A stretch of 64,000 nt of DNA from Nocardioides xinjiangensis. Lineage in GTDB: Bacteria; Actinomycetota; Actinomycetes; Propionibacteriales; Nocardioidaceae. Positions within the stretch are counted from its first letter, which is position 1. Every line of letters begins with the position of its first letter. Positions 1 to 64,000 of the stretch are shown here, in pieces. Below the pieces are notes generated by a model that made no database searches, was not told the origin of the DNA, and saw nothing but the letters and a program-made list of their open reading frames with translations. Location of the stretch: positions 186,001-250,000 of the forward strand of contig NZ_JAFMSY010000002.1 in the NCBI RefSeq assembly GCF_017916455.1, given 5' to 3'. A program made the position numbers and the translations under genes.

Positions 1-1583
1 GCTGGGGCGGCGCGTGGCTGGTGCCCAACCTCGTCGGCGCCGACACAGCGGTCACGCTGATCCTGGAGAACCCGCTCAACCAGGGCCGGACGCTCACCGG
101 CACGGCGGCACACGAGCTCGGCCTCGCCGACGCGGTGTTCAGCGGGGCCGACTTCCTCGAGCAGTCGCTGCTGTGGGCTGCGTCGGTGGTCCGTGGCGAG
201 GTCGTCGTCGAACGTCCCGAGGTGGACCGCGGCGAGGCGTGGGACGCGGCGATCGAGCGGGCACGGGCGATCGTCGCCGCGAAGACCGGCGGCGGCTCCC
301 CGGCGGCGGCGAAAGCCGTCGAGCTCATCGCGGCGGCCCGCGACATCGATCGCGACGCCGGCTTCGCGGCCGAGGACGACGCGCTCGAGGCGCTGTCGCA
401 GACCCCCGAGCTGCTCGCCTCGCTCTACGCGTTCGACCTCGTGCAGAAGCGGGCGAAGCGCCCCGCCGGCGCCCCCGACCGGTCCCTCGCCCGGCCGGTC
501 ACCAAGGTCGGCATCGTGGGTGCCGGCCTCATGGCCAGCCAGCTGGCGCTGCTCCTCGTACGTCGCCTCGAGGTGCCGGTCGTGCTCACCGACCTCGACC
601 AGCAGCGCGCCGACAAGGGCGTCGCCTACGTGCACGCCGAGATCGACAAGCTCCTCGCGAAGGGCCGGATCAACCAGGACAAGGCCAATCGCCACAAGGC
701 GCTGGTGTCGGGCGAGACCGACAAGCAGGTCGCCTTCGGCGACGCGGACTTCGTGATCGAGGCCGTGTTCGAGGAGATGGCGGTCAAGAAGAGCGTCTTC
801 GCCGACGTCGAGAAGGTCGTCTCCGCCGAGTGCGTGCTTGCGACGAACACCTCGTCGCTGTCGATCACCGAGATGGCCGCCGACCTCGAGCACCCCGAGC
901 GGGTCGTGGGCTTCCACTTCTTCAACCCCGTCGCGGTCATGCCGCTGCTGGAGATCGTCAAGGGCGAGGCCACCGACGACGCGACGCTCGCCACGGCGTT
1001 CGCCACCGGCAAGGCGCTGAAGAAGACGACCATCCTCGTCAAGGACAGCCCGTCGTTCATCGTGAACCGGCTCCTGGGCCGGTTCATGAGCGAGGTCGGC
1101 CGGATCGTCGACGAGGGCACGCCGGTCGAGGTCGCCGACGGCGCCTTCGCCGGCATCGCCCCCATGCCGCCGTTCGTGCTGCTGTCGCTCGTCGGCCCGG
1201 CCATCGCACTGCACAACAACGAGACGCTGGCCGCGGCCTTCCCCGACCGCTTCCACGTCTCCCCCGCGCTCGAGCGGATCGTGGCGGCGCGCAAGACGGC
1301 GTACTACGGCCCCGACGGCCGGCTCGACCCCGAGGTCGAGGCGCTGCTCGAGAAGCCGGGCTCGCCGGTGGTCCTCACCGCCGACGAGGTCCGCGAGAGG
1401 ACTCTCGCCGGCCTGGCCGAGGAGGCCCGGCTGATGCTCGACGAGGGCGTCGTCGCGGCCCCGCAGGACATCGACCTGGCGATGATCACCGGCGCGGGCT
1501 TCTCGTTCTGGAACGGCGGGCTGACGTTCATGCTCGACGTCACCGGCATCGCGGAGAAGGCGACTGGGCGCCGCTTCCACTGA
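1..1583 (+). CDS. Fatty acid beta-oxidation multifunctional protein (enoyl-CoA hydratase / 3-hydroxyacyl-CoA dehydrogenase), 5' end outside window
   Basis: The open frame enters the window already running (codons start at base 3) and ends at the TGA at 1581-1583, leaving 526 visible residues. The first ~60 residues look like the end of a crotonase (enoyl-CoA hydratase) domain (PNLVGADTA, then a GLADAV motif). A linker follows, then near visible residue 168 a Rossmann motif KVGIVGAGLMASQLA typical of the NAD-binding domain of 3-hydroxyacyl-CoA dehydrogenases. The catalytic-region motif GFHFFNPV and the C-terminal domain segment IVNRLLGRFMSEVGRIVDEG come next. By family knowledge these proteins hydrate enoyl-CoA and oxidise the hydroxyacyl-CoA. 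Roughly 190 N-terminal residues are missing compared with the usual ~710. No frameshift is visible. Confidence 0.93.
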   Translation, partial: WGGAWLVPNLVGADTAVTLILENPLNQGRTLTGTAAHELGLADAVFSGADFLEQSLLWAASVVRGEVVVERPEVDRGEAWDAAIERARAIVAAKTGGGSPAAAKAVELIAAARDIDRDAGFAAEDDALEALSQTPELLASLYAFDLVQKRAKRPAGAPDRSLARPVTKVGIVGAGLMASQLALLLVRRLEVPVVLTDLDQQRADKGVAYVHAEIDKLLAKGRINQDKANRHKALVSGETDKQVAFGDADFVIEAVFEEMAVKKSVFADVEKVVSAECVLATNTSSLSITEMAADLEHPERVVGFHFFNPVAVMPLLEIVKGEATDDATLATAFATGKALKKTTILVKDSPSFIVNRLLGRFMSEVGRIVDEGTPVEVADGAFAGIAPMPPFVLLSLVGPAIALHNNETLAAAFPDRFHVSPALERIVAARKTAYYGPDGRLDPEVEALLEKPGSPVVLTADEVRERTLAGLAEEARLMLDEGVVAAPQDIDLAMITGAGFSFWNGGLTFMLDVTGIAEKATGRRFH

Positions 1584-1598
1584 GGCTCGCCCGCGGGC

Positions 1599-1932
1599 GG
1601 TGCGTGAGGCAGGTTCCCGAGCCGCAGAACCTGCACCACGCACCGCCCCACACCCGCACGCCCCGGCAGCGGTGCGTGAGGCAGGTTTCCGAGCCGCAGA
1701 ACCTGCACCACGCACCGCCCGACGTCCGCACGCCCGCGCAGCGGTGCGTGAGACACGTTTCCGAGCCGCAAAACCTGCACCACGCACCGCCCCACACCCG
1801 CACGCCGGCGCAGCGGTGCGTGAGACACGTTTCCGAGCCGCAAAACCTGCACCACGCACCGCCCCACACCCGCACGCCCCGGCAGCGGTGCGTGAGACAT
1901 CTTCCCGAGCCCTAGAACCTGCACCACGCACC
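1599..1932. repeat. Five-copy tandem array of 46-bp imperfect palindromes, 72-bp period
   Basis: Copies begin at 1599, 1671, 1743, 1815 and 1887, an exact 72-bp period. Each copy starts with GGTGCGTG and ends with CACGCACC 46 bases later. The right half (AACCTGCACCACGCACC) is constant. In copies 1-2 the left half is its near-perfect complement (16 of 18 positions), so each copy could fold into a long hairpin. In copies 3-5 the inner left arm drifts (GGCAGG, then GACACG, then GACATC). The 26-bp linkers are also nearly identical. The array lies between two convergent genes (hydroxyacyl-CoA dehydrogenase and permease), so it may act as a transcription end or be an expanded REP/BIME-like element. 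The gap 1584-2003 contains no gene I can support. Confidence 0.9.
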
Positions 1933-1940
1933 GCCCCAGC

Positions 1941-1976
1941 GGGGGCCGCAGCCGGGGGCCGCAGCCGGGGGCCGCG
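1941..1976. repeat. Short 13-bp GC-rich direct repeat, almost three copies
   Basis: The 13-base unit GGGGGCCGCAGCC occurs at 1941 and 1954 and partially at 1967, directly beside the 72-bp array. It is probably a slippage product. No coding or regulatory role is visible. Confidence 0.7.
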
Positions 1977-2003
1977 GCGCGGCCCGCGTCGGCCGTACGA
2001 CGA

Positions 2004-3521
2004 TCAGGCGCCGGGGTCCGCGGGCACGTCGACGGGCCGGGTGCCGGCGAGCTCACCGCGACCGAGGCGGCTGTGCGAGCGGCCGTAGAGGACGTACACG
2101 GCCAGGCCGATCGCCATCCAGACCAGGAACCGCACCCAGGTCTCGCCGGTCAGGTTGAGCATCAGGTAGAAGCACAGGAGCACCGAGAGCGTCGCGACGA
2201 CGGACACCGCCGGGGTGCGGAACGCGCGGGGCAGCTCGGGACGGGTGCGCCGCAGCACGACGACGCCGATCGAGACGAGGACGAAGGCGAACAGCGTCCC
2301 GATCGAGACGAGGTGGCCGAGCGTCTCGAAGTCGACGAAGCCGGACAGCAGGGCGACGCCGATGCCGGTGATGGCGGTGATGCGGTAGGGCGTGCCGAAG
2401 GTCGGGTGGACCTTGGCCAGCGACGTGGGCAGCAGCCCGTCGCGGGCCATCGCGAAGGCGACCCGGGTCTGGCCCATCATCAGGATGAGGACGACCACGG
2501 TGAGACCGATGGTGGCGCCCACCGCGATGACGTTGCCGATCCACTCGACGCCGACCGCGTCGAAGGCGGTCGCCAGGGGCGCGGCGTCGGCGGGGTCGAT
2601 GTCGGTGTAGTTCTGCATGCCGGTCACCACGAAGCAGACGGCGACGTAGAGCACGGTCACGATCGCGAGCGACCCCAGGACGCCGATCGGGACGTCGCGC
2701 TGCGGGTTGCGGGTCTCCTCGGCGGTGGTCGCGACGACGTCGAAGCCGATGAAGGCGAAGAACACGATGGCGGCACCGGCGATCACGCCGGCGATCCCGA
2801 AGACGGCGGGCTCGAGGCCGAAGATCGAGGTGACGAGGGGCAGGGACCAAAAGCTGCCCTCGGCGTCGCCGGTGGGCTGGCTCGGCGGGACGAACGGCGT
2901 GTAGTTGGCCGCCTTGACGTAGCCGATGCCCATCACGATGACCAGCGCCACGACGCCCAGCTTGATGGCGACGACGACCTGGTTGACCCGGCTCGAGAGC
3001 TTGATGCCGCCGATCAGGACGGCCGCGACGAGCAGCGAGATGAGCACGGCCGGCAGGTTCACGATGCCGTCGCTGGCCGAGGCGAGCGACGCCGGCACCT
3101 CGAGCGGCGTGCCCTCCAGCACGTTCTGGAGGTAGCCGGAGAACCCGGCCGCGAGCGCCGAGGCGCCGACGGTGAACTCCAGCACCAGGTCCCAGCCGAT
3201 GATCCACGCGATCAGCTCGCCGAAGGTGGCGTAGGAGAACGTGTACGCGCTGCCGGCGACCGGCACGGTGGAGGCGAACTCGGCGTAGCAGAGGGCGGCG
3301 AGGGCGCAGGCGAGGCCGGCGATGAGGAACGACACCGCGATCGCGGGACCGGCGTTGGTCGCCGCCACCTGGCCGGTGTAGACGAAGATGCCGGCGCCGA
3401 TGATCACGCCGACGCCGAAGATGGTCAGGTCCAGCGCACCCAGGTTCTTCCTCAGGCGGTGCTCGGGGGCCTCGGTCTCGGCGATCGACTGCTCGACGGA
3501 CTTGGTGCGGAAGACGCTCAT
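2004..3521 (-). CDS. APC-family amino acid permease (cationic amino acid transporter type)
   Basis: 505 residues, close to the usual length of CAT/YfnA-type permeases with about 12 membrane helices. The first helix has the family signature GVIIGAGIFVYTGQ (about residues 36-50), followed by hydrophobic segments through to residue ~490. The N-terminal lead RLRKNLGALDLTIFGVG is typical of this subfamily. It likely imports amino acids by proton coupling; the substrate cannot be read from the sequence. The ATG at 3521 lies six bases after a TAGGTT -10 element (3528-3533, minus strand), so the mRNA is probably leaderless. It is the next gene after dxs on the same strand (57-bp gap). Its 3' end faces the hairpin array. 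Confidence 0.93.
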   Translation of the reverse strand: MSVFRTKSVEQSIAETEAPEHRLRKNLGALDLTIFGVGVIIGAGIFVYTGQVAATNAGPAIAVSFLIAGLACALAALCYAEFASTVPVAGSAYTFSYATFGELIAWIIGWDLVLEFTVGASALAAGFSGYLQNVLEGTPLEVPASLASASDGIVNLPAVLISLLVAAVLIGGIKLSSRVNQVVVAIKLGVVALVIVMGIGYVKAANYTPFVPPSQPTGDAEGSFWSLPLVTSIFGLEPAVFGIAGVIAGAAIVFFAFIGFDVVATTAEETRNPQRDVPIGVLGSLAIVTVLYVAVCFVVTGMQNYTDIDPADAAPLATAFDAVGVEWIGNVIAVGATIGLTVVVLILMMGQTRVAFAMARDGLLPTSLAKVHPTFGTPYRITAITGIGVALLSGFVDFETLGHLVSIGTLFAFVLVSIGVVVLRRTRPELPRAFRTPAVSVVATLSVLLCFYLMLNLTGETWVRFLVWMAIGLAVYVLYGRSHSRLGRGELAGTRPVDVPADPGA

Positions 3522-3578
3522 CCCTGCAACCTAGGGCGCGGGCGTCCCCACCGTCGAGTCGGGTCGGTCCGGGCGCGG

Positions 3579-5483
3579 TCAGGCGGTGTGGTCGACCTGG
3601 ACCAGCGTCGGGCCGCCGTCGAGGGCGGTGACGTCCTCCACGACGGCGCGGGCGATGGTCTGGGCGTCGAGGCCGATGCGGGCCAGGATGGCGTCGCGCT
3701 TGGCATGGTCGAGGAACTCCTGCGGGATGCCGTGCAGGCGGAAGGGCGTACGCACGTCGGCGTCGTTGAGCGCCTGCAGGAGCGCCGCCCCGCAGCCGCC
3801 GACGCGGCCGTTGTCCTCGACGCTCACCACGAGGCGGTGCTCGCGCGCGAGGTCGATCACGGCGGGGTCGACGGGCTTGACCCAGCGCGGGTCGACCACC
3901 GTGACGCCGATGCCCTGGTCGACCAGGCGGGACGCCACCTCGACGGCTGTGGTCGCCATCGAGCCGACCGCGACGATGAGCACGTCGCGCTCGCCCTCGC
4001 GGACCAGCACGTCGGCGCCGCCGACGCGGTCGACGGCCGGGACGTCGGCGGGCGGTGGGCCCTTCGGGAACCGCACGACCGTCGGGGCGTCGTCGACCTG
4101 CACGGCCTCCTCGAGCAGCTCGTGGAGGCGAGTCACGTCGCGCGGGGCCGCGAGCCGGAGGCCGGGCACGACCTGCAGGATCGACATGTCCCACATGCCG
4201 TTGTGGCTCGCGCCGTCGTCACCGGTGACACCCGAGCGGTCGAGGACGAAGGTGACGCCGCACCGGTGCAGGGCCACGTCCATCAGCACCTGGTCGAAGG
4301 CGCGGTTGAGGAAGGTGGCGTAGACCGCGAAGACAGGGTGCAGGCCGCCCATCGCGAGGCCCGCAGCGGAGGTGACGGCGTGCTGCTCGGCGATGCCGAC
4401 GTCGAAGGTGCGCTCGGGGAACCTCTGGGCGAACACGTCGAGCCCGACCGGGTGCATCATCGCGGCGGTGATCGCGACGACGTCCTCGCGGCGACTGCCG
4501 AGGTCGACGATCGCCTCGGAGAAGTGGTCGGTCCAGATCTTGCCCTTCGGCTTCTCCGCACCGGTCTGGACGTCGAAGGGGCCGGGTGCGTGGAACTGGT
4601 CGGCCTCGTGCCGAAGCGCCGGGTCGTAGCCCTGGCCCTTGCGGGTGATGGCGTGGACGATCACGGGACCGTTGAAGCGCTTGGCGTTGGCGAGGGCCTG
4701 CTCCATGGCGGCGCGGTCGTGGCCGTCGACGGGTCCGACGTACTTCAGGCCGAGGTCCTCGAAGAGCCCCTGCGGTGCGAGCGCGTCCTTCATGCCCTTC
4801 TTGACCGCGTGCAGCGCGTCGTAGGCCGCGTGCCCGATGCCCGGGACGGCGTTGAGGCGCTTCTTGACCAGGTCGAGGACCTGCTCGTAGCGCGGGTTCG
4901 TGCGCAGCGAGGTGAGCGCCGTGGCCAGCCCGCCGATCGTCGGGGTGTAGGACCGCTCGTTGTCGTTGACCACGATGACCAGGCGGCTGCTCCTGGCGAT
5001 GGCGATGTTGTTGAGCGCCTCCCACGCCATGCCGCCGGTCAGGGCGCCGTCGCCGATGACTGCGACGACGTGGCGGTCCTCGCCGCGGATGGCGTACGCC
5101 TTGGCGAGCCCGTCGGCGTACGACAGCGAGGTGGACGCGTGGGAGTTCTCGACGATGTCGTGCTCGGACTCGGCCCGGCTCGGGTAGCCGCTGACGCCGC
5201 CCTCCTTGCGCAGGGTCGCGAAGTCGGCGTGGCGCCCGGTGACGAGCTTGTGGACGTAGGACTGGTGCCCGGTGTCGAAGACCACGCGGTCGCGCGGGGA
5301 GTCGAAGACGCGGTGGATGGCCAGGGTCAGCTCCACGACGCCCAGGTTGGGGCCGAGGTGCCCGGAGTTGGTCGCGACCGTGCGGATCATGACGTCGCGG
5401 ATCTCGGCGGCCAGCTCGTCCAGCTGCTCCGACGAGAGCGCCCGGAGGTCGCCCGGGGTCGCGATCGAGTCGAGGAGTGACAT
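3579..5483 (-). CDS. dxs: 1-deoxy-D-xylulose-5-phosphate synthase
   Basis: 634 residues, full length. The enzyme condenses pyruvate and glyceraldehyde-3-phosphate with thiamine diphosphate, the first step of the MEP isoprenoid pathway. The N-terminal part shows the DXS signature ([26 protein letters not shown]) and the thiamine diphosphate/Mg motif [15 protein letters not shown]. The central transketolase pyrimidine domain has [15 protein letters not shown] with the catalytic-region Glu. A C-terminal transketolase domain completes it. The ATG at 5483 follows a TAGACT -10 box (5492-5497) by eight bases, a leaderless arrangement. From memory, M. tuberculosis dxs1 (Rv2682c) also lies close to the TrkA/dut block found downstream here. 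Confidence 0.97.
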
Positions 5484-5499
5484 GTCGGCCGAGTCTATT

Positions 5500-6438
5500 T
5501 CATGCCAGGTCGTGGACGGCCACCGCCGGCTCGTGGAGGCTGCCCATCCAGACCCTCCCGTCGTGCTCGCGGACTCCCGTGACCATGTGGTAGCCCGGCC
5601 CCTGCTCCGGCGGGGCGAGGTCGAGGTCGTGGACCAGCCGGCCGTCGTCGGCGTACGCCTGCACGCGGATCGTCCGCGCCGGCCTGGGCTGCCACGACTC
5701 GGGGATCCGGGTGATCGCCCGGCGCAGGGCCATCGGGGCCCGCCCGAGCCGCTCCACCAGGCCGTTGACGGGACTCGCGACGCTCACCCAGATGAGGCCG
5801 TCGCTGCCGCGACTGATGTTGTCGGGGTAGCCCGGGAGGTCGGTGACGAGGTGGTCGCGCTCCCCCGCCCGCGGACCGGTGAGCCAGAGGCGCACGACGG
5901 TGCGGCCGCGGCACTCGGCCACGCACACGTAGGACTCGTCCGCGGACAGCGCGACGCCGTTCGCGAAGGCGAGCCCGTCGAGCGCCACCGTGACGGTGCC
6001 GACGGGGTCGCGGCGCAGGAGCCGGCCGGTGCGGGTGTTCCGGACGAAGTCGGCCCTCCACTCCTCGACGCCGTGGTGGAGGGAGGAGTCGCTGAACCAG
6101 ATCGTGTCGTCGGCAGCGACCGCGGCGTTGTTGCAGAAGCGCATCGCGCGCCCCTCGACCCGGTCGACCAGCACCTCCACCGAGCCCGAGGTGCGCGAGA
6201 CCCGCAGCAGCCCGCGGTGCGCGTCGCACACCAGGAGGTGCCCGCTCCCGAGGAGCTCGAGGCCGAGCGGCCGGCCGCCGGTGTCGGCCACACGACGGGT
6301 GCTGCCGGTGGACGGGTCGAGGGCCCAGATCGCCCCGTCCTCGGTGCCGGTGTGGACGAGGCCGTCGGGAGTGACGAGGACGTCCTCGGCCCCCATGGCC
6401 GGGACGGGGTGGACGGTGAGCGTCGGCGCGGAGGTCAT
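5500..6438 (-). CDS. SMP-30 / gluconolactonase / strictosidine synthase-like beta-propeller protein
   Basis: 312 residues with repeated propeller-blade motifs ([54 protein letters not shown]). The segment [18 protein letters not shown] resembles the strictosidine-synthase-like family, whose members are lactonases or esterases. No signal peptide is visible. The substrate is unknown. It ends 17 bases before the dxs start codon on the same strand. I see no clear SD or -10 close to the ATG at 6438, so the start is less certain than the family. Confidence 0.85.
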
Positions 6439-6520
6439 GGCGCCATGCTGGCGTAGAGGTGGTTGTCGAGGCGGGCGGGTACGACGACGCAGCGGTGAAC
6501 CGCCCGACCGTGGCCCGCCC

Positions 6521-6937
6521 TCACATCCGCACCCGGTAGCGACGTCCCCGCAGCGCCTCCTCGACGAGGCCGACCTCGCGGCGTACGCCGAGCAGGCGGG
6601 CGTCCTCGAGCTGGAAGGTCTGCACCGCGGCCCGGACGACGGCCTCGTCGGCGACGTCCTTCAGGTCGCCGCGGATCTCGCTGAGCCCCCGACGCGTGGC
6701 GAGCTGCTGGGCCTCGACGTGCAGGACGGCGAACCGCGCCAGCACGACGACGTGCCGGCGCAGGCCCGTGAACCGGCGGTAGTCGGGCGGGCACAGGTCG
6801 AGCAGCCAGCTGGCCGCCGTGGCCTCCCAGTCCGGTGCGTCGGGCGGACGGACCTGCCTCGGCCAGCCCGGCGGCGCCACCCCCCGGTGCCCCTCGGGCG
6901 GGGTCGGCCGCTGGCGCGGCTGCGGCGGTGGGAACAC
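6521..6937 (-). CDS. Uncharacterized 138-aa protein under an SOS box
   Basis: I do not recognise a characterised family. The protein is Pro-rich at the N-terminus (residues 1-35). A helical body follows with WLLDLCPPDYRR, then LRRHVVVLARFAVLHVEAQ and a closing LVEEALRGRRYRVRM; I recall similar hypothetical proteins in other actinobacteria. There are no membrane segments and no enzyme motif. The GTG at 6937 is chosen because a TATCCT -10 element (6944-6949, minus strand) lies exactly six bases upstream, giving a leaderless mRNA. A perfect 18-bp LexA-type palindrome occupies the promoter spacer, so the gene is probably induced by DNA damage. It follows the yjbQ-like gene by 36 bp. Confidence 0.8.
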   Translation of the reverse strand: MFPPPQPRQRPTPPEGHRGVAPPGWPRQVRPPDAPDWEATAASWLLDLCPPDYRRFTGLRRHVVVLARFAVLHVEAQQLATRRGLSEIRGDLKDVADEAVVRAAVQTFQLEDARLLGVRREVGLVEEALRGRRYRVRM

Positions 6938-6943
6938 CGGCTC

Positions 6944-6966
6944 AGGATATCGAACACGTGTTCGAT
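6944..6966 (-). promoter_or_regulatory. SOS (LexA) box overlapping a leaderless promoter
   Basis: ATCGAACACGTGTTCGAT at 6949-6966 is a perfect 18-bp palindrome. It matches the actinobacterial LexA-box pattern TCGAAC-N4-GTTCGA. On the minus strand it touches the -10 hexamer TATCCT (6944-6949), which is six bases from the GTG start at 6937. LexA bound here would cover the -10/-35 spacer. Both elements sit in the 36-bp gap between two genes. Confidence 0.88.
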
Positions 6967-6973
6967 CCCGCCA

Positions 6974-7378
6974 TCAGCCACCGAGGAAGGACCAGCGCAC
7001 CTCTCGCTCGGCGTTGTCGATGTTGAGGTCGACCAGGCAGATGCTCTGCCAGGTGCCGAGCGCGAGCCGACCGTCGAGCACCGGCACCGTGGCGTGCGGA
7101 GGCACGATCGCCGGCATCACGTGCGACCGCCCGTGGCCCCGGGACCCGTGCCGGTGCCGCCACCGGTCGTCGGCCGGCAGCAGGTCTGCGAGCGCCGACA
7201 GCAGGTCGTCGTCGGAGCCGGACCCCGTCTCGATGATCGCGATGCCGGCCGTCGCGTGGGGGACGAAGACGTGGAGCAGGCCGTCACCCCGGCCGGCGGC
7301 CACCTCGGCGGCGTCGTCGGTCAGGTCGAGCACGACCTCCTCGCCGCCGGTGCGGTAGGAGCGGGTCTCGCTGTGCAC
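6974..7378 (-). CDS. YjbQ / UPF0047 family protein (secondary thiamine-phosphate synthase type)
   Basis: 134 residues, the normal family length. It carries the conserved segments GLLHVFVPHATAGIAIIE, then HGSRGHGRSHVMPAIV and the C-terminal LGTWQSICLVDLN, which form the conserved pocket of this trimeric family. Some members have weak thiamine-phosphate synthase activity, but the in vivo role is unsettled. The GTG at 7378 lies one base beyond the TGA of the upstream gene (TGAG-GTG), so both are read from one mRNA. The upstream gene encodes a thiamine-binding-type protein, which supports a link to thiamine metabolism. Confidence 0.88.
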   Translation of the reverse strand: MHSETRSYRTGGEEVVLDLTDDAAEVAAGRGDGLLHVFVPHATAGIAIIETGSGSDDDLLSALADLLPADDRWRHRHGSRGHGRSHVMPAIVPPHATVPVLDGRLALGTWQSICLVDLNIDNAEREVRWSFLGG

Positions 7379-7379
7379 C

Positions 7380-7682
7380 TCAGCCCTCCCGCAGCGCCTG
7401 CTCGATGCGCTCCACCTTCGCGGTGAGCTGGCCCTCGTAGCCCGGGCGGATGTCGGCCTTGAGCACCAGGCCCACGCGCGGCGACACCGCCGCGACGACG
7501 TCGACGGCCTGCTTCACGACCGCCATCACCTCGTCCCACTCCCCCTCGATGTTGGTGAACATCGCGTTGGTCTCGTGCGGGAGGCCCGACTCGCGCACGA
7601 CCCGGACGGCCGCCGCGACGGCCTCGGTGACGGACCCGCTCGGGTCGCTGGACATGGGCGAGAGGGAGAAGGCGACGATCAT
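7380..7682 (-). CDS. MTH1187/YkoF-like thiamine-binding protein (DUF77)
   Basis: 100 residues with the family pattern MIVAFSLSPM at the start, SGLPHETNAMFTNIEGEWDEVM in the middle and ERIEQAL at the end. Family members bind thiamine or HMP-like pyrimidines in a ferredoxin-like fold. The ATG at 7682 is preceded by a TAGCGT -10 element (7690-7695) with a 7-base gap, indicating a leaderless transcript. It heads a two-gene operon with the YjbQ-family gene. A longer open frame continues upstream but lacks a better start. Confidence 0.85.
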   Translation of the reverse strand: MIVAFSLSPMSSDPSGSVTEAVAAAVRVVRESGLPHETNAMFTNIEGEWDEVMAVVKQAVDVVAAVSPRVGLVLKADIRPGYEGQLTAKVERIEQALREG

Positions 7683-7753
7683 GCCGACCACGCTAGCGGT
7701 GCGGCGCTCCCCCGCGCGCCGGCCCTTCCCGCTCGCGCTCCACGCGCAGCCGG

Positions 7754-8407
7754 TCAGGCGTTGGTGCCCTGCCCGGGCAGCTCCCCCTGGGGGTCCGGCG
7801 TGCCGCCGCGGCAGCTCACGCCGAGCTCGGGGGCGGTGTGCCCGTCGCCGTACTCCTCGAGGAACAACCCGAGGCGAGCGTCGTCCGCCCCGTCGAGCCG
7901 CAGCTGGGCGTCCCAGACCGTGACGACCACCGGCGAGGGCAGTCCGTCGCGGGGCGACATGATGCCGTTGTCGGGCAGCTGCTCGGCGAGCCGCTGCAGG
8001 TCGTCGGCCGGGAGGTCCGGGTCGTGGGTGATCCAGACCGAGCCGTGCTCGAGGTCGTGGACGGCGTTCTCGTCGCGGACGGGCTCGTCGTAGACGCCGC
8101 AGGCCAGCCACACCGGGTGGTGCGCGCCGCCCGCCGGTGGGTCCTGCGGGTAGGTGACGTCCCCGGTCGTGTGTGCGCGGTCGGTCACCTCCCACGTCTG
8201 GACCAGGCGCAGGTCGAGGGCGCGCCGGGCCTGCTCGTCACCGCGCAGGGCCCGGTCGACGAGCGGGGCCACGAGCGCCGCGCCCATCACGAGGGCGGCG
8301 GCCACGCCGGCGAGGAGGAGCGGCAGCCGACGGGGGCGCGCCTCGTCCACGGCGGCGGTCGCTCCCGCCGGCGGCGACTCGTCCTCGGGCAGCACCGGGT
8401 GCGCCAT
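7754..8407 (-). CDS. DUF3105 domain membrane-anchored protein
   Basis: 217 residues. A cytoplasmic N-terminus is followed by one membrane helix (RLPLLLAGVAAALVMGAALVAPL, about residues 27-49) and an extracytoplasmic DUF3105 domain with PPAGGAHHPVWLACGVYDEPV, the paired HDLEHGSVWI motif and VVVTVWDAQLRLDG. Conserved His residues suggest metal binding, but no function is established. The ATG at 8407 follows the TGA of the upstream gene by one base (TGACATG), so it is the last gene of the acn operon. About 70 bp without a gene (7683-7753) separate it from the thiamine-related pair. Confidence 0.85.
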   Translation of the reverse strand: MAHPVLPEDESPPAGATAAVDEARPRRLPLLLAGVAAALVMGAALVAPLVDRALRGDEQARRALDLRLVQTWEVTDRAHTTGDVTYPQDPPAGGAHHPVWLACGVYDEPVRDENAVHDLEHGSVWITHDPDLPADDLQRLAEQLPDNGIMSPRDGLPSPVVVTVWDAQLRLDGADDARLGLFLEEYGDGHTAPELGVSCRGGTPDPQGELPGQGTNA

Positions 8408-8408
8408 G

Positions 8409-8989
8409 TCAGGCCAGCGCCGCGCGCACGACGTCGGCGCGCGCCTCGAGCTCGTCCTGCGGGATGTCGGGGAGCATGTCCGCCCAGACCGGCAGGTTGG
8501 ACCCCCGCAGCTCGAGGACGCCGAGGGGCCGCGCGAGGACGTTGACCGAGAGGTGGCCACCGCCGTTCTCCCACTTGCTCACCTGGACGTGGCCCACGCC
8601 CGGCAGGGCGCGCAGCGCGCGGTAGGTGCGGGCCACCAGCCGTCCGAGCTCGGCGTCGGCGTCGTCGTCGAGGTCGTCGAGCCGCTCGTGCGCGCGGGCG
8701 ACGACGTTGGCCACGAACATCAGGCTGGTGCCGCCGGGGCGGATCACGGCGAGGCGCGAGCCGGTGTGCAGGACGAGGTCGTCACGAGCCAGCGCCCGGC
8801 AGGTGCCGCACTGGTCGGCCGGGCGCGAGCGGTCCGGCTCGGGGACGACCCGCTCGCCCAGCGGCTTCGGCGTCAGCCCGTCGCGCTCGAAGGGGAAGAC
8901 CTCCCAGCCGGCCATGTCGCCGAGCGACGGGCGGCCGGCCGCGTCCAGCTGCTGCTGGACGCGGCCGCGCCACACCTCTGCGGGGTCGC

Positions 8990-8993
<4 letters not shown>
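8409..8993 (-). CDS. HIT-like superfamily protein, uncharacterized
   Basis: 194 residues. Cys62 and Cys65 form a CGTC pair followed by a strand-rich segment ([18 protein letters not shown]). Further on, [22 protein letters not shown] resembles the HIT/GalT-type nucleotide-binding region, though the classical HxHxHxx triad is not evident. It may be a degenerate nucleotide hydrolase or transferase, an assignment by resemblance only. The GTG start overlaps the acn stop codon as GTGA (8990-8993), implying translational coupling to acn. DUF3105 follows immediately. Confidence 0.7.
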
Positions 8994-11884
<2,891 letters not shown>

Positions 11885-11982
11885 CAGCCACATCTCCTCG
11901 GGAGTTCGCGGGTTCACGTCCATCTTGCCGCCGGAGGCAGAACGACGGGAAGGCAGGTGACCCTTAGTTCGAAGCGTCGCAG

Positions 11983-12000
11983 TATCTTGACGTCAAGATA
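11983..12000. promoter_or_regulatory. 18-bp palindromic operator candidate between acn and a kinase-like gene
   Basis: TATCTTGACGTCAAGATA is a perfect palindrome. On the minus strand it contains TTGAC, so it may overlap the acn -35 region. It lies 99 bp upstream of the acn start and 40 bp before the divergent gene at 12040. The binding regulator is unknown. Confidence 0.65.
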
Positions 12001-12039
12001 TCACACCGAGCCGCGGCGACGGGCGGTAGCGTCGCGGCC

Positions 12040-12600
12040 GTGCCGAGCCTCCTCCACCTCAACGGGCCGTCGGGCGTCGGCAAGTCCACCCTGGCCCGCG
12101 CGCACGCCGCGGCGCACCCCGGCACGCTCCTGTGCGACATCGACGAGCTGCGCTCGTGGGTGTCGGGCTGGGAGGACGACTTCGTGGGCACCGGCGAGGC
12201 CGTGCGCAGCTCGGCCCTCGCGCTGCTCACCGCCTACCTGCGGACCGGGCGCGACGTGGTGCTCCCCCAGCTCATCGTGACGCCCGCGCAGGTCGAGCGG
12301 TTCGAGGCGGCCGCCGCCGAGGCCGGAGCGGCGTACGTCGGCGTGGTGCTCGACGTCGCCCCGGACGTGCTGCTCGACCGGCTCCGCTCACGTGCCGTCA
12401 CGCCGGTCACCGCGGTCGTCTCGCGCATCATCGAGCAGCGCGGCGGCGACGAGCTGGTGCTGGCCGGCAGGCGGCAGCTCCTCGGCCTCGCCGACGAGCG
12501 CGGCTGGCCGGTCGTCGACGCCGCCGACCGCGCCCGGGCGCTCGCGGAGCTCTGGGGCCTCGTGCGTGCCGCGGCCCGACCGCCCCGCCAGGTCACGTGA
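12040..12600 (+). CDS. P-loop kinase-like AAA family protein
   Basis: 186 residues. The Walker A motif GPSGVGKST (about residues 9-17) stands directly behind the first strand (LLHLNGPSG). A DIDELR segment near residue 35 fits a Walker-B/acceptor region, and a lid-type arginine segment (LLDRLRSR) follows at about 110. This is the pattern of small ATP-dependent kinases of the AAA_33/gluconate-kinase type; the substrate is unknown. The GTG at 12040 follows a TAGCGT -10 box (12027-12032) by seven bases, so it is probably leaderless. Its last 8 bp overlap the convergent gene ending at 12593. Confidence 0.8.
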   Translation: MPSLLHLNGPSGVGKSTLARAHAAAHPGTLLCDIDELRSWVSGWEDDFVGTGEAVRSSALALLTAYLRTGRDVVLPQLIVTPAQVERFEAAAAEAGAAYVGVVLDVAPDVLLDRLRSRAVTPVTAVVSRIIEQRGGDELVLAGRRQLLGLADERGWPVVDAADRARALAELWGLVRAAARPPRQVT

Positions 12601-12949
12601 TCCCGGCCGTCCGGTCCAGGTGCTGGAGCAGGTCGTGGGCCGCGAGCTCGACGTCCTTGTGCCGCCACTCCGAGGCTCGGTAGACGCAGGCGATCAGGCC
12701 GCTGCGGTGCACTCGACGGAGGTCGCCGTAGACGAAGGCGTGGCGCGCCTTCGTCTGCTCCTTCGCGTCCTCCGTGAGCCCGAGGAACCAGCGGCCGTAG
12801 CCCTGCCACCCGTGCCGCTCGAGGTAGGCGTTCTCGGACTCTGCGCCCGGCTGCACCGCGCCCCAGTCGCTGTCCAGGACGTACTGCCGGGCGTCGATGA
12901 GCCGGCGGGCGTGCGCGACGGCCTCCGGGTTGACGGCGTAGCGAGCCAT
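12593..12949 (-). CDS. Conserved hypothetical protein, 118 aa
   Basis: I do not know a named family. The protein begins MARYAVNPEAVAHARRLIDARQYVLDSDWG and contains GWQGYGRWFLGLTEDAKEQTKARHAFVYGDL and a RSGLIACVYRASEWRHKDVELAAHDLLQHL tail, all soluble and charged. It looks like a short actinobacterial hypothetical protein often annotated without function. The ATG at 12949 is chosen over an upstream in-frame start at 12997 because GAGGGTGA precedes it at proper SD distance. The 3' end overlaps the convergent kinase-like gene by 8 bp. Confidence 0.75.
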   Translation of the reverse strand: MARYAVNPEAVAHARRLIDARQYVLDSDWGAVQPGAESENAYLERHGWQGYGRWFLGLTEDAKEQTKARHAFVYGDLRRVHRSGLIACVYRASEWRHKDVELAAHDLLQHLDRTAGIT

Positions 12950-12966
12950 GCCGTCACCCTCGCGGA

Positions 12967-14178
12967 CTACCTGGTGCGTGACAACAGCGCCACGCACTCG
13001 ACGTGGTGCGTCATGGGGAAGAGGTCGAAGGCCCGCACGGCGGTCAGCTCGTAGCCGTGCTCGGCGAAGATGGCCACGTCGCGGCCGAGCGCGGCGGGGT
13101 CGCAGGCGACGTACGCGACGGCCCGGGGGCGGCGGTCGACGACCTGCTCCACCACGACCCGCTTGGCGCCCTCACGGGGCGGGTCGAGCACCACGAGGTC
13201 GAACGGCTCGTCGAGGGCCGAGCGCAGCACCCGGTCCGTGGGGCCGCACTCCACCGCCGCCGGCCGCAGCGGCGACAGGTTCGCGCGGGCGTGCCGGCAG
13301 GCGGTGCGATCGGCCTCGACCGCCACCACCCGGGCCCCGGTGGCCTCCCCGACGAAGCGGGCGAACAGTCCCACGCCGGCGTAGAGGTCGAGCGACCGCT
13401 CGCCGGGCTGTGGGTCGAGGAGGTCGAGCACCGCCTCCACCAGCACGCGCGGCGCCTCGGGGTGGATCTGCCAGAAGCCGTCCGCCGCGACGGAGAAGGG
13501 GTGCGTGCTGCCGGCCGCGGTGACCTCGCGCACCACCGTGTCCTCCGAGGCGCGCGGCACGCCCGCCTCGACCACCGGGTCCGGCAGCCGGGAGGGCGGG
13601 CGGGCACCCTCCGCCGCGATGGGGCAGTCGGCCAGCGGCACGAGGTCGTGGGAGCGGTGGGCGCGCATCGCCGGACGACCGTCGGGCATGGCGGCGTACC
13701 GCTGGCGGGTGCGCCAGCGCAGGCCGTCGTCGTCCCGGCCGGGGACCGGGACGGCCTCGACGCGCAGGCCCGACACGAGCGGGGAGTCGGCGTCGAGCCC
13801 GCCCAGGCGCACCAGCTGCTCGCGGACGACCGCGGTCTTGAGCTCCCGCTGCGCCGGCACGGCCACGTGCTGGAGGTCGCAGCCGCCGCAGAGGCCCGGC
13901 CCCGCGACGGGGCACGGCGCGACCACGCGGTCCGGGGACGGGGTCAGGACCTCCACGGCGTCCCCGCGCCAGAAGCGGTCGCCGTCGGTGCCCTCGGTGA
14001 CCTCGACGACCACCCGCTCGCCCGGCAGCGTGTGACGCACGAACACCACCCGTCGCTCCGGCTCGGGCAGTCGGGCGACGCAGTGCCCGCCGTGGGCCAC
14101 CGGACCGACCTCGACCTCGAAGCGCTCCCCCACCCGCGAGCGACCGCGGGCGCGACGGGGCCGGTTGGCACGGCTCAC
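12967..14178 (-). CDS. TrmA/RlmD-type class I SAM-dependent tRNA/rRNA uracil-5-methyltransferase with TRAM domain
   Basis: 403 residues. An N-terminal TRAM-like RNA-binding domain (about 15-75, GHCVARL, LPGERVVVEV) precedes the [4Fe-4S] ligand set Cys89, Cys97, Cys100 and Cys185, which matches the RlmD pattern. The SAM-binding motif LDLYAGVGLFARFVG and LDPPREGAKR follow. The catalytic cysteine lies in YVACDPAALGRD (about Cys359). It methylates a uridine in RNA; the exact position cannot be read. The GTG start at 14178 overlaps the stop of the transporter gene upstream as GTGA. From memory this pair matches Rv2689c-Rv2690c in M. tuberculosis. Confidence 0.9.
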   Translation of the reverse strand: MSRANRPRRARGRSRVGERFEVEVGPVAHGGHCVARLPEPERRVVFVRHTLPGERVVVEVTEGTDGDRFWRGDAVEVLTPSPDRVVAPCPVAGPGLCGGCDLQHVAVPAQRELKTAVVREQLVRLGGLDADSPLVSGLRVEAVPVPGRDDDGLRWRTRQRYAAMPDGRPAMRAHRSHDLVPLADCPIAAEGARPPSRLPDPVVEAGVPRASEDTVVREVTAAGSTHPFSVAADGFWQIHPEAPRVLVEAVLDLLDPQPGERSLDLYAGVGLFARFVGEATGARVVAVEADRTACRHARANLSPLRPAAVECGPTDRVLRSALDEPFDLVVLDPPREGAKRVVVEQVVDRRPRAVAYVACDPAALGRDVAIFAEHGYELTAVRAFDLFPMTHHVECVALLSRTR

Positions 14179-16226
14179 GCGCCGTCGCCCCTCTCGGAGC
14201 CGCCCCGGGAGTCGACCCGCCCGCGCCGCAGGTCGCCGGCGTGCACGCGGACGTCGTCGCGCAGCTCGCGCTCCTGCGCCGCCTGCGAGGACCGCAGCTG
14301 GTAGGGCACGGAGATGACCATCACGCCCGGGGTGAACAGCAGCCGGCCCTTGAGCCGCAGCGCCGTCTGGTTGTGGAGCAGCTGCTCCCACCAGTGGCCG
14401 ACCACGTACTCGGGGATGTAGACCGCGACGACGCCGCGCGGGCTGGCCCGTCGGATCTCCTGGGTGTACTCCACGATCGGGCGGACGACCTCCCGGTAGG
14501 GCGAGTGCAGCACCTTGAGCGGGATGTCGAGGTGCCGCTCGTCCCACTCCTCGAGCAGGCGGCTGGTGGCCTTGGGGTCGATGCTGACGTAGATCGCCTC
14601 CAGCACGTTGGGCCGGGTGGCGCGGGCGAAGGCGAGCGCGCGCAGGGTCGGCTTGTGCAGCCTGGCGGCCAGCACGATCGCGTGCACGCGGGTCGGCATC
14701 ACCTTGTCCTGCTCGTCGGCGGCCAGCTCGAGCTCGACGCGCGCGTAGTGGCGGCCGATCGCCTGCATGACGAGGAAGAAGAAGCCCATCGCCAGGATCG
14801 TGATCCAGGCGCCGGCGAGGAACTTGGTGATGAGCACGATGACCAGCACGACCGCGGTCATGCCCAGTCCGAAGGTGTTGATGGCCCGCGACCGCATCAT
14901 CCGGCGGCGCGCCGCCGGGTCGCGCTCGGTCCGCAGGTGCCGCGTCCAGTGGCGGATCATGCCGAGCTGGCTGAGGTTGAACGAGACGAACACCCCGACG
15001 ATGTAGAGCTGGATCAGCTTGGTCGTCTCGGCGTCGAAGACCCAGATCAGCAGGATCGACATCGCCGCCAGGAACACGATGCCGTTGCTGTAGGCCAGCC
15101 GGTCGCCGCGCGAGCCGAGCGAGCGCGGCGCGAGACCGTCCTGCGCGAGGATCGAGCCCAGCACGGGGAAGCCGTTGAAGGCGGTGTTGGCGGCGAGCAC
15201 CAGGATCACGCCGGTCACCGTCACGACGAAGTAGAAGCCCGGCGAGAAGTGGTCGAAGACGCCCGCCGCGATCTGCGCGATCACCGGGTGCTGCTCGTAG
15301 CCGTCGGGCAGCGCGCCGCCCGCGGCGGTGCGGAGCCGATCGAGCTCGTGGGGGTCGACGTAGCGGATCGCCATCTGCTTGGCGAGCACGATGACGCTCA
15401 TCATCATCGTGATGGCGATCAGGCCCAGGAGGAGCAGCGTGGTGGCCGCGTTGCGGCTCTTCGGCCTGCGGAAGGCCGGCACCCCGTTGCTGATCGCCTC
15501 GACGCCGGTCAGCGCCGCGCATCCGGACGAGAAGGCGCGGGCGAGCAGGAACATGAGGCCGACCTGCGTCAGCGGCTCCTCCCAGCCCGGCTGGGGCATG
15601 ATCTCGAGGTGCGCGCTCTCCGCCTCGGGCAGGTCCCCGGCGAGCAGGCGCAGCAGGCCGTAGGCGCACATGCCGAGGATCGCGACCATGAAGAGGTAGG
15701 TCGGCACCGCGAAGAAGGCGCCGGACTCACGCACGCCGCGGAGGTTCATCGCGGTCAGCAGCGCGACGGCCACGACGCCGACGGTGGCCTCGTGCCCGAT
15801 CAGCGGCGGGATCGCGCCGGCGGCGTACTGCGCGGCCGAGGAGATCGACACCGCGACGGTGAGGACGTAGTCGACGAGCAGCGCGCTGGCCACCGTGACG
15901 CCGGCGTTGCGGCCCAGGTTCACCGTGGCCACCTCGTAGTCACCGCCGCCCGACGGGTACGCGTGCACGGTCTGCCGGTAGCTGGCCACGACGGTGAGCA
16001 TCACGACGGCGACGGCGAGGCCGATCTTCCACGACCAGACGTACGTCGACGCGCCGGCGACCGCCAGCATGATGAAGACCTCGTCGGGTGCGTAGGCCAC
16101 CGAGGAGAGGGCGTCGCTGGCGAACACCGGCAGGGCGATGCGCTTGGGCAGCAGGGTCTCCCCGAGCTGGCTGCTCCGGAGCTTGCGGCCCAGCAGGATG
16201 CGCTTGGACACGTCGCCGACACTCAC
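14175..16226 (-). CDS. APC-superfamily transporter, KimA/YdaO-like potassium or amino acid permease
   Basis: 683 residues. About 12 membrane helices in the first ~460 residues include SDALSSVAYAPDEV and YPSGGGDYEVATVNLG, segments shared with KimA-type K+ importers. A ~200-residue cytosolic C-terminal domain follows (AIVLAARLHKPTLRALAFA, LLEEWDERHLDIPLKVL). Position directly opposite two TrkA-type K+ regulatory genes supports potassium transport, though amino acid permease is the usual database label. I choose the GTG at 16226 because TAGGCT at 16235-16240 gives a leaderless promoter; an upstream TTG at 16235 would fall inside that -10. Confidence 0.88.
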   Translation of the reverse strand: MSVGDVSKRILLGRKLRSSQLGETLLPKRIALPVFASDALSSVAYAPDEVFIMLAVAGASTYVWSWKIGLAVAVVMLTVVASYRQTVHAYPSGGGDYEVATVNLGRNAGVTVASALLVDYVLTVAVSISSAAQYAAGAIPPLIGHEATVGVVAVALLTAMNLRGVRESGAFFAVPTYLFMVAILGMCAYGLLRLLAGDLPEAESAHLEIMPQPGWEEPLTQVGLMFLLARAFSSGCAALTGVEAISNGVPAFRRPKSRNAATTLLLLGLIAITMMMSVIVLAKQMAIRYVDPHELDRLRTAAGGALPDGYEQHPVIAQIAAGVFDHFSPGFYFVVTVTGVILVLAANTAFNGFPVLGSILAQDGLAPRSLGSRGDRLAYSNGIVFLAAMSILLIWVFDAETTKLIQLYIVGVFVSFNLSQLGMIRHWTRHLRTERDPAARRRMMRSRAINTFGLGMTAVVLVIVLITKFLAGAWITILAMGFFFLVMQAIGRHYARVELELAADEQDKVMPTRVHAIVLAARLHKPTLRALAFARATRPNVLEAIYVSIDPKATSRLLEEWDERHLDIPLKVLHSPYREVVRPIVEYTQEIRRASPRGVVAVYIPEYVVGHWWEQLLHNQTALRLKGRLLFTPGVMVISVPYQLRSSQAAQERELRDDVRVHAGDLRRGRVDSRGGSERGDGA

Positions 16227-16234
16227 GGGCGGCA

Positions 16235-16276
16235 AGCCTAGACCCGGAGCGGTCGCCGTCCCCGCTGGGATACGGT
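16235..16276. promoter_or_regulatory. Divergent leaderless promoter pair for KimA-like gene and ceoB
   Basis: On the minus strand TAGGCT (16235-16240) lies eight bases from the GTG at 16226. On the plus strand TACGGT (16271-16276) lies six bases from the GTG at 16283. The two -10 elements are 30 bp apart, so the polymerase footprints must overlap. Confidence 0.7.
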
Positions 16277-16282
16277 TCCGGA

Positions 16283-16945
16283 GTGCACGTCGTGATCATG
16301 GGTTGTGGCCGCGTCGGATCGACGCTCGCCCGCAGCCTCGAGGACCGCAACCACACCGTGTCGATCATCGACAGCGAGCCCGACTCGTTCCGGCGGCTCG
16401 GTCCGGAGTTCAACGGCGACAAGATCACCGGGTACGGCTTCGACCAGCAGGTGCTGGAGAAGGCGGGCATCCGCCGCGCCGACGCCTTCGCGGCCGTGTC
16501 CAGCGGCGACAACTCCAACATCATCGCCGCGCGCGTGGCCCGCGAGACCTTCGGTCTCCAGCAGGTCGTCGCCCGCATCTACGACCCCGGCCGGGCCGAG
16601 GTCTACCAGCGCCTCGGCATCACCACCGTCGCGACCGTGAAGTGGACCGCCGACCAGGTGCTGCGGCGGATCCTGCCGGCCGGCGCCGAGCCGGACTTCC
16701 GCGACCCGTCCGGCACGATCCGCGTCGACCACGTGCCGATCCCGGAGGCCTGGATCGGCAACCGGACCGTCGAGTTCCAGATGCAGTCCCGCAGCCGGAT
16801 CGCGTGGATCGACCGCCTCGGCGAGGGCATGCTCCCCACCCGGGAGACCGTGCTGCAGGAGGGCGACATGCTGCACCTCGTGATCCGCGAGGAGAACGCC
16901 GCCCACGCCTACGCCGTGCTCGAGTCCGGCCCCGACGACGACTGA
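16283..16945 (+). CDS. ceoB: TrkA-family potassium uptake regulatory protein CeoB
   Basis: 220 residues. An N-terminal RCK/Rossmann domain carries GCGRVGSTLARSLEDRNHTVSIID, the NAD(H)-binding GxGxxG pattern. SSGDNSNIIAARVARETFG follows, and a C-terminal TrkA_C-type domain ends around residue 215. Such proteins are cytoplasmic regulators of K+ channels and transporters. The GTG at 16283 is preceded by TACGGT with a six-base gap, so it is likely leaderless. It pairs with ceoC 80 bp downstream and is divergent from the KimA-like transporter. Confidence 0.92.
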   Translation: MHVVIMGCGRVGSTLARSLEDRNHTVSIIDSEPDSFRRLGPEFNGDKITGYGFDQQVLEKAGIRRADAFAAVSSGDNSNIIAARVARETFGLQQVVARIYDPGRAEVYQRLGITTVATVKWTADQVLRRILPAGAEPDFRDPSGTIRVDHVPIPEAWIGNRTVEFQMQSRSRIAWIDRLGEGMLPTRETVLQEGDMLHLVIREENAAHAYAVLESGPDDD

Positions 16946-16969
16946 ACGCCCCGACGCCCCGACACCCGA

Positions 16970-17012
16970 CAGCCCAGACCTCAGCCCAGACCTCAGCCCA
17001 GACCTCAGCCAG
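16970..17012. repeat. 12-bp tandem repeat in the ceoB-ceoC gap
   Basis: CAGCCCAGACCT is repeated at 16970, 16982 and 16994, with a partial fourth copy at 17006. The array ends about 15 bases before the ceoC start and abuts its SD (AGGAG). Unit number changes would alter ceoB-ceoC spacing. Confidence 0.85.
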
Positions 17013-17025
17013 GAGCACTGCACAC

Positions 17026-17697
17026 ATGCGCGTCGCCATCGCCGGAGCCGGAGCCGTGGGTCGATCGATCGCCCGGGAGCTGATCGAGAACGGCCACCGG
17101 GTGCTGCTCATCGACAAGAGCCCGTCCGCGATCCGGCCCGAGCGCGTCCCCGACGCCGAGTGGCTGCTCGCCGACTCCTGCGAGCTGTCCTCGCTGGCGG
17201 AGGCGCAGCTCGGCACGTGCGACGTGGTCATCGCGGCCACCGGTGACGACAAGGTCAACCTGGTGACCTCGCTGCTGGCGAAGACCGAGTTCGGCGTGCC
17301 CCGCACGGTCGGCCGGGTGAACCACCCCAACAACGAGTGGCTCTTCACCGAGGCGTGGGGCGTCGACGTGAACGTCTCCACCCCGCGTATCATGTCCGCG
17401 CTCGTGGAGGAGGCCGTGTCCATCGGCGACCTCGTCCGGCTCTTCACGTTCCGCCAGGGCAACGCCAACCTCGTGGAGCTCACGCTCTCGGCCGACTCGC
17501 CCTACGTCGGTACGCCGGCCGGGCTGGTGCCGTTCCCGGAGAACTGCGCCCTGGTCACGATCCTGCGCGACGGGCAGGTCTACACCCCCGAGGCCGAGCA
17601 GCCCCTCGAGTCCGGTGACGAGCTGCTCTTCGTGGTCCCGGCCGAGGTCGAGGCCGAGCTCGAGCACCTGCTCTCCCCCGGCCACCACCCGGGCTGA
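17026..17697 (+). CDS. ceoC: TrkA-family potassium uptake regulatory protein CeoC
   Basis: 223 residues with the RCK_N Rossmann motif AGAGAVGRSIARELIENGHRVLLID, an acidic residue ending the second strand, and IAATGDDKVNLVTSLLAKTEFGVPRTVGRVNHP. A C-terminal TrkA_C domain (VELTLSADSPYVG, LVTILRDG) follows. It probably forms a heteromeric cytoplasmic ring with CeoB that gates K+ uptake in response to nucleotides. The ATG at 17026 has AGGAG about nine bases upstream. It follows ceoB after a short tandem-repeat spacer. Confidence 0.92.
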   Translation: MRVAIAGAGAVGRSIARELIENGHRVLLIDKSPSAIRPERVPDAEWLLADSCELSSLAEAQLGTCDVVIAATGDDKVNLVTSLLAKTEFGVPRTVGRVNHPNNEWLFTEAWGVDVNVSTPRIMSALVEEAVSIGDLVRLFTFRQGNANLVELTLSADSPYVGTPAGLVPFPENCALVTILRDGQVYTPEAEQPLESGDELLFVVPAEVEAELEHLLSPGHHPG

Positions 17698-17733
17698 CCC
17701 CGCGGACGCCGGCGGGCGGGGCCGCGGCCTGCG

Positions 17734-18432
17734 TCAGGCGGGCTTCGCGTCGGGACCGACCGGCGTGCGGCGGGTCAGCAGCCAGACCATCGCGCCCAGC
17801 GCCGCCAGCTGCAGCGGCCAGCCCAGCACGATCTTCAGCACGCCGAGGACGGCGACCGCCGCGTCCGGGTCCATCGAGCCCGAGCTGCCCGCCAGCCACA
17901 CCGGCGCCTGGGCTGCGACCCTGAGGACGCACGGCGCGACCAGCAGCCAGGTCAGCCGGCTGCACAGCCGGACGACCTGCTTGTCGCGGTGCCAGGCGGT
18001 GGCGTCGCCGGTGATGCTGCCCACCATGAAGCCGACCAGCGGCCAGCCGACGAGGCAGGAGAACGCGAGCACGACGGCGTACCCGCCGTTGTAGAGGATC
18101 CCCGGGAGGAAGTAGGCCAGCGCCTGCTCCTGCTCCGAGCCGCCGGACGCCGCCGAGCGGTGCACGAAGAACCACCCGATGCCGATGCCGAAGAGGGCGT
18201 TGACGACGAACTGCACCGTCGACCGCTGCACCAGCCGCACCACGAGCAGCACCAGCGCGGCGCCGATGCTGACTCGCAGGGCGAGGTCGAGCTCGCGCAT
18301 CGTCAGCCAGGTGAGGGTGAACAGGATCGTCGGCACCGCGGCCTCCGCCATGCCGCGGCGGCCCCCCAGCGCCTTGGAGAGCTGCTGGCGCACCGCCGCC
18401 TCGACGGTCTCGTGGGCGGTCTGGGCGGTCAC
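17734..18432 (-). CDS. DUF3159 family integral membrane protein
   Basis: 232 residues with about five to six hydrophobic segments (VPTILFTLTWLTM, LRVSIGAALVLLVVRLV, FVVNALFGIGIGWFF, and the LYNGGYAVVLAFSCLVGWPLVGFMVG region). This is the DUF3159 pattern, an actinobacterial family of unknown function. The GTG start overlaps the upstream OB-fold gene stop as GTGA (18429-18432). From memory it corresponds in order to Rv2693c in M. tuberculosis. It is the last gene of the DUF3710/OB-fold/DUF3159 operon and converges on ceoC. Confidence 0.88.
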   Translation of the reverse strand: MTAQTAHETVEAAVRQQLSKALGGRRGMAEAAVPTILFTLTWLTMRELDLALRVSIGAALVLLVVRLVQRSTVQFVVNALFGIGIGWFFVHRSAASGGSEQEQALAYFLPGILYNGGYAVVLAFSCLVGWPLVGFMVGSITGDATAWHRDKQVVRLCSRLTWLLVAPCVLRVAAQAPVWLAGSSGSMDPDAAVAVLGVLKIVLGWPLQLAALGAMVWLLTRRTPVGPDAKPA

Positions 18433-18800
18433 GGGCGCAGCTCGTAGCGCGGGTTGAACATGATCGGCACGCCGCCCTGCCGGCCGATGCAGCCGGACAC
18501 CGTGACGGAGCGGCCCGGGTCGACCCCCGAGATGCGTCGACGTCCGAGCCACACGACGGTGATGACCCCCGACCCGTCGTCGAGCTCGGCCTCCAGCGCC
18601 GGCACGCCGCCGCGGGGACGGAGGGTCACGGTGCGCAGGACGCCGTTGACGGTCACCGGCTCGCGCTCGGGGGCGTCGGCGATGGCCACCGCCTCGTCGG
18701 AGGCGTGCGTCTGCCTCAGGTCGCGCTGGTGCGCCTCGGAGGTGTCGGCCCACCGCGCGAGCGCCTGCCGCAGCCGGCTCTTCTCGGCCACGGGGGTCAC
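18429..18800 (-). CDS. OB-fold nucleic acid-binding domain protein
   Basis: 123 residues. After a charged helical N-terminus (SRLRQALARWADTSEAHQRDLRQ), an OB-fold strand set follows: VTVNGVLRTVTLRPRGG, LEAELDDGSGVITVVWLGRR and GRSVTVSGCIGRQGGVPIMFNPRYEL. This layout resembles the RecG-wedge/tRNA-anticodon type OB folds. The function is unknown. The GTG start at 18800 overlaps the DUF3710 stop as GTGA, and its own stop overlaps the DUF3159 start the same way. Translation of the three genes is therefore probably coupled. Confidence 0.85.
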   Translation of the reverse strand: MTPVAEKSRLRQALARWADTSEAHQRDLRQTHASDEAVAIADAPEREPVTVNGVLRTVTLRPRGGVPALEAELDDGSGVITVVWLGRRRISGVDPGRSVTVSGCIGRQGGVPIMFNPRYELRP

Positions 18801-19486
18801 CGGACCCGGCGGGCGTCGTCCGGGAGCCGGACGGGCAGCGGCTCGCCGACGGGCATGGCCTCGGCGCCCCGGCGCACGACCACCTGGGCGAGGGCGTCCT
18901 CCCAGTCCGCGGTCGCGTCGGGCTCGATCGCGGGCCGGCCGAGGAAGGACGCGCGCAGCATCCAGCGCTCGCCGTTGATGCCGATGATCCGCGAGGGCTG
19001 CGTGGCGGTGGTGCCGTCGGGACGGCGGACCGGCATCTGGCACACGAGCTCGGTGCCCCAGCGGCCCTCGCGCTCGGTGGCGTTCCCCCCGCGGCGCACC
19101 ATGTCCTGCGCGATCTGGGGTCGGACCTCGGACCAGAGGTCGCCGTTGCGCGGGGCGGCGAACGCCTGGAACTCGCACGCGCCGTCGCTGCCGGCCAGCA
19201 TGACCGCGCGGACCTGTCCGCTCTTCTCGTCGACCTGGAGCCGGAGCTCACGCCCAGCGAGGGCGGGGACGAGCAGGGAGCCCAGGTCGGCCCGGTCGAC
19301 CCCGTCGCCCTCGACCTGCGAGGCGTCGAACGGACCCGAGCCCCGCGCTCCCCCGCCAGCCGTCCCTGAGGACGCGTCGGCGGCGCCGGCGGTCGTCTCG
19401 GCGGTCGCCCCGGACGTCGTCTCGGTGGTCGTCTCCGCGGTCGTCTCCGCGGCGGGCCCGGTCGCCTCCTTGCGGCGGAACTTCAC
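18797..19486 (-). CDS. DUF3710 domain protein
   Basis: 229 residues. A short basic start (MKFRRK) is followed by a Thr/Glu/Ala-rich low-complexity stretch (about residues 8-50) and then the DUF3710 domain with RVDLGSL-like DRADLGSLLVPALAG, EVRPQIAQDMVRRGGNATEREGRWG and WMLRASFLGRPAIEP. It is an actinobacterial core family of unknown role. It is the first gene of the three-gene GTGA-coupled operon and lies downstream of dut. The repeated GAGACGAC-type codon run makes the N-terminal tail prone to length variation. Confidence 0.88.
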   Translation of the reverse strand: MKFRRKEATGPAAETTAETTTETTSGATAETTAGAADASSGTAGGGARGSGPFDASQVEGDGVDRADLGSLLVPALAGRELRLQVDEKSGQVRAVMLAGSDGACEFQAFAAPRNGDLWSEVRPQIAQDMVRRGGNATEREGRWGTELVCQMPVRRPDGTTATQPSRIIGINGERWMLRASFLGRPAIEPDATADWEDALAQVVVRRGAEAMPVGEPLPVRLPDDARRVR

Positions 19487-19531
19487 GTCAGGACTCCTTC
19501 GATCAGGGCTCGTTCGGCTGCAGTCACCGGC

Positions 19532-20011
19532 TCACGGACGCGAACCGGTACCCGTAGAACCGTAGCCCCCGGCGCCCCGGACGGACTCCGGCAGCACCCC
19601 CACCTCGACGAAGCGGGCCCGCTCGAAGCGCTGGACCACGAGCTGGGCGATCCGGTCCCCGCGGGAGAGCGCCACCGCCTCGACCGGGTCGTGGTTGATC
19701 AGCAGCACCTTGATCTCGCCCCGGTAGCCGGCGTCGACCGTGCCCGGCGTGTTCACGATGGACAGGCCGTGGCGGGCGGCGAGGCCCGAGCGCGGGTGCA
19801 CCAGCGCGACGTACCCGTCGGGGAGCGCGACCGACAGCCCGGTCGGCACGAGCGCCCGCTCGCCCGGGGCGAGGACCACGTCGACCGTCGTGTGGAGGTC
19901 CGCGCCGGCGTCGCCGGGGTGCGCGTAGGACGGCAGCGGCAGGCCGGGGTCGAGCCGCACCACGGCGATCTCGAGGTCGGCCGCGGGAGGGGTCGGGTCG
20001 TGGTCGGGCAC
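19532..20011 (-). CDS. dut: dUTP diphosphatase
   Basis: 159 residues, the usual trimeric dUTPase length. All five family motifs are visible: [44 protein letters not shown] and a C-terminal GAGGYGSTG. It hydrolyses dUTP to dUMP and pyrophosphate, keeping uracil out of DNA and supplying dTMP synthesis. The GTG at 20011 is chosen because TAGATT (20020-20025, minus strand) sits eight bases upstream and no SD is present, so the transcript is likely leaderless. It is divergent from the DUF3093 gene. Confidence 0.96.
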
Positions 20012-20019
20012 GAGGAGGG

Positions 20020-20031
20020 AATCTATAGGCT
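20020..20031. promoter_or_regulatory. Abutting divergent -10 elements of dut and DUF3093
   Basis: The 12 bases AATCTATAGGCT hold two -10 hexamers back to back: TAGATT read leftward for dut (8-base gap to GTG 20011) and TAGGCT read rightward for DUF3093 (7-base gap to GTG 20039). Two polymerases cannot occupy them together. Confidence 0.75.
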
Positions 20032-20038
20032 CTGCGCC

Positions 20039-20491
20039 GTGGACTACGCCGAACGCCTCACCGTCCCGTTGCGCTGGTGGGCGCAGGGCACGATGCTCGT
20101 GGCATCCCTGTGGCTGGCGGTCCTCGTGGCGGTCCCGGAGTCCCAGGTCGTCGTCTGGGCGGTGACGGCGGCCGCGTTCGCGGCCCTGGTCACGTTCCTC
20201 GTCGGCTATGGCAACGTGCGGGTCGCCGTCGAGGGCGACACGTTCCACGCCGGCCGGGCCCACGTCCCGCTGCGGCACGTCGGGGAGGTGACCGCCCTCG
20301 ACGCCGAGGCGGTACGCCGCCTCGCGGGCGTCGACGCGGACGCCCGGGCCCACCTCGTGCTGCGCCCCTACCTCAAGCGGGGCGTCCGCGTGGACATCGT
20401 CGACCCCACCGACCCGACGCCGTACTGGCTCGTCAGCTGCCGGCGCCCGGACGCCCTCGTCTCAGCCCTAGAGGCGACCCGAGCGCGCTGA
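20039..20491 (+). CDS. DUF3093 family membrane protein
   Basis: 150 residues. Two adjacent hydrophobic segments ([21 protein letters not shown] and [21 protein letters not shown], about residues 13-58) anchor a C-terminal domain with [27 protein letters not shown] and [17 protein letters not shown]. It is a family of unknown function found next to dut in actinobacteria (Rv2698 in M. tuberculosis, from memory). The GTG at 20039 follows TAGGCT by seven bases, so it is likely leaderless. Confidence 0.87.
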
Positions 20492-20513
20492 CGCGCTGGG
20501 TAGGGTTGCGGCC

Positions 20514-20807
20514 ATGGCAGAGGACAGCTCGAAGGTCTGGACCATCTTCTCGCTGGCGAGCGCCCTCGGCGCCGCCTCGATCGCCCGCAAGGGGATCGAC
20601 AAGGCCTGGAAGATGAGCACCGGCAAGAATCCCCCGGAGAACCCCGCCGACCCCGACGTCTCCGTCGGGGAGGCGGTGGCGTGGGCCGCCGTGACCGGCG
20701 CCCTGGTGGCGCTGGCGCGGATGTTCGCCCAGCGCCGGGCGGCGGGCTACTACACCCGCTCGACCGGTCACCGCCCGCCCGGCCTCCGCGCCGGCGACAA
20801 GGCCTAG
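20514..20807 (+). CDS. DUF4235 family small membrane-associated protein
   Basis: 97 residues. An N-terminal moderately hydrophobic helix (VWTIFSLASALGAASIARKG) precedes a Pro-rich loop, and a second helix (AVAWAAVTGALVALARMFAQRRAA) follows. This is the DUF4235 pattern, function unknown. The ATG at 20514 follows TAGGGT (20501-20506) by seven bases, indicating its own leaderless promoter in the 22-bp gap after DUF3093. A strong hairpin terminator lies just downstream. Confidence 0.85.
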   Translation: MAEDSSKVWTIFSLASALGAASIARKGIDKAWKMSTGKNPPENPADPDVSVGEAVAWAAVTGALVALARMFAQRRAAGYYTRSTGHRPPGLRAGDKA

Positions 20808-20820
20808 CAGCCACACGCAC

Positions 20821-20860
20821 GAGGCCCCGGCCCGTCCCGCGAGGGGACGGCCGGGGCCTC
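20821..20860. terminator. Strong bidirectional intrinsic-type hairpin
   Basis: GAGGCCCCGGCC and GGCCGGGGCCTC pair at the base, and GTCCC/GGGAC pair further in around a short loop. It sits between the convergent DUF4235 and DUF4193 genes and probably ends both transcripts. It has no long U tract, as is usual in actinobacteria. Confidence 0.85.
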
Positions 20861-20906
20861 GTTGCTCGTGGTGGTGCGTCGTGCTCCGTCGTCTGCTGCC
20901 GGCGGC

Positions 20907-21197
20907 TCAGATGCAGTCGCGGCAGATGAGCTTCCTCTCGTCGGCGAGCTGCGAGCGGTGGTGCACCAGGAAGCAGCTCATGCAGGTGAACTCGTCGTCC
21001 TGGCGCGGCATCACCTCGACGGCGAGCTCCTCGTGCGAGAGGTCGGCGCCCGGCAGCTCGAAGGACTCGGCAGCCTCCGTCTCGTCCTCGTCGACCTTGC
21101 CGGAGTTCTTGTCGTGGCGCCGCGCCTTCAGCTCCTCGATGCTCTCCTCGCTCTGGTCCTCCTCGGACTTGCGCGGTGCGTCGTAGTCGGTGGCCAT
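20907..21197 (-). CDS. DUF4193 family zinc-binding-type protein
   Basis: 96 residues beginning MATDYDAPRKSEEDQSEESIEELKARR, acidic throughout. The end carries four cysteines in a CxxC...CxxC-like layout (CMSCFLVHHRSQLA and ICRDCI), a likely zinc knuckle. The family is actinobacterial (Rv2699c by order, from memory) and of unknown function. The ATG at 21197 has GAGAGGGA upstream. A GGGAAT-N18-GTT thiol-stress-type promoter lies about 130 bp upstream on the same strand, which would suit a Cys-rich product. Confidence 0.88.
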   Translation of the reverse strand: MATDYDAPRKSEEDQSEESIEELKARRHDKNSGKVDEDETEAAESFELPGADLSHEELAVEVMPRQDDEFTCMSCFLVHHRSQLADERKLICRDCI

Positions 21198-21333
21198 CAG
21201 TTCCCTCTCCCCATGCAGTGGCTCGTGCCCGCCGGGTCGCGGCTCGGGCTGAGACCAGTTGTGCGCGTCGTCGGCGCCAAAGTGTGCACCATGGACCGGT
21301 TCCGTGGTGAGCCGGTCCGCGACGTGTCGCCTG

Positions 21334-21373
21334 AACAGTGGGCGACAGCGCGCTATTCCCGCCCGTTCAGGCG
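21334..21373 (-). promoter_or_regulatory. SigR/SigH-type promoter candidate for DUF4193, inside an inverted repeat
   Basis: On the minus strand GGGAAT (21360-21355) is followed by 18 bases and GTT (21336-21334), the thiol-stress ECF consensus. The flanks CGCCTGAAC (21328-21336) and GTTCAGGCG (21365-21373) form a 9-bp inverted repeat around it, which could be an operator or a stem-loop. The predicted leader to the ATG at 21197 is about 130 nt. Confidence 0.55.
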
Positions 21374-22176
21374 AGGAACCCGGCCGCTGCGAGCGCCTCC
21401 ACGAAGTCGTCCCAGCCGTCGGCCGGGGCTCCGACCACCACGTTGCGGACGGGGTGGGACCCGAGCGTGAAGGTGCCGTCGAGCAGCGCGAACCGGCCGC
21501 CGGCCTCCTCGAGGACCAGTCCGCCGGCGGACCAGTCCCACGGCTGCGGACCGGCCTCGACGTAGCCGTCGCCGCCGCCCTCCGCCACGTGGCACAGGTC
21601 GAGCGAGCAGGAGCCCATCCGGCGGATGTCACGTACCTCGGGCAGCAGCCTGGCGACGCAGCCGGCCTGGTGCTCGCGCACCTCCCGCCGGTAGCCGAAG
21701 CCGGTGAGGACCAGGCGCTCGGCCAACGGCGGCGAGGGGCGCACGCGGATGGGCCGACCGTCCCGGGTCGCGCCGTGCCCGCGAGCGGCGGCGTACTCGA
21801 CCCCGGCCGGGATCGTGACCACCGCACCCGCCACGACGCGGCCGTCGACCTCGGCGGCGACGGAGACGGCGCAGTCGGGGAGGCCGTAGAGGTAGTTCAC
21901 CGTGCCGTCGATGGGGTCCACGACCCACCGCACGCCGGACGTGCCGGGTCGGTCGTCGCCCTCCTCGCCGAGGATGGCGTCGTCGGGCCGGGCGGCGGTG
22001 ATGCGCTGGCGGATGAGGGACTCGACCGCGCGGTCGGCCTCGGTGACCACGTCGACGGCGCTGGTCTTGGTGTCAGCGACCCCGATGCCCCCGACCCGCA
22101 TCTCGCGTGCGAGCGCGGCACCGTCGTGCGCCAGCGTGCGCGCCAGGTCGCGCAGGTCCGCCGCGGCGGCGATCAC
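21367..22176 (-). CDS. Inositol monophosphatase family protein (SuhB/ImpA type)
   Basis: 269 residues with all IMPase metal motifs: a GEEGDD segment near residue 70, [15 protein letters not shown] (about 84-98) and the C-terminal [15 protein letters not shown]. It dephosphorylates inositol-1-phosphate or a related sugar phosphate, possibly for inositol lipids or mycothiol. In the M. tuberculosis order I recall, suhB sits here. The GTG at 22176 overlaps the ferrochelatase stop codon as GTGA, so translation is likely coupled to cpfC. Confidence 0.92.
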
Positions 22177-23288
22177 GAGTCGAGCCCGCACAGGGCCGGG
22201 CGCGGCCCACGCGGGTTGGGGCAGCAGCCGGCGCCGCACAGGTCCGGACCCGCGGGCATCGACCCGACGGCCGCCCGCTCGGCCTCCTCGCCCCGCTCGG
22301 CCGCGGACCGCTCGAGGAGCAGGTCGCGCACCATCGCCACGAATCGCGGGTCGACGCCGGGGGTCGCCGCACGCACCGCCTGCACGCCCAGGCGCTCGGC
22401 GGTGGCCAGCGCCTCGGTGTCGAGGTCGTAGATGACCTCCATGTGGTCGGAGACGAAGCCGATGGGCACCAGCACGACCTGGGTGACCCCGTCGCGGGCC
22501 AGCTCCTCGAGGTGGTCGTTGACGTCGGGCTCGAGCCACGGCGTCGACGGCGCGCCCGAGCGGGAGCAGTAGACGAGGTCGTGCCGGCGGTCCTGACCGG
22601 TCGCCGCCCGGACGCGGGCGGCGACCTCGTCGGCGGCGCTGAGGTGCTGCGGCACGTACGCCGGGCGCGGCTGCCCGCGGCCGTCCTCCGAGCCGCTGGT
22701 CTCGGCCATCGCGGTCGGGATCGAGTGCGTGACGAACACGAGGCGGGCCGCGTCGCCGCCGGCGGGCAGCTGCGCCAGCGCCGCCAGGCAGGCGTCGACC
22801 ACTGGCTCGATGAAGCCGGGGTGGTTGTAGTACTGCCGGAGCTTGTCGAGCCGGGGCGCGCCCGGCACCTCCTGAACCGCGTCCCAGAGGTTCTCGCGGT
22901 ACTGACGGCACGAGGACCACGAGGAGTAGGCCGACGTGGCGAGAACCGCGGCGCGGCTGATGCCGTCTGCGGTCATCCGGCGCAGCGTGTCGGCGAGGTA
23001 GGGGTCCCAGTTGCGGTTGCCGAAGTAGACCGGCAGGTCGATGCCCTGCTCGGCGAGGTCCTGCTCGAGGGCGGCGATGAGGGCGCGGTTCTGGTCGTTG
23101 ATGGGGCTCTTGCCCCCGAAGAGGAAGTAGTGCTGGCCCACCTCCTCGAGCCGCTCGCGCGGGATGCCGCGGCCTCGGGTCACGTTCTCGAGGAACGGCA
23201 CCACGTCCTCCGGCTTCTCCGGTCCCCCGAAGGAGAGCACGAGGAGCGCGTCGTACGGCTTCACGTCGGGGTGACCCGCAGGATTCAT
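22173..23288 (-). CDS. cpfC: Coproporphyrin III ferrochelatase
   Basis: 371 residues. It begins with [25 protein letters not shown], the ferrochelatase signature, and contains [28 protein letters not shown] and [32 protein letters not shown]. In actinobacteria this enzyme inserts iron into coproporphyrin III. The C-terminal extension has a Cys cluster ([10 protein letters not shown]...LCG), which with the internal Cys in SSCRQY could ligate a [2Fe-2S] cluster. The ATG at 23288 follows TACGCT (23295-23300) by six bases, so it is probably leaderless. The older symbol is hemH. Confidence 0.94.
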
Positions 23289-23294
23289 GCTGCC

Positions 23295-23314
23295 AGCGTA
23301 GAGCGGCCTACCAT
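23295..23314. promoter_or_regulatory. Closely spaced divergent -10 elements of cpfC and an MFS gene
   Basis: TACGCT (23295-23300, minus strand) is six bases from the cpfC ATG. TACCAT (23309-23314, plus) is seven bases from the MFS ATG at 23322. Only eight bases separate the two, so the promoters compete. Confidence 0.6.
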
Positions 23315-23321
23315 CGCGCTG

Positions 23322-24527
23322 ATGCTCGACTCCTACCGCCGGGTGCTGGCCCGCCCGGGCGCCCTCGCCTTCAGCAGTGCCGCACTCGTCGCCCGGCTGC
23401 CGATCTCCATGGTCGGGCTCGGGATCGTGCTCCTCGTCGAGGCGCGCACCGGCTCCTACGGGCTGGCCGGCACCGTGTCGGCGGTGTTCGTCCTCGCGGA
23501 GGCGGCGTTCGCCGTGCTGCACGGACGATGGGTCGACCACTACGGCCAGGCGCGCGTGCTGCCGCTCGCGATCTCCGTCTTCGGCGCCGGCCTGGCTCTG
23601 ATGATGATGGCGGTCGAGCAGGACTGGTCGGGGCCGTGGACCTACGTCTTCGCGGCCGTCGCGGGCGCCGCCCTCCCCCAGGTCGGCGCGAGCGTGCGCA
23701 CCCGCTGGTCGCACCTGCTCGACGACGGGAGCGAGAAGCAGACCGCGTTCGCGCTCGAGGCGGTGCTCGACGAGGTCGTCTTCGTGGTCGGGCCGGTGCT
23801 CGTCACGCTGCTGGCCACGAGCTGGCACCCGGTCGCCGGACTCACCGCGGCCCTCGTCACGGGGGTCGTGGGCACGTTCGCCTTCGCAGCACAGCGCCGC
23901 ACCGAGCCGCCGGCCGGCCGGGCCGCGCCGTCGGGGGCGCGGGCCCCGATGCCGTGGCGGCTGGTCCTGCCGCTCGCGCTGGTCTGCCTCACCCTGGGCG
24001 CCCTGTTCGGCGCGGCCGAGGTCACGACCGTGGCCTTCGCCGAGGAGCGGGGCGAGCGCTGGGTCGCCGGATGGCTGCTCGCCGCGTGGTCCCTCGGCAG
24101 CCTCGTGGCGGGACTCGTCACCGGCGCCGTCGCCTGGCACAGCGGTCCGGACGCGCGCCTGCGGTGGGGCTCGGCGGCGATGGCGCTGGCCATGGCGCCG
24201 CTGATGTTCGTCTCCTCCATCCCGCTCATGGCCGTCGTGCTGCTCGTCGGGGGCCTGGCGATCGCGCCGACGATGATCGGCGCGATGACGATGGTCGAGC
24301 AGGGCGTCCACCCGAGCCGGCTCACCGAGGGGATGGCGATCCTGCACACCGGGATCGTCGCCGGGGTCGCGCCCGGTGCGAGCATCGCCGGCTTCGTGGT
24401 CGACCACAGCGGCGCGTCCGCCGCCTACGCCGTGGCGCTCGGCGGCGGGATCCTCGGCGCCCTCGGCGCCCAGGTCGCCCGCCAGCCCGCGCCTCGCGCC
24501 GACCGCGACCCCGCGCCGGTGCGCTGA
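23322..24527 (+). CDS. Major facilitator superfamily transporter
   Basis: 401 residues with about 12 hydrophobic segments in two halves linked by a basic Pro-rich loop ([18 protein letters not shown], about residues 195-215). The MFS-type loop [13 protein letters not shown] lies between helices 2 and 3. The substrate is not readable; related proteins are annotated as drug or sugar efflux. The ATG at 23322 is seven bases after TACCAT. It is divergent from cpfC, so a porphyrin or heme role is possible but unsupported. The next gene has its own -10 element. Confidence 0.87.
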
Positions 24528-24558
24528 CCCCCACCGGGCGATGCCCTAGCGTGCGGGC

Positions 24559-25881
24559 ATGACCGCACGCGCGCACGACCACGTCTGGCGCAACTGGTCC
24601 GGACTGGAGCAGGCGGTGCCTCGTCAGGTGGAGACCCCCGCGTCGGTCGCCGCCGTCGTCGACGCCGTACGCCGGGCCCGCGAGGACGGCACGACGGTGA
24701 AGATGGCCGGCACCGGGCACAGCTTCACCGCCATCGCGGCCCCCGAGCACACGCTCCTGCGCCCGGACGCGCTCAGCGGCGTCCTCGCCGTCGACCGGGA
24801 GGCGATGACGGTGACGGCGCGCGCCGGCACGCCGCTGAAGGACCTCAACCTCGCCCTCGAGCGGCTGGGCCTGTCGTTGCACAACATGGGCGACATCGCC
24901 GAGCAGACCCTCGCCGGCGCCACGTCGACCGGCACGCACGGCACCGGCGGGACCGCCGCCGGGCTGGCGGCCCAGCTCGCCGGCCTCGAGCTGGTCACGG
25001 GCACCGGCGAGGTGCTGCGCGCCTCCGCGACCGAGCACCCCGACGTCTTCGACGTCGCCCGGGTGGGGCTCGGGGCGCTCGGGATCCTCACCAGCCTGAC
25101 CTTCCACGTCGAGCCGCTCTTCGTCGTCGAGGCCCACGAGCAGCCGATGACCTGGGAGCGCGCCCTCGGCTCCTACGACGAGATGGTGGCCGCGGCCCAC
25201 CACGTCGACATGTACTGGTTCCCCCACACCGACCGCCTCCTGGTCAAGCAGAACGTCCGCACCGACCTCGAGCCCGGCGAGCAGCGGCCGCCGTCCCGGC
25301 TGGCGTCGTGGTGGGAGGACGAGCTGGTGTCGAACAGCGTCTTCGGCGGACTGTGCCGCGCCGGCTCGCGCGTGCCTGCGCTGGTCCCCCGCATCAACCG
25401 GCTCGCCGGCCGTGCCCTCTCCGAGCGCCGCTACAGCGATCTCGCCCACCGCGTCTTCGTGACGCCCCGACGGGTGCGGTTCCGGGAGATGGAGTACGCC
25501 GTCCCGCGGGAGGTCGGCCTCGACGTGCTCCGCGAGTGCCGCCGCGTCATCGATGCCAGCGACTGGCGGATCGCGTTCCCCGTCGAGGTCCGCACGGCTC
25601 GCGCCGACGACGTGCCGCTGTCGACCGCGCACGGGCGCGACAGCCTGTACCTCGCCTTCCACGTCCCGGCCGGCACCGACCACCGGCCCTTCTTCGGGGG
25701 CCTGGAGCCGCTGCTGCGCGAGGCGGGCGGACGACCCCACTGGGGCAAGGTCCACACGCGCACGGCAGCGGACCTGGCGCCGGCGTACGAGCGCTTCGGC
25801 GACGTCCTCGCCATGCGCGAGCGGCTCGACCCGGACCGGGTGTTCGCCAACGCCCACCTCCGGCGCGTGCTCGGCGACTGA
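24559..25881 (+). CDS. FAD-binding D-arabinono-1,4-lactone oxidase family protein
   Basis: 440 residues. The FAD_binding_4 domain begins with VWRNWSGLEQ, and the flavin-binding motif KMAGTGHSFTAIA (about 49-61) is followed by GATSTGTHGTGGTAAGLAAQ. The C-terminal ALO domain has YLAFHVPAGTD, RPHWGKVHTRTA and a YERFGDVLAMRERLDPDRVFAN ending. These enzymes oxidise aldonolactones with O2 or another acceptor. In actinobacteria relatives act on sugar lactones or xylitol-type alditols, so the substrate is uncertain. The ATG at 24559 follows TAGCGT (24547-24552) by six bases, a leaderless layout. Confidence 0.92.
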   Translation: MTARAHDHVWRNWSGLEQAVPRQVETPASVAAVVDAVRRAREDGTTVKMAGTGHSFTAIAAPEHTLLRPDALSGVLAVDREAMTVTARAGTPLKDLNLALERLGLSLHNMGDIAEQTLAGATSTGTHGTGGTAAGLAAQLAGLELVTGTGEVLRASATEHPDVFDVARVGLGALGILTSLTFHVEPLFVVEAHEQPMTWERALGSYDEMVAAAHHVDMYWFPHTDRLLVKQNVRTDLEPGEQRPPSRLASWWEDELVSNSVFGGLCRAGSRVPALVPRINRLAGRALSERRYSDLAHRVFVTPRRVRFREMEYAVPREVGLDVLRECRRVIDASDWRIAFPVEVRTARADDVPLSTAHGRDSLYLAFHVPAGTDHRPFFGGLEPLLREAGGRPHWGKVHTRTAADLAPAYERFGDVLAMRERLDPDRVFANAHLRRVLGD

Positions 25882-25914
25882 ACGGCGCCGCCGGCGCACC
25901 GGGGACGCCGCGGC

Positions 25915-26550
25915 TCAGACGTTGGCCGGGCCCCTCGGCAGCGGCGCGCGCCAGCCGCGCACGAGCGCCAGCAGGCGCCACCCGAGACAGGTCGCGAAGC
26001 CCGCGGCCGCGACGACCAGCAGGGGCAGGCCGAGGCGGTCCAGCACCACCACCACCCCCGCCCCGGCCAGTGCCGGCGTGGCGTAGAGGACGCCCTCGAA
26101 GATCACCGGGACGCTGCCCGCCAGGACGTCGCGGATCATCCCGCCGCCGATCCCGGTGACCATGCCGAGCAGCGCCGCCGGCAGGGGCTCCAGGCCGAAG
26201 TCCAGCGCCTTGAGGGCGCCCGTCACGCAGAACAGGGCCAGGCCGAACGCGTCGAGCACCGTGATCGTGCGCTCCATCCGGCCGACCGTCGGGTGGAAGA
26301 CGAACGTGAGCAGGCCGGCCGCGACCGGGACCAGCAGGTAGCGCCAGTCGGCGAGCGCGGCGGGCGGCGTGGCACCGATGAGGACGTCGCGGATGAAGCC
26401 GCCGCCGAGCCCGGTGACCCCGCCGAGCACCAGGGCGGCGAAGAGGTCGAGGTTGCGGCGGACGGCCACCAGGGCGCCGGCGACCGCGAAGACGAAGATG
26501 CCGGTCAGGTCGAGCACGACCAGCGTCGCGGCGAAGTGCGTGTCGGGCAC
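25915..26550 (-). CDS. TRIC-type cation channel family protein (YadS/UPF0126)
   Basis: 211 residues with about seven membrane helices. The family's internal duplication is visible: GGVTGLGGGFIRDVLIG in the first half and GMVTGIGGGMIRDVLAG in the second. Prokaryotic relatives form trimeric monovalent cation channels. The GTG at 26550 follows TAGGCT (26557-26562) by six bases, so it is leaderless. It converges on the lactone oxidase gene and diverges from sepH. Confidence 0.92.
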   Translation of the reverse strand: MPDTHFAATLVVLDLTGIFVFAVAGALVAVRRNLDLFAALVLGGVTGLGGGFIRDVLIGATPPAALADWRYLLVPVAAGLLTFVFHPTVGRMERTITVLDAFGLALFCVTGALKALDFGLEPLPAALLGMVTGIGGGMIRDVLAGSVPVIFEGVLYATPALAGAGVVVVLDRLGLPLLVVAAAGFATCLGWRLLALVRGWRAPLPRGPANV

Positions 26551-26714
26551 CCGGGAAGCCTAGGGCGCGCCGCGGGCGCAACGGCGCCGGGGCACCGCGC
26601 TGGCGTAGGCTCGACGCAACGGATGCAGCCGTGCACCGACCGCCCCTCACCGCCCGCTACCCGACCGCCACCCGACCGCCACCCGTCACCGCCGCAGGCA
26701 GGAGTCCGCCGTCC

Positions 26715-27680
26715 ATGGCCAAGCTGACGTTCACCGGACGCAGCGGGGACGGCAAGCGCCTGCTGCTGGTGGACGAGTCGGGCCAGCAGCACTCCCTGGC
26801 GATCGACGCACGGCTCCGCCGCGCCCTGGCGGGCGCACCCGACAGCAACGGCCAGTTGGAGATCCCGATGCAATCAAGCCTCCGCCCCCGCGACATCCAG
26901 ACGCGCATCCGCGCCGGTGAGAGTCCCGAGGCGGTGGCACACGCCGCGGGCACGTCGGTCGAGAAGATCATGCCCTTCGCCGCCCCCGTGATGGCCGAGC
27001 GCGCCCACGTCGCCGAGCGGGCCCAGCTCGCGTCCGTGCGCCGCCGCGCCACCGAGTCGGGTGCGCGCACGCTCGGCGAGGCCGTGAGCGCCCACCTGCG
27101 CTCGCACAACGTCGACCCGAGCAGCGTGGAGTGGGACGCCTGGCGCCGCGAGGACGGGCGCTGGACGCTCACCGGGGTCTTCGACGTGGCCGGGCGCTCC
27201 GGCATCGCGACCTTCTCCCACGACCCCCGCGGCAACTTCGTGACCGTCGACGACGAGGACGCCCACTGGCTGGTCGGTGACGCGGCGCCGTCCGCCGCCG
27301 AGCACGCCCCCGAGCACGACGCCCGGCCCGGCCCCGAGGCCGCCGACGACGAGCTCGCGGCCCGCCGGCGCCGGCTCAGCGCGGTCGGCGACGTGCCGCT
27401 GGGCGACGACGCGATCGAGATGGTCGCCGGCGAGCAGTCCGCCACCGAGACGACCATGGAGCTCTTCGACGAGGGGCTCGATGCGCAGCCGGCCGCTGCC
27501 GACGCCGAGGAGGACGGCCAAGGCCGATCCGCCGCCGACCCCGCCGGCAGGTCCGAGCCCGACGCGGCCGGACCCGCCGCCCAGGCCCCCGCGGAGCCGC
27601 GCCGGCCCGCGAGGAAGCGCGGCCGCGCGTCGGTCCCGAGCTGGGACGAGATCATGTTCGGCGGCGGCAAGAGCGAGTGA
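26715..27680 (+). CDS. sepH: Septation protein SepH
   Basis: 321 residues. The N-terminal DUF3071 domain (about 1-170) starts MAKLTFTGRSGDGKRLLLVDE and includes RPRDIQTRIRAGESPEAVAHAAGTSVEKI, a helix-turn-helix-like region. The acidic, Pro/Ala-rich middle is probably disordered. The C-terminus ends with the conserved RKRGRASVPSWDEIMFGG tail. SepH binds FtsZ and stimulates Z-ring assembly in Streptomyces and Mycobacterium. The ATG at 26715 is preceded by AGGAG about ten bases upstream. A TAGGCT at 26606-26611 could start a leader of about 100 nt. Confidence 0.93.
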   Translation: MAKLTFTGRSGDGKRLLLVDESGQQHSLAIDARLRRALAGAPDSNGQLEIPMQSSLRPRDIQTRIRAGESPEAVAHAAGTSVEKIMPFAAPVMAERAHVAERAQLASVRRRATESGARTLGEAVSAHLRSHNVDPSSVEWDAWRREDGRWTLTGVFDVAGRSGIATFSHDPRGNFVTVDDEDAHWLVGDAAPSAAEHAPEHDARPGPEAADDELAARRRRLSAVGDVPLGDDAIEMVAGEQSATETTMELFDEGLDAQPAAADAEEDGQGRSAADPAGRSEPDAAGPAAQAPAEPRRPARKRGRASVPSWDEIMFGGGKSE

Positions 27681-27722
27681 ACCGGCCGAGGGCGGCGCGG
27701 GTCCGCGGCGGGTGAGTGGCCA

Positions 27723-28559
27723 GTGCGCCTGCTGCAGCTCAACGTCCACCCGCTGAAGTCCGGGGCCGTCCGGCCGGTCCCCGCCGCCGACGTGCTGCCG
27801 CGCGGCCTGGCCGACGACCGCTCCTGGATGCTCGTCGACGGCGAGGGTCGTCTCGTCTCGGCCCGTGAGGCGCACGCGACGTTCACCATCGTGGCCGACA
27901 CGCCCGCCACCGACCCCACGGTGACCTCCGCCCTCCGGCTCCGTGCGCCCGGGCGGGCCGACCTGGAGCTCGACGTCCCGGACGCCGACCCGGTGGCCGT
28001 GCGGCTGTTCTCCCAGGACCTGTGGGCGACGCCTGCGGGGGACGACGCGGACGAGTGGGTCCGAGCCGTCGTCGACCGCCCCGACGTACGCCTGGTGTGG
28101 TGCCACGATCCGCGGAGCCGCACCCTCCAGCCGGGGTTCTCCGTGCCCGGCGACCACACCGCGTTCGCCGACTCCTTCCCCGTGACCATCGCCTCCCTCG
28201 CCTCGCTGCGGCAGCTGCACGACTGGATCACCGAGCGCGCCCTCGAGACGGGCGAGGATCCGCCGGAGCCGCTGCCCGTCGAGCGGTTCCGCGCCAACCT
28301 CGTCGTCGACGGCGACGAGCCGTTCGCCGAGGACCGGTGGACGCACGTGGTCGTCGGGGACGTCCGGTTCCGGCTGGGCAAGCCGGTCAGCCGGTGCGTG
28401 ATGACGGCGATCGACCTGCACACGCTGGCGACCGGCCGGGAGCCGATCCGGACGCTCGCGCGCCACCGCCTCGTCGGGGGCAAGACGCTGTTCGCCGTGC
28501 ACCTGGTGCCCGAGACCGTCGGGCGGATCGCCGTCGGCGACGAGGTCACGGCCGACTGA
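27723..28559 (+). CDS. MOSC domain protein
   Basis: 278 residues. The N-terminal beta-barrel (MOSC_N) begins LLQLNVHPLKSGAVRPV and has RGLADDRSWMLVDGEG. The C-terminal MOSC domain carries PVERFRANLVVDG, RFRLGKPVSRCVMTAID and LVGGKTLFAVHLVPE, with the conserved Cys that in relatives helps sulfur or molybdenum cofactor handling (YcbX, mARC). The substrate is unknown. The GTG at 27723 is 42 bp after sepH, so co-transcription is likely. The TGA stop abuts the stop of the convergent rhodanese gene (TGATCA). Confidence 0.9.
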   Translation: MRLLQLNVHPLKSGAVRPVPAADVLPRGLADDRSWMLVDGEGRLVSAREAHATFTIVADTPATDPTVTSALRLRAPGRADLELDVPDADPVAVRLFSQDLWATPAGDDADEWVRAVVDRPDVRLVWCHDPRSRTLQPGFSVPGDHTAFADSFPVTIASLASLRQLHDWITERALETGEDPPEPLPVERFRANLVVDGDEPFAEDRWTHVVVGDVRFRLGKPVSRCVMTAIDLHTLATGREPIRTLARHRLVGGKTLFAVHLVPETVGRIAVGDEVTAD

Positions 28560-29390
28560 TCACCCGGTGGCGACCGGGCGCGACGGATCGGTGACCCAGC
28601 CGCTCCAGCTGCCCGGGTAGAGCGCCGCGCGGATGCCGGCCACCTCCATCGCGAGCAGGTCGTGCGCCGCCGTGACCCCCGACCCGCAGTAGGCCGCGAC
28701 GGAGCCGGCGGTGTCGGCGCCGACGCGGGCGTACCTCGCCCGGAGCTCGGCCGGCGACCGGAAGCGCCCCCGCTCGTCGAGGTTGTCGGTGGTCGGGACG
28801 TTGACCGCGCCCGGGATGTGCCCGGCCACCGGGTCGACGGGCTCGGTCTCCCCGCGGTAGCGCTCGGGCGCGCGCGCGTCGACGAGCACCTCGACGTCGA
28901 GCACGTCGTCGGCCCCGACCACGGCGGCCCCCTTGGACGCCGCCACCGTGAAGTCGCCCGGCGCGGGGTGCGTCTCCCCCACCTCGACGGGGTGCCCCTC
29001 CTCGAGCCAGGCCGTCCACCCGCCGTCCAGGACACGCACGTCACGGTGTCCGTGGTGACGCAGCAGCCACCAGGCGCGCGCGGCGGCCCGACCCTGCCAG
29101 TCGTCGTAGACCACGACGGGCCGGTCGTCCCGCACGCCGGCGCGCCGCATGGCGGCGGCGAACCGCGCCTCGTCGGGCAGCGGGTGACGCCCGCCCTCGC
29201 CGGGCGGGTCGGCGAGGTCCTCGTCGAGGTCGACGTACGCCGCCCCCGGCACGTGCCCGGAGGCGTGCGCCTCGCGGCCGGGCGGGCCACCCAGCGCGTA
29301 GCGGACGTCGAGCACGGTGACGCGCGCCTGTTCGTCGGCGAGGTCGGCGGCGAGGTCGGCGGGGCTGATGAGCGGGCCGCTGGCGTCCAT
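28560..29390 (-). CDS. Two-domain rhodanese, thiosulfate/3-mercaptopyruvate sulfurtransferase
   Basis: 276 residues with two rhodanese domains. The first (about 10-125) has the structural HVPGAAYVDLDEDLADP signature and lacks the catalytic Cys. The second has VDARAPERYRGETEPVDPVAGHIPGAVNVP and the active-site loop AAYCGSGVTAAH with the catalytic Cys. The CGSGVT loop is of the kind seen in both thiosulfate and mercaptopyruvate transferases, so I leave the donor open. The ATG at 29390 faces the tdk promoter. It converges on the MOSC gene with abutting stop codons. Confidence 0.93.
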   Translation of the reverse strand: MDASGPLISPADLAADLADEQARVTVLDVRYALGGPPGREAHASGHVPGAAYVDLDEDLADPPGEGGRHPLPDEARFAAAMRRAGVRDDRPVVVYDDWQGRAAARAWWLLRHHGHRDVRVLDGGWTAWLEEGHPVEVGETHPAPGDFTVAASKGAAVVGADDVLDVEVLVDARAPERYRGETEPVDPVAGHIPGAVNVPTTDNLDERGRFRSPAELRARYARVGADTAGSVAAYCGSGVTAAHDLLAMEVAGIRAALYPGSWSGWVTDPSRPVATG

Positions 29391-29444
29391 GACCGGCACG
29401 GTAGCCGCCCGGCGGGGCCGTCGCTGTGACAAGATCGCCCGGAC

Positions 29445-30098
29445 ATGGCTGAGCTGCACTTCTTCACGGGCACGATGGACTCCGGCAAGTCGACGCTGGC
29501 GCTCCAGACCAACCACAACCACGCCGCCCGCGGACGCGTCGGCCGCATCTTCACCACGCACGACCGGGCGGGCCAGGCGGTGGTCTCGAGCCGGCTCGGC
29601 CTCACCCACGACGCGCTCGAGGTCGACGGCGGCTTCGACTTCTGGGCCTACGTCGTCGCCACGCTCACGCGCGGCGGCCGCATCGACTACCTCATCTGCG
29701 ACGAGGCCCAGTTCTACACCGCGGAGCAGATCGACCAGCTCGCCAAGGTCGTCGACGAGCTGCAGATCGACGTGTTCGCCTTCGGCATCCTCACCGACTT
29801 CCGCTCGGTGCTCTTCCCGGGCAGCGCCCGTCTCGTCGAGCTCGCCGACCGGATGAACGTGCTCCAGGTCGAGGCGCTGTGCTGGTGCGGCAAGCGCGCC
29901 ACGCACAACGCGCGCACGGAGAACGGCGTGATGGTGGTGGAGGGCGAGGTGATCGTCGTCGGCGACGTCGACCAGGTCGACGAGCCCGCCGCCGACGTGG
30001 CCTACGAGGTGCTCTGCCGCCAGCACCACCGGCGCCGGCTCACGGCCGCTCGCGCCAAGGCCGTCTCCCTGGCCCCCGAGCCCCTGCCCTTCGGCTGA
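29445..30098 (+). CDS. tdk: Thymidine kinase (type II)
   Basis: 217 residues, type II length. The P-loop FFTGTMDSGKST (about 6-17), DEAQF (about 86-90) and the zinc-binding cysteines in CWCGKRATHNAR and the CRQHH region are present. It phosphorylates thymidine with ATP in the salvage pathway. The ATG at 29445 lies nine bases after a CAAGAT -10-like hexamer (29430-29435), so a short or absent leader is likely. A GC-rich hairpin follows the stop codon. Confidence 0.95.
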   Translation: MAELHFFTGTMDSGKSTLALQTNHNHAARGRVGRIFTTHDRAGQAVVSSRLGLTHDALEVDGGFDFWAYVVATLTRGGRIDYLICDEAQFYTAEQIDQLAKVVDELQIDVFAFGILTDFRSVLFPGSARLVELADRMNVLQVEALCWCGKRATHNARTENGVMVVEGEVIVVGDVDQVDEPAADVAYEVLCRQHHRRRLTAARAKAVSLAPEPLPFG

Positions 30099-30112
30099 GG
30101 CCCGCGCGAGCG

Positions 30113-30134
30113 CGACGCGCGCCGCGGCGCGTCG
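30113..30134. terminator. GC-rich hairpin after tdk
   Basis: CGACGCGC (30113-30120) pairs with GCGCGTCG (30127-30134) around a 6-base loop, 15 bases after the tdk stop. It is a likely terminator. Nothing else stands out between here and 30222. Confidence 0.55.
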
Positions 30135-30222
30135 GACGACCAGAACTTTGTCAGTACGTCCCCGAACCCGCGGGACCGGGCCGCCGGAGGCGGTTCCGGT
30201 CGACCGACACGCCGACCTGGCT

Positions 30223-30243
30223 GTGAGTCTCCTGGCGACTCAC
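30223..30243. terminator. Short hairpin before the convergent phosphodiesterase gene end
   Basis: GTGAGTC (30223-30229) pairs with GACTCAC (30237-30243) across a 7-base loop. It lies 10 bp beyond the stop of the minus-strand gene ending at 30253. Confidence 0.5.
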
Positions 30244-30252
30244 GGGCGGGGA

Positions 30253-31395
30253 TCAGCCGACGAGCACCGGGATCAGCATCTCGGCCGGAGTGAGCGAGCC
30301 GTGCAGCCCCACGAGGGTGTCCTCGTAGGGGAAGTCGCGCGTGGAGATGATCGCGGCGTCGCCGTGGCAGGCGACCATCACGTCGCCCAGCCGTGGCAGG
30401 ACGCCGGGCGCGACGTCGCCGAACCAGCCGCGGCCGACCGCGTCCTCGCGGGTCAGCACGGTCGCCGCGTCACCCAGCACCTCGCGCCAGGTGTCGACGA
30501 CGTCGGCGACGGCGCCCGCCGAGCAGTAGAGGTGGCGGAAGCGCGCCTCGCCGCCGAGCAGGGCCACGCCGTCGCGCATCCCCTCGACCTCGTCCACGTC
30601 GACGCGGGACGTCCGAGGGCTGTCGACCATGCCGTGGTCGGCGACGACGAGCAGCCGCGTCGACGCCGGGAGCGCCTCGCGCAGCTGCTCGGCCTCCGCG
30701 TCGACCATCGCGAGCTGCTGGAGCCACTGCGTCGACGCGACGCCGAACTTGTGCCCGGTCCAGTCGAGGTCGGAGTCGTAGACGTAGGTCAGCGAGGGCT
30801 CGTCGGCCGAGGCGGCGACGGTGGCCGCGATCCGCTCGCCCACCCGGTCCGCGCCGACGTACGTCGCTCCGCGCTGCGAGGCGACGGTCAGGCCCGTGCC
30901 GTCGAAGTCGCGCTTGTTGACCGAGGTGACGTGGACGCCGGCGCGGGCCAGCCGTCCGAGCGCCGTGGGGTGCGGCTGCCACTCGACCGGGTCGACGGTC
31001 TTGTCCCACCAGAGGTGGTTGAGCAGCCGGTCGGTGCCGGGGATGCGGGCGGTGAAGCCGACCAGCCCGTGGACACCCGGGGCGAGCCCGGTGCCGAGGG
31101 AGGTGAGCGACGTGGCGGTGGTGGACGGCACGCCGGCGGTACCGGTCGCGGCGCCCTCGGCGAGCGAGGACAGGTACGGCGCGGCGTGGCCGTGGCGGGC
31201 GATCAGCTCCGCCCCCATCCCGTCGACGAGGAAGACGACGTACGACGGCGCCTCGGGCAGCTCGAGCCCCACGGGGTGGCCGTCGAGCGGGACGCCGAGG
31301 GCCCGGGCGACCGACGGGACGACGTCGGCCAGCGAGCGGTCGCCGTAGGCCGGCGGCAGGAAGCCGGACGGGCCCGCACCGGGGGCGGCGGTCAC
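30253..31395 (-). CDS. Alkaline phosphatase superfamily / nucleotide pyrophosphatase-like phosphodiesterase
   Basis: 380 residues. Metal ligands and nucleophile of the AP/NPP superfamily are visible: YVVFLVDGMGAELI, the Thr nucleophile region GVPSTTATSLTSLGTG, YVYDSDLDWTGHKFG, LLVVADHGMVD and a late His in VGLHGS. It hydrolyses phosphate mono- or diesters; no signal peptide is visible, so it is probably cytoplasmic. It starts with GTG, 7 bp after the DUF5998 gene, and is the last gene of a three-gene operon with the GNAT/acyl-CoA synthetase. From memory, Streptomyces has the same DUF5998/phosphodiesterase pair near parC. Confidence 0.9.
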   Translation of the reverse strand: MTAAPGAGPSGFLPPAYGDRSLADVVPSVARALGVPLDGHPVGLELPEAPSYVVFLVDGMGAELIARHGHAAPYLSSLAEGAATGTAGVPSTTATSLTSLGTGLAPGVHGLVGFTARIPGTDRLLNHLWWDKTVDPVEWQPHPTALGRLARAGVHVTSVNKRDFDGTGLTVASQRGATYVGADRVGERIAATVAASADEPSLTYVYDSDLDWTGHKFGVASTQWLQQLAMVDAEAEQLREALPASTRLLVVADHGMVDSPRTSRVDVDEVEGMRDGVALLGGEARFRHLYCSAGAVADVVDTWREVLGDAATVLTREDAVGRGWFGDVAPGVLPRLGDVMVACHGDAAIISTRDFPYEDTLVGLHGSLTPAEMLIPVLVG

Positions 31396-31402
31396 GCGAT
31401 GC

Positions 31403-31984
31403 TCATCCGCGGGTCCGCGCGGAGAGCGCGTCGGAGAAGGCCAGCAGCCCGGCGACCGCGTCGGCGCCCTCGGCCGCGGCGGAGACGCGCAGGGTGTAGT
31501 CGTCGCCGGCCAGGGTGCCGGTGTAGCCGTGGTCGGCGTCGCAGTCGGGGTCCGAGCAGCCGGCAGGCTCGAGGTCGATGCGGCCCACGCCGCCCCAGCC
31601 GATCGTCAGCACCGCCTCCGCCGGCGGGGCGACGCCGGCCGTGGGGTTGGCGACCATCCGGGTGACGACCACCGTCCTGATCGAGGTCAGCGTGACCGCC
31701 TCGGTGGTCGTCGAGGTGTACGGCTCGGGCAGCAGGTCGTCGCCCGGGTGCTCGTCGGTGTGCGCGATCACCAGCCGCGTCGGCGTGAGCAGCAGCGCCG
31801 TGAGGTGGCGGCGCACCTCCTCGTGGTCGAACGTCGTCTCGTGGTGGACGAAGTAGGAGAGGACCTCCTCGCCGCCGGCGGCCGAGAAGACGCCGTCGGT
31901 CACGACCTCGGGGTAGTAGCCGGTGCGGTGGATCGCCTGGCGGAGGTCGTGGGAGACGTCCGCGTCACGGGTGGAGCGGGGCAT
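31403..31984 (-). CDS. DUF5998 family protein
   Basis: 193 residues starting RDLRQAIHRTGYYPEVVTD (after a short leader) with EVLSYFVHHETTFDHEEVRRHLTALLLTPTRLVIAHTDEHP and TSTTTEAVTLTSIRTVVVTRMV. The second half has an acidic-Cys segment AGCSDPDCDADHGYTG and a PH-like strand pattern. This is the actinobacterial DUF5998 family, function unknown. The ATG at 31984 has CAGACT six bases upstream, a weak leaderless promoter, but the gene also sits in a tight operon (7-bp and 23-bp gaps). Confidence 0.87.
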   Translation of the reverse strand: MPRSTRDADVSHDLRQAIHRTGYYPEVVTDGVFSAAGGEEVLSYFVHHETTFDHEEVRRHLTALLLTPTRLVIAHTDEHPGDDLLPEPYTSTTTEAVTLTSIRTVVVTRMVANPTAGVAPPAEAVLTIGWGGVGRIDLEPAGCSDPDCDADHGYTGTLAGDDYTLRVSAAAEGADAVAGLLAFSDALSARTRG

Positions 31985-32007
31985 GGTCGCAGTCTGTCAC
32001 GCGGGGC

Positions 32008-34722
32008 TCAGTCGGGCAGCGTGTCCCCGGGCATCGTGCTGAGCCGGCGCACGAACCAGTCCGAGCGCGGGTCCTTCACCGGCTCCACGCGCACCGACGC
32101 GCCCAGCACCGTCGCTCCGTGGGCGCCGGCGAGGACGAGCGGCAGCTGCAGGGCGCGCACCTGGGGCAGGTCGTGCTGGAGCTGCGCCACCTGGCGCACC
32201 AGCCGCTCGATCTCCCCCACGTCGACGATCTCGCTGCCGCGGTAGCCGAACAGCAGCGGCGAGGCCTTGATCTCGCGGACCATGTCCTGGGCGTCGTGGT
32301 CGGCCAGCGGCGGGATGCGGAAGGACCGGTCGCCGAGGAGCTCGGTGAGCGGACCGCTGATGCCGAACGACAGCACGGGCCCGAAGAGCGGGTCCTCCAT
32401 GGTCGCGATCGTGACGGGCACGCCCGGCGGTGCGTTGCGCTGCACCACGAAACCGGCCCGGTCGGGGTCGGTGATGACCTGGTTGAGCGCGCGCCACGCG
32501 CTGGCCATGGCGTCCGCGTCGTCGATGTTGCGCCACACGTGGGCGAGGTCGGGGCGGTCGCGCAGGTGGTCGGCCGTCGCCTTGAGCACGACGTCCCAAC
32601 CGAGCGCCTCCCCCGCGGTGAGCGCCTCGTCGAGCGTCGCCACGGCGTAGGTCTCCCACAGGTCGATGCCGTAGGCGCCCAGCAGGCGGCTCTGCTCCTC
32701 GAAGTCGAGGTCCCGGCCCTCGGGATGGCGCATCAGCACCTCGTTGACGAGGTGGCGAGCAGCGTCGAGGTCGTTGACGGCCGGCTCGGTGATCGTCGTC
32801 TGCGGGACCCGCAACCACACGGCGTACTCCACCACCCGCGCGAGCGCGCGGACCGCGGCCTCCACGGCGGGGTACGACGGCACGGACCCCCGGCCGGCGC
32901 TGGAGCCGGCGACGTCGGGCACGCGCAGCAGCTCGGGGACGCCCTCGGTGCCGAGGAACGTCGACACGATCGGCTTGTCGGATTGCTCGCCGACGGCGGC
33001 GAGCACGTTGGCGACGTCCTCGCGCGCCCCGGCGACGTTGAGCGGCGGGATGAAGATGGCGACCACCGCGTCGACCTCCGGGTCGTCGATCGCGGCGTCG
33101 AGGGCGTCCTCGAAGTCCTCGGCGGTCGCATCGGCGCCGAGCGCCTCCTGCCGGTTGACCACGAGGCCGACGGAGTTGGCGGCGTCGACGGCGAGCAGGC
33201 CCAGGGCGTCGGAGTTGCCGACGATCGCGACCCGGCGCCCGCGCGGCAGCGGCTGGTGGGCGAGCAGCTGGGCGACGTCGAACATCTCCTCCAGCGACTC
33301 GACCTGGATGATCCCGGCCTGCCGGAACATCGCGTCCACGGCCTCGGCGGGCGCACCGATCTTGCGGACCGCGTGGCCCATGGGCACGCCCTGCGAGCTG
33401 CGGCCGGACCGCACGGCCACGATCGGCTTGCGGCGGCTGACCCGCCGGGCGATGCGCGAGAACTTGCGCGGGTTGCCGATCGACTCGAGGTACAGCAGCA
33501 CCACCTCGGTGGCGTCGTCCTCCTCCCAGTACTGGAGGAGGTCGTTGCCGGACACGTCGGCGCGGTTGCCGGCGCTGACGAACGTGGTGAGGCCCAGTCC
33601 GCGGTTCTGCACCTTCTCGAGGATCGCCGAGCCGAGGGCGCCGGACTGGGAGAAGAAGCCGGCGCGGCCCCGCGGCGGCATCACCGAGGACAGGGACGCG
33701 TTGAGCTGGACGTCGGGATCGGTGTTGATGATGCCGAGCGCGTTGGGACCGATGAGGCGCAGGCCGTAGGAGCGCGAGAGCCCCACCAGGCGGCGCTGGC
33801 GCATCCGGCCCTCCTCGCCCGTCTCCGCGAAGCCGGACGAGATCACGACCAGGCCGTGGACGCCCTTGGCGGCGCAGTCGAGCACGACGTCCTGCACCGA
33901 CTCCGCCGGGACCGCGACGATCGCGACGTCCACCTCGCCGGGGATCTCCCCCACCGTCTTCCACGCCGGCATGCCCGACACCGAGTCGGCGCTGGGGTTG
34001 ACGACGTGGATGCGCCCGGTGAAGTTGCCGAGCACGAGGTGGCGCACGAGCGCCTGCCCGATCGTGTCCTGGCGGCGGCTGGCCCCGATGATGGCGACCG
34101 ACCTGGGCGCGAAGAACCGCTCGATCGAGGCGTACTCCGCGCGGTGCTCGCGCCGCTCCATGACCCCGATCGCGGTCTCGGTGGGGTCGATGCGGAACAC
34201 CAGCTCCATCACGCCGTCCTCGAAGGCGCTCCTGACCTGGTAGCCGGCGTCCTTGAAGGTGTGGATCATCGGCTGGTTGTCGGGGAGCACCTCGGCGACG
34301 AACTCCTCGATGCCGCGCTCGCGCCCCGCCTGCGCGAGGTGCTCGAGCAGCAGCTGGCCGATGCCGCGGCCCTGGTGGCGGTCCTCCACGAGGAAGGCCA
34401 CCTCGGCGTAGCCGGGGCGGATCGTGTCGTAGCGACCGACGGCGATCATCTGGCCGGCGACGAGCAGGATCATCGCCACGCGGTCGCGGTGGTCGACCCG
34501 GGTGAAGCGGTCGAGGTCGCGCTCGGACAGCTCGGGCATCGGGGAGAAGAAGCGGTAGTACTTCGACTGGTCGGAGACGCGGCTGTAGAACTCGACGAGC
34601 AGCTCGCGGTCCTCCGGCTGGATGGGCCGGATGTGTGCCGTGCGCCCGTCGCGCAGCAGGACGTCCGCCTCCCAGTGCCGCGGGGGCGGCGGAACGGTCG
34701 ACAGCTCGTGCGCTTCGGTCAC
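32008..34722 (-). CDS. GNAT acetyltransferase fused to NDP-forming acyl-CoA synthetase (Pat-like)
   Basis: 904 residues. The GNAT domain lies first (about 20-175; acetyl-CoA motif DRHQGRGIGQLLLEHL). A CoA-binding domain (IGASRRQDTIGQALVRHL, about 205-330), succinyl-CoA synthetase-like domains (GFFSQSGALGSAIL, then GHAVRKIG) and a C-terminal ATP-grasp domain (from about 680, DVVLKATADHL) follow. Pat proteins acetylate lysines of acetyl-CoA synthetase and other enzymes. Here the GNAT domain is at the N-terminus, opposite to enterobacterial Pat/PatZ. The GTG at 34722 follows TAGATT (34729-34734) by six bases, so it is leaderless. It is divergent from the topoisomerase IV A gene. Confidence 0.92.
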   Translation of the reverse strand: MTEAHELSTVPPPPRHWEADVLLRDGRTAHIRPIQPEDRELLVEFYSRVSDQSKYYRFFSPMPELSERDLDRFTRVDHRDRVAMILLVAGQMIAVGRYDTIRPGYAEVAFLVEDRHQGRGIGQLLLEHLAQAGRERGIEEFVAEVLPDNQPMIHTFKDAGYQVRSAFEDGVMELVFRIDPTETAIGVMERREHRAEYASIERFFAPRSVAIIGASRRQDTIGQALVRHLVLGNFTGRIHVVNPSADSVSGMPAWKTVGEIPGEVDVAIVAVPAESVQDVVLDCAAKGVHGLVVISSGFAETGEEGRMRQRRLVGLSRSYGLRLIGPNALGIINTDPDVQLNASLSSVMPPRGRAGFFSQSGALGSAILEKVQNRGLGLTTFVSAGNRADVSGNDLLQYWEEDDATEVVLLYLESIGNPRKFSRIARRVSRRKPIVAVRSGRSSQGVPMGHAVRKIGAPAEAVDAMFRQAGIIQVESLEEMFDVAQLLAHQPLPRGRRVAIVGNSDALGLLAVDAANSVGLVVNRQEALGADATAEDFEDALDAAIDDPEVDAVVAIFIPPLNVAGAREDVANVLAAVGEQSDKPIVSTFLGTEGVPELLRVPDVAGSSAGRGSVPSYPAVEAAVRALARVVEYAVWLRVPQTTITEPAVNDLDAARHLVNEVLMRHPEGRDLDFEEQSRLLGAYGIDLWETYAVATLDEALTAGEALGWDVVLKATADHLRDRPDLAHVWRNIDDADAMASAWRALNQVITDPDRAGFVVQRNAPPGVPVTIATMEDPLFGPVLSFGISGPLTELLGDRSFRIPPLADHDAQDMVREIKASPLLFGYRGSEIVDVGEIERLVRQVAQLQHDLPQVRALQLPLVLAGAHGATVLGASVRVEPVKDPRSDWFVRRLSTMPGDTLPD

Positions 34723-34836
34723 GGCTGCAATCTATCGGCTGGGCGACGCCCGGCGCCCGTCCCCCGACGGAACGACGCGACCCGCACCGGCGTGCCCCCG
34801 TGGGGTCGCGGGGACGGAGCGGGGAGAATGCACGCC

Positions 34837-37368
34837 ATGGCACGACGCACGGCGAAGCAGCCCCTCCCGGACGACTTCGAGGAGCACATCCTCGACACCG
34901 ACATCCGCGACGAGATGCAGACCTCGTTCCTGGAGTACGCCTACTCCGTCATCTACTCCCGCGCGCTGCCTGACGCCCGCGACGGCCTCAAGCCGGTGCA
35001 GCGCCGCATCCTCTACACGATGGACGACATGTCGCTGCGGCCCGACCGCGGGCACGTGAAGAGCGCGCGCGTCGTCGGCGAGGTGATGGGCCGGCTGCAC
35101 CCCCACGGCGACGGCGCGATCTACGACGCGCTCGTCCGGATGGCGCAGCCGTGGTCGATGCGGCTGCGGACCGTCGACGGCCACGGCAACTTCGGCTCCC
35201 CCGACGACGCCCCCGCGGCGATGCGCTACACCGAGTGCCGGATGGCGCCGGCGGCGGTGGCGATGACCGCCTCGATCGACGAGGACACCGTCGACTTCAA
35301 GCCCAACTACGACTCCCGCGAGATGGAGCCGGTGGTCCTGCCGGCCGCGATCCCGCACCTGCTCGTCAACGGCTCCGCCGGCATCGCGGTCGGCATGGCC
35401 ACCAACATCGCCCCGCACAACCTCGTCGAGGTGGTCCAGGCGCTCAAGCACCTCATCACCCACCCGGGCGCGAGCCTCGACGACCTCATGCGGTTCGTCC
35501 CCGGGCCCGACCTGCCGACCGGCGGCAAGATCGTCGGGCTCGACGGCATCCGCGACGCCTACGAGTCGGGCCGCGGCACCTTCCGCATGCGCGCCACCGC
35601 CCGCATCGAGTCGGTCACCCCGCGCCGCAAGGGGATCGTGGTCACCGAGCTCCCCTACGGCGTCGGTACCGAGCGGGTCATGGAGCAGATCAAGAAGCTC
35701 GTCCTGGGCAAGAAGCTGCAGGGCATCGCCGACATCAAGGACCTCAGCGACCGCGACAACGGCCTGCGTCTGGTCATCGAGGTCAAGAACGGCTTCGTCC
35801 CCGAGGCGATCCTCGAGCAGCTCTACCGCCAGACCGCGATGGAGGACTCCTTCGGCATCAACGCCGTCGCCCTCGTCGACGGCCAGCCGCGCACCCTGGG
35901 CCTCAAGCAGCTGCTCGAGGTGTTCCTCGGGCACCGCTTCGAGGTCGTACGCCGTCGCTCCGTGTTCCGCCGCACGAAGGCCGCCGACCGGCTGCACCTC
36001 GTCGACGGCCTGCTCGTCGCGATCCTCGACATCGACGAGGTCATCCAGGTCATCCGGTCCTCCGACAACGCCGCGGCCGCCAAGGAGCGCCTGATCTCGG
36101 TCTTCGACCTGTCCGAGGCGCAGGCCGACTACATCCTCGACATGCCGCTGCGCCGCCTCACCAGGTTCTCCAAGCTCGAGCTCGAGAAGGAGAAGAGCGA
36201 GCTCGAGCGCACCATCGAGTACCTCGACGCGATCCTCGCCGACGAGAAGCTGCTGCGGAAGGTCGTCTCCGACGAGCTGGGCGACGTCGCCAAGGAGCAC
36301 GGCACGCCGCGCCGCACGGTCCTGCTCGCCTCGGCCGGCACCGCCGTCACGGCCGCCTCGACCACGCCGCTGGAGGTCGCCGACGACCCCTGCTTCGCGC
36401 TCCTGTCCTCCAGCGGCCTGCTCGCCCGTACGACGTCGGCGGCCCCGCCCGGCCACGGCGAGGGCCGCGCCAACCACGACGTCGTCACGAGCGCCGTGCG
36501 CACGACCGCGCGCAGCGAGGTCGGCGTGGTCACCAGCCGCGGCCGGCTGGTGAGGGTCGGGGTGCTCGACATGCCGGAGCTGCCCGACTCGGCCAACGAC
36601 CCCAACCTGCAGGGCGGCCTGCCGCTCAGCGAGGTCCTGTCGCTCGAGGCAGGTGAGCGTCCCCTGGCCCTGACGTCGCTGGCGACCGACGGTCCCGGCC
36701 TCGCCCTCGGCACCCGCGACGGCGTCGTGAAGCGCGTCAACCCCGAGGTGCTGGGCCGCGACGAGTGGGAGGTCATCGGGCTGCGGGACGGCGACGAGGT
36801 CGTCGGCGCCGTCGAGCTGGTCACGGGCGAGGAGGAGCTCTGCTTCATCTCCACCGACGCCCAGCTGCTGCACTTCCCCGCGTCCGCGGTGCGCCCCCAG
36901 GGGCGTGCCGGCGGCGGCATGGCCGGCATCAAGCTCGGCGCCGGCCAGCAGGTCGCCTTCTTCGGCGCGTTCGACCCGGCGGGGGCCGTCGTGGTGACCG
37001 CCTCCGGCTCCTCGACCGCCCTGCCGGGCACGGAGGCCGGCGCGGTGAAGGTCACGCCGTTCAGCGAGTACCCGGCCAAGGGCCGGGCCACCGGAGGGGT
37101 CCGCAGCCATCGCTTCCTCAAGGGTGAGGACACCCTCGTGGCCGCCTGGGCCGGACCTGGCCCGGCGCGCGCGGCGGCGTCGAGCGGGGCTCCGGTGGAC
37201 CTGCCCGACCCCACCGGGAAGCGCGACGGGTCGGGCGTGCCGGCAGCCCAGCCGATCGCGGCCGTGGCGTCCCCCGTCACCGCGCAGGTCGCCGCCCAGG
37301 TCGCCGCCCATGACTCCGGGGCCGCCGGTCCGGCGGCGGGCGCCGCCGCCACCCCTGTGGAAGGCTGA
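34837..37368 (+). CDS. parC: DNA topoisomerase IV subunit A (ParC/GyrA family)
   Basis: 843 residues. The catalytic Tyr131 lies in [10 protein letters not shown], and the quinolone-resistance region reads [19 protein letters not shown], with Gly93 where E. coli GyrA has Ser83 and Asp97 at the Asp87 position. The breakage-reunion domain and coiled coil ([18 protein letters not shown]) precede a beta-pinwheel. The pinwheel has only a degenerate GyrA-box-like QGRAGGG (about 688-694), favouring ParC over gyrase. A Pro/Ala-rich tail ends the protein. The ATG at 34837 is chosen over 34828 because GGGGAG then sits ten bases away. The partner subunit lies at 42518-44590. Confidence 0.93.
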
Positions 37369-37372
37369 CGCC

Positions 37373-38131
37373 ATGCCCGCTCGAGGACCTGCACGGACCC
37401 ACTCGCGGCCCGCCCGCGCCGCAGCACGACTCACGACCCGCGCGGCCGCGGTCGCGCTGGCCCTGCCGGTGCTCGCCGCCTGCTCGGGCGGCGGGAGCGG
37501 GAGCGGCCCGGGCGGGGACGACGGCCCGACGCCGGAGGAGGTGCTCGCCGAGGCGTCGGCGACCCTGACCGAGACCAGCGGCGTCGAGCTCACCCTCTCC
37601 ACCGAGGCGCTGCCCGACGGCGTGTCCGGCATCACCCGCGCGGTGGGCACCCTGACGAACGCGCCCGCGTTCGAGGGCTCGATCACCGTCGTCTTCGCCG
37701 GGCAGAACGTCGACGTGCCGGTCGTCGCGGTCGACGACACGGTCTACGCCCAGCTGCCGTTCACCCCGGGGTGGAACGAGGTCGACCCCCAGGAGTACGG
37801 CGCCCCCGACCCGTCCGGCCTCATCGGCGACGACGGGTTCGCGGGGCTGCTCACGCTCACCGACTCACCCGAGGCGGGCGAGAGCGTGCGCGGCGGCGCC
37901 GACAACAGCGAGATCCTCACGACGTACACCGGCACGGTGCCCGGCAACGCCATGAAGTCGGTGATCCCGTCCTCCACCGGTGAGTCCTTCGACGTGGAGT
38001 GGCAGGTCAGCGACGAGGGCGAGCTTCGCAGGGCGACGCTCACCGGCGCCTTCTACCCGCGCGCCGACGAGATGACCTACACCGTCGACTTCGCCGACTA
38101 CGGCACCGACAAGGACATCACCGCGCCGTGA
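37373..38131 (+). CDS. LprG-like (LppX_LprAFG family) lipoprotein
   Basis: 252 residues. The signal peptide ends in the lipobox VLAAC (about residues 30-34) followed by a Gly/Ser linker. The mature part has the LppX_LprAFG fold pattern: EEVLAEASATLTETSGVELTL, SITVVFAGQNVDVPVVAVDDTVYAQLPF and a closing VDFADYGTDKDITAP. Mycobacterial LprG carries triacylated glycolipids and triacylglycerol to the cell envelope with the MFS protein P55. The ATG is 4 bp after parC. The stop overlaps the next start as GTGA, strongly supporting an LprG-P55-like pair. Confidence 0.9.
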   Translation: MPARGPARTHSRPARAAARLTTRAAAVALALPVLAACSGGGSGSGPGGDDGPTPEEVLAEASATLTETSGVELTLSTEALPDGVSGITRAVGTLTNAPAFEGSITVVFAGQNVDVPVVAVDDTVYAQLPFTPGWNEVDPQEYGAPDPSGLIGDDGFAGLLTLTDSPEAGESVRGGADNSEILTTYTGTVPGNAMKSVIPSSTGESFDVEWQVSDEGELRRATLTGAFYPRADEMTYTVDFADYGTDKDITAP

Positions 38132-39888
38132 GCGGGGCCACGGCCGCCGAGGTCACCCGCACCTCGCGGCTGCTCCTCGCGCTGGCGGCGGTCGCCGTCG
38201 CGATCGCCGCCGCCGACACGTACGTCGTGGTGCTGGCACTGCCCGACATGATGACCGGCGTCGGCGTGCCCATCGACCAGCTCCAGCGCGCCGCCCCCAT
38301 CGTGAGCGGCTTCCTGCTCGGCTACGTCGCGATGCTGCCGCTCATCGGTCGGATCGCCGACCTCCGCGGGCGGGTCCCGGTGCTCGTCATGGCGCTCGTG
38401 CTGTTCGCCCTCGGGTCGCTCGTGACGACCGTCGCCTACGACATGCCCAGCATCGTGGCGGGGCGGTTCCTCCAGGGCGTCGGCGGAGGCGGCCTCGTGC
38501 CCGCCACCCTCGCGCTGGTCGCCGACCTCTACCCGGCGCACCGGCGCGGCGTCCCGCTCGGGGTCGTCTCGGCGGTCCAGGAGATCGGCTCGGTGCTCGG
38601 CCCGCTCTTCGGCGCGGCGGTCCTCGCCATCGCCGACTGGCGGGCGATCTTCGCGGTCAACCTGGCGGCGGGACTGGTCCTCGCCGCCGCGATCCGTGCC
38701 CTCGCGCCCCGGTCGGACGAGGCCCGGCGGCGCGTCGACGTGGTGGGCACCGCGCTGCTGCTCGCCGCCCTGGCCAGCGCCGCCATCGTGTTCCTGCGGC
38801 CCGCGCCGCTCATGCGCGACCTCACGTGGGGCCGGCTCTTCATCCCGTTCGCGGGCGACGGGCGCTGGCTGACCCCGATCGGCGCGACCACCGTCGCCGC
38901 CCTGGCGCTCCTGCTCGCCTGGTGCTGGTACGCCCCGCGGCCCCTGCTGGACCTGCGCGGCTGGACCCGCGTCCTCGTCGAGGCCGACCTGGCCGGCGCG
39001 CTGCTCCTCGCGGCCGCGCTCGGCGGCGTGATCCTCGCCTTCGCCACCGCCGACCCCAAGGTCGAGGTGTTCTCGCCACGCGGACGCTGGTACCTCCTGG
39101 GCGCGGTCGTCGCCGCCGCCGCCTTCGCCTGGCACGTGCGCCGCGCCGCCGACCCGCTCGTGCCGCGCGGTGCGCTGCGTCGTACGCCCGCCTGGGGCGC
39201 ACTGCTGGTCAGCTTCTTCGTCGGCGCCGCCCTGATCGCCGCGCTCATCGACATCCCGCTGTTCGCCCGCACCACGGTCTACCCCGACGACCAGCTGCCC
39301 GCGGCCCTCGTGCTGGTGCGCTTCCTGGTCGCGCTGCCGGTCGGCGCGGTCGCCGGCGGCTACCTCATCCGCTTCCTCTCCCCGGGTCTCGTCACCGCCG
39401 TCGGCATGGTGATGGCGGCGGTGGCGTTCGTGCTCATGACCCGCTGGGGCCTCACGACGATCGAGGAGCCGGTCGCGAACCTCGCACTCGTCACCGGCGG
39501 GCTCGGGTTCGGCCTGGCGCTCGCGCCGGTCAACGCGGCGCTGCTCGCGTCCACCGACGACGACGTGCACGGCGTCGCCAGCGCGTTCGTCGTCGTCGCC
39601 CGGATGGTCGGGATGCTCGTGGGCATCTCCGCTCTCACCACCATCGGGCTGCGGCGCTACTACGCCGAGCAACGGGCCGTCCCCCCGGTGCAGGAGGTCT
39701 GCGACGGCGACAGCCGGTGCAAGGAGTTCTCCGACCTGCTCCGTGTCGCCGGCATCGCGCAGGAGCACGCCGTCTTCTGGGGCGCCGCCGGGTGTGCGGC
39801 GGTCGCCGCCGTCCTGGCACTCGTGCTGTTCCGCGACTTGCGGCCGACCCGGCTCACCGTCCGGGACGCCATCGGGTCGGGCGGCTGA
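38128..39888 (+). CDS. MFS transporter, P55 (Rv1410c)-like, partner of the LprG-like lipoprotein
   Basis: 586 residues with about 14 hydrophobic segments. The N-terminal helix loop motif GRIADLRGRVPVLVMALVLF is the DHA2-type MFS signature, and GVPLGVVSAVQEIGSVLGPLFGA is motif C of exporters. A longer than usual extracytoplasmic loop holds VCDGDSRCKEFSD (about residues 540-552), two cysteines that could form a disulfide. The partner arrangement with the LprG-like gene (GTGA overlap at 38128-38131) points to lipid or lipoglycan export to the envelope. Substrate and phenotype in this organism are inferred. Confidence 0.88.
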   Translation: MSGATAAEVTRTSRLLLALAAVAVAIAAADTYVVVLALPDMMTGVGVPIDQLQRAAPIVSGFLLGYVAMLPLIGRIADLRGRVPVLVMALVLFALGSLVTTVAYDMPSIVAGRFLQGVGGGGLVPATLALVADLYPAHRRGVPLGVVSAVQEIGSVLGPLFGAAVLAIADWRAIFAVNLAAGLVLAAAIRALAPRSDEARRRVDVVGTALLLAALASAAIVFLRPAPLMRDLTWGRLFIPFAGDGRWLTPIGATTVAALALLLAWCWYAPRPLLDLRGWTRVLVEADLAGALLLAAALGGVILAFATADPKVEVFSPRGRWYLLGAVVAAAAFAWHVRRAADPLVPRGALRRTPAWGALLVSFFVGAALIAALIDIPLFARTTVYPDDQLPAALVLVRFLVALPVGAVAGGYLIRFLSPGLVTAVGMVMAAVAFVLMTRWGLTTIEEPVANLALVTGGLGFGLALAPVNAALLASTDDDVHGVASAFVVVARMVGMLVGISALTTIGLRRYYAEQRAVPPVQEVCDGDSRCKEFSDLLRVAGIAQEHAVFWGAAGCAAVAAVLALVLFRDLRPTRLTVRDAIGSGG

Positions 39889-39947
39889 GGCGCCCGGATC
39901 GCGGGGCCGGGCGCCCACCGGCGCCCACGGGGACTAGCCTGCGGGTC

Positions 39948-40442
39948 GTGAGCGACTTCGACGACCTCCTCGACGCCAACCGCCAGTTCGCGGCGTCCTT
40001 CGACCTCGGCGGCTTCGACGGCAAGGCGCACGCCGGCATCGCGCTGGTCACCTGCATGGACTCGCGCATCGACCCGCTGCGCATGCTCGGCCTCCGGCAC
40101 GGCGACGCCAAGATCTTCCGGAACCCGGGCGGGCGCGTCACGCCCCAGGCGCTCGAGGCGCTGGTGCTCGGGGTGCACCTGCTCAACGTGCAGCGCATCC
40201 TCGTCGTGCCACACACGCGGTGCGCGATGGCCTCGGCGTCCGAGCAGGAGCTGCGGGCGCGGGTCGGGGAGTCCGCGGGCGTCGACGCCAGCTGGCAGTC
40301 GTTCGGCGTCGTCACCGACCAGGTCGACCAGCTCCGCCAGGACGTCGCCAAGGTCCGCACCCACCCGCTGATCGGCGACCGCGCCAAGGTCGGGGGCTTC
40401 CTCTACGACGTCGACACGGGCCTGCTCACCCAGCACGTGTGA
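39948..40442 (+). CDS. Beta-class carbonic anhydrase
   Basis: 164 residues, short beta-CA type. The zinc ligand motifs are VTCMDSRIDP (Cys, then Asp-Arg dyad) and VVPHTRCAMAS (His-x2-Cys); the intervening IFRNPGGRVTPQALEALVLG is typical. The HTRCAM loop replaces the commoner HTDCGM, so the active-site lining differs slightly. It hydrates CO2 to bicarbonate. The GTG at 39948 follows TAGCCT (39935-39940) by seven bases, so it is leaderless. Confidence 0.93.
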   Translation: MSDFDDLLDANRQFAASFDLGGFDGKAHAGIALVTCMDSRIDPLRMLGLRHGDAKIFRNPGGRVTPQALEALVLGVHLLNVQRILVVPHTRCAMASASEQELRARVGESAGVDASWQSFGVVTDQVDQLRQDVAKVRTHPLIGDRAKVGGFLYDVDTGLLTQHV

Positions 40443-40487
40443 GCGCGCGCGTGCGCTCGGCGGTCCGGACGAGGTCGCGGGCCGACG

Positions 40488-40515
40488 TCACGTTCCCGCG
40501 CGCCGTCCGGGCGTC
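40488..40515 (+). promoter_or_regulatory. ECF41-type promoter candidate upstream of the sigma gene
   Basis: The 28 bases match those at 41463-41490 at 21 positions: TCAC, then TTC, then GTCCGG and CGT at fixed spacing. TCAC would be the -35 element and CGTC the -10. The 19-base spacer is a little longer than the 16-17 I recall for ECF41. The start codon is 28 bases beyond, with a GGAAGG SD in the leader. Confidence 0.55.
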
Positions 40516-40542
40516 ACTGCACCTCGACGGAAGGATGCGGAC

Positions 40543-41460
40543 GTGACCGACCAGGACGACAGCGTGGCCGGACTCCTCGACGAACGCGCCCGCCTGCTGG
40601 CGATCGGCTACCGCATGCTGGGCAACCACGCCGAGGCCGAGGACGCCGTCCAGGAGACGTACGTGCGGTGGTACCGCCTGGACGCGTCCGAGCAGGCCGC
40701 GATCCGCAACCCGGCGGCCTGGCTGACCACCGCCATGACTCGCGTCTGCCTCAACGTCCTCGACTCCGCGCGGCACCGCCGCGAGTCGTACGTCGGCGAG
40801 TGGCTGCCCGAGCCGCTGGCCGCCGGCTCACCCCTCGCCCGCGGCGGCGAGGCACGGACCGCCGACCCGGCGGACCAGGCCTCCCTCGCCGACGAGGTCA
40901 CCATGGCCCTGATGGTGGTCCTGGACTCCCTCACCCCGGCCGAGCGGGTGGCGCTGGTGCTGCACGACGTGTTCGGCTACCGCTTCGACGAGATCGCGGA
41001 GATGGTCGGGCGGACGCCCCAGGCCGTGCGCAAGCTGGCGTCGACCGCCCGCAGGCACGTGGACGAGGAGCGCCGCCGCGACGTCGCGCCCATGCAGCAC
41101 CGGCAGGTCGTCGAGTCGTTCGTCGCAGCCTGCCTCACCGGCGACGTGGCGACGCTCGTCGCGCGGCTCGACCCGGACGCGGTCGCGACCAGCGACGGCG
41201 GCGGCCAGGTGAGCGCCGCGCTCCGGCCGGTCGTCGGCGCCGAGCGGGTGGCACGGTTCCTCCTGGGGGCGTTCCGGAAGTCCTCCGACCTCGAGGCGAC
41301 GCTCGAGGACGCCGCCGGCGAGACGCGGCTGGTGCTGCGGCGCGACGGCGTCGTCGCCGCCGTGGCCACCTTCCGGGTCACCGGAGGCCGGGTCGCGAAC
41401 GTCTGGCTGACCCTCACTCCGCGCAAGCTGGGCTCCTGGCTGGAGCCGGCCGGGGACTGA
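40543..41460 (+). CDS. ECF41 (SigJ-like) RNA polymerase sigma factor with SnoaL-like C-terminal domain
   Basis: 305 residues. The sigma2 domain (about 15-80) has RLLAIGYRMLGNHAEAEDAVQETYVRW. The sigma4 domain (about 120-175) has HDVFGYRFDEIAEMVGRTPQAVRKLASTARRHV. The ECF41 hallmarks are the linker WLPEPL (87-92), DGGGQV (218-223) and a C-terminal TPRKL (292-296) in the SnoaL-like extension that controls activity. No anti-sigma gene is adjacent, as expected for ECF41. The GTG start at 40543 has GGAAGG upstream. The NmrA-like partner gene follows and shares a promoter-like block. Confidence 0.93.
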   Translation: MTDQDDSVAGLLDERARLLAIGYRMLGNHAEAEDAVQETYVRWYRLDASEQAAIRNPAAWLTTAMTRVCLNVLDSARHRRESYVGEWLPEPLAAGSPLARGGEARTADPADQASLADEVTMALMVVLDSLTPAERVALVLHDVFGYRFDEIAEMVGRTPQAVRKLASTARRHVDEERRRDVAPMQHRQVVESFVAACLTGDVATLVARLDPDAVATSDGGGQVSAALRPVVGAERVARFLLGAFRKSSDLEATLEDAAGETRLVLRRDGVVAAVATFRVTGGRVANVWLTLTPRKLGSWLEPAGD

Positions 41461-41462
41461 CC

Positions 41463-41490
41463 TCACATTCGCACCCGCTGTCCGGTCGTG
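41463..41490 (+). promoter_or_regulatory. ECF41-type promoter candidate upstream of the NmrA-like gene
   Basis: This is the second copy of the 28-base block described at 40488-40515 (21 identical positions). It starts two bases after the sigma stop codon and ends five bases before the ATG at 41496, so a transcript from it would be almost leaderless. It is probably the target promoter of the ECF41 factor. Confidence 0.55.
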
Positions 41491-41495
41491 TGGTC

Positions 41496-42269
41496 ATGAG
41501 CGAACCGACAGTCCCAGGACCAGCACTGAAGATCGCCGTCGCCGGTGGCACCGGCACGGTCGGACGCCACGTCGTCGAGGACGCCCGCCGGCGGGGCCAC
41601 GAGGTCGTCGTGCTGTCGCGCACGAGCGGCGTCGACCTCGTCGCCGGCACCGGACTCGACGAGGCGCTGCGCGGCGTCGGCGTGGTGGTCGACGTCAGCT
41701 CGCAGGCCTCGCGGAGGAGCGAGGAGTCGCGGAGGTTCTTCGGCTCGGTCACCCGCAACCTGCTCGCAGCCGAGGAGCGCGCCGGCGCCGGCCACCACGT
41801 CGCGCTCTCGATCGTGGGCATCGACCGAGCGCCGCACGGCTACTACGCCGGCAAGGTGCTGCAGGAGGAGCTCGTCCGGAGGTCCCGCGTGCCCTGGACC
41901 ATCCTGCGGGCCACGCAGTTCCACGAGTTCGCGGGCCAGGTCCACGGCGCAATCAGCGTCGGCCCCCTCGTGCTCGTGCCCCGCATGGTGTCCGAGCCCG
42001 TCGCCGCCGCGGAGGTGGCGGCCCGCCTCGTGGACCTCGCCGAGGGCGCTCCCGCTGGGCGGGTGGCGGACCTGGGCGGGCCGCGTCGCGAGCGGATGGT
42101 CGACATGGTGCGCGCCTGGGCCCGCGCGACGGGTCGCCCGGGCCGCGTCGTCGGCGTCCCGCTGCCCGGTGCCCTCGGCCGGGCGATGCGCGACGGGACG
42201 CTGGTGACCGGTCCCGGCGCCGACCACGGGTCGACGACCTTCGCCGCGTGGTTGCAGCAGGTCCGGTGA
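41496..42269 (+). CDS. NmrA/SDR-like NAD(P)-binding protein, ECF41 partner
   Basis: 257 residues. A Rossmann motif VAGGTGTVGRHVVEDARRRGHEVVVLSR (about 14-42) begins the atypical SDR fold. VDVSSQASRR, ALSIVGIDRAPHGYYAGKVLQEEL and the WTILRATQFHEFAGQ segment follow, typical of NmrA/NAD(P)H-binding family 13 proteins without a clear YxxxK catalytic site. ECF41 genes are commonly paired with carboxymuconolactone decarboxylases, oxidoreductases or epimerases, and this gene fits that set. The substrate is unknown. The ATG is preceded by the ECF-type block. Confidence 0.88.
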   Translation: MSEPTVPGPALKIAVAGGTGTVGRHVVEDARRRGHEVVVLSRTSGVDLVAGTGLDEALRGVGVVVDVSSQASRRSEESRRFFGSVTRNLLAAEERAGAGHHVALSIVGIDRAPHGYYAGKVLQEELVRRSRVPWTILRATQFHEFAGQVHGAISVGPLVLVPRMVSEPVAAAEVAARLVDLAEGAPAGRVADLGGPRRERMVDMVRAWARATGRPGRVVGVPLPGALGRAMRDGTLVTGPGADHGSTTFAAWLQQVR

Positions 42270-42272
42270 GCG

Positions 42273-42521
42273 CTACTGCAGGTCGCCCGACCGCCCGGTG
42301 TCGGCCTGGATCCGCGCGATGCGCTCGTCGACCCGATCGATCCGGCAGGCGTCGAGCGTGCCGTGGCGCACCCCGAGCCGGATGATCCAGTAGAGGTTCA
42401 ACGCTCCGACGGCCCACTGCGGCAGCACGAACACCACGAACTCGACGAACCCCATGCGCGGAGACTTGCGGCGATCCTGCTGCTCGGGGTCACGACGCCG
42501 CGCGGACTGCCGCGCGATCAC
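42273..42521 (-). CDS. Small membrane protein, 82 aa
   Basis: I do not recognise a family. A basic N-terminus (RQSARRRDPEQQDRRKSPR) is followed by one or two short hydrophobic segments (FVEFVVFVLPQWAVGALNLYWIIRL, about residues 24-49) and a soluble tail. The GTG at 42521 overlaps the parE stop codon as GTGA, so the product is probably made from the parE transcript. An internal ATG at residue 23 would remove the basic lead and is an alternative start. It converges on the NmrA-like gene, leaving 3 bp. Confidence 0.65.
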   Translation of the reverse strand: MIARQSARRRDPEQQDRRKSPRMGFVEFVVFVLPQWAVGALNLYWIIRLGVRHGTLDACRIDRVDERIARIQADTGRSGDLQ

Positions 42522-44590
42522 GCGTCCAGTGCCTCGACGTCGACCTCGTAGGCGCCCTGGACGATGAACTCCTTGCGCGGTGCGACGTCGGAGCCCATGA
42601 GGAGGTCGAACACCTTGCTCGCCTCGTCGACGTCGTCGATCGTCAGCTTGCGCAGCGTGCGGTGGCGCGGGTCCATGGTGGTCTCGGCCAGCTGGTCGGC
42701 GTCCATCTCGCCGAGGCCCTTGTAGCGCTGCACCGGGTCCTTCCAGCGCAGGTTCCTCTTCTTCAGCTCCGCCAGCTTCCGCTGCAGCTCGTCGTCGGAG
42801 TAGGTGTAGATGTACTTGTCCACCCCCTTCCGCGGGTTGGACAGCTCGATGCGGTGCAGCGGCGGCACCGCGGAGTAGAGGCGGCCGTCGCGCACGAGCT
42901 CGGGCATGTACTTGAAGAACAGCGTCGCCAGCAGGCACCGGATGTGGGCGCCGTCGGAGTCGGCGTCGGCCATCAGGATGATCCGGCCGTAGCGCGCCTG
43001 CTCGAGGTCGAACGTGCGCCCGGACCCGGCGCCGACCACCTGGATGATCGAGGCGCACTCGGCGTTCTTCAGCATGTCGCCGACGGTCGCCTTCTGCACG
43101 TTGAGGATCTTGCCGCGGATCGGCAGCAGCGCCTGGAACTCGCTGCTGCGGGCGGCCTTCGCGGTGCCCATCGCGGAATCGCCCTCGACGATGAACAGCT
43201 CCGTGCGCTCGGTGTCGGTGCTGCGGCAGTCGAACAGCTTCGCCGGCAGCGCCGACGACTCCAGCGCGTTCTTACGGCGCTGGTTCTCCTTGTGCTGCCG
43301 GGCCGCGAGCCGCGTCTTGGACGCCCCCGCCACCTTCTCCATCAGCAGCTTGGCCTGCGCCTTCTCGGCGCGCTTCGTCGAGGTGAGGAAGGCCTTGAGC
43401 TCGTTCGCGACCACCTTGCGCACCACGCTGCGCGCGGCGGGCGTGCCGAGGATCTCCTTGGTCTGTCCCTCGAACTGCGGCTCCGCGAGCCGCACGGTGA
43501 CCACGGCGGTGAGGCCCTCGAGCACGTCGTCCTTGATGACGTCGGCGTCGGCGGCCTTGAGCACCTTGGCGGCGCGCATGGCGTCGTTGAAGGTCTTGGT
43601 CAGCGCGGCTTCGAACCCGCTGACGTGGGTGCCCCCCTTCGGGGTGGCGATGACGTTGACGAAGGAGCGGACCTCGGTGTCGTACGCGGTGTCCCACCGC
43701 ACCGCGACGTCGACGCTCAGCTCGCGCTCGACCTCCTGCGGCGTCATGTGCCCCCGGTCGTCGAGCAGCGGCACGGTCTCGGTGAAGGTGTCGCTGCCCT
43801 GGAGCCGGAGGATGTCGGTGACGGGCTCGCCGTGGGAGAGGAACTCGACGAACTCGGCGATGCCGCCGTCGTGGCGGAACTTCTCCTCGACCATCTCGCC
43901 CGAGCGCCGGTCGCGGATGACCAGCTCGAGGCCCGGGACGATGTACGACGTCTGGCGGGCGCGGCCGAGCAGGCCCTCCATCTCGAACCGCGCGTCCTTG
44001 GTGAAGATCTGCCGGTCCGGCCAGAAGCGGATGCGGGTGCCCGACCTGCCCTTGGCGACGCGCTTGCCCTTGCGGGTCAGCCCGGACCGCGGCGTGAACG
44101 CGGCCGAGGGCCCGTCGCCGTCGAAGACGCCCGGCACGCCGCGCTGGAACGACAGGCCCTGCTGGGTGGGCGCGCGGTCGACGTCGATGTCCATCCGGGA
44201 GGACAGCGCGTTGACGACCGAGAGGCCGACGCCGTGCAGGCCGCCGGTGGCGACGTAGGAGCCGCCGCCGAACTTGCCGCCGGCGTGCAGCTTGGTCGCC
44301 ACGACCTCGACGCCCGGGAGCCCGGTCTTGGGCTCCTTGTCGGTGGGGATGCCGCGCCCGTCGTCGTAGACCTCGACGGACCCGTCGTCGTGGAGCGTCA
44401 CCTCGACCAGGTGCGCGACGCCGGCCAGGGCCTCGTCCACGCCGTTGTCGATGATCTCCCACAGGCAGTGCATGAGGCCGCGGGTGTCGGTCGAGCCGAT
44501 GTACATGCCCGGCCGCTTGCGCACCGCGTCGAGGCCCTCGAGGACGAGCAGGTGTGCGGCGTTGTAGGTGTTGTCTGACGGGGCTGCCAC
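42518..44590 (-). CDS. parE: DNA topoisomerase IV subunit B (ParE/GyrB family)
   Basis: 690 residues. The GHKL ATPase motifs are EIIDNGVDEALAG, YDDGRGIP and GGLHGVGLSVVNALS. The TOPRIM domain has FIVEGDSAMGTAKAARSSEFQALLPIRGKILNVQ and ILMADADSDGAHIRCL. The length without the ~170-residue insert of some GyrB proteins fits ParE. The GTG at 44590 is chosen because AGGTAGG lies about nine bases upstream; upstream in-frame GTG/TTG codons are alternatives. Its partner parC is 5 kb away on the opposite strand. It heads a two-gene operon with the small membrane protein. Confidence 0.94.
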   Translation of the reverse strand: MAAPSDNTYNAAHLLVLEGLDAVRKRPGMYIGSTDTRGLMHCLWEIIDNGVDEALAGVAHLVEVTLHDDGSVEVYDDGRGIPTDKEPKTGLPGVEVVATKLHAGGKFGGGSYVATGGLHGVGLSVVNALSSRMDIDVDRAPTQQGLSFQRGVPGVFDGDGPSAAFTPRSGLTRKGKRVAKGRSGTRIRFWPDRQIFTKDARFEMEGLLGRARQTSYIVPGLELVIRDRRSGEMVEEKFRHDGGIAEFVEFLSHGEPVTDILRLQGSDTFTETVPLLDDRGHMTPQEVERELSVDVAVRWDTAYDTEVRSFVNVIATPKGGTHVSGFEAALTKTFNDAMRAAKVLKAADADVIKDDVLEGLTAVVTVRLAEPQFEGQTKEILGTPAARSVVRKVVANELKAFLTSTKRAEKAQAKLLMEKVAGASKTRLAARQHKENQRRKNALESSALPAKLFDCRSTDTERTELFIVEGDSAMGTAKAARSSEFQALLPIRGKILNVQKATVGDMLKNAECASIIQVVGAGSGRTFDLEQARYGRIILMADADSDGAHIRCLLATLFFKYMPELVRDGRLYSAVPPLHRIELSNPRKGVDKYIYTYSDDELQRKLAELKKRNLRWKDPVQRYKGLGEMDADQLAETTMDPRHRTLRKLTIDDVDEASKVFDLLMGSDVAPRKEFIVQGAYEVDVEALDA

Positions 44591-44787
44591 GAGGGACAAA
44601 CCTACCTGCGACACGCCGGGTCCCGACGCAGGCACGCCTGCCCCGCGGCGTGCATGCTCCGGTCTAGCGTGGGGCACCTGACAGGCAGGCACCGCTCCAC
44701 GACGACACGTCCACGGTTGAGGACAACGCCGGCGGGGAGCGATGTGACGTGATTGACTGCAGGACCTCTCGAACCAGGTGGCCGGCG

Positions 44788-44813
44788 GGAATCTTTGTCC
44801 CACGGGCTACGTT
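44788..44813 (+). promoter_or_regulatory. SigR/SigH-type promoter in front of DUF7455
   Basis: GGGAAT at 44787-44792 is followed by exactly 18 bases and GTT at 44811-44813 (then GG). This matches the thiol-oxidative-stress ECF consensus GGAAT-N18-GTT. The start codon at 44848 is 34 bases beyond. The rest of the gap 44591-44847 holds a GCAGGC-ac-GCCTGC inverted repeat at 44628-44641. Confidence 0.65.
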
Positions 44814-44847
44814 GGGCCAGACACCGATGAACAGAAATGAGGCTGAC

Positions 44848-45081
44848 GTGACCACTGCCACCGCACCCACCCAAGCCGTCCTCACGGCGGGTGACCGCTG
44901 CGACCGCTGCGGCGCCCAGGCCTACCTCCGTGTGGAGCTCCAGACCGGCGGCGAGCTGCTGTTCTGCGCCCACCACGCCCGCGAGCACGGCGAGAAGCTG
45001 CGCGAGATCGCGGCGACGGTCCACGACGAGACCCACAAGCTGGGCGCCCCGGCCACGCCGGCGGCGGACCGCGAGGCCTGA
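44848..45081 (+). CDS. DUF7455 family zinc-ribbon-like protein
   Basis: 77 residues from the GTG at 44848, which has GAGG five bases upstream; the in-frame ATG at 44827 would add seven residues without a good SD. The sequence begins TTATAPTQAVLTAGDRCDRCGAQAYLRVELQTGGELLFCAHHAREH, with CDRCGA and CAHH forming a likely zinc ribbon. Near-identical small proteins occur widely in actinobacteria; the function is unknown. A SigR/SigH-type promoter at 44788 suits a Cys-rich product and suggests thiol-stress control. A strong terminator follows. Confidence 0.87.
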   Translation: MTTATAPTQAVLTAGDRCDRCGAQAYLRVELQTGGELLFCAHHAREHGEKLREIAATVHDETHKLGAPATPAADREA

Positions 45082-45110
45082 GCAGCACCCTTCCCCCGAC
45101 CCCTACTTCC

Positions 45111-45145
45111 AGCACGGCCCCGGACACGCTCTCCGGGGCCGTGCT
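45111..45145. terminator. Perfect 14-bp-stem hairpin terminator
   Basis: AGCACGGCCCCGGA (45111-45124) pairs perfectly with TCCGGGGCCGTGCT (45132-45145) across a 7-base loop, 30 bp after the DUF7455 stop. It separates that gene from DUF456. Confidence 0.88.
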
Positions 45146-45177
45146 GCGTCTGCACCCCGTCTGGGAGGCTGTGCGGC

Positions 45178-45654
45178 GTGACTGCCACCGAGGTCCTCGT
45201 CGCGCTCGCGATCGCCGTCGGCATAGCGGGCATCATCGTCCCCGTGCTGCCGGGGACCGTGCTGGTCCTCGGCGCGATCCTGGTGTGGGCGGTGCAGGTC
45301 GGCACCCCGGCGGCGTGGACCGTCCTGGCCGTGGCGAGCGTGCTGCTCGCTGGGGGCACGGTGGTGAAGTACCTCGTCCCCGGCCGCCGCCTCAAGGCGT
45401 CGGGCGTCCCCACCCGCACGTTGGTGGTCGGGGCCCTGCTGGCGTTCGTCGGCTTCTTCGCGGTCCCCGTGGTGGGCATGTTCGTCGGGTTCGTCCTCGG
45501 TGTGTACGCCGCCGAGCGGGCCCGCATCGGCGGGGCGGGCGCCTGGCCCTCGACGGTGGCCGCGCTCAAGGCCGTCGGCGTCTCGATCCTCATCGAGCTG
45601 GTCGCCGCGTTCCTGGCCACGGTGACCTGGGTCGTGGGGGTCGCGGTCACGTAG
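45178..45654 (+). CDS. DUF456 family membrane protein
   Basis: 158 residues, nearly all hydrophobic, with about five to six helices. The DUF456 signature VPVLPGTVLVLGAILVWAV near the start and GFFAVPVVGMFVGFVLGVYAAE (about 95-120) are clear. The gene has its own upstream terminator boundary. The GTG at 45178 has GGGAGG nine bases upstream. The function is unknown. It ends 19 bp from the convergent secreted protein gene. Confidence 0.88.
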   Translation: MTATEVLVALAIAVGIAGIIVPVLPGTVLVLGAILVWAVQVGTPAAWTVLAVASVLLAGGTVVKYLVPGRRLKASGVPTRTLVVGALLAFVGFFAVPVVGMFVGFVLGVYAAERARIGGAGAWPSTVAALKAVGVSILIELVAAFLATVTWVVGVAVT

Positions 45655-45673
45655 GCGCCCGCGAGCGCCCGGT

Positions 45674-46225
45674 TCAGGCCCCGAGGCCGGAGGCGATCGG
45701 CAGACTCCAGCGGTGCCGCCTCGGCGCCCAGTCGAGCACCGGGTGCGAGCCGTCGGCCTGGTCGACCATCTTGACCGACACCCGCACGGACGGCACCCGG
45801 TCGAAGCAGCGGCGGCTGATGACCGCGCGGAAGACCTCCTGGCCCCACTTGGGCCGCGCCGAGTAGTCGCAGCCGACCCGGTCGTCGCTGCCGCGCCACC
45901 CGTCCGCCTCGGTCAGGACGTAGTCGGTGCCGTCGCCGAGGCCGCTGCTGAGGACGTACTCGGGGCCCCTGTCGCCGCGGTCGGTGTCGAAGAAGACCGA
46001 CACCCCGGCCGCGCTCGAGCGCATCAATTCGGCGAAGCGCACCTTGACGAGCACGTTCTCCTTGCCGTGGTTGGCCTCCACGGCGTGGATGTCGGTCAGC
46101 GACGCGCGCGCGTCCGCCGGGTCGTCGATGCTGTAGAACTCGGCGTGCGCCGGAGCGGCGGCCAGCACGCACAGCGCGATCAGCGAGGCGAGCGCGGGGA
46201 CGGTCAGGAGCGGGTTCCGAGTCAT
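45674..46225 (-). CDS. Secreted hypothetical protein
   Basis: 183 residues. The N-terminus is a typical Sec signal (LLTVPALASLIALCVLAAAPAHA, cleaved near residue 28). The mature part is hydrophilic with two Cys (GCDYSARPKWG and RRCFDRVP) that could form a disulfide, and beta-rich segments such as VRFAELMRSSAAGVSVFFDTDRGDRGPEYVL. No enzyme motif is visible. The ATG at 46225 has CAGACT six bases upstream. It converges on DUF456. Confidence 0.8.
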   Translation of the reverse strand: MTRNPLLTVPALASLIALCVLAAAPAHAEFYSIDDPADARASLTDIHAVEANHGKENVLVKVRFAELMRSSAAGVSVFFDTDRGDRGPEYVLSSGLGDGTDYVLTEADGWRGSDDRVGCDYSARPKWGQEVFRAVISRRCFDRVPSVRVSVKMVDQADGSHPVLDWAPRRHRWSLPIASGLGA

Positions 46226-46329
46226 GACCCGAGTCTGTCACCGCGGACCCCGGTCGCGTCCACCTTCTTCCGGGGGACGGACACGACCGGGTGGCACCAT
46301 GGCGCCATGTCCCTCGGAGGTCGGTGGCG

Positions 46330-47469
46330 GTGACACCCGTCGTACGCCGGACTCCCGCGGTGGCCGTGCTGCTCCTGCCCCTGCTCGCCGCGGCGTGCAC
46401 CGCCCCCGCCGACCCGCCGGTGCCCGCGGCGCCACCGGCGCAGGAGTCCTCGACCGCGTCCCCGAACGACTCGTCGTCCGTGGAGCCGGCCCGGCCCGGG
46501 CCGCGGCCGCGGCCGCGGCCGGTGTCCATCGCGGTCGCCGGCGACGTCCACTTCGAGGGGCAGCTGGCTGCCCGTCTGCGCGACCCTGCGACGGCGCTCG
46601 CACCGGCGGCGCCCGCGCTGGCCGCCGCCGACGTGGCGATCGTCAACCTCGAGACCTCGGTCGGCACGGGCGGCCGGCCCCAGCCGGGCAAGCGGTTCGT
46701 GTTCTCCGCCGGGCCCGAGGCGTTCACCGCCCTGGCCGAGGCCGGCGTCGACGTGGCCGGCATGGCCAACAACCACGCGCTGGACCACGGGCGCGCCCGC
46801 CTGCCGTCCACCCTGCGCGCCGCGCGCCGGGCGGCCGCGGCTGATCCCGCCCTGGCCGTGGTCGGCATCGGCGCCGACGTGCAGGAGGCGTTCCGGCCGG
46901 CGCTCACCGACGTCGACGGCACGATCGTCGCCACGCTCGCTGCGTCGGTCGCCGACCAGGACCCGACCGCCGACCCGACCGGCGCCTGGGCGGCTGGGCC
47001 CGACCGCGGCGGGATCGCCGACGCGCTGGACCCGTGGCGGCTGCTGCGGGCGGTGCGTCGGGCTGACGCGGCGGCCGACGTGGTGGTGGTCAACGCCCAC
47101 TGGGGCATCCAGGGGCAGCGGTGCCCGACCGGTGACCAGCGCGATCTCGCCGGGCGGCTCGTGGCCGCCGGCGCGGACGTCGTCGTCGGCAGCCACGCCC
47201 ACGAGCTGCAGGGCGACGGCAGGCTCGGCCCGGGCTACGTGGCCTACGGGCTGGGGAACTTCGCGTGGTACTCCCCCGGTCCCACCGGCGTCCTGACCCT
47301 CCTGGTGCGCCCGCCGCGCGAGCGCGACGGCCGGGCGAGGGTCACCGGGTCCCACTGGTGGCCGGCAGTGATCGGCGCCGACGGGCTCGCCCATCGGGTG
47401 ACGGGCGACGCCGCGGCAGCTGCCCGGGCCGAGCGCGCGGCGCTGCGCGCCTGCGCCGGCCTGCGCTGA
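46330..47469 (+). CDS. CapA-family (PGA_cap) metallophosphatase-like lipoprotein
   Basis: 379 residues. A lipobox-like LLAAACT (about residue 22) ends the signal sequence, then a Pro/Ser linker and an Arg-Pro repeat (RPRPRP). The CapA motifs follow: VAGDVHFEG, ADVAIVNLETSVG, VDVAGMANNHALDHG, VVVVNAHWG and VVGSHAHELQGDG. Such proteins resemble poly-gamma-glutamate synthesis CapA, but most actinobacterial members have no known substrate. The GTG at 46330 has GGAGG nine bases upstream. It converges on a peptidase gene, 13 bp apart. Confidence 0.9.
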   Translation: MTPVVRRTPAVAVLLLPLLAAACTAPADPPVPAAPPAQESSTASPNDSSSVEPARPGPRPRPRPVSIAVAGDVHFEGQLAARLRDPATALAPAAPALAAADVAIVNLETSVGTGGRPQPGKRFVFSAGPEAFTALAEAGVDVAGMANNHALDHGRARLPSTLRAARRAAAADPALAVVGIGADVQEAFRPALTDVDGTIVATLAASVADQDPTADPTGAWAAGPDRGGIADALDPWRLLRAVRRADAAADVVVVNAHWGIQGQRCPTGDQRDLAGRLVAAGADVVVGSHAHELQGDGRLGPGYVAYGLGNFAWYSPGPTGVLTLLVRPPRERDGRARVTGSHWWPAVIGADGLAHRVTGDAAAAARAERAALRACAGLR

Positions 47470-47482
47470 CGACCCGGCAGGA

Positions 47483-48514
47483 TCAGCGCGGCGCCAGCCA
47501 GGCGAGCACGATCCGGCCGGTCCGCTCGAGCTGCGCGGGCGACACCACCGCCGGCACGTCGCCCGGCGAGTGGTAGCCCGCGTACGGCGTCGACCCCAGG
47601 CGCGCCCCCGGCAGCCCCGCGCGGACGAAGGACCAGTGGTCGCTGCTGCGCTGGCCGCCCTCGGCCGCCACCGGGACGGCGGCGCGCCGGGCGGCGGCGA
47701 GCAGGGCCTGCTGGACGGGGTCGGTGTCGTCCGCGGACCCCACCGGCACGCGGCCGCCGACGCCGACCCGGTCGAGGGAGACCATGCCGCGGACCGCGGC
47801 GCGCTGCTGCAGGCCGAGGAGGGCGACGTAGCGCCGGGAGCCGTAGTGGTGGTCCTCCGGGGCGCCGCGCGGCTCCTCGGCGCCGAAGGCCACGAAGACC
47901 ACCGGGAGCCGGGTCCGGCGCTCGGCCGCGGCTGTCGCGACCGCCAGCAGGGTGCCGACCCCGGATGCGTTGTCCTCCGCGCCGGGCGCCTGCGGAACGG
48001 TGTCGAGGTGCGCCCCGACCACGAGGTGGGCCTCGGCGGGGTCGAAGCCCGGAGGCGTCGCCACGACGTTGACCGAGCGCCCCGCCGGCACCGGCACCCC
48101 CCACGACTCCCCCGCCGGCACGTCGACCCGCTGGCGTGCGACGTCGTAGCCGAGCCCTGCCAGCTCGTCGCCGACCCACGCGGCCGCGCGGGCGTACGCC
48201 CTGCCGGTGGCCTCGCGCGGCCCGATCCGGCCAGCGAGGTGTCGCACCGCCCGGACCGCGACGCCCGGGTCCAGGTCGTCGGGCCCGACGGGACGCTCCG
48301 CGCCGGGTGCGGAGCCGGTGGGCGACTCCGGTCCCGGGGACGGCGAGGACGGGGTGGACGACTGGTCGGGCGACGGGCTTGGCTCCGCCGCGCTCGACGT
48401 CGGGTCGGCCGGGGACCGGTCCGGGCCCGGCGCGTCGGCGTCGCGCGTGCCGCTGCAGCCCGCCAGCACGAGCAGCGCCGCACCGGCCAGCGCGGCACGA
48501 CGAGGAGCGGGCAT
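47483..48514 (-). CDS. M28-family zinc aminopeptidase lipoprotein
   Basis: 343 residues. The lipobox VLAGCSG (about 16-22) is followed by a Ser/Pro-rich linker to about 70. The M28 zinc ligands are visible in VVGAHLDTV (His, Asp), EDNASGVG (bridging Asp), FGAEEPRG (catalytic/ligand Glu pair), MVSLDRVG (Asp) and GYHSPGD (His). It probably trims peptides outside the cell. The ATG at 48514 is six bases after TACGGT (48521-48526), so it is leaderless. About 106 bp without a gene (48515-48620) separate it from the next gene. Confidence 0.92.
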   Translation of the reverse strand: MPAPRRAALAGAALLVLAGCSGTRDADAPGPDRSPADPTSSAAEPSPSPDQSSTPSSPSPGPESPTGSAPGAERPVGPDDLDPGVAVRAVRHLAGRIGPREATGRAYARAAAWVGDELAGLGYDVARQRVDVPAGESWGVPVPAGRSVNVVATPPGFDPAEAHLVVGAHLDTVPQAPGAEDNASGVGTLLAVATAAAERRTRLPVVFVAFGAEEPRGAPEDHHYGSRRYVALLGLQQRAAVRGMVSLDRVGVGGRVPVGSADDTDPVQQALLAAARRAAVPVAAEGGQRSSDHWSFVRAGLPGARLGSTPYAGYHSPGDVPAVVSPAQLERTGRIVLAWLAPR

Positions 48515-48620
48515 GCCGTCACCGTAGCCGTCGCGGGTCGCCGACGCGCGAGGTGAGATCGTCGACGCCGGGTGGGGCGCAGGCGCGCGACGCCGGCCCG
48601 CGCCCGGCTCAGCCGGTGCC

Positions 48621-50195
48621 TCAGCCGATGCCGAGCACGCTGGCCATGGTGGTCACCCCGGCCACGATGATCACGATGCCGATGACGTCGAAGACGATGC
48701 CCGAGCGCATCATCCGCGTGATCGGGACCAGTCCGGTGCCGTAGACGATCGCGTTGGGCGGCGTCGAGACCGGCAGCATGAAGCCGTAGGACGCGCCGAA
48801 GACCGCGGCGAGCGCGGGGATCGCCGGGTTGACGTCGGCCGCGAGCGCGAGCTGGATGGCGATCGGTGCCACCACCCCGACGCTGGCCGTGTTGCTCGTC
48901 GTCTCGCTGATGACCACCGCGATGACCGTGGCCAGGATGGTGATCGAGACGAGCGAGCTGACGCCCAGCAGGTCGCTCAGCCCGCTGCCCATGGTCGCGG
49001 CGAGCCCGGTCGAGCCGAGCAGGCCGCCGAGGGCGATGCCCGAGCCGAACAGCACGATCGTGCCCCAGTCGATGCGGGCGGCGTCGTTCCAGGTGATCGT
49101 GAACTGACGCCGCGGCCAGTCGATGGGCAGCAGGAACAGCAGGGCGGCGCCCAGGATCGCCACCGCCCCTTCCTGCAGGTGCGCCGCGACGGTGTCGTAG
49201 AACTCGCCCTCGCCCCCGGTGACCAGCGCGACAGCGCCGGGGAAGATCCACAGCGTCACCGTGACCGCGAAGGCGATGAGCGTGTTGCGACCGCCCGGGC
49301 CCATGGGGCCGAGCTCGCTGCGCTGCTCCCGGATGAACTCCTCGGCGCCCTCGATGCGCTTCGTCTCCGGCCTGTTGAGCCGCAGCAGCACCAGGCACAG
49401 CGCCACGAACATGAGCGCGACGACCGGGAAGGCCAGCAGCATCCACGTGAAGAACGGGATCTCCTCGCCGGTCTCCTGCGTGATGAGCTCACGACCGATG
49501 AGGTTGGGCGGGCTGCCGACCGGCGTGAGCAGCCCGCCCACGCTGGCGCCGTACGCGACCATCAGCAGCAGCGCGGTGGAGAAGCGCAGCCGGCGGACGT
49601 CGTCGGGGTCGGCGTCCTCGTCGGACTGGGCCGACACCCGGCCGGCCAGGAAGCCGATGATGCCCATGGCGATCGGCATGAGCATCGCGGCACTGGCGGT
49701 GTTGGACACGAAGGCGCTGATCGAGGCGCTGATCAGGCCGAACGCCACGACCACGCGCACGGTCGACGAGGCCACGCCGGGGATGCTGAGCACGCGGTAG
49801 GCGAAGCGCCGGTCGAGGCCGTGCTTGCGCATCGCCTCGGCCAGGACGAACCCGCCGATGAAGACGAAGATCGTCGAGTTCCCGAAGAGCGCGAAGACCT
49901 CCTCGGCCGGTGCCACGCCGAGCGCGACGCACAGCGCCATGGCCAGCATCGCGGTGATCGGGATCGGGATCGCCTCGGTCATCCACCAGACGATGACCAG
50001 GCTGAGGATGCCGGCCAGCTTCTGGGCCGGCTCGTCGAGCCCCGAGCACAGCAGGTAGACCACGACCGCGGCCACCGGCCCGGCGACCAGGCCGGAGGTG
50101 CGGCGCAGGCGCTCGAAGCGCTGCTCCGCCGGGCTCAGGGTCTCCTCGACCTCGTCGAAGGTGCGGTACGTGGCGGGGCGGGCCTGCTCGGACAC
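48621..50195 (-). CDS. SLC13/DASS-family dicarboxylate or sulfate symporter
   Basis: 524 residues with about 12 helices. The DASS signature GFMLPVSTPPNAIVYGTG sits near the C-terminus (about 470-487), and the N-terminal repeat counterpart ILSLVIVWWMTEAIPIPITAM is clear. Na+-coupled uptake of dicarboxylates, tricarboxylates or sulfate is the family role. Nearby enzymes do not decide the substrate. The GTG at 50195 has GGAGGAG upstream; TAGGGT further up gives a leader of about 25 nt. Confidence 0.92.
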   Translation of the reverse strand: MSEQARPATYRTFDEVEETLSPAEQRFERLRRTSGLVAGPVAAVVVYLLCSGLDEPAQKLAGILSLVIVWWMTEAIPIPITAMLAMALCVALGVAPAEEVFALFGNSTIFVFIGGFVLAEAMRKHGLDRRFAYRVLSIPGVASSTVRVVVAFGLISASISAFVSNTASAAMLMPIAMGIIGFLAGRVSAQSDEDADPDDVRRLRFSTALLLMVAYGASVGGLLTPVGSPPNLIGRELITQETGEEIPFFTWMLLAFPVVALMFVALCLVLLRLNRPETKRIEGAEEFIREQRSELGPMGPGGRNTLIAFAVTVTLWIFPGAVALVTGGEGEFYDTVAAHLQEGAVAILGAALLFLLPIDWPRRQFTITWNDAARIDWGTIVLFGSGIALGGLLGSTGLAATMGSGLSDLLGVSSLVSITILATVIAVVISETTSNTASVGVVAPIAIQLALAADVNPAIPALAAVFGASYGFMLPVSTPPNAIVYGTGLVPITRMMRSGIVFDVIGIVIIVAGVTTMASVLGIG

Positions 50196-50282
50196 CGTGC
50201 GTCTCCTCCGGTCGGCGAGGTGCCGACCCTAGCGAGACCGCTGTCGCCCCGGCCAGCCCCTCGAGCGATCCGGCAGGTGACG

Positions 50283-50322
50283 CGACAGCGGCGTGACCCC
50301 CGGAGGGACCACGCCGCTGTCG
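50283..50322. terminator. 13-bp-stem hairpin terminator after sigA
   Basis: CGACAGCGGCGTG (50283-50295) pairs with CACGCCGCTGTCG (50310-50322) with a 14-base loop. It lies directly after the sigA stop (minus strand, 50335) and before the DASS gene. Confidence 0.8.
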
Positions 50323-50334
50323 TCGGTCGGACGC

Positions 50335-51846
<1,512 letters not shown>

Positions 51847-51993
51847 CTCTCGTCAAACAGCTTCGGGGCGCGGCGAGGCCCGGTGACGTCAAGAGCCGCG
51901 CCGACATTCTGCCACGCCGATCCCCATGCCCCGACACCTGGCCCCGGAGCGGGTGCTCCCTGGGCGGTCGCGTCGACCCGGATCGCGGAGGCG

Positions 51994-52560
51994 TCAGCCG
52001 TCCGTCCGGGCCGCGGCCTTCTTCGCCTTCTTGAAGTCGCGCACCTTCTGCAGCGAGTCGGGGTCGACGACGTCGGCCACGGAGCGGTGGCCCTCGAGGG
52101 CGTAGTCGCCGACCACGGCCTCCCAGCCCTCGGGGCGTACGTCGAGCTGCTTGGCCAGCAGCGCCACGAAGATCTGCGCCTTCTGCTTGCCGAACCCCGG
52201 CAGCGCCATCACCCGCTTCAGCAGGTCCTTGCCGTCGGCGGCCTCGGTCCACAACCGCGCGGCGTCCCCGCCGTAGGTGTCCTCCACGATGCGGGCGAGC
52301 TCCTGCAGGCGCGCGGCCATCGACCCCGGGAACCGGTGGATCGCCGGTGGCGTCGAGGCCATCGCCGCGAACTCCGCGGGATCGGCCGCCGCGATGGCGT
52401 CGGGAGCGAACGTGCCGAAGCGGTCGAGCACCTTCGCCGGGCCCCGGAAGGCGTGCTCCATCGGGTACTGCTGGTCGAGCATCATCCCCACGAGCAGCGC
52501 GAAGGGTGAGTCGTCGAGGACCTTGTCAGCGGCGGGGTCGCCCGTGATGTGGAAGCCCAT
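51994..52560 (-). CDS. HhH-GPD base-excision DNA repair glycosylase-like protein
   Basis: 188 residues. It begins MGFHITGDPAADKVLDDSPFALLVGMMLDQQYPMEHAFRGP, an actinobacterial HhH-GPD variant, and has the helix-hairpin-helix VMALPGFGKQKAQIFVALLAK (about 125-145). The catalytic Lys of bifunctional glycosylases is not evident at the hairpin, though GDYALEGHRSVADVVD could hold the conserved Asp. The repair substrate is unknown. The ATG at 52560 has AGGA seven bases upstream. Confidence 0.85.
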   Translation of the reverse strand: MGFHITGDPAADKVLDDSPFALLVGMMLDQQYPMEHAFRGPAKVLDRFGTFAPDAIAAADPAEFAAMASTPPAIHRFPGSMAARLQELARIVEDTYGGDAARLWTEAADGKDLLKRVMALPGFGKQKAQIFVALLAKQLDVRPEGWEAVVGDYALEGHRSVADVVDPDSLQKVRDFKKAKKAAARTDG

Positions 52561-52686
52561 GGGCACATCCTGCCCGACCACGGCGGCACCGGGGCGCGCG
52601 TGCGGGCGGTGCGGCCCGACTGCTGGGCCCGACTACAGGAGCCGACTGCCGAGCCCGCCTCGTGGGGCCCGCCGGCCCGTGACCGG

Positions 52687-53088
52687 CTACTGGGCCTTGA
52701 CCGCCAGGACCGGGCAGGGCGCGTCGAGCAGGACGCGCTGGGCGTTGCTGCCGAGGATCAGCTTGCCGACGGGCGAGCGGCGGCGCAGCCCGATGACGAG
52801 GAGCTCGGCGCCGTTGGCCTCGGCGATGCTGATGAGGTCCTCGGCCGGCTCGAACCCGCGCACCAGCTGGCGGATCTCGTGCTCGACACCGGCCTCGTCG
52901 AGCCGCGCCTGGATGCCCGCGATGTCGTCCTCGGCGGCACGTGCGGCCGGCCCGTCGAACTCCTGGCCTCCCCGGTGCGAGTTCACCACCACGAGCCTGC
53001 TGCCGCGCAGCTTCGCCTCGTTGATGCCGGCGGCGAGGGCGGCTTCGCCCTCTGGCTTGGGGACGTATCCGACGACGACGGTGCCCAT
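52687..53088 (-). CDS. Universal stress protein (UspA family)
   Basis: 133 residues. The fold pattern is MGTVVVGYVPKPEGEAALAAGINEAKLRG, then VVVNSHRGG and the nucleotide-binding GLRRRSPVGKLILGSNAQRVLLDAPCPVLAV (about 100-131) with GLRxRSxxGKLxLGS. This suggests ATP binding. Its role in stress or dormancy is inferred from the family. The ATG at 53088 has GAGGAG upstream. It stands alone between HhH-GPD and a small hypothetical gene. Confidence 0.92.
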   Translation of the reverse strand: MGTVVVGYVPKPEGEAALAAGINEAKLRGSRLVVVNSHRGGQEFDGPAARAAEDDIAGIQARLDEAGVEHEIRQLVRGFEPAEDLISIAEANGAELLVIGLRRRSPVGKLILGSNAQRVLLDAPCPVLAVKAQ

Positions 53089-53215
53089 GGTGTCTCCTCT
53101 CGGGGGGCCGCGGGCGCTTCGCCGCTGGCCTGCTGGCACCGTAACGGAAAGCGACCGCCTTGGGCAGCCTGTGGAGACACGCGCGGGACCCCATGGGGTG
53201 AGGCACTCTGGGGCG

Positions 53216-53662
53216 GTGGCCGTCCCGCCCCCGCCGCTGCCCACGCTGCAGGCGCCCGTCGACCGGCACACCCACGTGGTGCTGCGCGCGGCCGTCGTGG
53301 AGCTGGTGGCCGCCGAGCGGCGGCGCCGGTTCCCCACCGCCGTGCACGCGGGTGCGCCCGGCCGCTGCCTGCGCCACGTCGACGACCCGCCTTCGGGCGC
53401 AGGGCTGCGGGCCGACTTGGCTCTCGCCCTGCTGCGCGGCGCCGCCACGCTCACGCCTCGTCCGCTGCTGTGGCTGACCCGTCCCGGGGAGCTGAGCCCG
53501 CACGACGTGGACCTGCGCTGGGTGGGGCCGGCGGCGTGGGCCGGCCGGGCGCTCGGACTCGACGTGGGACTCGTCGTCGTCACGCGGCGGGGCTGGTTCG
53601 ACCCGGTCAGCGACGTGCGCCGGGAGTGGCGGCGGCTGCGACCACCCCCGACCACCCGGTGA
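53216..53662 (+). CDS. Uncharacterized Pro/Arg-rich 148-aa protein
   Basis: I do not recognise this family. After VPPPPLPTLQAPVDRHTHVVLRAAVVELVAAERR, an Arg-rich region and a hydrophobic LADLALALLRGAATLTPRPLLWLTRPG segment follow, then LGLDVGLVVVTRRGWFDPVSDVRREWRRLRPPP. No membrane helix is convincing. The GTG at 53216 is supported weakly by a CACTCT six bases upstream. It is the only plus-strand gene between 45.7 and 56.4 kb except the CapA gene and converges on the GCS2 gene (21 bp). Codon use fits a real gene. Confidence 0.65.
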   Translation: MAVPPPPLPTLQAPVDRHTHVVLRAAVVELVAAERRRRFPTAVHAGAPGRCLRHVDDPPSGAGLRADLALALLRGAATLTPRPLLWLTRPGELSPHDVDLRWVGPAAWAGRALGLDVGLVVVTRRGWFDPVSDVRREWRRLRPPPTTR

Positions 53663-53683
53663 GGGCGAGGCGGCCCGTCGGGG

Positions 53684-55147
53684 TCAGTCCCAGGCGTGCA
53701 CCGGCTCGTTGCTGTGCATCCGCTCGCGGTAGTCGAGCAGGGTGGCGCGCAGCGCGGCGTAGCGGTCGGCTCCCCCGCGCTCGTGCACCCTGCGCACGAA
53801 CCACGCGGCGCCGCTCGTCTCCTGCAGGCAGCGCTGCTCGATGATGCCGAGGTAGCGCGCGCTCTCCTCGGAGGGCACGCCCCACGCGTCGAGCCCCGCC
53901 TGTGCCATCGGCAGCAGCCGCCGCAGGACCAGCTCGGTGGCGCGCACCTGGCCCAGCCCCGGCCAGTAGACCTGGGCGTCGACGCCCATCTGTGCGGCCA
54001 CGTGGAAGTTCTCCTCCGCGGCCGAGAACGACATCTGCGACCACAGCGGCCGCTCGCTCTCGGCGAGGTAGCGGACCAGACCGAACCACAGTGCGGCGTT
54101 GGCGATGGTGTCGGCGACCGTCGGGCCGGCGGCCAGCAGCCGGTTCTCCACGCGCAGGTGCGGCATGCCGTCGGCGATGTCGTAGACCGGACGGTTCCAC
54201 CGGTAGATCGTGCCGTTGTGCAGCTTGAGCTCGTGGAGGGCGGGCGTGCCGCCGGACTCGAGCACCTCGAGCGGATCCTCCTCCTCCGTCACCGGGAGCA
54301 GGGCCGGGAAGTATCGGACGTTCTCCTCGAACAGGTCGAACACCGAGGTGATCCACCGCTCGCCGAACCACACCCGCGGCCGCACGCCCTGCGCCTTCAG
54401 CTCCTCGCTGCGGGTGTCGGTGGCCTGCTCGAACAGCGGGATCCGGGTCTCGCGCCACAGCTCCTTGCCCAGCAGGTAGGGCGAGTTGGCCGAGACGGCC
54501 AGCTGGACTCCGGCGATCGCCTGGGCGGCGTTCCAGTAGGCGGCGAACTGGTCGGGCGAGGTCTGCACGTGGAACTGCGTGCTGGTGCAGGCCGCCTCGG
54601 GGACGATCGAGTCCGCGGTCGTCGTGAGCCGCTCACGCCCCGTGATGCTGATGGTGATGTCCTCGCCTCGGGCGGCGAGGATCTGCTCGGAGAGCAGCTT
54701 GTAGCGGGGGTTGGCGCTCAGCGACTCGAGGGTCATGTGCCCCTCGGCGAGGGTCGGCAGGATGCCGATCATCACCTGGTGGGCGCCGACCGCGGCGGCC
54801 TTCTCCTCCGCGTCGTTGAGCGAGCGGCGCAGGCTCTCCTCGAAGGTGGTCAGGCCGCCCTCGCGGAGCCTGGCCGGAGCGACGTTGATCTCGATGTTGA
54901 ACTGGCCGAGCTCGGTCTGGAAGTCGGGGTCGGCGATGGCCTCGAGGACCTCGGCGTTCTTCAGGGCCGGGTCGCCCGCCTCGTCGATGAGGTTGAGCTC
55001 CATCTCGAGCCCGGTCATCGGGTCGTCGGTGTCGAACCGGGAGTCGCGGAGCATCCGGGCGAAGACGTCGAGGTTGCGCCGCACCTTCTCCCGGTGCCGC
55101 GTCCGGTCGGCCCGGTTGAACTCCTGCTGCTCGACCTCTTCTCCCAT
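53684..55147 (-). CDS. Glutamate-cysteine ligase family (GCS2) protein
   Basis: 487 residues, the actinobacterial GCS2 length. Motifs include GLEMELNLIDEAGDPALKNAEVLEAI, QTELGQFNIEINVAP and the CTSTQFHVQTSPDQFAAYWNAAQAI segment, typical of carboxylate-amine ligases. It may make gamma-glutamylcysteine or another gamma-glutamyl amide; actinobacteria use mycothiol rather than glutathione, so the exact substrate is open. The ATG at 55147 follows TAGGGT (55154-55159) by six bases, so it is leaderless. Confidence 0.88.
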   Translation of the reverse strand: MGEEVEQQEFNRADRTRHREKVRRNLDVFARMLRDSRFDTDDPMTGLEMELNLIDEAGDPALKNAEVLEAIADPDFQTELGQFNIEINVAPARLREGGLTTFEESLRRSLNDAEEKAAAVGAHQVMIGILPTLAEGHMTLESLSANPRYKLLSEQILAARGEDITISITGRERLTTTADSIVPEAACTSTQFHVQTSPDQFAAYWNAAQAIAGVQLAVSANSPYLLGKELWRETRIPLFEQATDTRSEELKAQGVRPRVWFGERWITSVFDLFEENVRYFPALLPVTEEEDPLEVLESGGTPALHELKLHNGTIYRWNRPVYDIADGMPHLRVENRLLAAGPTVADTIANAALWFGLVRYLAESERPLWSQMSFSAAEENFHVAAQMGVDAQVYWPGLGQVRATELVLRRLLPMAQAGLDAWGVPSEESARYLGIIEQRCLQETSGAAWFVRRVHERGGADRYAALRATLLDYRERMHSNEPVHAWD

Positions 55148-55207
55148 GCCCGCACCCTAGTCACGGCGCGGCGCCGCGAAAACCGTCCGGAGGGCTGGTC
55201 GCGCCCC

Positions 55208-56215
55208 TCACGCGGCCGGGTCGCCGCTGGCGAGCTGCGGCCGCAGCTCCTCCCACGTGTCGGGCGACGTCGCGGACTCGAGCAGCCGTGCCACGAGCTC
55301 GGCGAGCGAGTGGCGCGGCTCGGCCTCGTGGCAGCGGTCCACCGCGCACCAGGCCAGCGCGCCGTCGCCGACGAGCCAGGCGGCGAACGCCAGGACCGAC
55401 GCCGGGCCCGCGACGTGCGAGGCGGGGAGCCGGCGCACGGCGTCGGACCAGAGGTCGACCGCCCGTCGCGCCTGCCCGCGGTCGAGCCACACCCACGCCT
55501 CGTCGCGCCGGGCGCCGGAGGGGACGGTGGCGGCGACCGCGGCCAGCTCGGCGGCGGAGAACGTGGTGCCGAGGTCGACGTGGCGCCGCACCAGCGAGGT
55601 CAGCGCGCCGGGCGGCAGCGCCGACGCCCGGTCGAGGTCGCGCTGCGTGCGGCGCACCGCCTCCGGATCGGGTGCGATCGTGGCGCGAAGCGCGTCGCGA
55701 CTGGCGTGGGTGACCCGGCCGTCGTAGATCCCCTGCGCGGTGAAGGGGTGCTCGGCCAGGGTGAACGGCACACCCCGGTAGGCGGCGAGCGGAGCGCCCG
55801 GGAGCACGGCGTACCAGTGGTCGTCGTGGACCCGCAGCACCTCGCGCACGGCGATGCCGGCGCCGCCGAGCTCCGCGTGGACCGCCCAGGCCGCCTCCTC
55901 GGCGACCGTGGTGTCGTCGTCGTAGACCACGACCACGACGTCGCGGACGCCGTTGTGCCGCGCGGCACGCACCAGCGCCTCGACCGCGTCGTCGACGTCG
56001 TCGGGGTCGTCGGGCAGGTCGACGCGGGCGTGCATGCCGCCGGGCGAGCCGACGCTGAGCATGACGAGGGAGCGCGACGGGACGAAGCCCAGGGCCAGCG
56101 GCACGAAGGCCGCGATGTCGTCGGGGGTGCGCGCACGCAGCCTCGTGGTGGCCGGGCCGGCGGGACGCGGGGCGCGGGCGGGATCGGGGACGGAGGAGTG
56201 CTCGGTGGGTTCCAT
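55208..56215 (-). CDS. DUF4192 domain protein
   Basis: 335 residues. The N-terminal half has TRLRARTPDDIAAFVPLALGFVPSRSLVMLSVG, then HARVDLPDDPDDVDDAVEALVRAARHNGVRDVVVVVYDDD, and the DUF4192 core DHWYAVLPGAPLAAYRGVPFTLAEHP. It is an actinobacterial family of unknown function. There is no signal peptide or membrane helix. The ATG at 56215 lacks a clear SD or -10. The 179-bp region to dinB contains no recognisable SOS box. Confidence 0.85.
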   Translation of the reverse strand: MEPTEHSSVPDPARAPRPAGPATTRLRARTPDDIAAFVPLALGFVPSRSLVMLSVGSPGGMHARVDLPDDPDDVDDAVEALVRAARHNGVRDVVVVVYDDDTTVAEEAAWAVHAELGGAGIAVREVLRVHDDHWYAVLPGAPLAAYRGVPFTLAEHPFTAQGIYDGRVTHASRDALRATIAPDPEAVRRTQRDLDRASALPPGALTSLVRRHVDLGTTFSAAELAAVAATVPSGARRDEAWVWLDRGQARRAVDLWSDAVRRLPASHVAGPASVLAFAAWLVGDGALAWCAVDRCHEAEPRHSLAELVARLLESATSPDTWEELRPQLASGDPAA

Positions 56216-56394
56216 GCCGCCGACGGTCCCCGCGACCACCCACGCGCGACGCCCCGGCCGCGGCGGGGCTGTGGAGAACCCCCGTCGCTGGTCGTCTGTG
56301 GACGGTTGGTGGCGAGCCGCTGCGGCCGGTCGGCGGAGGCGGTGAGCGAGAATGGCCCCGTGACGCTGCACGCCGCCGCCGGAGTTTCCGGCTG

Positions 56395-57696
56395 ATGCGC
56401 AGCACCGCCTCGATCCTGCACCTCGACCTGGACGCCTTCTTCGCCGCCGTCGAGCAGCGCGACAAGCCGTCGCTGCGCGGCAAGCCGGTCATCGTCGGCG
56501 GCACGGGCGGGCGCGGCGTGGTGTCCACGGCGTCGTACGAGGCACGCCGGTACGGCGTCGGGTCGGCGATGTCGACCCGCGAGGCACGGGCGCGGTGCCC
56601 GCACGCGGCGTTCCTGAGCGGCCGGTTCCACGCCTACCGCGACACCAGCAAGCGGGTCATGGAGGTGCTGCGCGACCTGTCCCCCCTCGTCGAGCCGCTG
56701 TCGCTCGACGAGGCCTTCGTCGACCTCGCCGCCGCCGGGCTGCCCGACCTCGAGGTGGCGACGGTCACCGCGGTGGGCGAGCGGCTGCGTGAGCGCGTGC
56801 ACGAGGTGACGGGCGGCCTGACCGCGACGGTCGGCATCGCGTCGTCGAAGTTCCTCGCCAAGGTGGCCAGCGAGCTCGACAAGCCCGACGGGATGACGGT
56901 CGTCGCGCCCGGCACCGAGCTCGAGCTGCTCCGGCCCATGACCGTCCACGTCATCCCCGGCGTCGGCCCGGCGACCGCCGAGCGCCTGCGCCGCGCCGGC
57001 ATCCACACCATCGCCGACCTCGAGCGCACCAGCGAGGAGGAGCTCGTGCGGCTGCTGGGGCAGGCGCACGGCCAGGGGCTGTGGCAGCTGGCGCGCGCAC
57101 AGGACGCCCGACCCGTCGTGGCCGAGCGGGAGGCCAAGTCGATCAGCGTGGAGGGGACCTACGACTCCGACCTCACGGACCGCCGGCTGATGGAGGGCCT
57201 GCTCACCCGGCAGGCGCGGGAGGTCGGCACCCGCATGCGCAAGAACGGCATCTCGGGACGCACGGTGACGATCAAGGTGCGGCTGCACGACTTCACGACG
57301 CTGAGCCGGTCCAGCACGCTCTCCAGCCCGACCGACGACGGCGGCACGATCGGGCGGGTCGCGCGGTCGCTGCTGGCCGACCTCGACACGACGGGCGGCG
57401 TCCGCCTGCTCGGCGTCGGCGTCTCGGGGCTGGCCGACTGGGTGCAGGAGGACCTCTTCGGCGAGGCCGAGGAGGACGAGGAGCACGAGGTCGTGCTGCC
57501 GGAGCCGCCGCGGCGCACCTGGCCCCCGGGCGCCGACGTGGTCCACGACGAGATGGGCCCGGGGTGGGTGTGGGGCTCGGGTGCCGGCGTGGTGACCGTG
57601 CGCTTCGAGACCGCGGAGACCCCGCCCGGCCCGGTGCGCAGCTTCCGGACCGACGACCCCGCGCTGCACCGCTTCGAGCCGCCCGCGGACGACTGA
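56395..57696 (+). CDS. dinB: DNA polymerase IV
   Basis: 433 residues, Y-family. The palm motif ILHLDLDAFFAAVEQ and the catalytic YSLDEAFVD-like PLSLDEAFVDLAAAG are present; the helix-hairpin-helix HVIPGVGPATAERLRRAGIHTIADLE and little-finger domain follow. The C-terminal extension ends RSFRTDDPALHRFEPP after a TWPPGADVVHDEMGPGWVWGSGAGVVTVRFE segment usual in actinobacteria. It performs translesion or mutagenic synthesis. No LexA box is visible upstream. The ATG at 56395 has GGAG twelve bases upstream. Confidence 0.94.
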   Translation: MRSTASILHLDLDAFFAAVEQRDKPSLRGKPVIVGGTGGRGVVSTASYEARRYGVGSAMSTREARARCPHAAFLSGRFHAYRDTSKRVMEVLRDLSPLVEPLSLDEAFVDLAAAGLPDLEVATVTAVGERLRERVHEVTGGLTATVGIASSKFLAKVASELDKPDGMTVVAPGTELELLRPMTVHVIPGVGPATAERLRRAGIHTIADLERTSEEELVRLLGQAHGQGLWQLARAQDARPVVAEREAKSISVEGTYDSDLTDRRLMEGLLTRQAREVGTRMRKNGISGRTVTIKVRLHDFTTLSRSSTLSSPTDDGGTIGRVARSLLADLDTTGGVRLLGVGVSGLADWVQEDLFGEAEEDEEHEVVLPEPPRRTWPPGADVVHDEMGPGWVWGSGAGVVTVRFETAETPPGPVRSFRTDDPALHRFEPPADD

Positions 57697-57717
57697 CCGC
57701 CGCGCCGACGGGCCGGA

Positions 57718-58578
57718 TCAGCGCGTCCGCAGGGTGACCCGGTTCCCCGGCCGCAGCTGCGCGCACAGGTCGAGGTCGTCGTCCTCGACGAGTGCGACGA
57801 CGGGATAGCCGCCCGTGGTGGGGTGGTCGGCGAGGAACACCACCGGCTGGCCCGACGGCGGCAGCTGCACGGCGCCCAGCACGATCCCCTCGCTGGGCAG
57901 CTCGCCGCCCCGGCGCTCCACCCGCGGGCCGCTGAGGCGCAGGCCCACCCGGTCGCTGTCGGGGGCGACGACGTACGCCGCCCCGTCGAGGGCGGCCCAC
58001 GCGCCGCGGCCGAGCCAGTCCGCACGGGGGCCGGGCACCAGGCGGAGCACAGGCGCGCGGGGCCGCACGACCGGCGCTGGCGGCGGCTCGGGCAGCGCAC
58101 CGGGCGCACCCAGGGCCAGCAGGTCGCCCGCGGACAGCCGCGGCGGACCGACCCCCGCGAGCGTGTCCGTGGAGCGGGAGCCCAGCACGGGGTCCACGTC
58201 GAGGCCGCCCGCGAAGGCGACGTAGGACCGGACCCCCGTGATGGCCCGACCGACGGTGAGCAGCGCTCCGGCGGGCACCGTGACGGGCATGCCGTGCGCG
58301 ACGTGGCGGCGGTCGACCACCACGTCGCACGCCGCGCCGGTCACGGCGACGGTCACCGCCCGGCGTGGCCGCAGCACGATCCCGCCCAGAGTCGTCTCGA
58401 CGACGGCGTCGTCCGGGGCCCCGCCGACGAGCCGGCGGGCCAGCGCGGCGGCACCGCGGTCCAGGGCGCCGGCGCGGGGCACCCCGAGGTGGGCCCACCC
58501 GTGGCGGCCGAGGTCCTGCAGGGTGGACAGGGGTCCGGGGTCGACGACCTCGACGCCGGGCCGCCCGCCACCGCTCAC
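57718..58578 (-). CDS. pxpC: 5-oxoprolinase subunit PxpC
   Basis: 286 residues. The carboxyltransferase-like domain has VVDPGPLSTLQDLGRHGWAHLGVPRAGALDRGAAALARRLVG, then FAGGLDVDPVLGSRSTDTLAGVG and the C-terminal GAVQLPPSGQPVVFLADHPTTGGYPVV. With PxpA and PxpB it hydrolyses 5-oxoproline to glutamate using ATP. The GTG at 58578 overlaps the pxpB stop as GTGA, so pxpB-pxpC translation is coupled. It converges on dinB (21 bp). Confidence 0.92.
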   Translation of the reverse strand: MSGGGRPGVEVVDPGPLSTLQDLGRHGWAHLGVPRAGALDRGAAALARRLVGGAPDDAVVETTLGGIVLRPRRAVTVAVTGAACDVVVDRRHVAHGMPVTVPAGALLTVGRAITGVRSYVAFAGGLDVDPVLGSRSTDTLAGVGPPRLSAGDLLALGAPGALPEPPPAPVVRPRAPVLRLVPGPRADWLGRGAWAALDGAAYVVAPDSDRVGLRLSGPRVERRGGELPSEGIVLGAVQLPPSGQPVVFLADHPTTGGYPVVALVEDDDLDLCAQLRPGNRVTLRTR

Positions 58579-59168
58579 CCGGCGTCCTCGAACCGCACCC
58601 GGGTCCCCGGCGCCAGGAGGGCGGGCTGCTCCCGCGCGGCGTCCCACAGGACGGCGTGGGTGGTGCCGAGCAGGAGCCAGCCGCCGGGCGAGGCCGTCGG
58701 GTAGACGCCGCACCACGTGTCGGCGAGGCCGACCGCTCCGGCCGGCACGCGCGAGCGCGGCGACTCCAGGCGCGGGACGGCCCGGTCCGCGGGCAGGCCG
58801 CCGAGGTAGGAGAAGCCCGGCGCGAACCCGCAGAAGAGCGCGACGAACTCCACGGACGTGTGGACGGCGACGACCTCCTCCACCGAGCAGCCCCAGTGGC
58901 CGGCGACCGCCTCGAGGTCGGGCCCTGAGTACGTCACCGGCACCCGCACGAGGGGGCCGGACCTGCCGGCGGCGGCGATGGGCCGGTCCGGCAGCGCCGC
59001 CCGGACCAGCGCGGGGTCCACGCCGTCGAAGAGGACGGTGGTCGCCGCGGGGACGATGTCGTCGGCGCGCACCCCGGAGTCCCGGGCCCACGCGGCCAGC
59101 GACGCCGCGGCGGCCGCGTCCTCGACCTCCACGAGGCACGCGCGAGGGCCGACGGGGACGACCCTCAC
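58575..59168 (-). CDS. pxpB: 5-oxoprolinase subunit PxpB
   Basis: 197 residues. The allophanate-hydrolase subunit 1-type fold begins RVVPVGPRACLVEVEDAAAAASLAAWA and contains VRVPVTYSGPDLEAVAGHWGCSVEEVVAVHTS, AFCGFAPGFSYLGG (as FVALFCGFAPGFSYLGGLP) and RSRVPAGAVGLADTWCGVYPTASPGGW. It works with PxpC. The GTG at 59168 overlaps the stop of pxpA as GTGA; the pxpA reading frame ending at that stop is the one shifted by the extra base. Confidence 0.92.
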   Translation of the reverse strand: MRVVPVGPRACLVEVEDAAAAASLAAWARDSGVRADDIVPAATTVLFDGVDPALVRAALPDRPIAAAGRSGPLVRVPVTYSGPDLEAVAGHWGCSVEEVVAVHTSVEFVALFCGFAPGFSYLGGLPADRAVPRLESPRSRVPAGAVGLADTWCGVYPTASPGGWLLLGTTHAVLWDAAREQPALLAPGTRVRFEDAG

Positions 59169-59915
59169 GGGACCCACCGTCCCTCCGCTCGGGCGTCCGG
59201 GGCAGGGGCCGACCAGCAGCTCCGCACGTGCAGGCCGGCGGCCTCCAGCGCGCGGCGTACGGCCCCGGCGGTGGTGACCGCGCCGGGAGAGTCGCCGTGC
59301 ACGCACACCGAGTGCACCTGCGCCGCGAGCCCCACCGCTTCGCCGGGCCACCTCGTCGGGGTCGGTGACCAGCGCTCCCGGCCGGTCCCGCGGCAGCAGC
59401 CCGCCCTCCGGGGTGTAGCCGCGGTCGGGAAAGCCCTCGAGCCGGACCCCGCGGCCGCGCTCGCCTGCCAGCGAGAGCAGCAGCGAGCCCGGCATGCCCA
59501 GCACCGGCAGGTCGCCCGACCCGTCCAGCACGGCGCTCGCCTGGAGCCCGTCGACCGCGACCCGGTGGTAGAGCGCGCCGTGCGGCTTGAGGTAGGCCAC
59601 TCCCCCGCCCTCCGAGGCGGCGACGGCGGACAGGACGCCGACCTGCTCCGCGACCTGCTCACGCAGCACCGCAGGCGGCACGTCGCGCGCCACGCGGCCG
59701 AAGTTCTCCCGGTCGTCGTAGGAGACCTGCGCGCCGACCGTCACCCCGCTCGCCACAGCGCCCGCGCACACCGTGCGCATCGTCTCCGGGGTGCCGGCGT
59801 GGAAGCCGCACGCCACGTTGGCGCTCGTGACGACGGCGAGCAGGCCGGCATCGTCGGTGACCTCCTCACCGAGGTCGGCGTTGAGGTCCACCGATCGGTC
59901 GCGCCCGCTCCGCAT
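59165..59915 (-). pseudogene. pxpA: 5-oxoprolinase subunit PxpA (LamB/YcsF), frameshifted
   Basis: From the ATG at 59915 the frame encodes VDLNADLGEE, SANVACGFHAGTPETMRT, AYLKPHGALYHRV and FPDRGYTPEGGLLPRDRPGALVTDPDEVARR, then departs into nonsense. The expected family ending AVGLAAQVHSVCVHGDSPGAVTTAGAVRRALEAAGLHV resumes in the next frame and stops at 59165, exactly at the GTGA junction with pxpB. Removing one A of the pair at 59339-59340 (minus-strand CGAAGCGG to CGAGCGG) restores a 249-residue protein. The span is 751 bp, one more than a multiple of three. It is either a genuine inactivation or a sequencing error. Confidence 0.88.
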
Positions 59916-60022
59916 GGACCCAGTCTCCCGGGGAACCCCTGAGAAGTCCCTGAGAGTTCGGCGTTCCTGCAACTCGGCGGGGTACTGGCTCGTCATGGCA
60001 GGTGAAGGCACCAATCCGATGG

Positions 60023-60048
60023 GGAATCCCGCAGCGGACACAGGCGTT
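60023..60048 (+). promoter_or_regulatory. SigR/SigH-type promoter in front of the sigB-like gene
   Basis: GGGAAT (60022-60027) is followed by exactly 18 bases and GTT (60046-60048, then GG), as at the DUF7455 promoter. The ATG at 60097 is 49 bases further, with GGAGG in the leader. In M. tuberculosis sigB is under SigE/SigH-type control, which agrees. Confidence 0.7.
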
Positions 60049-60096
60049 GGAACAGACGTGCGACAAGGGCTGGTCGCACAGGAGCAGGAGGACGAC

Positions 60097-61059
<963 letters not shown>

Positions 61060-61063
61060 CCCC

Positions 61064-62398
61064 TCAGTACGCCGCGGACTCCAGGTTCGCGCTCGCGGCC
61101 TGTGCCCGCTCGACGACGTCGGCGGGCACAGGCCGTCGTGCTGCCACCCGGGCCTGCCACTCCTGGACGGCCACGACCCGTGCGGCGGCCTCCTCGACGC
61201 GCTCGCGCGAGATGTCGCCGGACTGCAGCGCCTCGACGACGATCCGGTGGGTGGTCGCGGTGTCGACGGGCATGAGCAGCAGGTCGGCCCCCGCCTCGAG
61301 CGCCTGCAGCGCCGGCGTGGGGCGCCCGCCGACGGCGCCCATGCCGAGGGAGTCGGTGATGGTGACGCCCTCGAAGCCGAGGTCGTCGCGCAGGAGGTCG
61401 TAGACCTCGGGCGCCATGCTGGCCGGGACGCCCGGAGCGATGGCGGTGAGGTCGAGGTGGCTCAGCATCACCGCGGGAGCGGCGTGCCGGACCGCGGCCG
61501 CGAAGGGCGGCAGGTCGTGCGCCTCGATCTCCGCGAGCGAGGAGTCGACGACGGGGAGGGTGTCGTGGCTGTCGGCCGTCGCGGTGCCGTGGCCGGGGAA
61601 GTGCTTGACGGTGGAGACGATGCCGGCGTCGTCGTACCCCTTGACGGCCGCGCCGACGGCCTGGGCCGCGACCGACGGATCGGTGGAGGGCGACCGCGCG
61701 CCAATCGTGGGATCGGCGGCGCCGATGGTGACGTCGGCGACGGGCGCGAACACCCATGTGAAGCCGAGGCTGCGCAGCTCGAGGCCCGTGGTCTCCGCGG
61801 CGGCCCGGGTGACCCGTCGGCCGAGCCGCGCGTCGGCCTGGACCGCGAGGCCGGCGGACTGGAAGTGGGGGAACTCCGTGGCGATGCCTCGCAGGTGCGA
61901 GACGTAGCCGCCCTCCTGGTCGACGCCCACGACGGGCGGGAAGTCGCGACCGTCGGCGGCGGCGGCGCGCGCCACCGCGCCGGTCATCGCGAGCACCTGG
62001 GCCCGGTCCACCACGTTGTCGCCGGTGACCGAGACGCCGGCGAGGTGCAGCTCGCGCACCATCCGCGCCGGCTCCTGTGGGTCCGTGCCGTGGAAGCGGC
62101 CCACGATCACCCCTCCGGCCAGCTGCTCGGAGGTCCACGTGCTCACCAGCTCGCGGGCGTCCTCCAGCTCGCCCACGGTCGGCCCCCAGGAGGTCGGCGT
62201 GTCCGGGTCGACCTCCTCGGTCGGCTCGGACGCCCCGGGGTCGGCCGGTGACGACGAGGTCGCCGGCGACGAGGACCCCGACCCGGCGGACGGGTCGGTG
62301 GACGACGGCCGGTCGTCGGAGGCGCCGAGGCCGGCGCAGCCGCTCACGAGCAGGACCCCTGCGGCGACCGCGGCGAGACGGGGTCGGATCTGGAGCAC
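61064..62398 (-). CDS. GH3-family beta-N-acetylglucosaminidase-like lipoprotein (NagZ type)
   Basis: 444 residues. A lipobox LLVSGCAG (about 16-23) precedes a Ser/Asp/Pro-rich linker to about 70. The catalytic domain has VDQEGGYVSHLRG, the NagZ signature STVKHFPGHGTATADSHD (His/Asp dyad) and the nucleophile in VTITDSLGMGAVGG. Secreted actinobacterial members act in peptidoglycan turnover. The GTG at 62398 follows TAGCCT (62405-62410) by six bases, a leaderless arrangement. Confidence 0.93.
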   Translation of the reverse strand: MLQIRPRLAAVAAGVLLVSGCAGLGASDDRPSSTDPSAGSGSSSPATSSSPADPGASEPTEEVDPDTPTSWGPTVGELEDARELVSTWTSEQLAGGVIVGRFHGTDPQEPARMVRELHLAGVSVTGDNVVDRAQVLAMTGAVARAAAADGRDFPPVVGVDQEGGYVSHLRGIATEFPHFQSAGLAVQADARLGRRVTRAAAETTGLELRSLGFTWVFAPVADVTIGAADPTIGARSPSTDPSVAAQAVGAAVKGYDDAGIVSTVKHFPGHGTATADSHDTLPVVDSSLAEIEAHDLPPFAAAVRHAAPAVMLSHLDLTAIAPGVPASMAPEVYDLLRDDLGFEGVTITDSLGMGAVGGRPTPALQALEAGADLLLMPVDTATTHRIVVEALQSGDISRERVEEAAARVVAVQEWQARVAARRPVPADVVERAQAASANLESAAY

Positions 62399-62438
62399 GC
62401 CCGGAGGCTACCGGCCAGACCCCCGGGACCGGGAAACG

Positions 62439-63044
62439 TCAGGCGGCCCCGGCGCGCGCGGAGAGCTCGGCGTAGACCTCCTCGATGCGCCGACGCAGGT
62501 CGTCGAGGGTCCCGGCGTTGACGACGACGTGCGTCGCGATCGACAGCCGGTCCTCCCGGGAGGCCTGGGCGGCGATCCGCGCCTCGGCCTCCTCGCGCGT
62601 CCAGCCGCGGTCCTCGACCATCCGCGACACCTGCACCTCCGTCGGTGCGTCCACCACGACGACGGCGTCGAACTGCCCCGCCCGGCCCACCTCGGCCAGC
62701 AGCGGGATGTCGTGCACCACCACCGCTCCCGGGTCGGCCGCCGCCTCCAGCTCGGCGCTGCGCCGGTGGACGAGGGGATGGACGATGGACTCCAGTCGCC
62801 TGCGTGCCGCCGGGTCGGCGAAGACCAGGGCGCCCATGGCGGGCCGGTCGAGCTCGCCGTCGGGGGTCAGGAGGTCGGGACCGAACTCCTCGACCACGGC
62901 TGCGAGGCCCGGCGTGCCGCGCGCGACGACCTCCCGGGCGATCACGTCGGCGTCGACGACGACGGCGCCCAGGCCCGCGAGGATCGCGGACACCGTGCTC
63001 TTGCCCGAGGCGATGCCTCCGGTGAGTCCGACCCGGACGGTCAC
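62439..63044 (-). CDS. coaE: Dephospho-CoA kinase
   Basis: 201 residues. The P-loop GLTGGIASGKSTVSAIL (about 6-22), VVDADVIAREVV, the HPLVHRRSAE region and VVHDIPLLAEVG are diagnostic. It performs the last step of CoA biosynthesis, phosphorylating dephospho-CoA. The GTG at 63044 has GGAGGAGGA upstream. Unlike many relatives it shows no C-terminal DUF or UPF0157 (GrpB-like) extension. Confidence 0.95.
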   Translation of the reverse strand: MTVRVGLTGGIASGKSTVSAILAGLGAVVVDADVIAREVVARGTPGLAAVVEEFGPDLLTPDGELDRPAMGALVFADPAARRRLESIVHPLVHRRSAELEAAADPGAVVVHDIPLLAEVGRAGQFDAVVVVDAPTEVQVSRMVEDRGWTREEAEARIAAQASREDRLSIATHVVVNAGTLDDLRRRIEEVYAELSARAGAA

Positions 63045-63099
63045 TGGTCCTCCTCCGCGACGACGGTCACGACGGTCGAGCGTACGACGCCGCGGGCGC

Positions 63100-64000
63100 T
63101 CAGGCCTGCCGGCCGGGCGCCTGCGCGACGGCCTTCTCGGCGGCGGCCAGCAGCACGCAGGTCGCCACGGCCTCCATGGCGGCGGTGACCTCGGCGACCG
63201 GCGGCATCGTGGGGGCCAGCCGGATGTTGGTGTCCTCGGGGTCGCGCTTGTAGGGGAACGACGACCCGGCCGGGGTCAGCGCGACACCGGCCGCCTTCGC
63301 GAGCTCCACGACCCGGCTCGCGGTGCCGGGGACGACGTCGAGGTTGACGAAGTAGCCGCCCGTCGGCGTGTTCCACGTCGCGACCCCCCGCCCGCCGAGC
63401 CGCTCGGTCAGCACCCGGTCGACCTCGGCGAACTTCGGCGCGATGATCTCGCGGTGCTTGACCATGTGGTCGCGCACGCCCTGGGGCGAGCCGAAGAACT
63501 CGACGTGGCGCAGGTGGTTGACCTTGTCGGGGCCGATCGACCCGTTGCCGAGGTGCCCGAGGTACCAGCCGACGTTCGCCGTCGAGGCGGCCAGGAACGC
63601 GACGCCGGCGCCGGCGTAGGTGATCTTCGACGTCGAGGCGAACATCACGGGGCGGTCCGGGTGGCCCGCGGCCGAGGCCAGCGTGAGGATGTCGGCGCTC
63701 TTGGCCTCGTCCTCGGTGAGGTGGTGCAGCGCGTAGGCGTTGTCCCAGAAGATCTTGAAGTCCGGTGCGGCCGTCGGCATCGCGGCGAGCCGCGCGGCGA
63801 CGTCCTGGCTGCAGACCGCGCCCGTCGGGTTGGCGTACGTCGGCACGACCCACATCCCCTTGACCGACGGGTCGTCGGCGACGAGCGCGGCCACGGCGTC
63901 GGCGTCGGGGCCGTCGTCGTTCATCGGCACGGTCACCATCTCGATGCCGAGGCTCTCCAGCAGCGTGAAGTGCCGGTCGTAGCCCGGGACCGGGCACACG
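63100..64000 (-). CDS. Class I/II aminotransferase (AspC-like, type Ic), 5' end outside window
   Basis: About 300 C-terminal residues are visible. The PLP region shows WVVPTYANPTGAVCSQD, IFWDNAYALHHLTED and the Schiff-base lysine in FASTSKITYAGAGVAF. The late arginine is in DTNIRLAPTMPP. The start PVPGYDRHFTLLESLGIE matches the type Ic aspartate aminotransferase subgroup (Rv3565-like, from memory). The gene reaches the window edge at 64000, so the N-terminus of about 120 residues is missing. Confidence 0.9.
   Translation of the reverse strand, partial: VCPVPGYDRHFTLLESLGIEMVTVPMNDDGPDADAVAALVADDPSVKGMWVVPTYANPTGAVCSQDVAARLAAMPTAAPDFKIFWDNAYALHHLTEDEAKSADILTLASAAGHPDRPVMFASTSKITYAGAGVAFLAASTANVGWYLGHLGNGSIGPDKVNHLRHVEFFGSPQGVRDHMVKHREIIAPKFAEVDRVLTERLGGRGVATWNTPTGGYFVNLDVVPGTASRVVELAKAAGVALTPAGSSFPYKRDPEDTNIRLAPTMPPVAEVTAAMEAVATCVLLAAAEKAVAQAPGRQA

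Follow-up and report, generated by a model that had tools for sequence, protein, structure and literature searches.

Which signal controls the small gene that lies directly behind a perfect palindrome in Nocardioides xinjiangensis, and what might its product do? We addressed both questions for a stretch of 64,000 nucleotides of this genome (hereafter the window), in which an earlier note had read the gene, here called gene X, as an SOS gene with a leaderless promoter. The comparisons set out below indicate that gene X is most probably a member of the SOS regulon under LexA, which is a statement about its regulation and not about the function of its protein, and that it is very probably a real DNA-damage response gene that has hitherto been uncharacterised. 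Sequence by itself could hardly give stronger support for a LexA-controlled leaderless gene. What is new is the combination of an SOS regulon member with a protein family that has no curated name. We found no experiment on N. xinjiangensis and, among the literature matches listed (outside subscription journals and supplementary tables), recognised by title or abstract no work on gene X or on the SOS response in Nocardioides. The features of the locus are collected in Table 1.

Table 1. Features of the gene X locus and its surroundings, with positions counted from the first letter of the window.
Feature	Position	Strand	Basis or remark
Gene X, 138-aa protein, no curated family name; PPGWP...PPG.P.W arm and alpha-helical hairpin	6521..6937	-	ORF, family alignment, AF2
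-10 hexamer TATCCT	6944..6949	-	Sequence; TANNNT spacing in orthologous promoters
LexA box (SOS box), 18-bp perfect palindrome ATCGAACACGTGTTCGAT	6949..6966	.	Sequence, conserved in orthologs
16-bp core of the LexA box, TCGAACACGTGTTCGA	6950-6965		
YjbQ/UPF0047 family gene, upstream neighbour	6974..7378	-	Pfam PF01894, TIGR00149; stop 7 bp from box
3' relic of a deleted NUDIX hydrolase gene, 17 residues then stop	6435..6488	-	Overlaps start of the SMP-30-like gene
SMP-30/strictosidine-synthase-like protein, downstream neighbour	5500..6438	-	
dxs	3579..5483	-	With acnA, flanks gene X in several families
acnA (aconitase)	8990..11923	-	With dxs, flanks gene X in several families

The 18-bp perfect palindrome described in the earlier note was recovered at exactly the same positions (6949-6966), and its proposed fit to the actinobacterial LexA box withstood closer comparison. 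It contains TCGAAC-N4-GTTCGA, lies directly against the -10 hexamer and agrees with 12/12 of its fixed LexA positions; in PMC9380542 the actinobacterial LexA motif is given as tCGAAC-N4-GNNCGa. Within the 64 kb of the window, no 16-mer other than its core fits the whole set of 12 fixed LexA positions, and from base composition the exact TCGAAC-N4-GTTCGA is expected 0.0008 times per 64 kb and 0.05 times per genome. A stricter pattern, TCGAACRNNYGTTCGA, was found at 3 places in the 3.7-Mb genome, compared to 0 for the reversed control. When up to two mismatches to the LexA motif were allowed, the genome gave 337 matches vs 190 in the control, and thus weak matches mean little; the box upstream of gene X is exact. 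Since the window also holds other perfect palindromes (four of 18 bp and one of 22 bp), it is the LexA match and its conservation that carry weight, not palindromy. The presence of several such palindromes of at least 18 bp would favour reading this one as the site of another regulator or as a product of chance, a reading to which we give hardly any credence in view of the match to the motif in PMC9380542, the identity to the box of imuA'-imuB and the conservation among orthologs, both described below. Separately, we observed that a perfect 18-bp palindrome at 11983-12000, TATCTTGACGTCAAGATA, lies ~60 bp upstream of the start of the acnA ORF; it is perhaps the operator of another regulator.

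Because the same motif fronts lexA, recA, the DUF6504 gene and imuA'-imuB in this genome, it very likely serves as an SOS box in N. xinjiangensis. Upstream of lexA (PF01726, PF00717), four boxes with one mismatch lie within <200 bp, while recA is preceded by a single one-mismatch box and the DUF6504 gene (L053) by an exact one. The box of imuA'-imuB (L001) agrees with the core in the window at every one of its 16 bases. Pfam domains confirmed the assignments of LexA, RecA, ImuB (IMS) and DUF6504; the Pfam scan gave no match for the gene that we take to be imuA' from its position.

Further copies of the motif were noticed elsewhere in the genome. A GntR/UTRA regulator has an exact TCGAAC-N4-GTTCGA (L054 1501-1516; G000 C4:129226) ~32 bp ahead of its longest ORF. 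In addition, four copies of TCGATCATGTGTTCGA, a sequence that departs from the LexA box at one position, were seen (L057 and L058 near 1501, G000 C4:226 and C5:201448), two of which (L057 and L058) have TCGATCATGTGTTCGATTCTAGGTG in common. These two may face DUF222/13E12-type genes, so that LexA sites may be carried by a repeat family.

The promoter geometry proposed for gene X, with a TATCCT -10 that abuts the palindrome and stands six bases before the GTG, was also borne out, coordinates included. On the minus strand, TATCCT shares one base with the palindrome and is followed by six bases and then by the GTG at 6937, which starts a reading frame (6521-6937) that is open over 138 amino acids. 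This arrangement (TATCCT-6-GTG) has the -10 spacing of a leaderless gene and leaves no room for a Shine-Dalgarno sequence. To place it among its orthologs, we aligned 135 distinct box-bearing promoters, drawn from 156 loci, on automatically chosen start codons. TANNNT was located 6 (91 promoters) or 7 (8 promoters) bases 5' of the start in 99/135, and at any other offset from 0 to 24 it was seen 0-3 times each; in 36/135 promoters, with this automatic start choice, TANNNT was not seen at 4-9 bases. Within the 99, the distance from the end of the box to the -10 was 0-2 bases in 50 and 7-10 bases in 44, and in 5 the two would overlap, which probably reflects a wrong start call. The distance from -10 to start therefore stays constant while the position of the box shifts, which supports the leaderless promoter that had been claimed. 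The -10 thus follows the start codon, and the box in turn follows the -10, which is the pattern to be expected of a LexA-controlled leaderless promoter, and this spacing supports the prediction that the transcript of gene X starts at or beside the GTG, i.e. that it is a leaderless mRNA.

Gene X was matched in 38/96 relatives, a count that includes the window genome and one weak match (G029, E 9.5e-4, 29% identity) that was left out of the ortholog set, and the family was present in 151/394 genomes sampled from the class. A total of 184 genomes thus had a match (151 + 38 minus 5 shared), and 153 loci of these were scored for boxes. The earlier note had let its reading stand or fall in part with conservation of the palindrome upstream of orthologs, and a box with 11-12 of the 12 fixed positions was found just upstream of 31/31 same-genus orthologs, including the window's own gene. 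Among the best 80 of 402 named stretches, which are mostly from Nocardioides, 77/80 loci scored 11 or 12 and 3/80 had no box; the named relatives of the protein in this set included N. cavernae (96% identity), N. lacusdianchii, N. pinisoli and others. As a control, we scored 1,278 intervals upstream of other ORFs, and 16 reached a score of 11; of these, 13 were within 250 bp of the start of gene X and contained its own box, and 2 were in L052, a locus that had been chosen for its box.

Across the wider sample, the box was present in 88/153 family members from 30 taxonomic families. The scores formed two classes, 10-12 (88 loci) and 6-8 (65 loci), with none equal to 9. Sorted by family (f1, f2, f20, f22, f36 and f50 are code labels of taxonomic families in the sample), boxes were found at 45/45 loci in f1, 33/33 in f20, 5/6 in f2, 4/6 in f36 and 1/1 in f50, and at 0/62 loci in the remaining 25 families. 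Control of gene X by a LexA box is lineage-restricted, as 25/30 sampled families have the gene without a box. Within the genus, gene X itself is accessory, being present in 31/59 genomes and absent from 28/59. We also scanned the box-less loci for a PafBC-type motif (spacers 7-9) and saw no sign of it (1/65 at one mismatch vs 1/65 for shuffled sequence). With respect to a mobile origin, no phage record and no viral contig matched gene X. Matches were found on five actinomycete plasmid records (best identity 46%), one of which, from Nonomuraea gerenzanensis, has an 11/12 box at a distance of 20 bases upstream of its match; scores on the remaining four were 8-10.

A weakly resolved tree of X (121 columns) requires at least 7 changes to explain the distribution of the box, which suggests that LexA control was acquired or given up several times. 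Since 65/153 family members have no box, the basic role of the protein need not be tied to the SOS response. The 7 or more changes would suit a protein with a housekeeping role tied to acnA and dxs, for example in central metabolism or in the supply of iron-sulphur or isoprenoid compounds, that was put under LexA in some lineages, as would the location of X directly between acnA and dxs in 13 of the loci mapped, from 9 families, 8 of which are box-less; both genes are also close to X in the window. We consider such a role possible but not probable: gene neighbourhood is weak functional evidence here, and in f20 neither acnA nor dxs was seen in the 5 loci mapped, yet the box was kept in 33/33. 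Other genes were seen near X in f20 and f22. In 11/33 f20 loci, several of which span <2 kb upstream of X, a gene for a DnaQ-like exonuclease lies 0.5-0.8 kb upstream of X and is read from the other strand. In f22 (L108 3362-5839 and similar), an RpiR/SIS-type regulator lies upstream of X, and the gene downstream encodes a large protein with weak matches to PAS and response-regulator domains.

A further neighbour that bears on the reading of the box is a NUDIX gene. With 1-3 tandem domains, it was found downstream of X in 29/45 f1 genomes and in 55/80 named loci (best 80 of 402), counted within the downstream flank covered, which reached 3 kb at most and in many loci 1.5 kb, and it often began ~20-40 bases past the X stop. 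Read-through from X into this gene is possible, and the box might serve the adjoining MutT-like gene, with X as a passenger heading a nucleotide-sanitising SOS operon. We judge this to be very unlikely and have rejected NUDIX as the real SOS target. A leaderless -10 of its own precedes the NUDIX gene in 36/52 distinct X-NUDIX spacers, and none of the 52 contained a LexA box (best score 8). When 19 X-less genomes of the same genus were checked for NUDIX, 15 gave loci, 3 had no match and 1 had only a weak match. All 15 loci had the NUDIX gene in its expected place, beside dxs or the SMP-30 gene, and in 14/15 no box with a score >=10 was found near it. In the fifteenth (L296), 118 bp separate an exact box at 2567-2582 from the NUDIX start downstream of it, but this box fits a divergent gene, for which the sequence reads box-G-TAAGAT-GAGGC-ATG. 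This is a second LexA-leaderless arrangement, in a Nocardioides genome without X; the N-terminus of the divergent gene resembles, as we take it, a 13E12/DUF222 HNH gene.

The window genome provides the reverse case, as it has lost the NUDIX gene and kept X together with its box. Where N. cavernae has 829 bp, the window genome has 16 bp in their stead; the last codons of the NUDIX gene survive as a relic at 6435-6488, and the tandem NUDIX protein had no match in this genome at E<=1e-8. The NUDIX genes of relatives end in IVPAFLRSDLYASMAP (L145) or IVPAFLDSDLYASMAP (L146); N. cavernae and other relatives retain the gene. Outside f1, no NUDIX gene was found beside X. Overall, the box goes with gene X and not with NUDIX.

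Probable control by LexA leaves the function of the protein of gene X to be considered. The earlier note had assigned it no known function, and this held for the family members scanned, none of which exceeded a curated cut-off: among 68 diverse members, Pfam was matched by none at E<=0.01 and NCBIfam by a single one, a stray match (0.0018). For the window protein, the best Pfam match (E 0.046) was far below the cut-off and NCBIfam gave none. In a set of 17 members, PADLOC gave no match and PHROGs a best E of 0.013, in one member; the Pfam family ThcOx was matched by 6/17 (best E 0.0041), which we took as chance. Trp25, Pro26, Pro50 and Leu66 are invariant in the 68 sequences and are surrounded by the motifs PPGWP, PPG and LRRHP.

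The second AF2 model, a confident one (pLDDT 94, pTM 0.80), has an extended N-terminal arm and short helices, followed by a long antiparallel helical hairpin. Foldseek searches against PDB and BFVD, with both AF2 models run against PDB, returned nothing below E 0.4 (best E 0.41), and the best VIA Z scores (8.5 for the first model and 8.0 for the second) were no higher than those that unrelated helical hairpins give. The matches were generic helical hairpins; those to topoisomerase I and cohesin STAG, at E 0.4-2, were not counted as fold relatives. Sequence profiles of X against PDB gave best E values of 0.54 and 0.19. Neither the sequence nor the fold of X contained a pointer to a DNA-related function, and its hydropathy gave no hint of a membrane helix (19-residue Kyte-Doolittle mean at most 1.24). 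The window protein has a pI of 10.8; the family median is 8.6, with 25/68 members above 9, and since the family is not uniformly basic, charge alone argues poorly for DNA binding.

We also asked which other SOS-box genes accompany X. In 55/59 f1 genomes, X and DUF6504 were either both present or both absent (28 with both, 27 with neither, 3 with X only and 1 with DUF6504 only). On the DXS tree, these amounted to only 3 well-supported independent pairs; for this reason co-occurrence of X, DUF6504 and ImuB is not claimed as a link, and the joint pattern may be explained by descent. Gene X is independent of ImuB, because at E<=1e-20 ImuB found no match in 15/31 X-bearing genomes of the same genus. 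Among the 59 f1 genomes, the 16 without an ImuB match all have DUF6504.

We tentatively favour, at low confidence, a role for X as a small soluble helical-hairpin adaptor or accessory factor in DNA-damage tolerance, which would bind a partner via its Pro/Trp arm; X is not expected to be an enzyme or a membrane-bound division inhibitor. In our ranking, this damage-tolerance adaptor comes first, a housekeeping protein later recruited to the SOS response second and a checkpoint protein third. SulA, YneA, ChiZ and DivS are small LexA-controlled SOS inhibitors of cell division, of which ChiZ and DivS are actinobacterial and are membrane proteins. As a checkpoint protein, X would delay replication or cell division until repair in lineages that have no inhibitors of the SulA/YneA type. 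Its small size, its predicted control by a LexA box and its absence from part of the genus are in keeping with such a role, as is the statement of Stratton et al. (PMC9380542) that Streptomyces is without clear homologs of known division inhibitors. Against it, X has no sign of a membrane helix, unlike ChiZ and DivS. A family that is box-less in 25/30 sampled families would also be odd for a checkpoint, and we think this role unlikely. A bolder and rather doubtful reading is that X founds a new actinomycete family of SOS effectors, a hairpin protein that is made only after damage and directs a step in tolerance or checkpoint control for which there is no known actinomycete factor; the protein itself would be older, and its LexA control would have been gained or lost in one lineage after another.

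For the regulation itself, the arrangement suggests a simple sequence of events. In undamaged cells, LexA would occupy the box at 6949-6966 and repress gene X, and RNA polymerase would be unable to open the promoter because the box takes up the bases immediately upstream of the -10; bound LexA may also stop read-through from yjbQ. Upon DNA damage, activated RecA (RecA*) would lead to self-cleavage of LexA and the site would be freed, permitting induction of a leaderless mRNA that starts at or beside the GTG. With one palindrome, one -10 and a leaderless start, this promoter is simple enough for a clean SOS reporter. Since the box is present in some lineages and absent from others, the family also offers a natural experiment on the recruitment of a protein into the SOS regulon.

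Compared to known systems, gene X shares its motif, tCGAAC-N4-GNNCGa, with the LexA regulon of Streptomyces venezuelae, the targets of which include lexA, recA and dnaE2 and in which most genes with a LexA site have no known function (PMC9380542). X differs in its distribution, in that f22 (presumed to be Streptomyces) had a box at 0/9 X loci examined, out of 24 genomes with a match. MutT/NUDIX hydrolases are neighbours of X in many Nocardioides, but X itself is not a NUDIX protein. Like the SOS division inhibitors ChiZ, DivS and YneA, X is small and predicted to be LexA-controlled; unlike them, it shows neither a membrane helix nor a Pfam family. The DUF6504 gene of the same genome (L053) resembles X as a small LexA-box gene without assigned function, although its Pfam family is unrelated. 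In imuA'-imuB (L001) of the same genome, ImuB carries the IMS domain and the 16-bp LexA box, TCGAACACGTGTTCGA, is identical to that of gene X.
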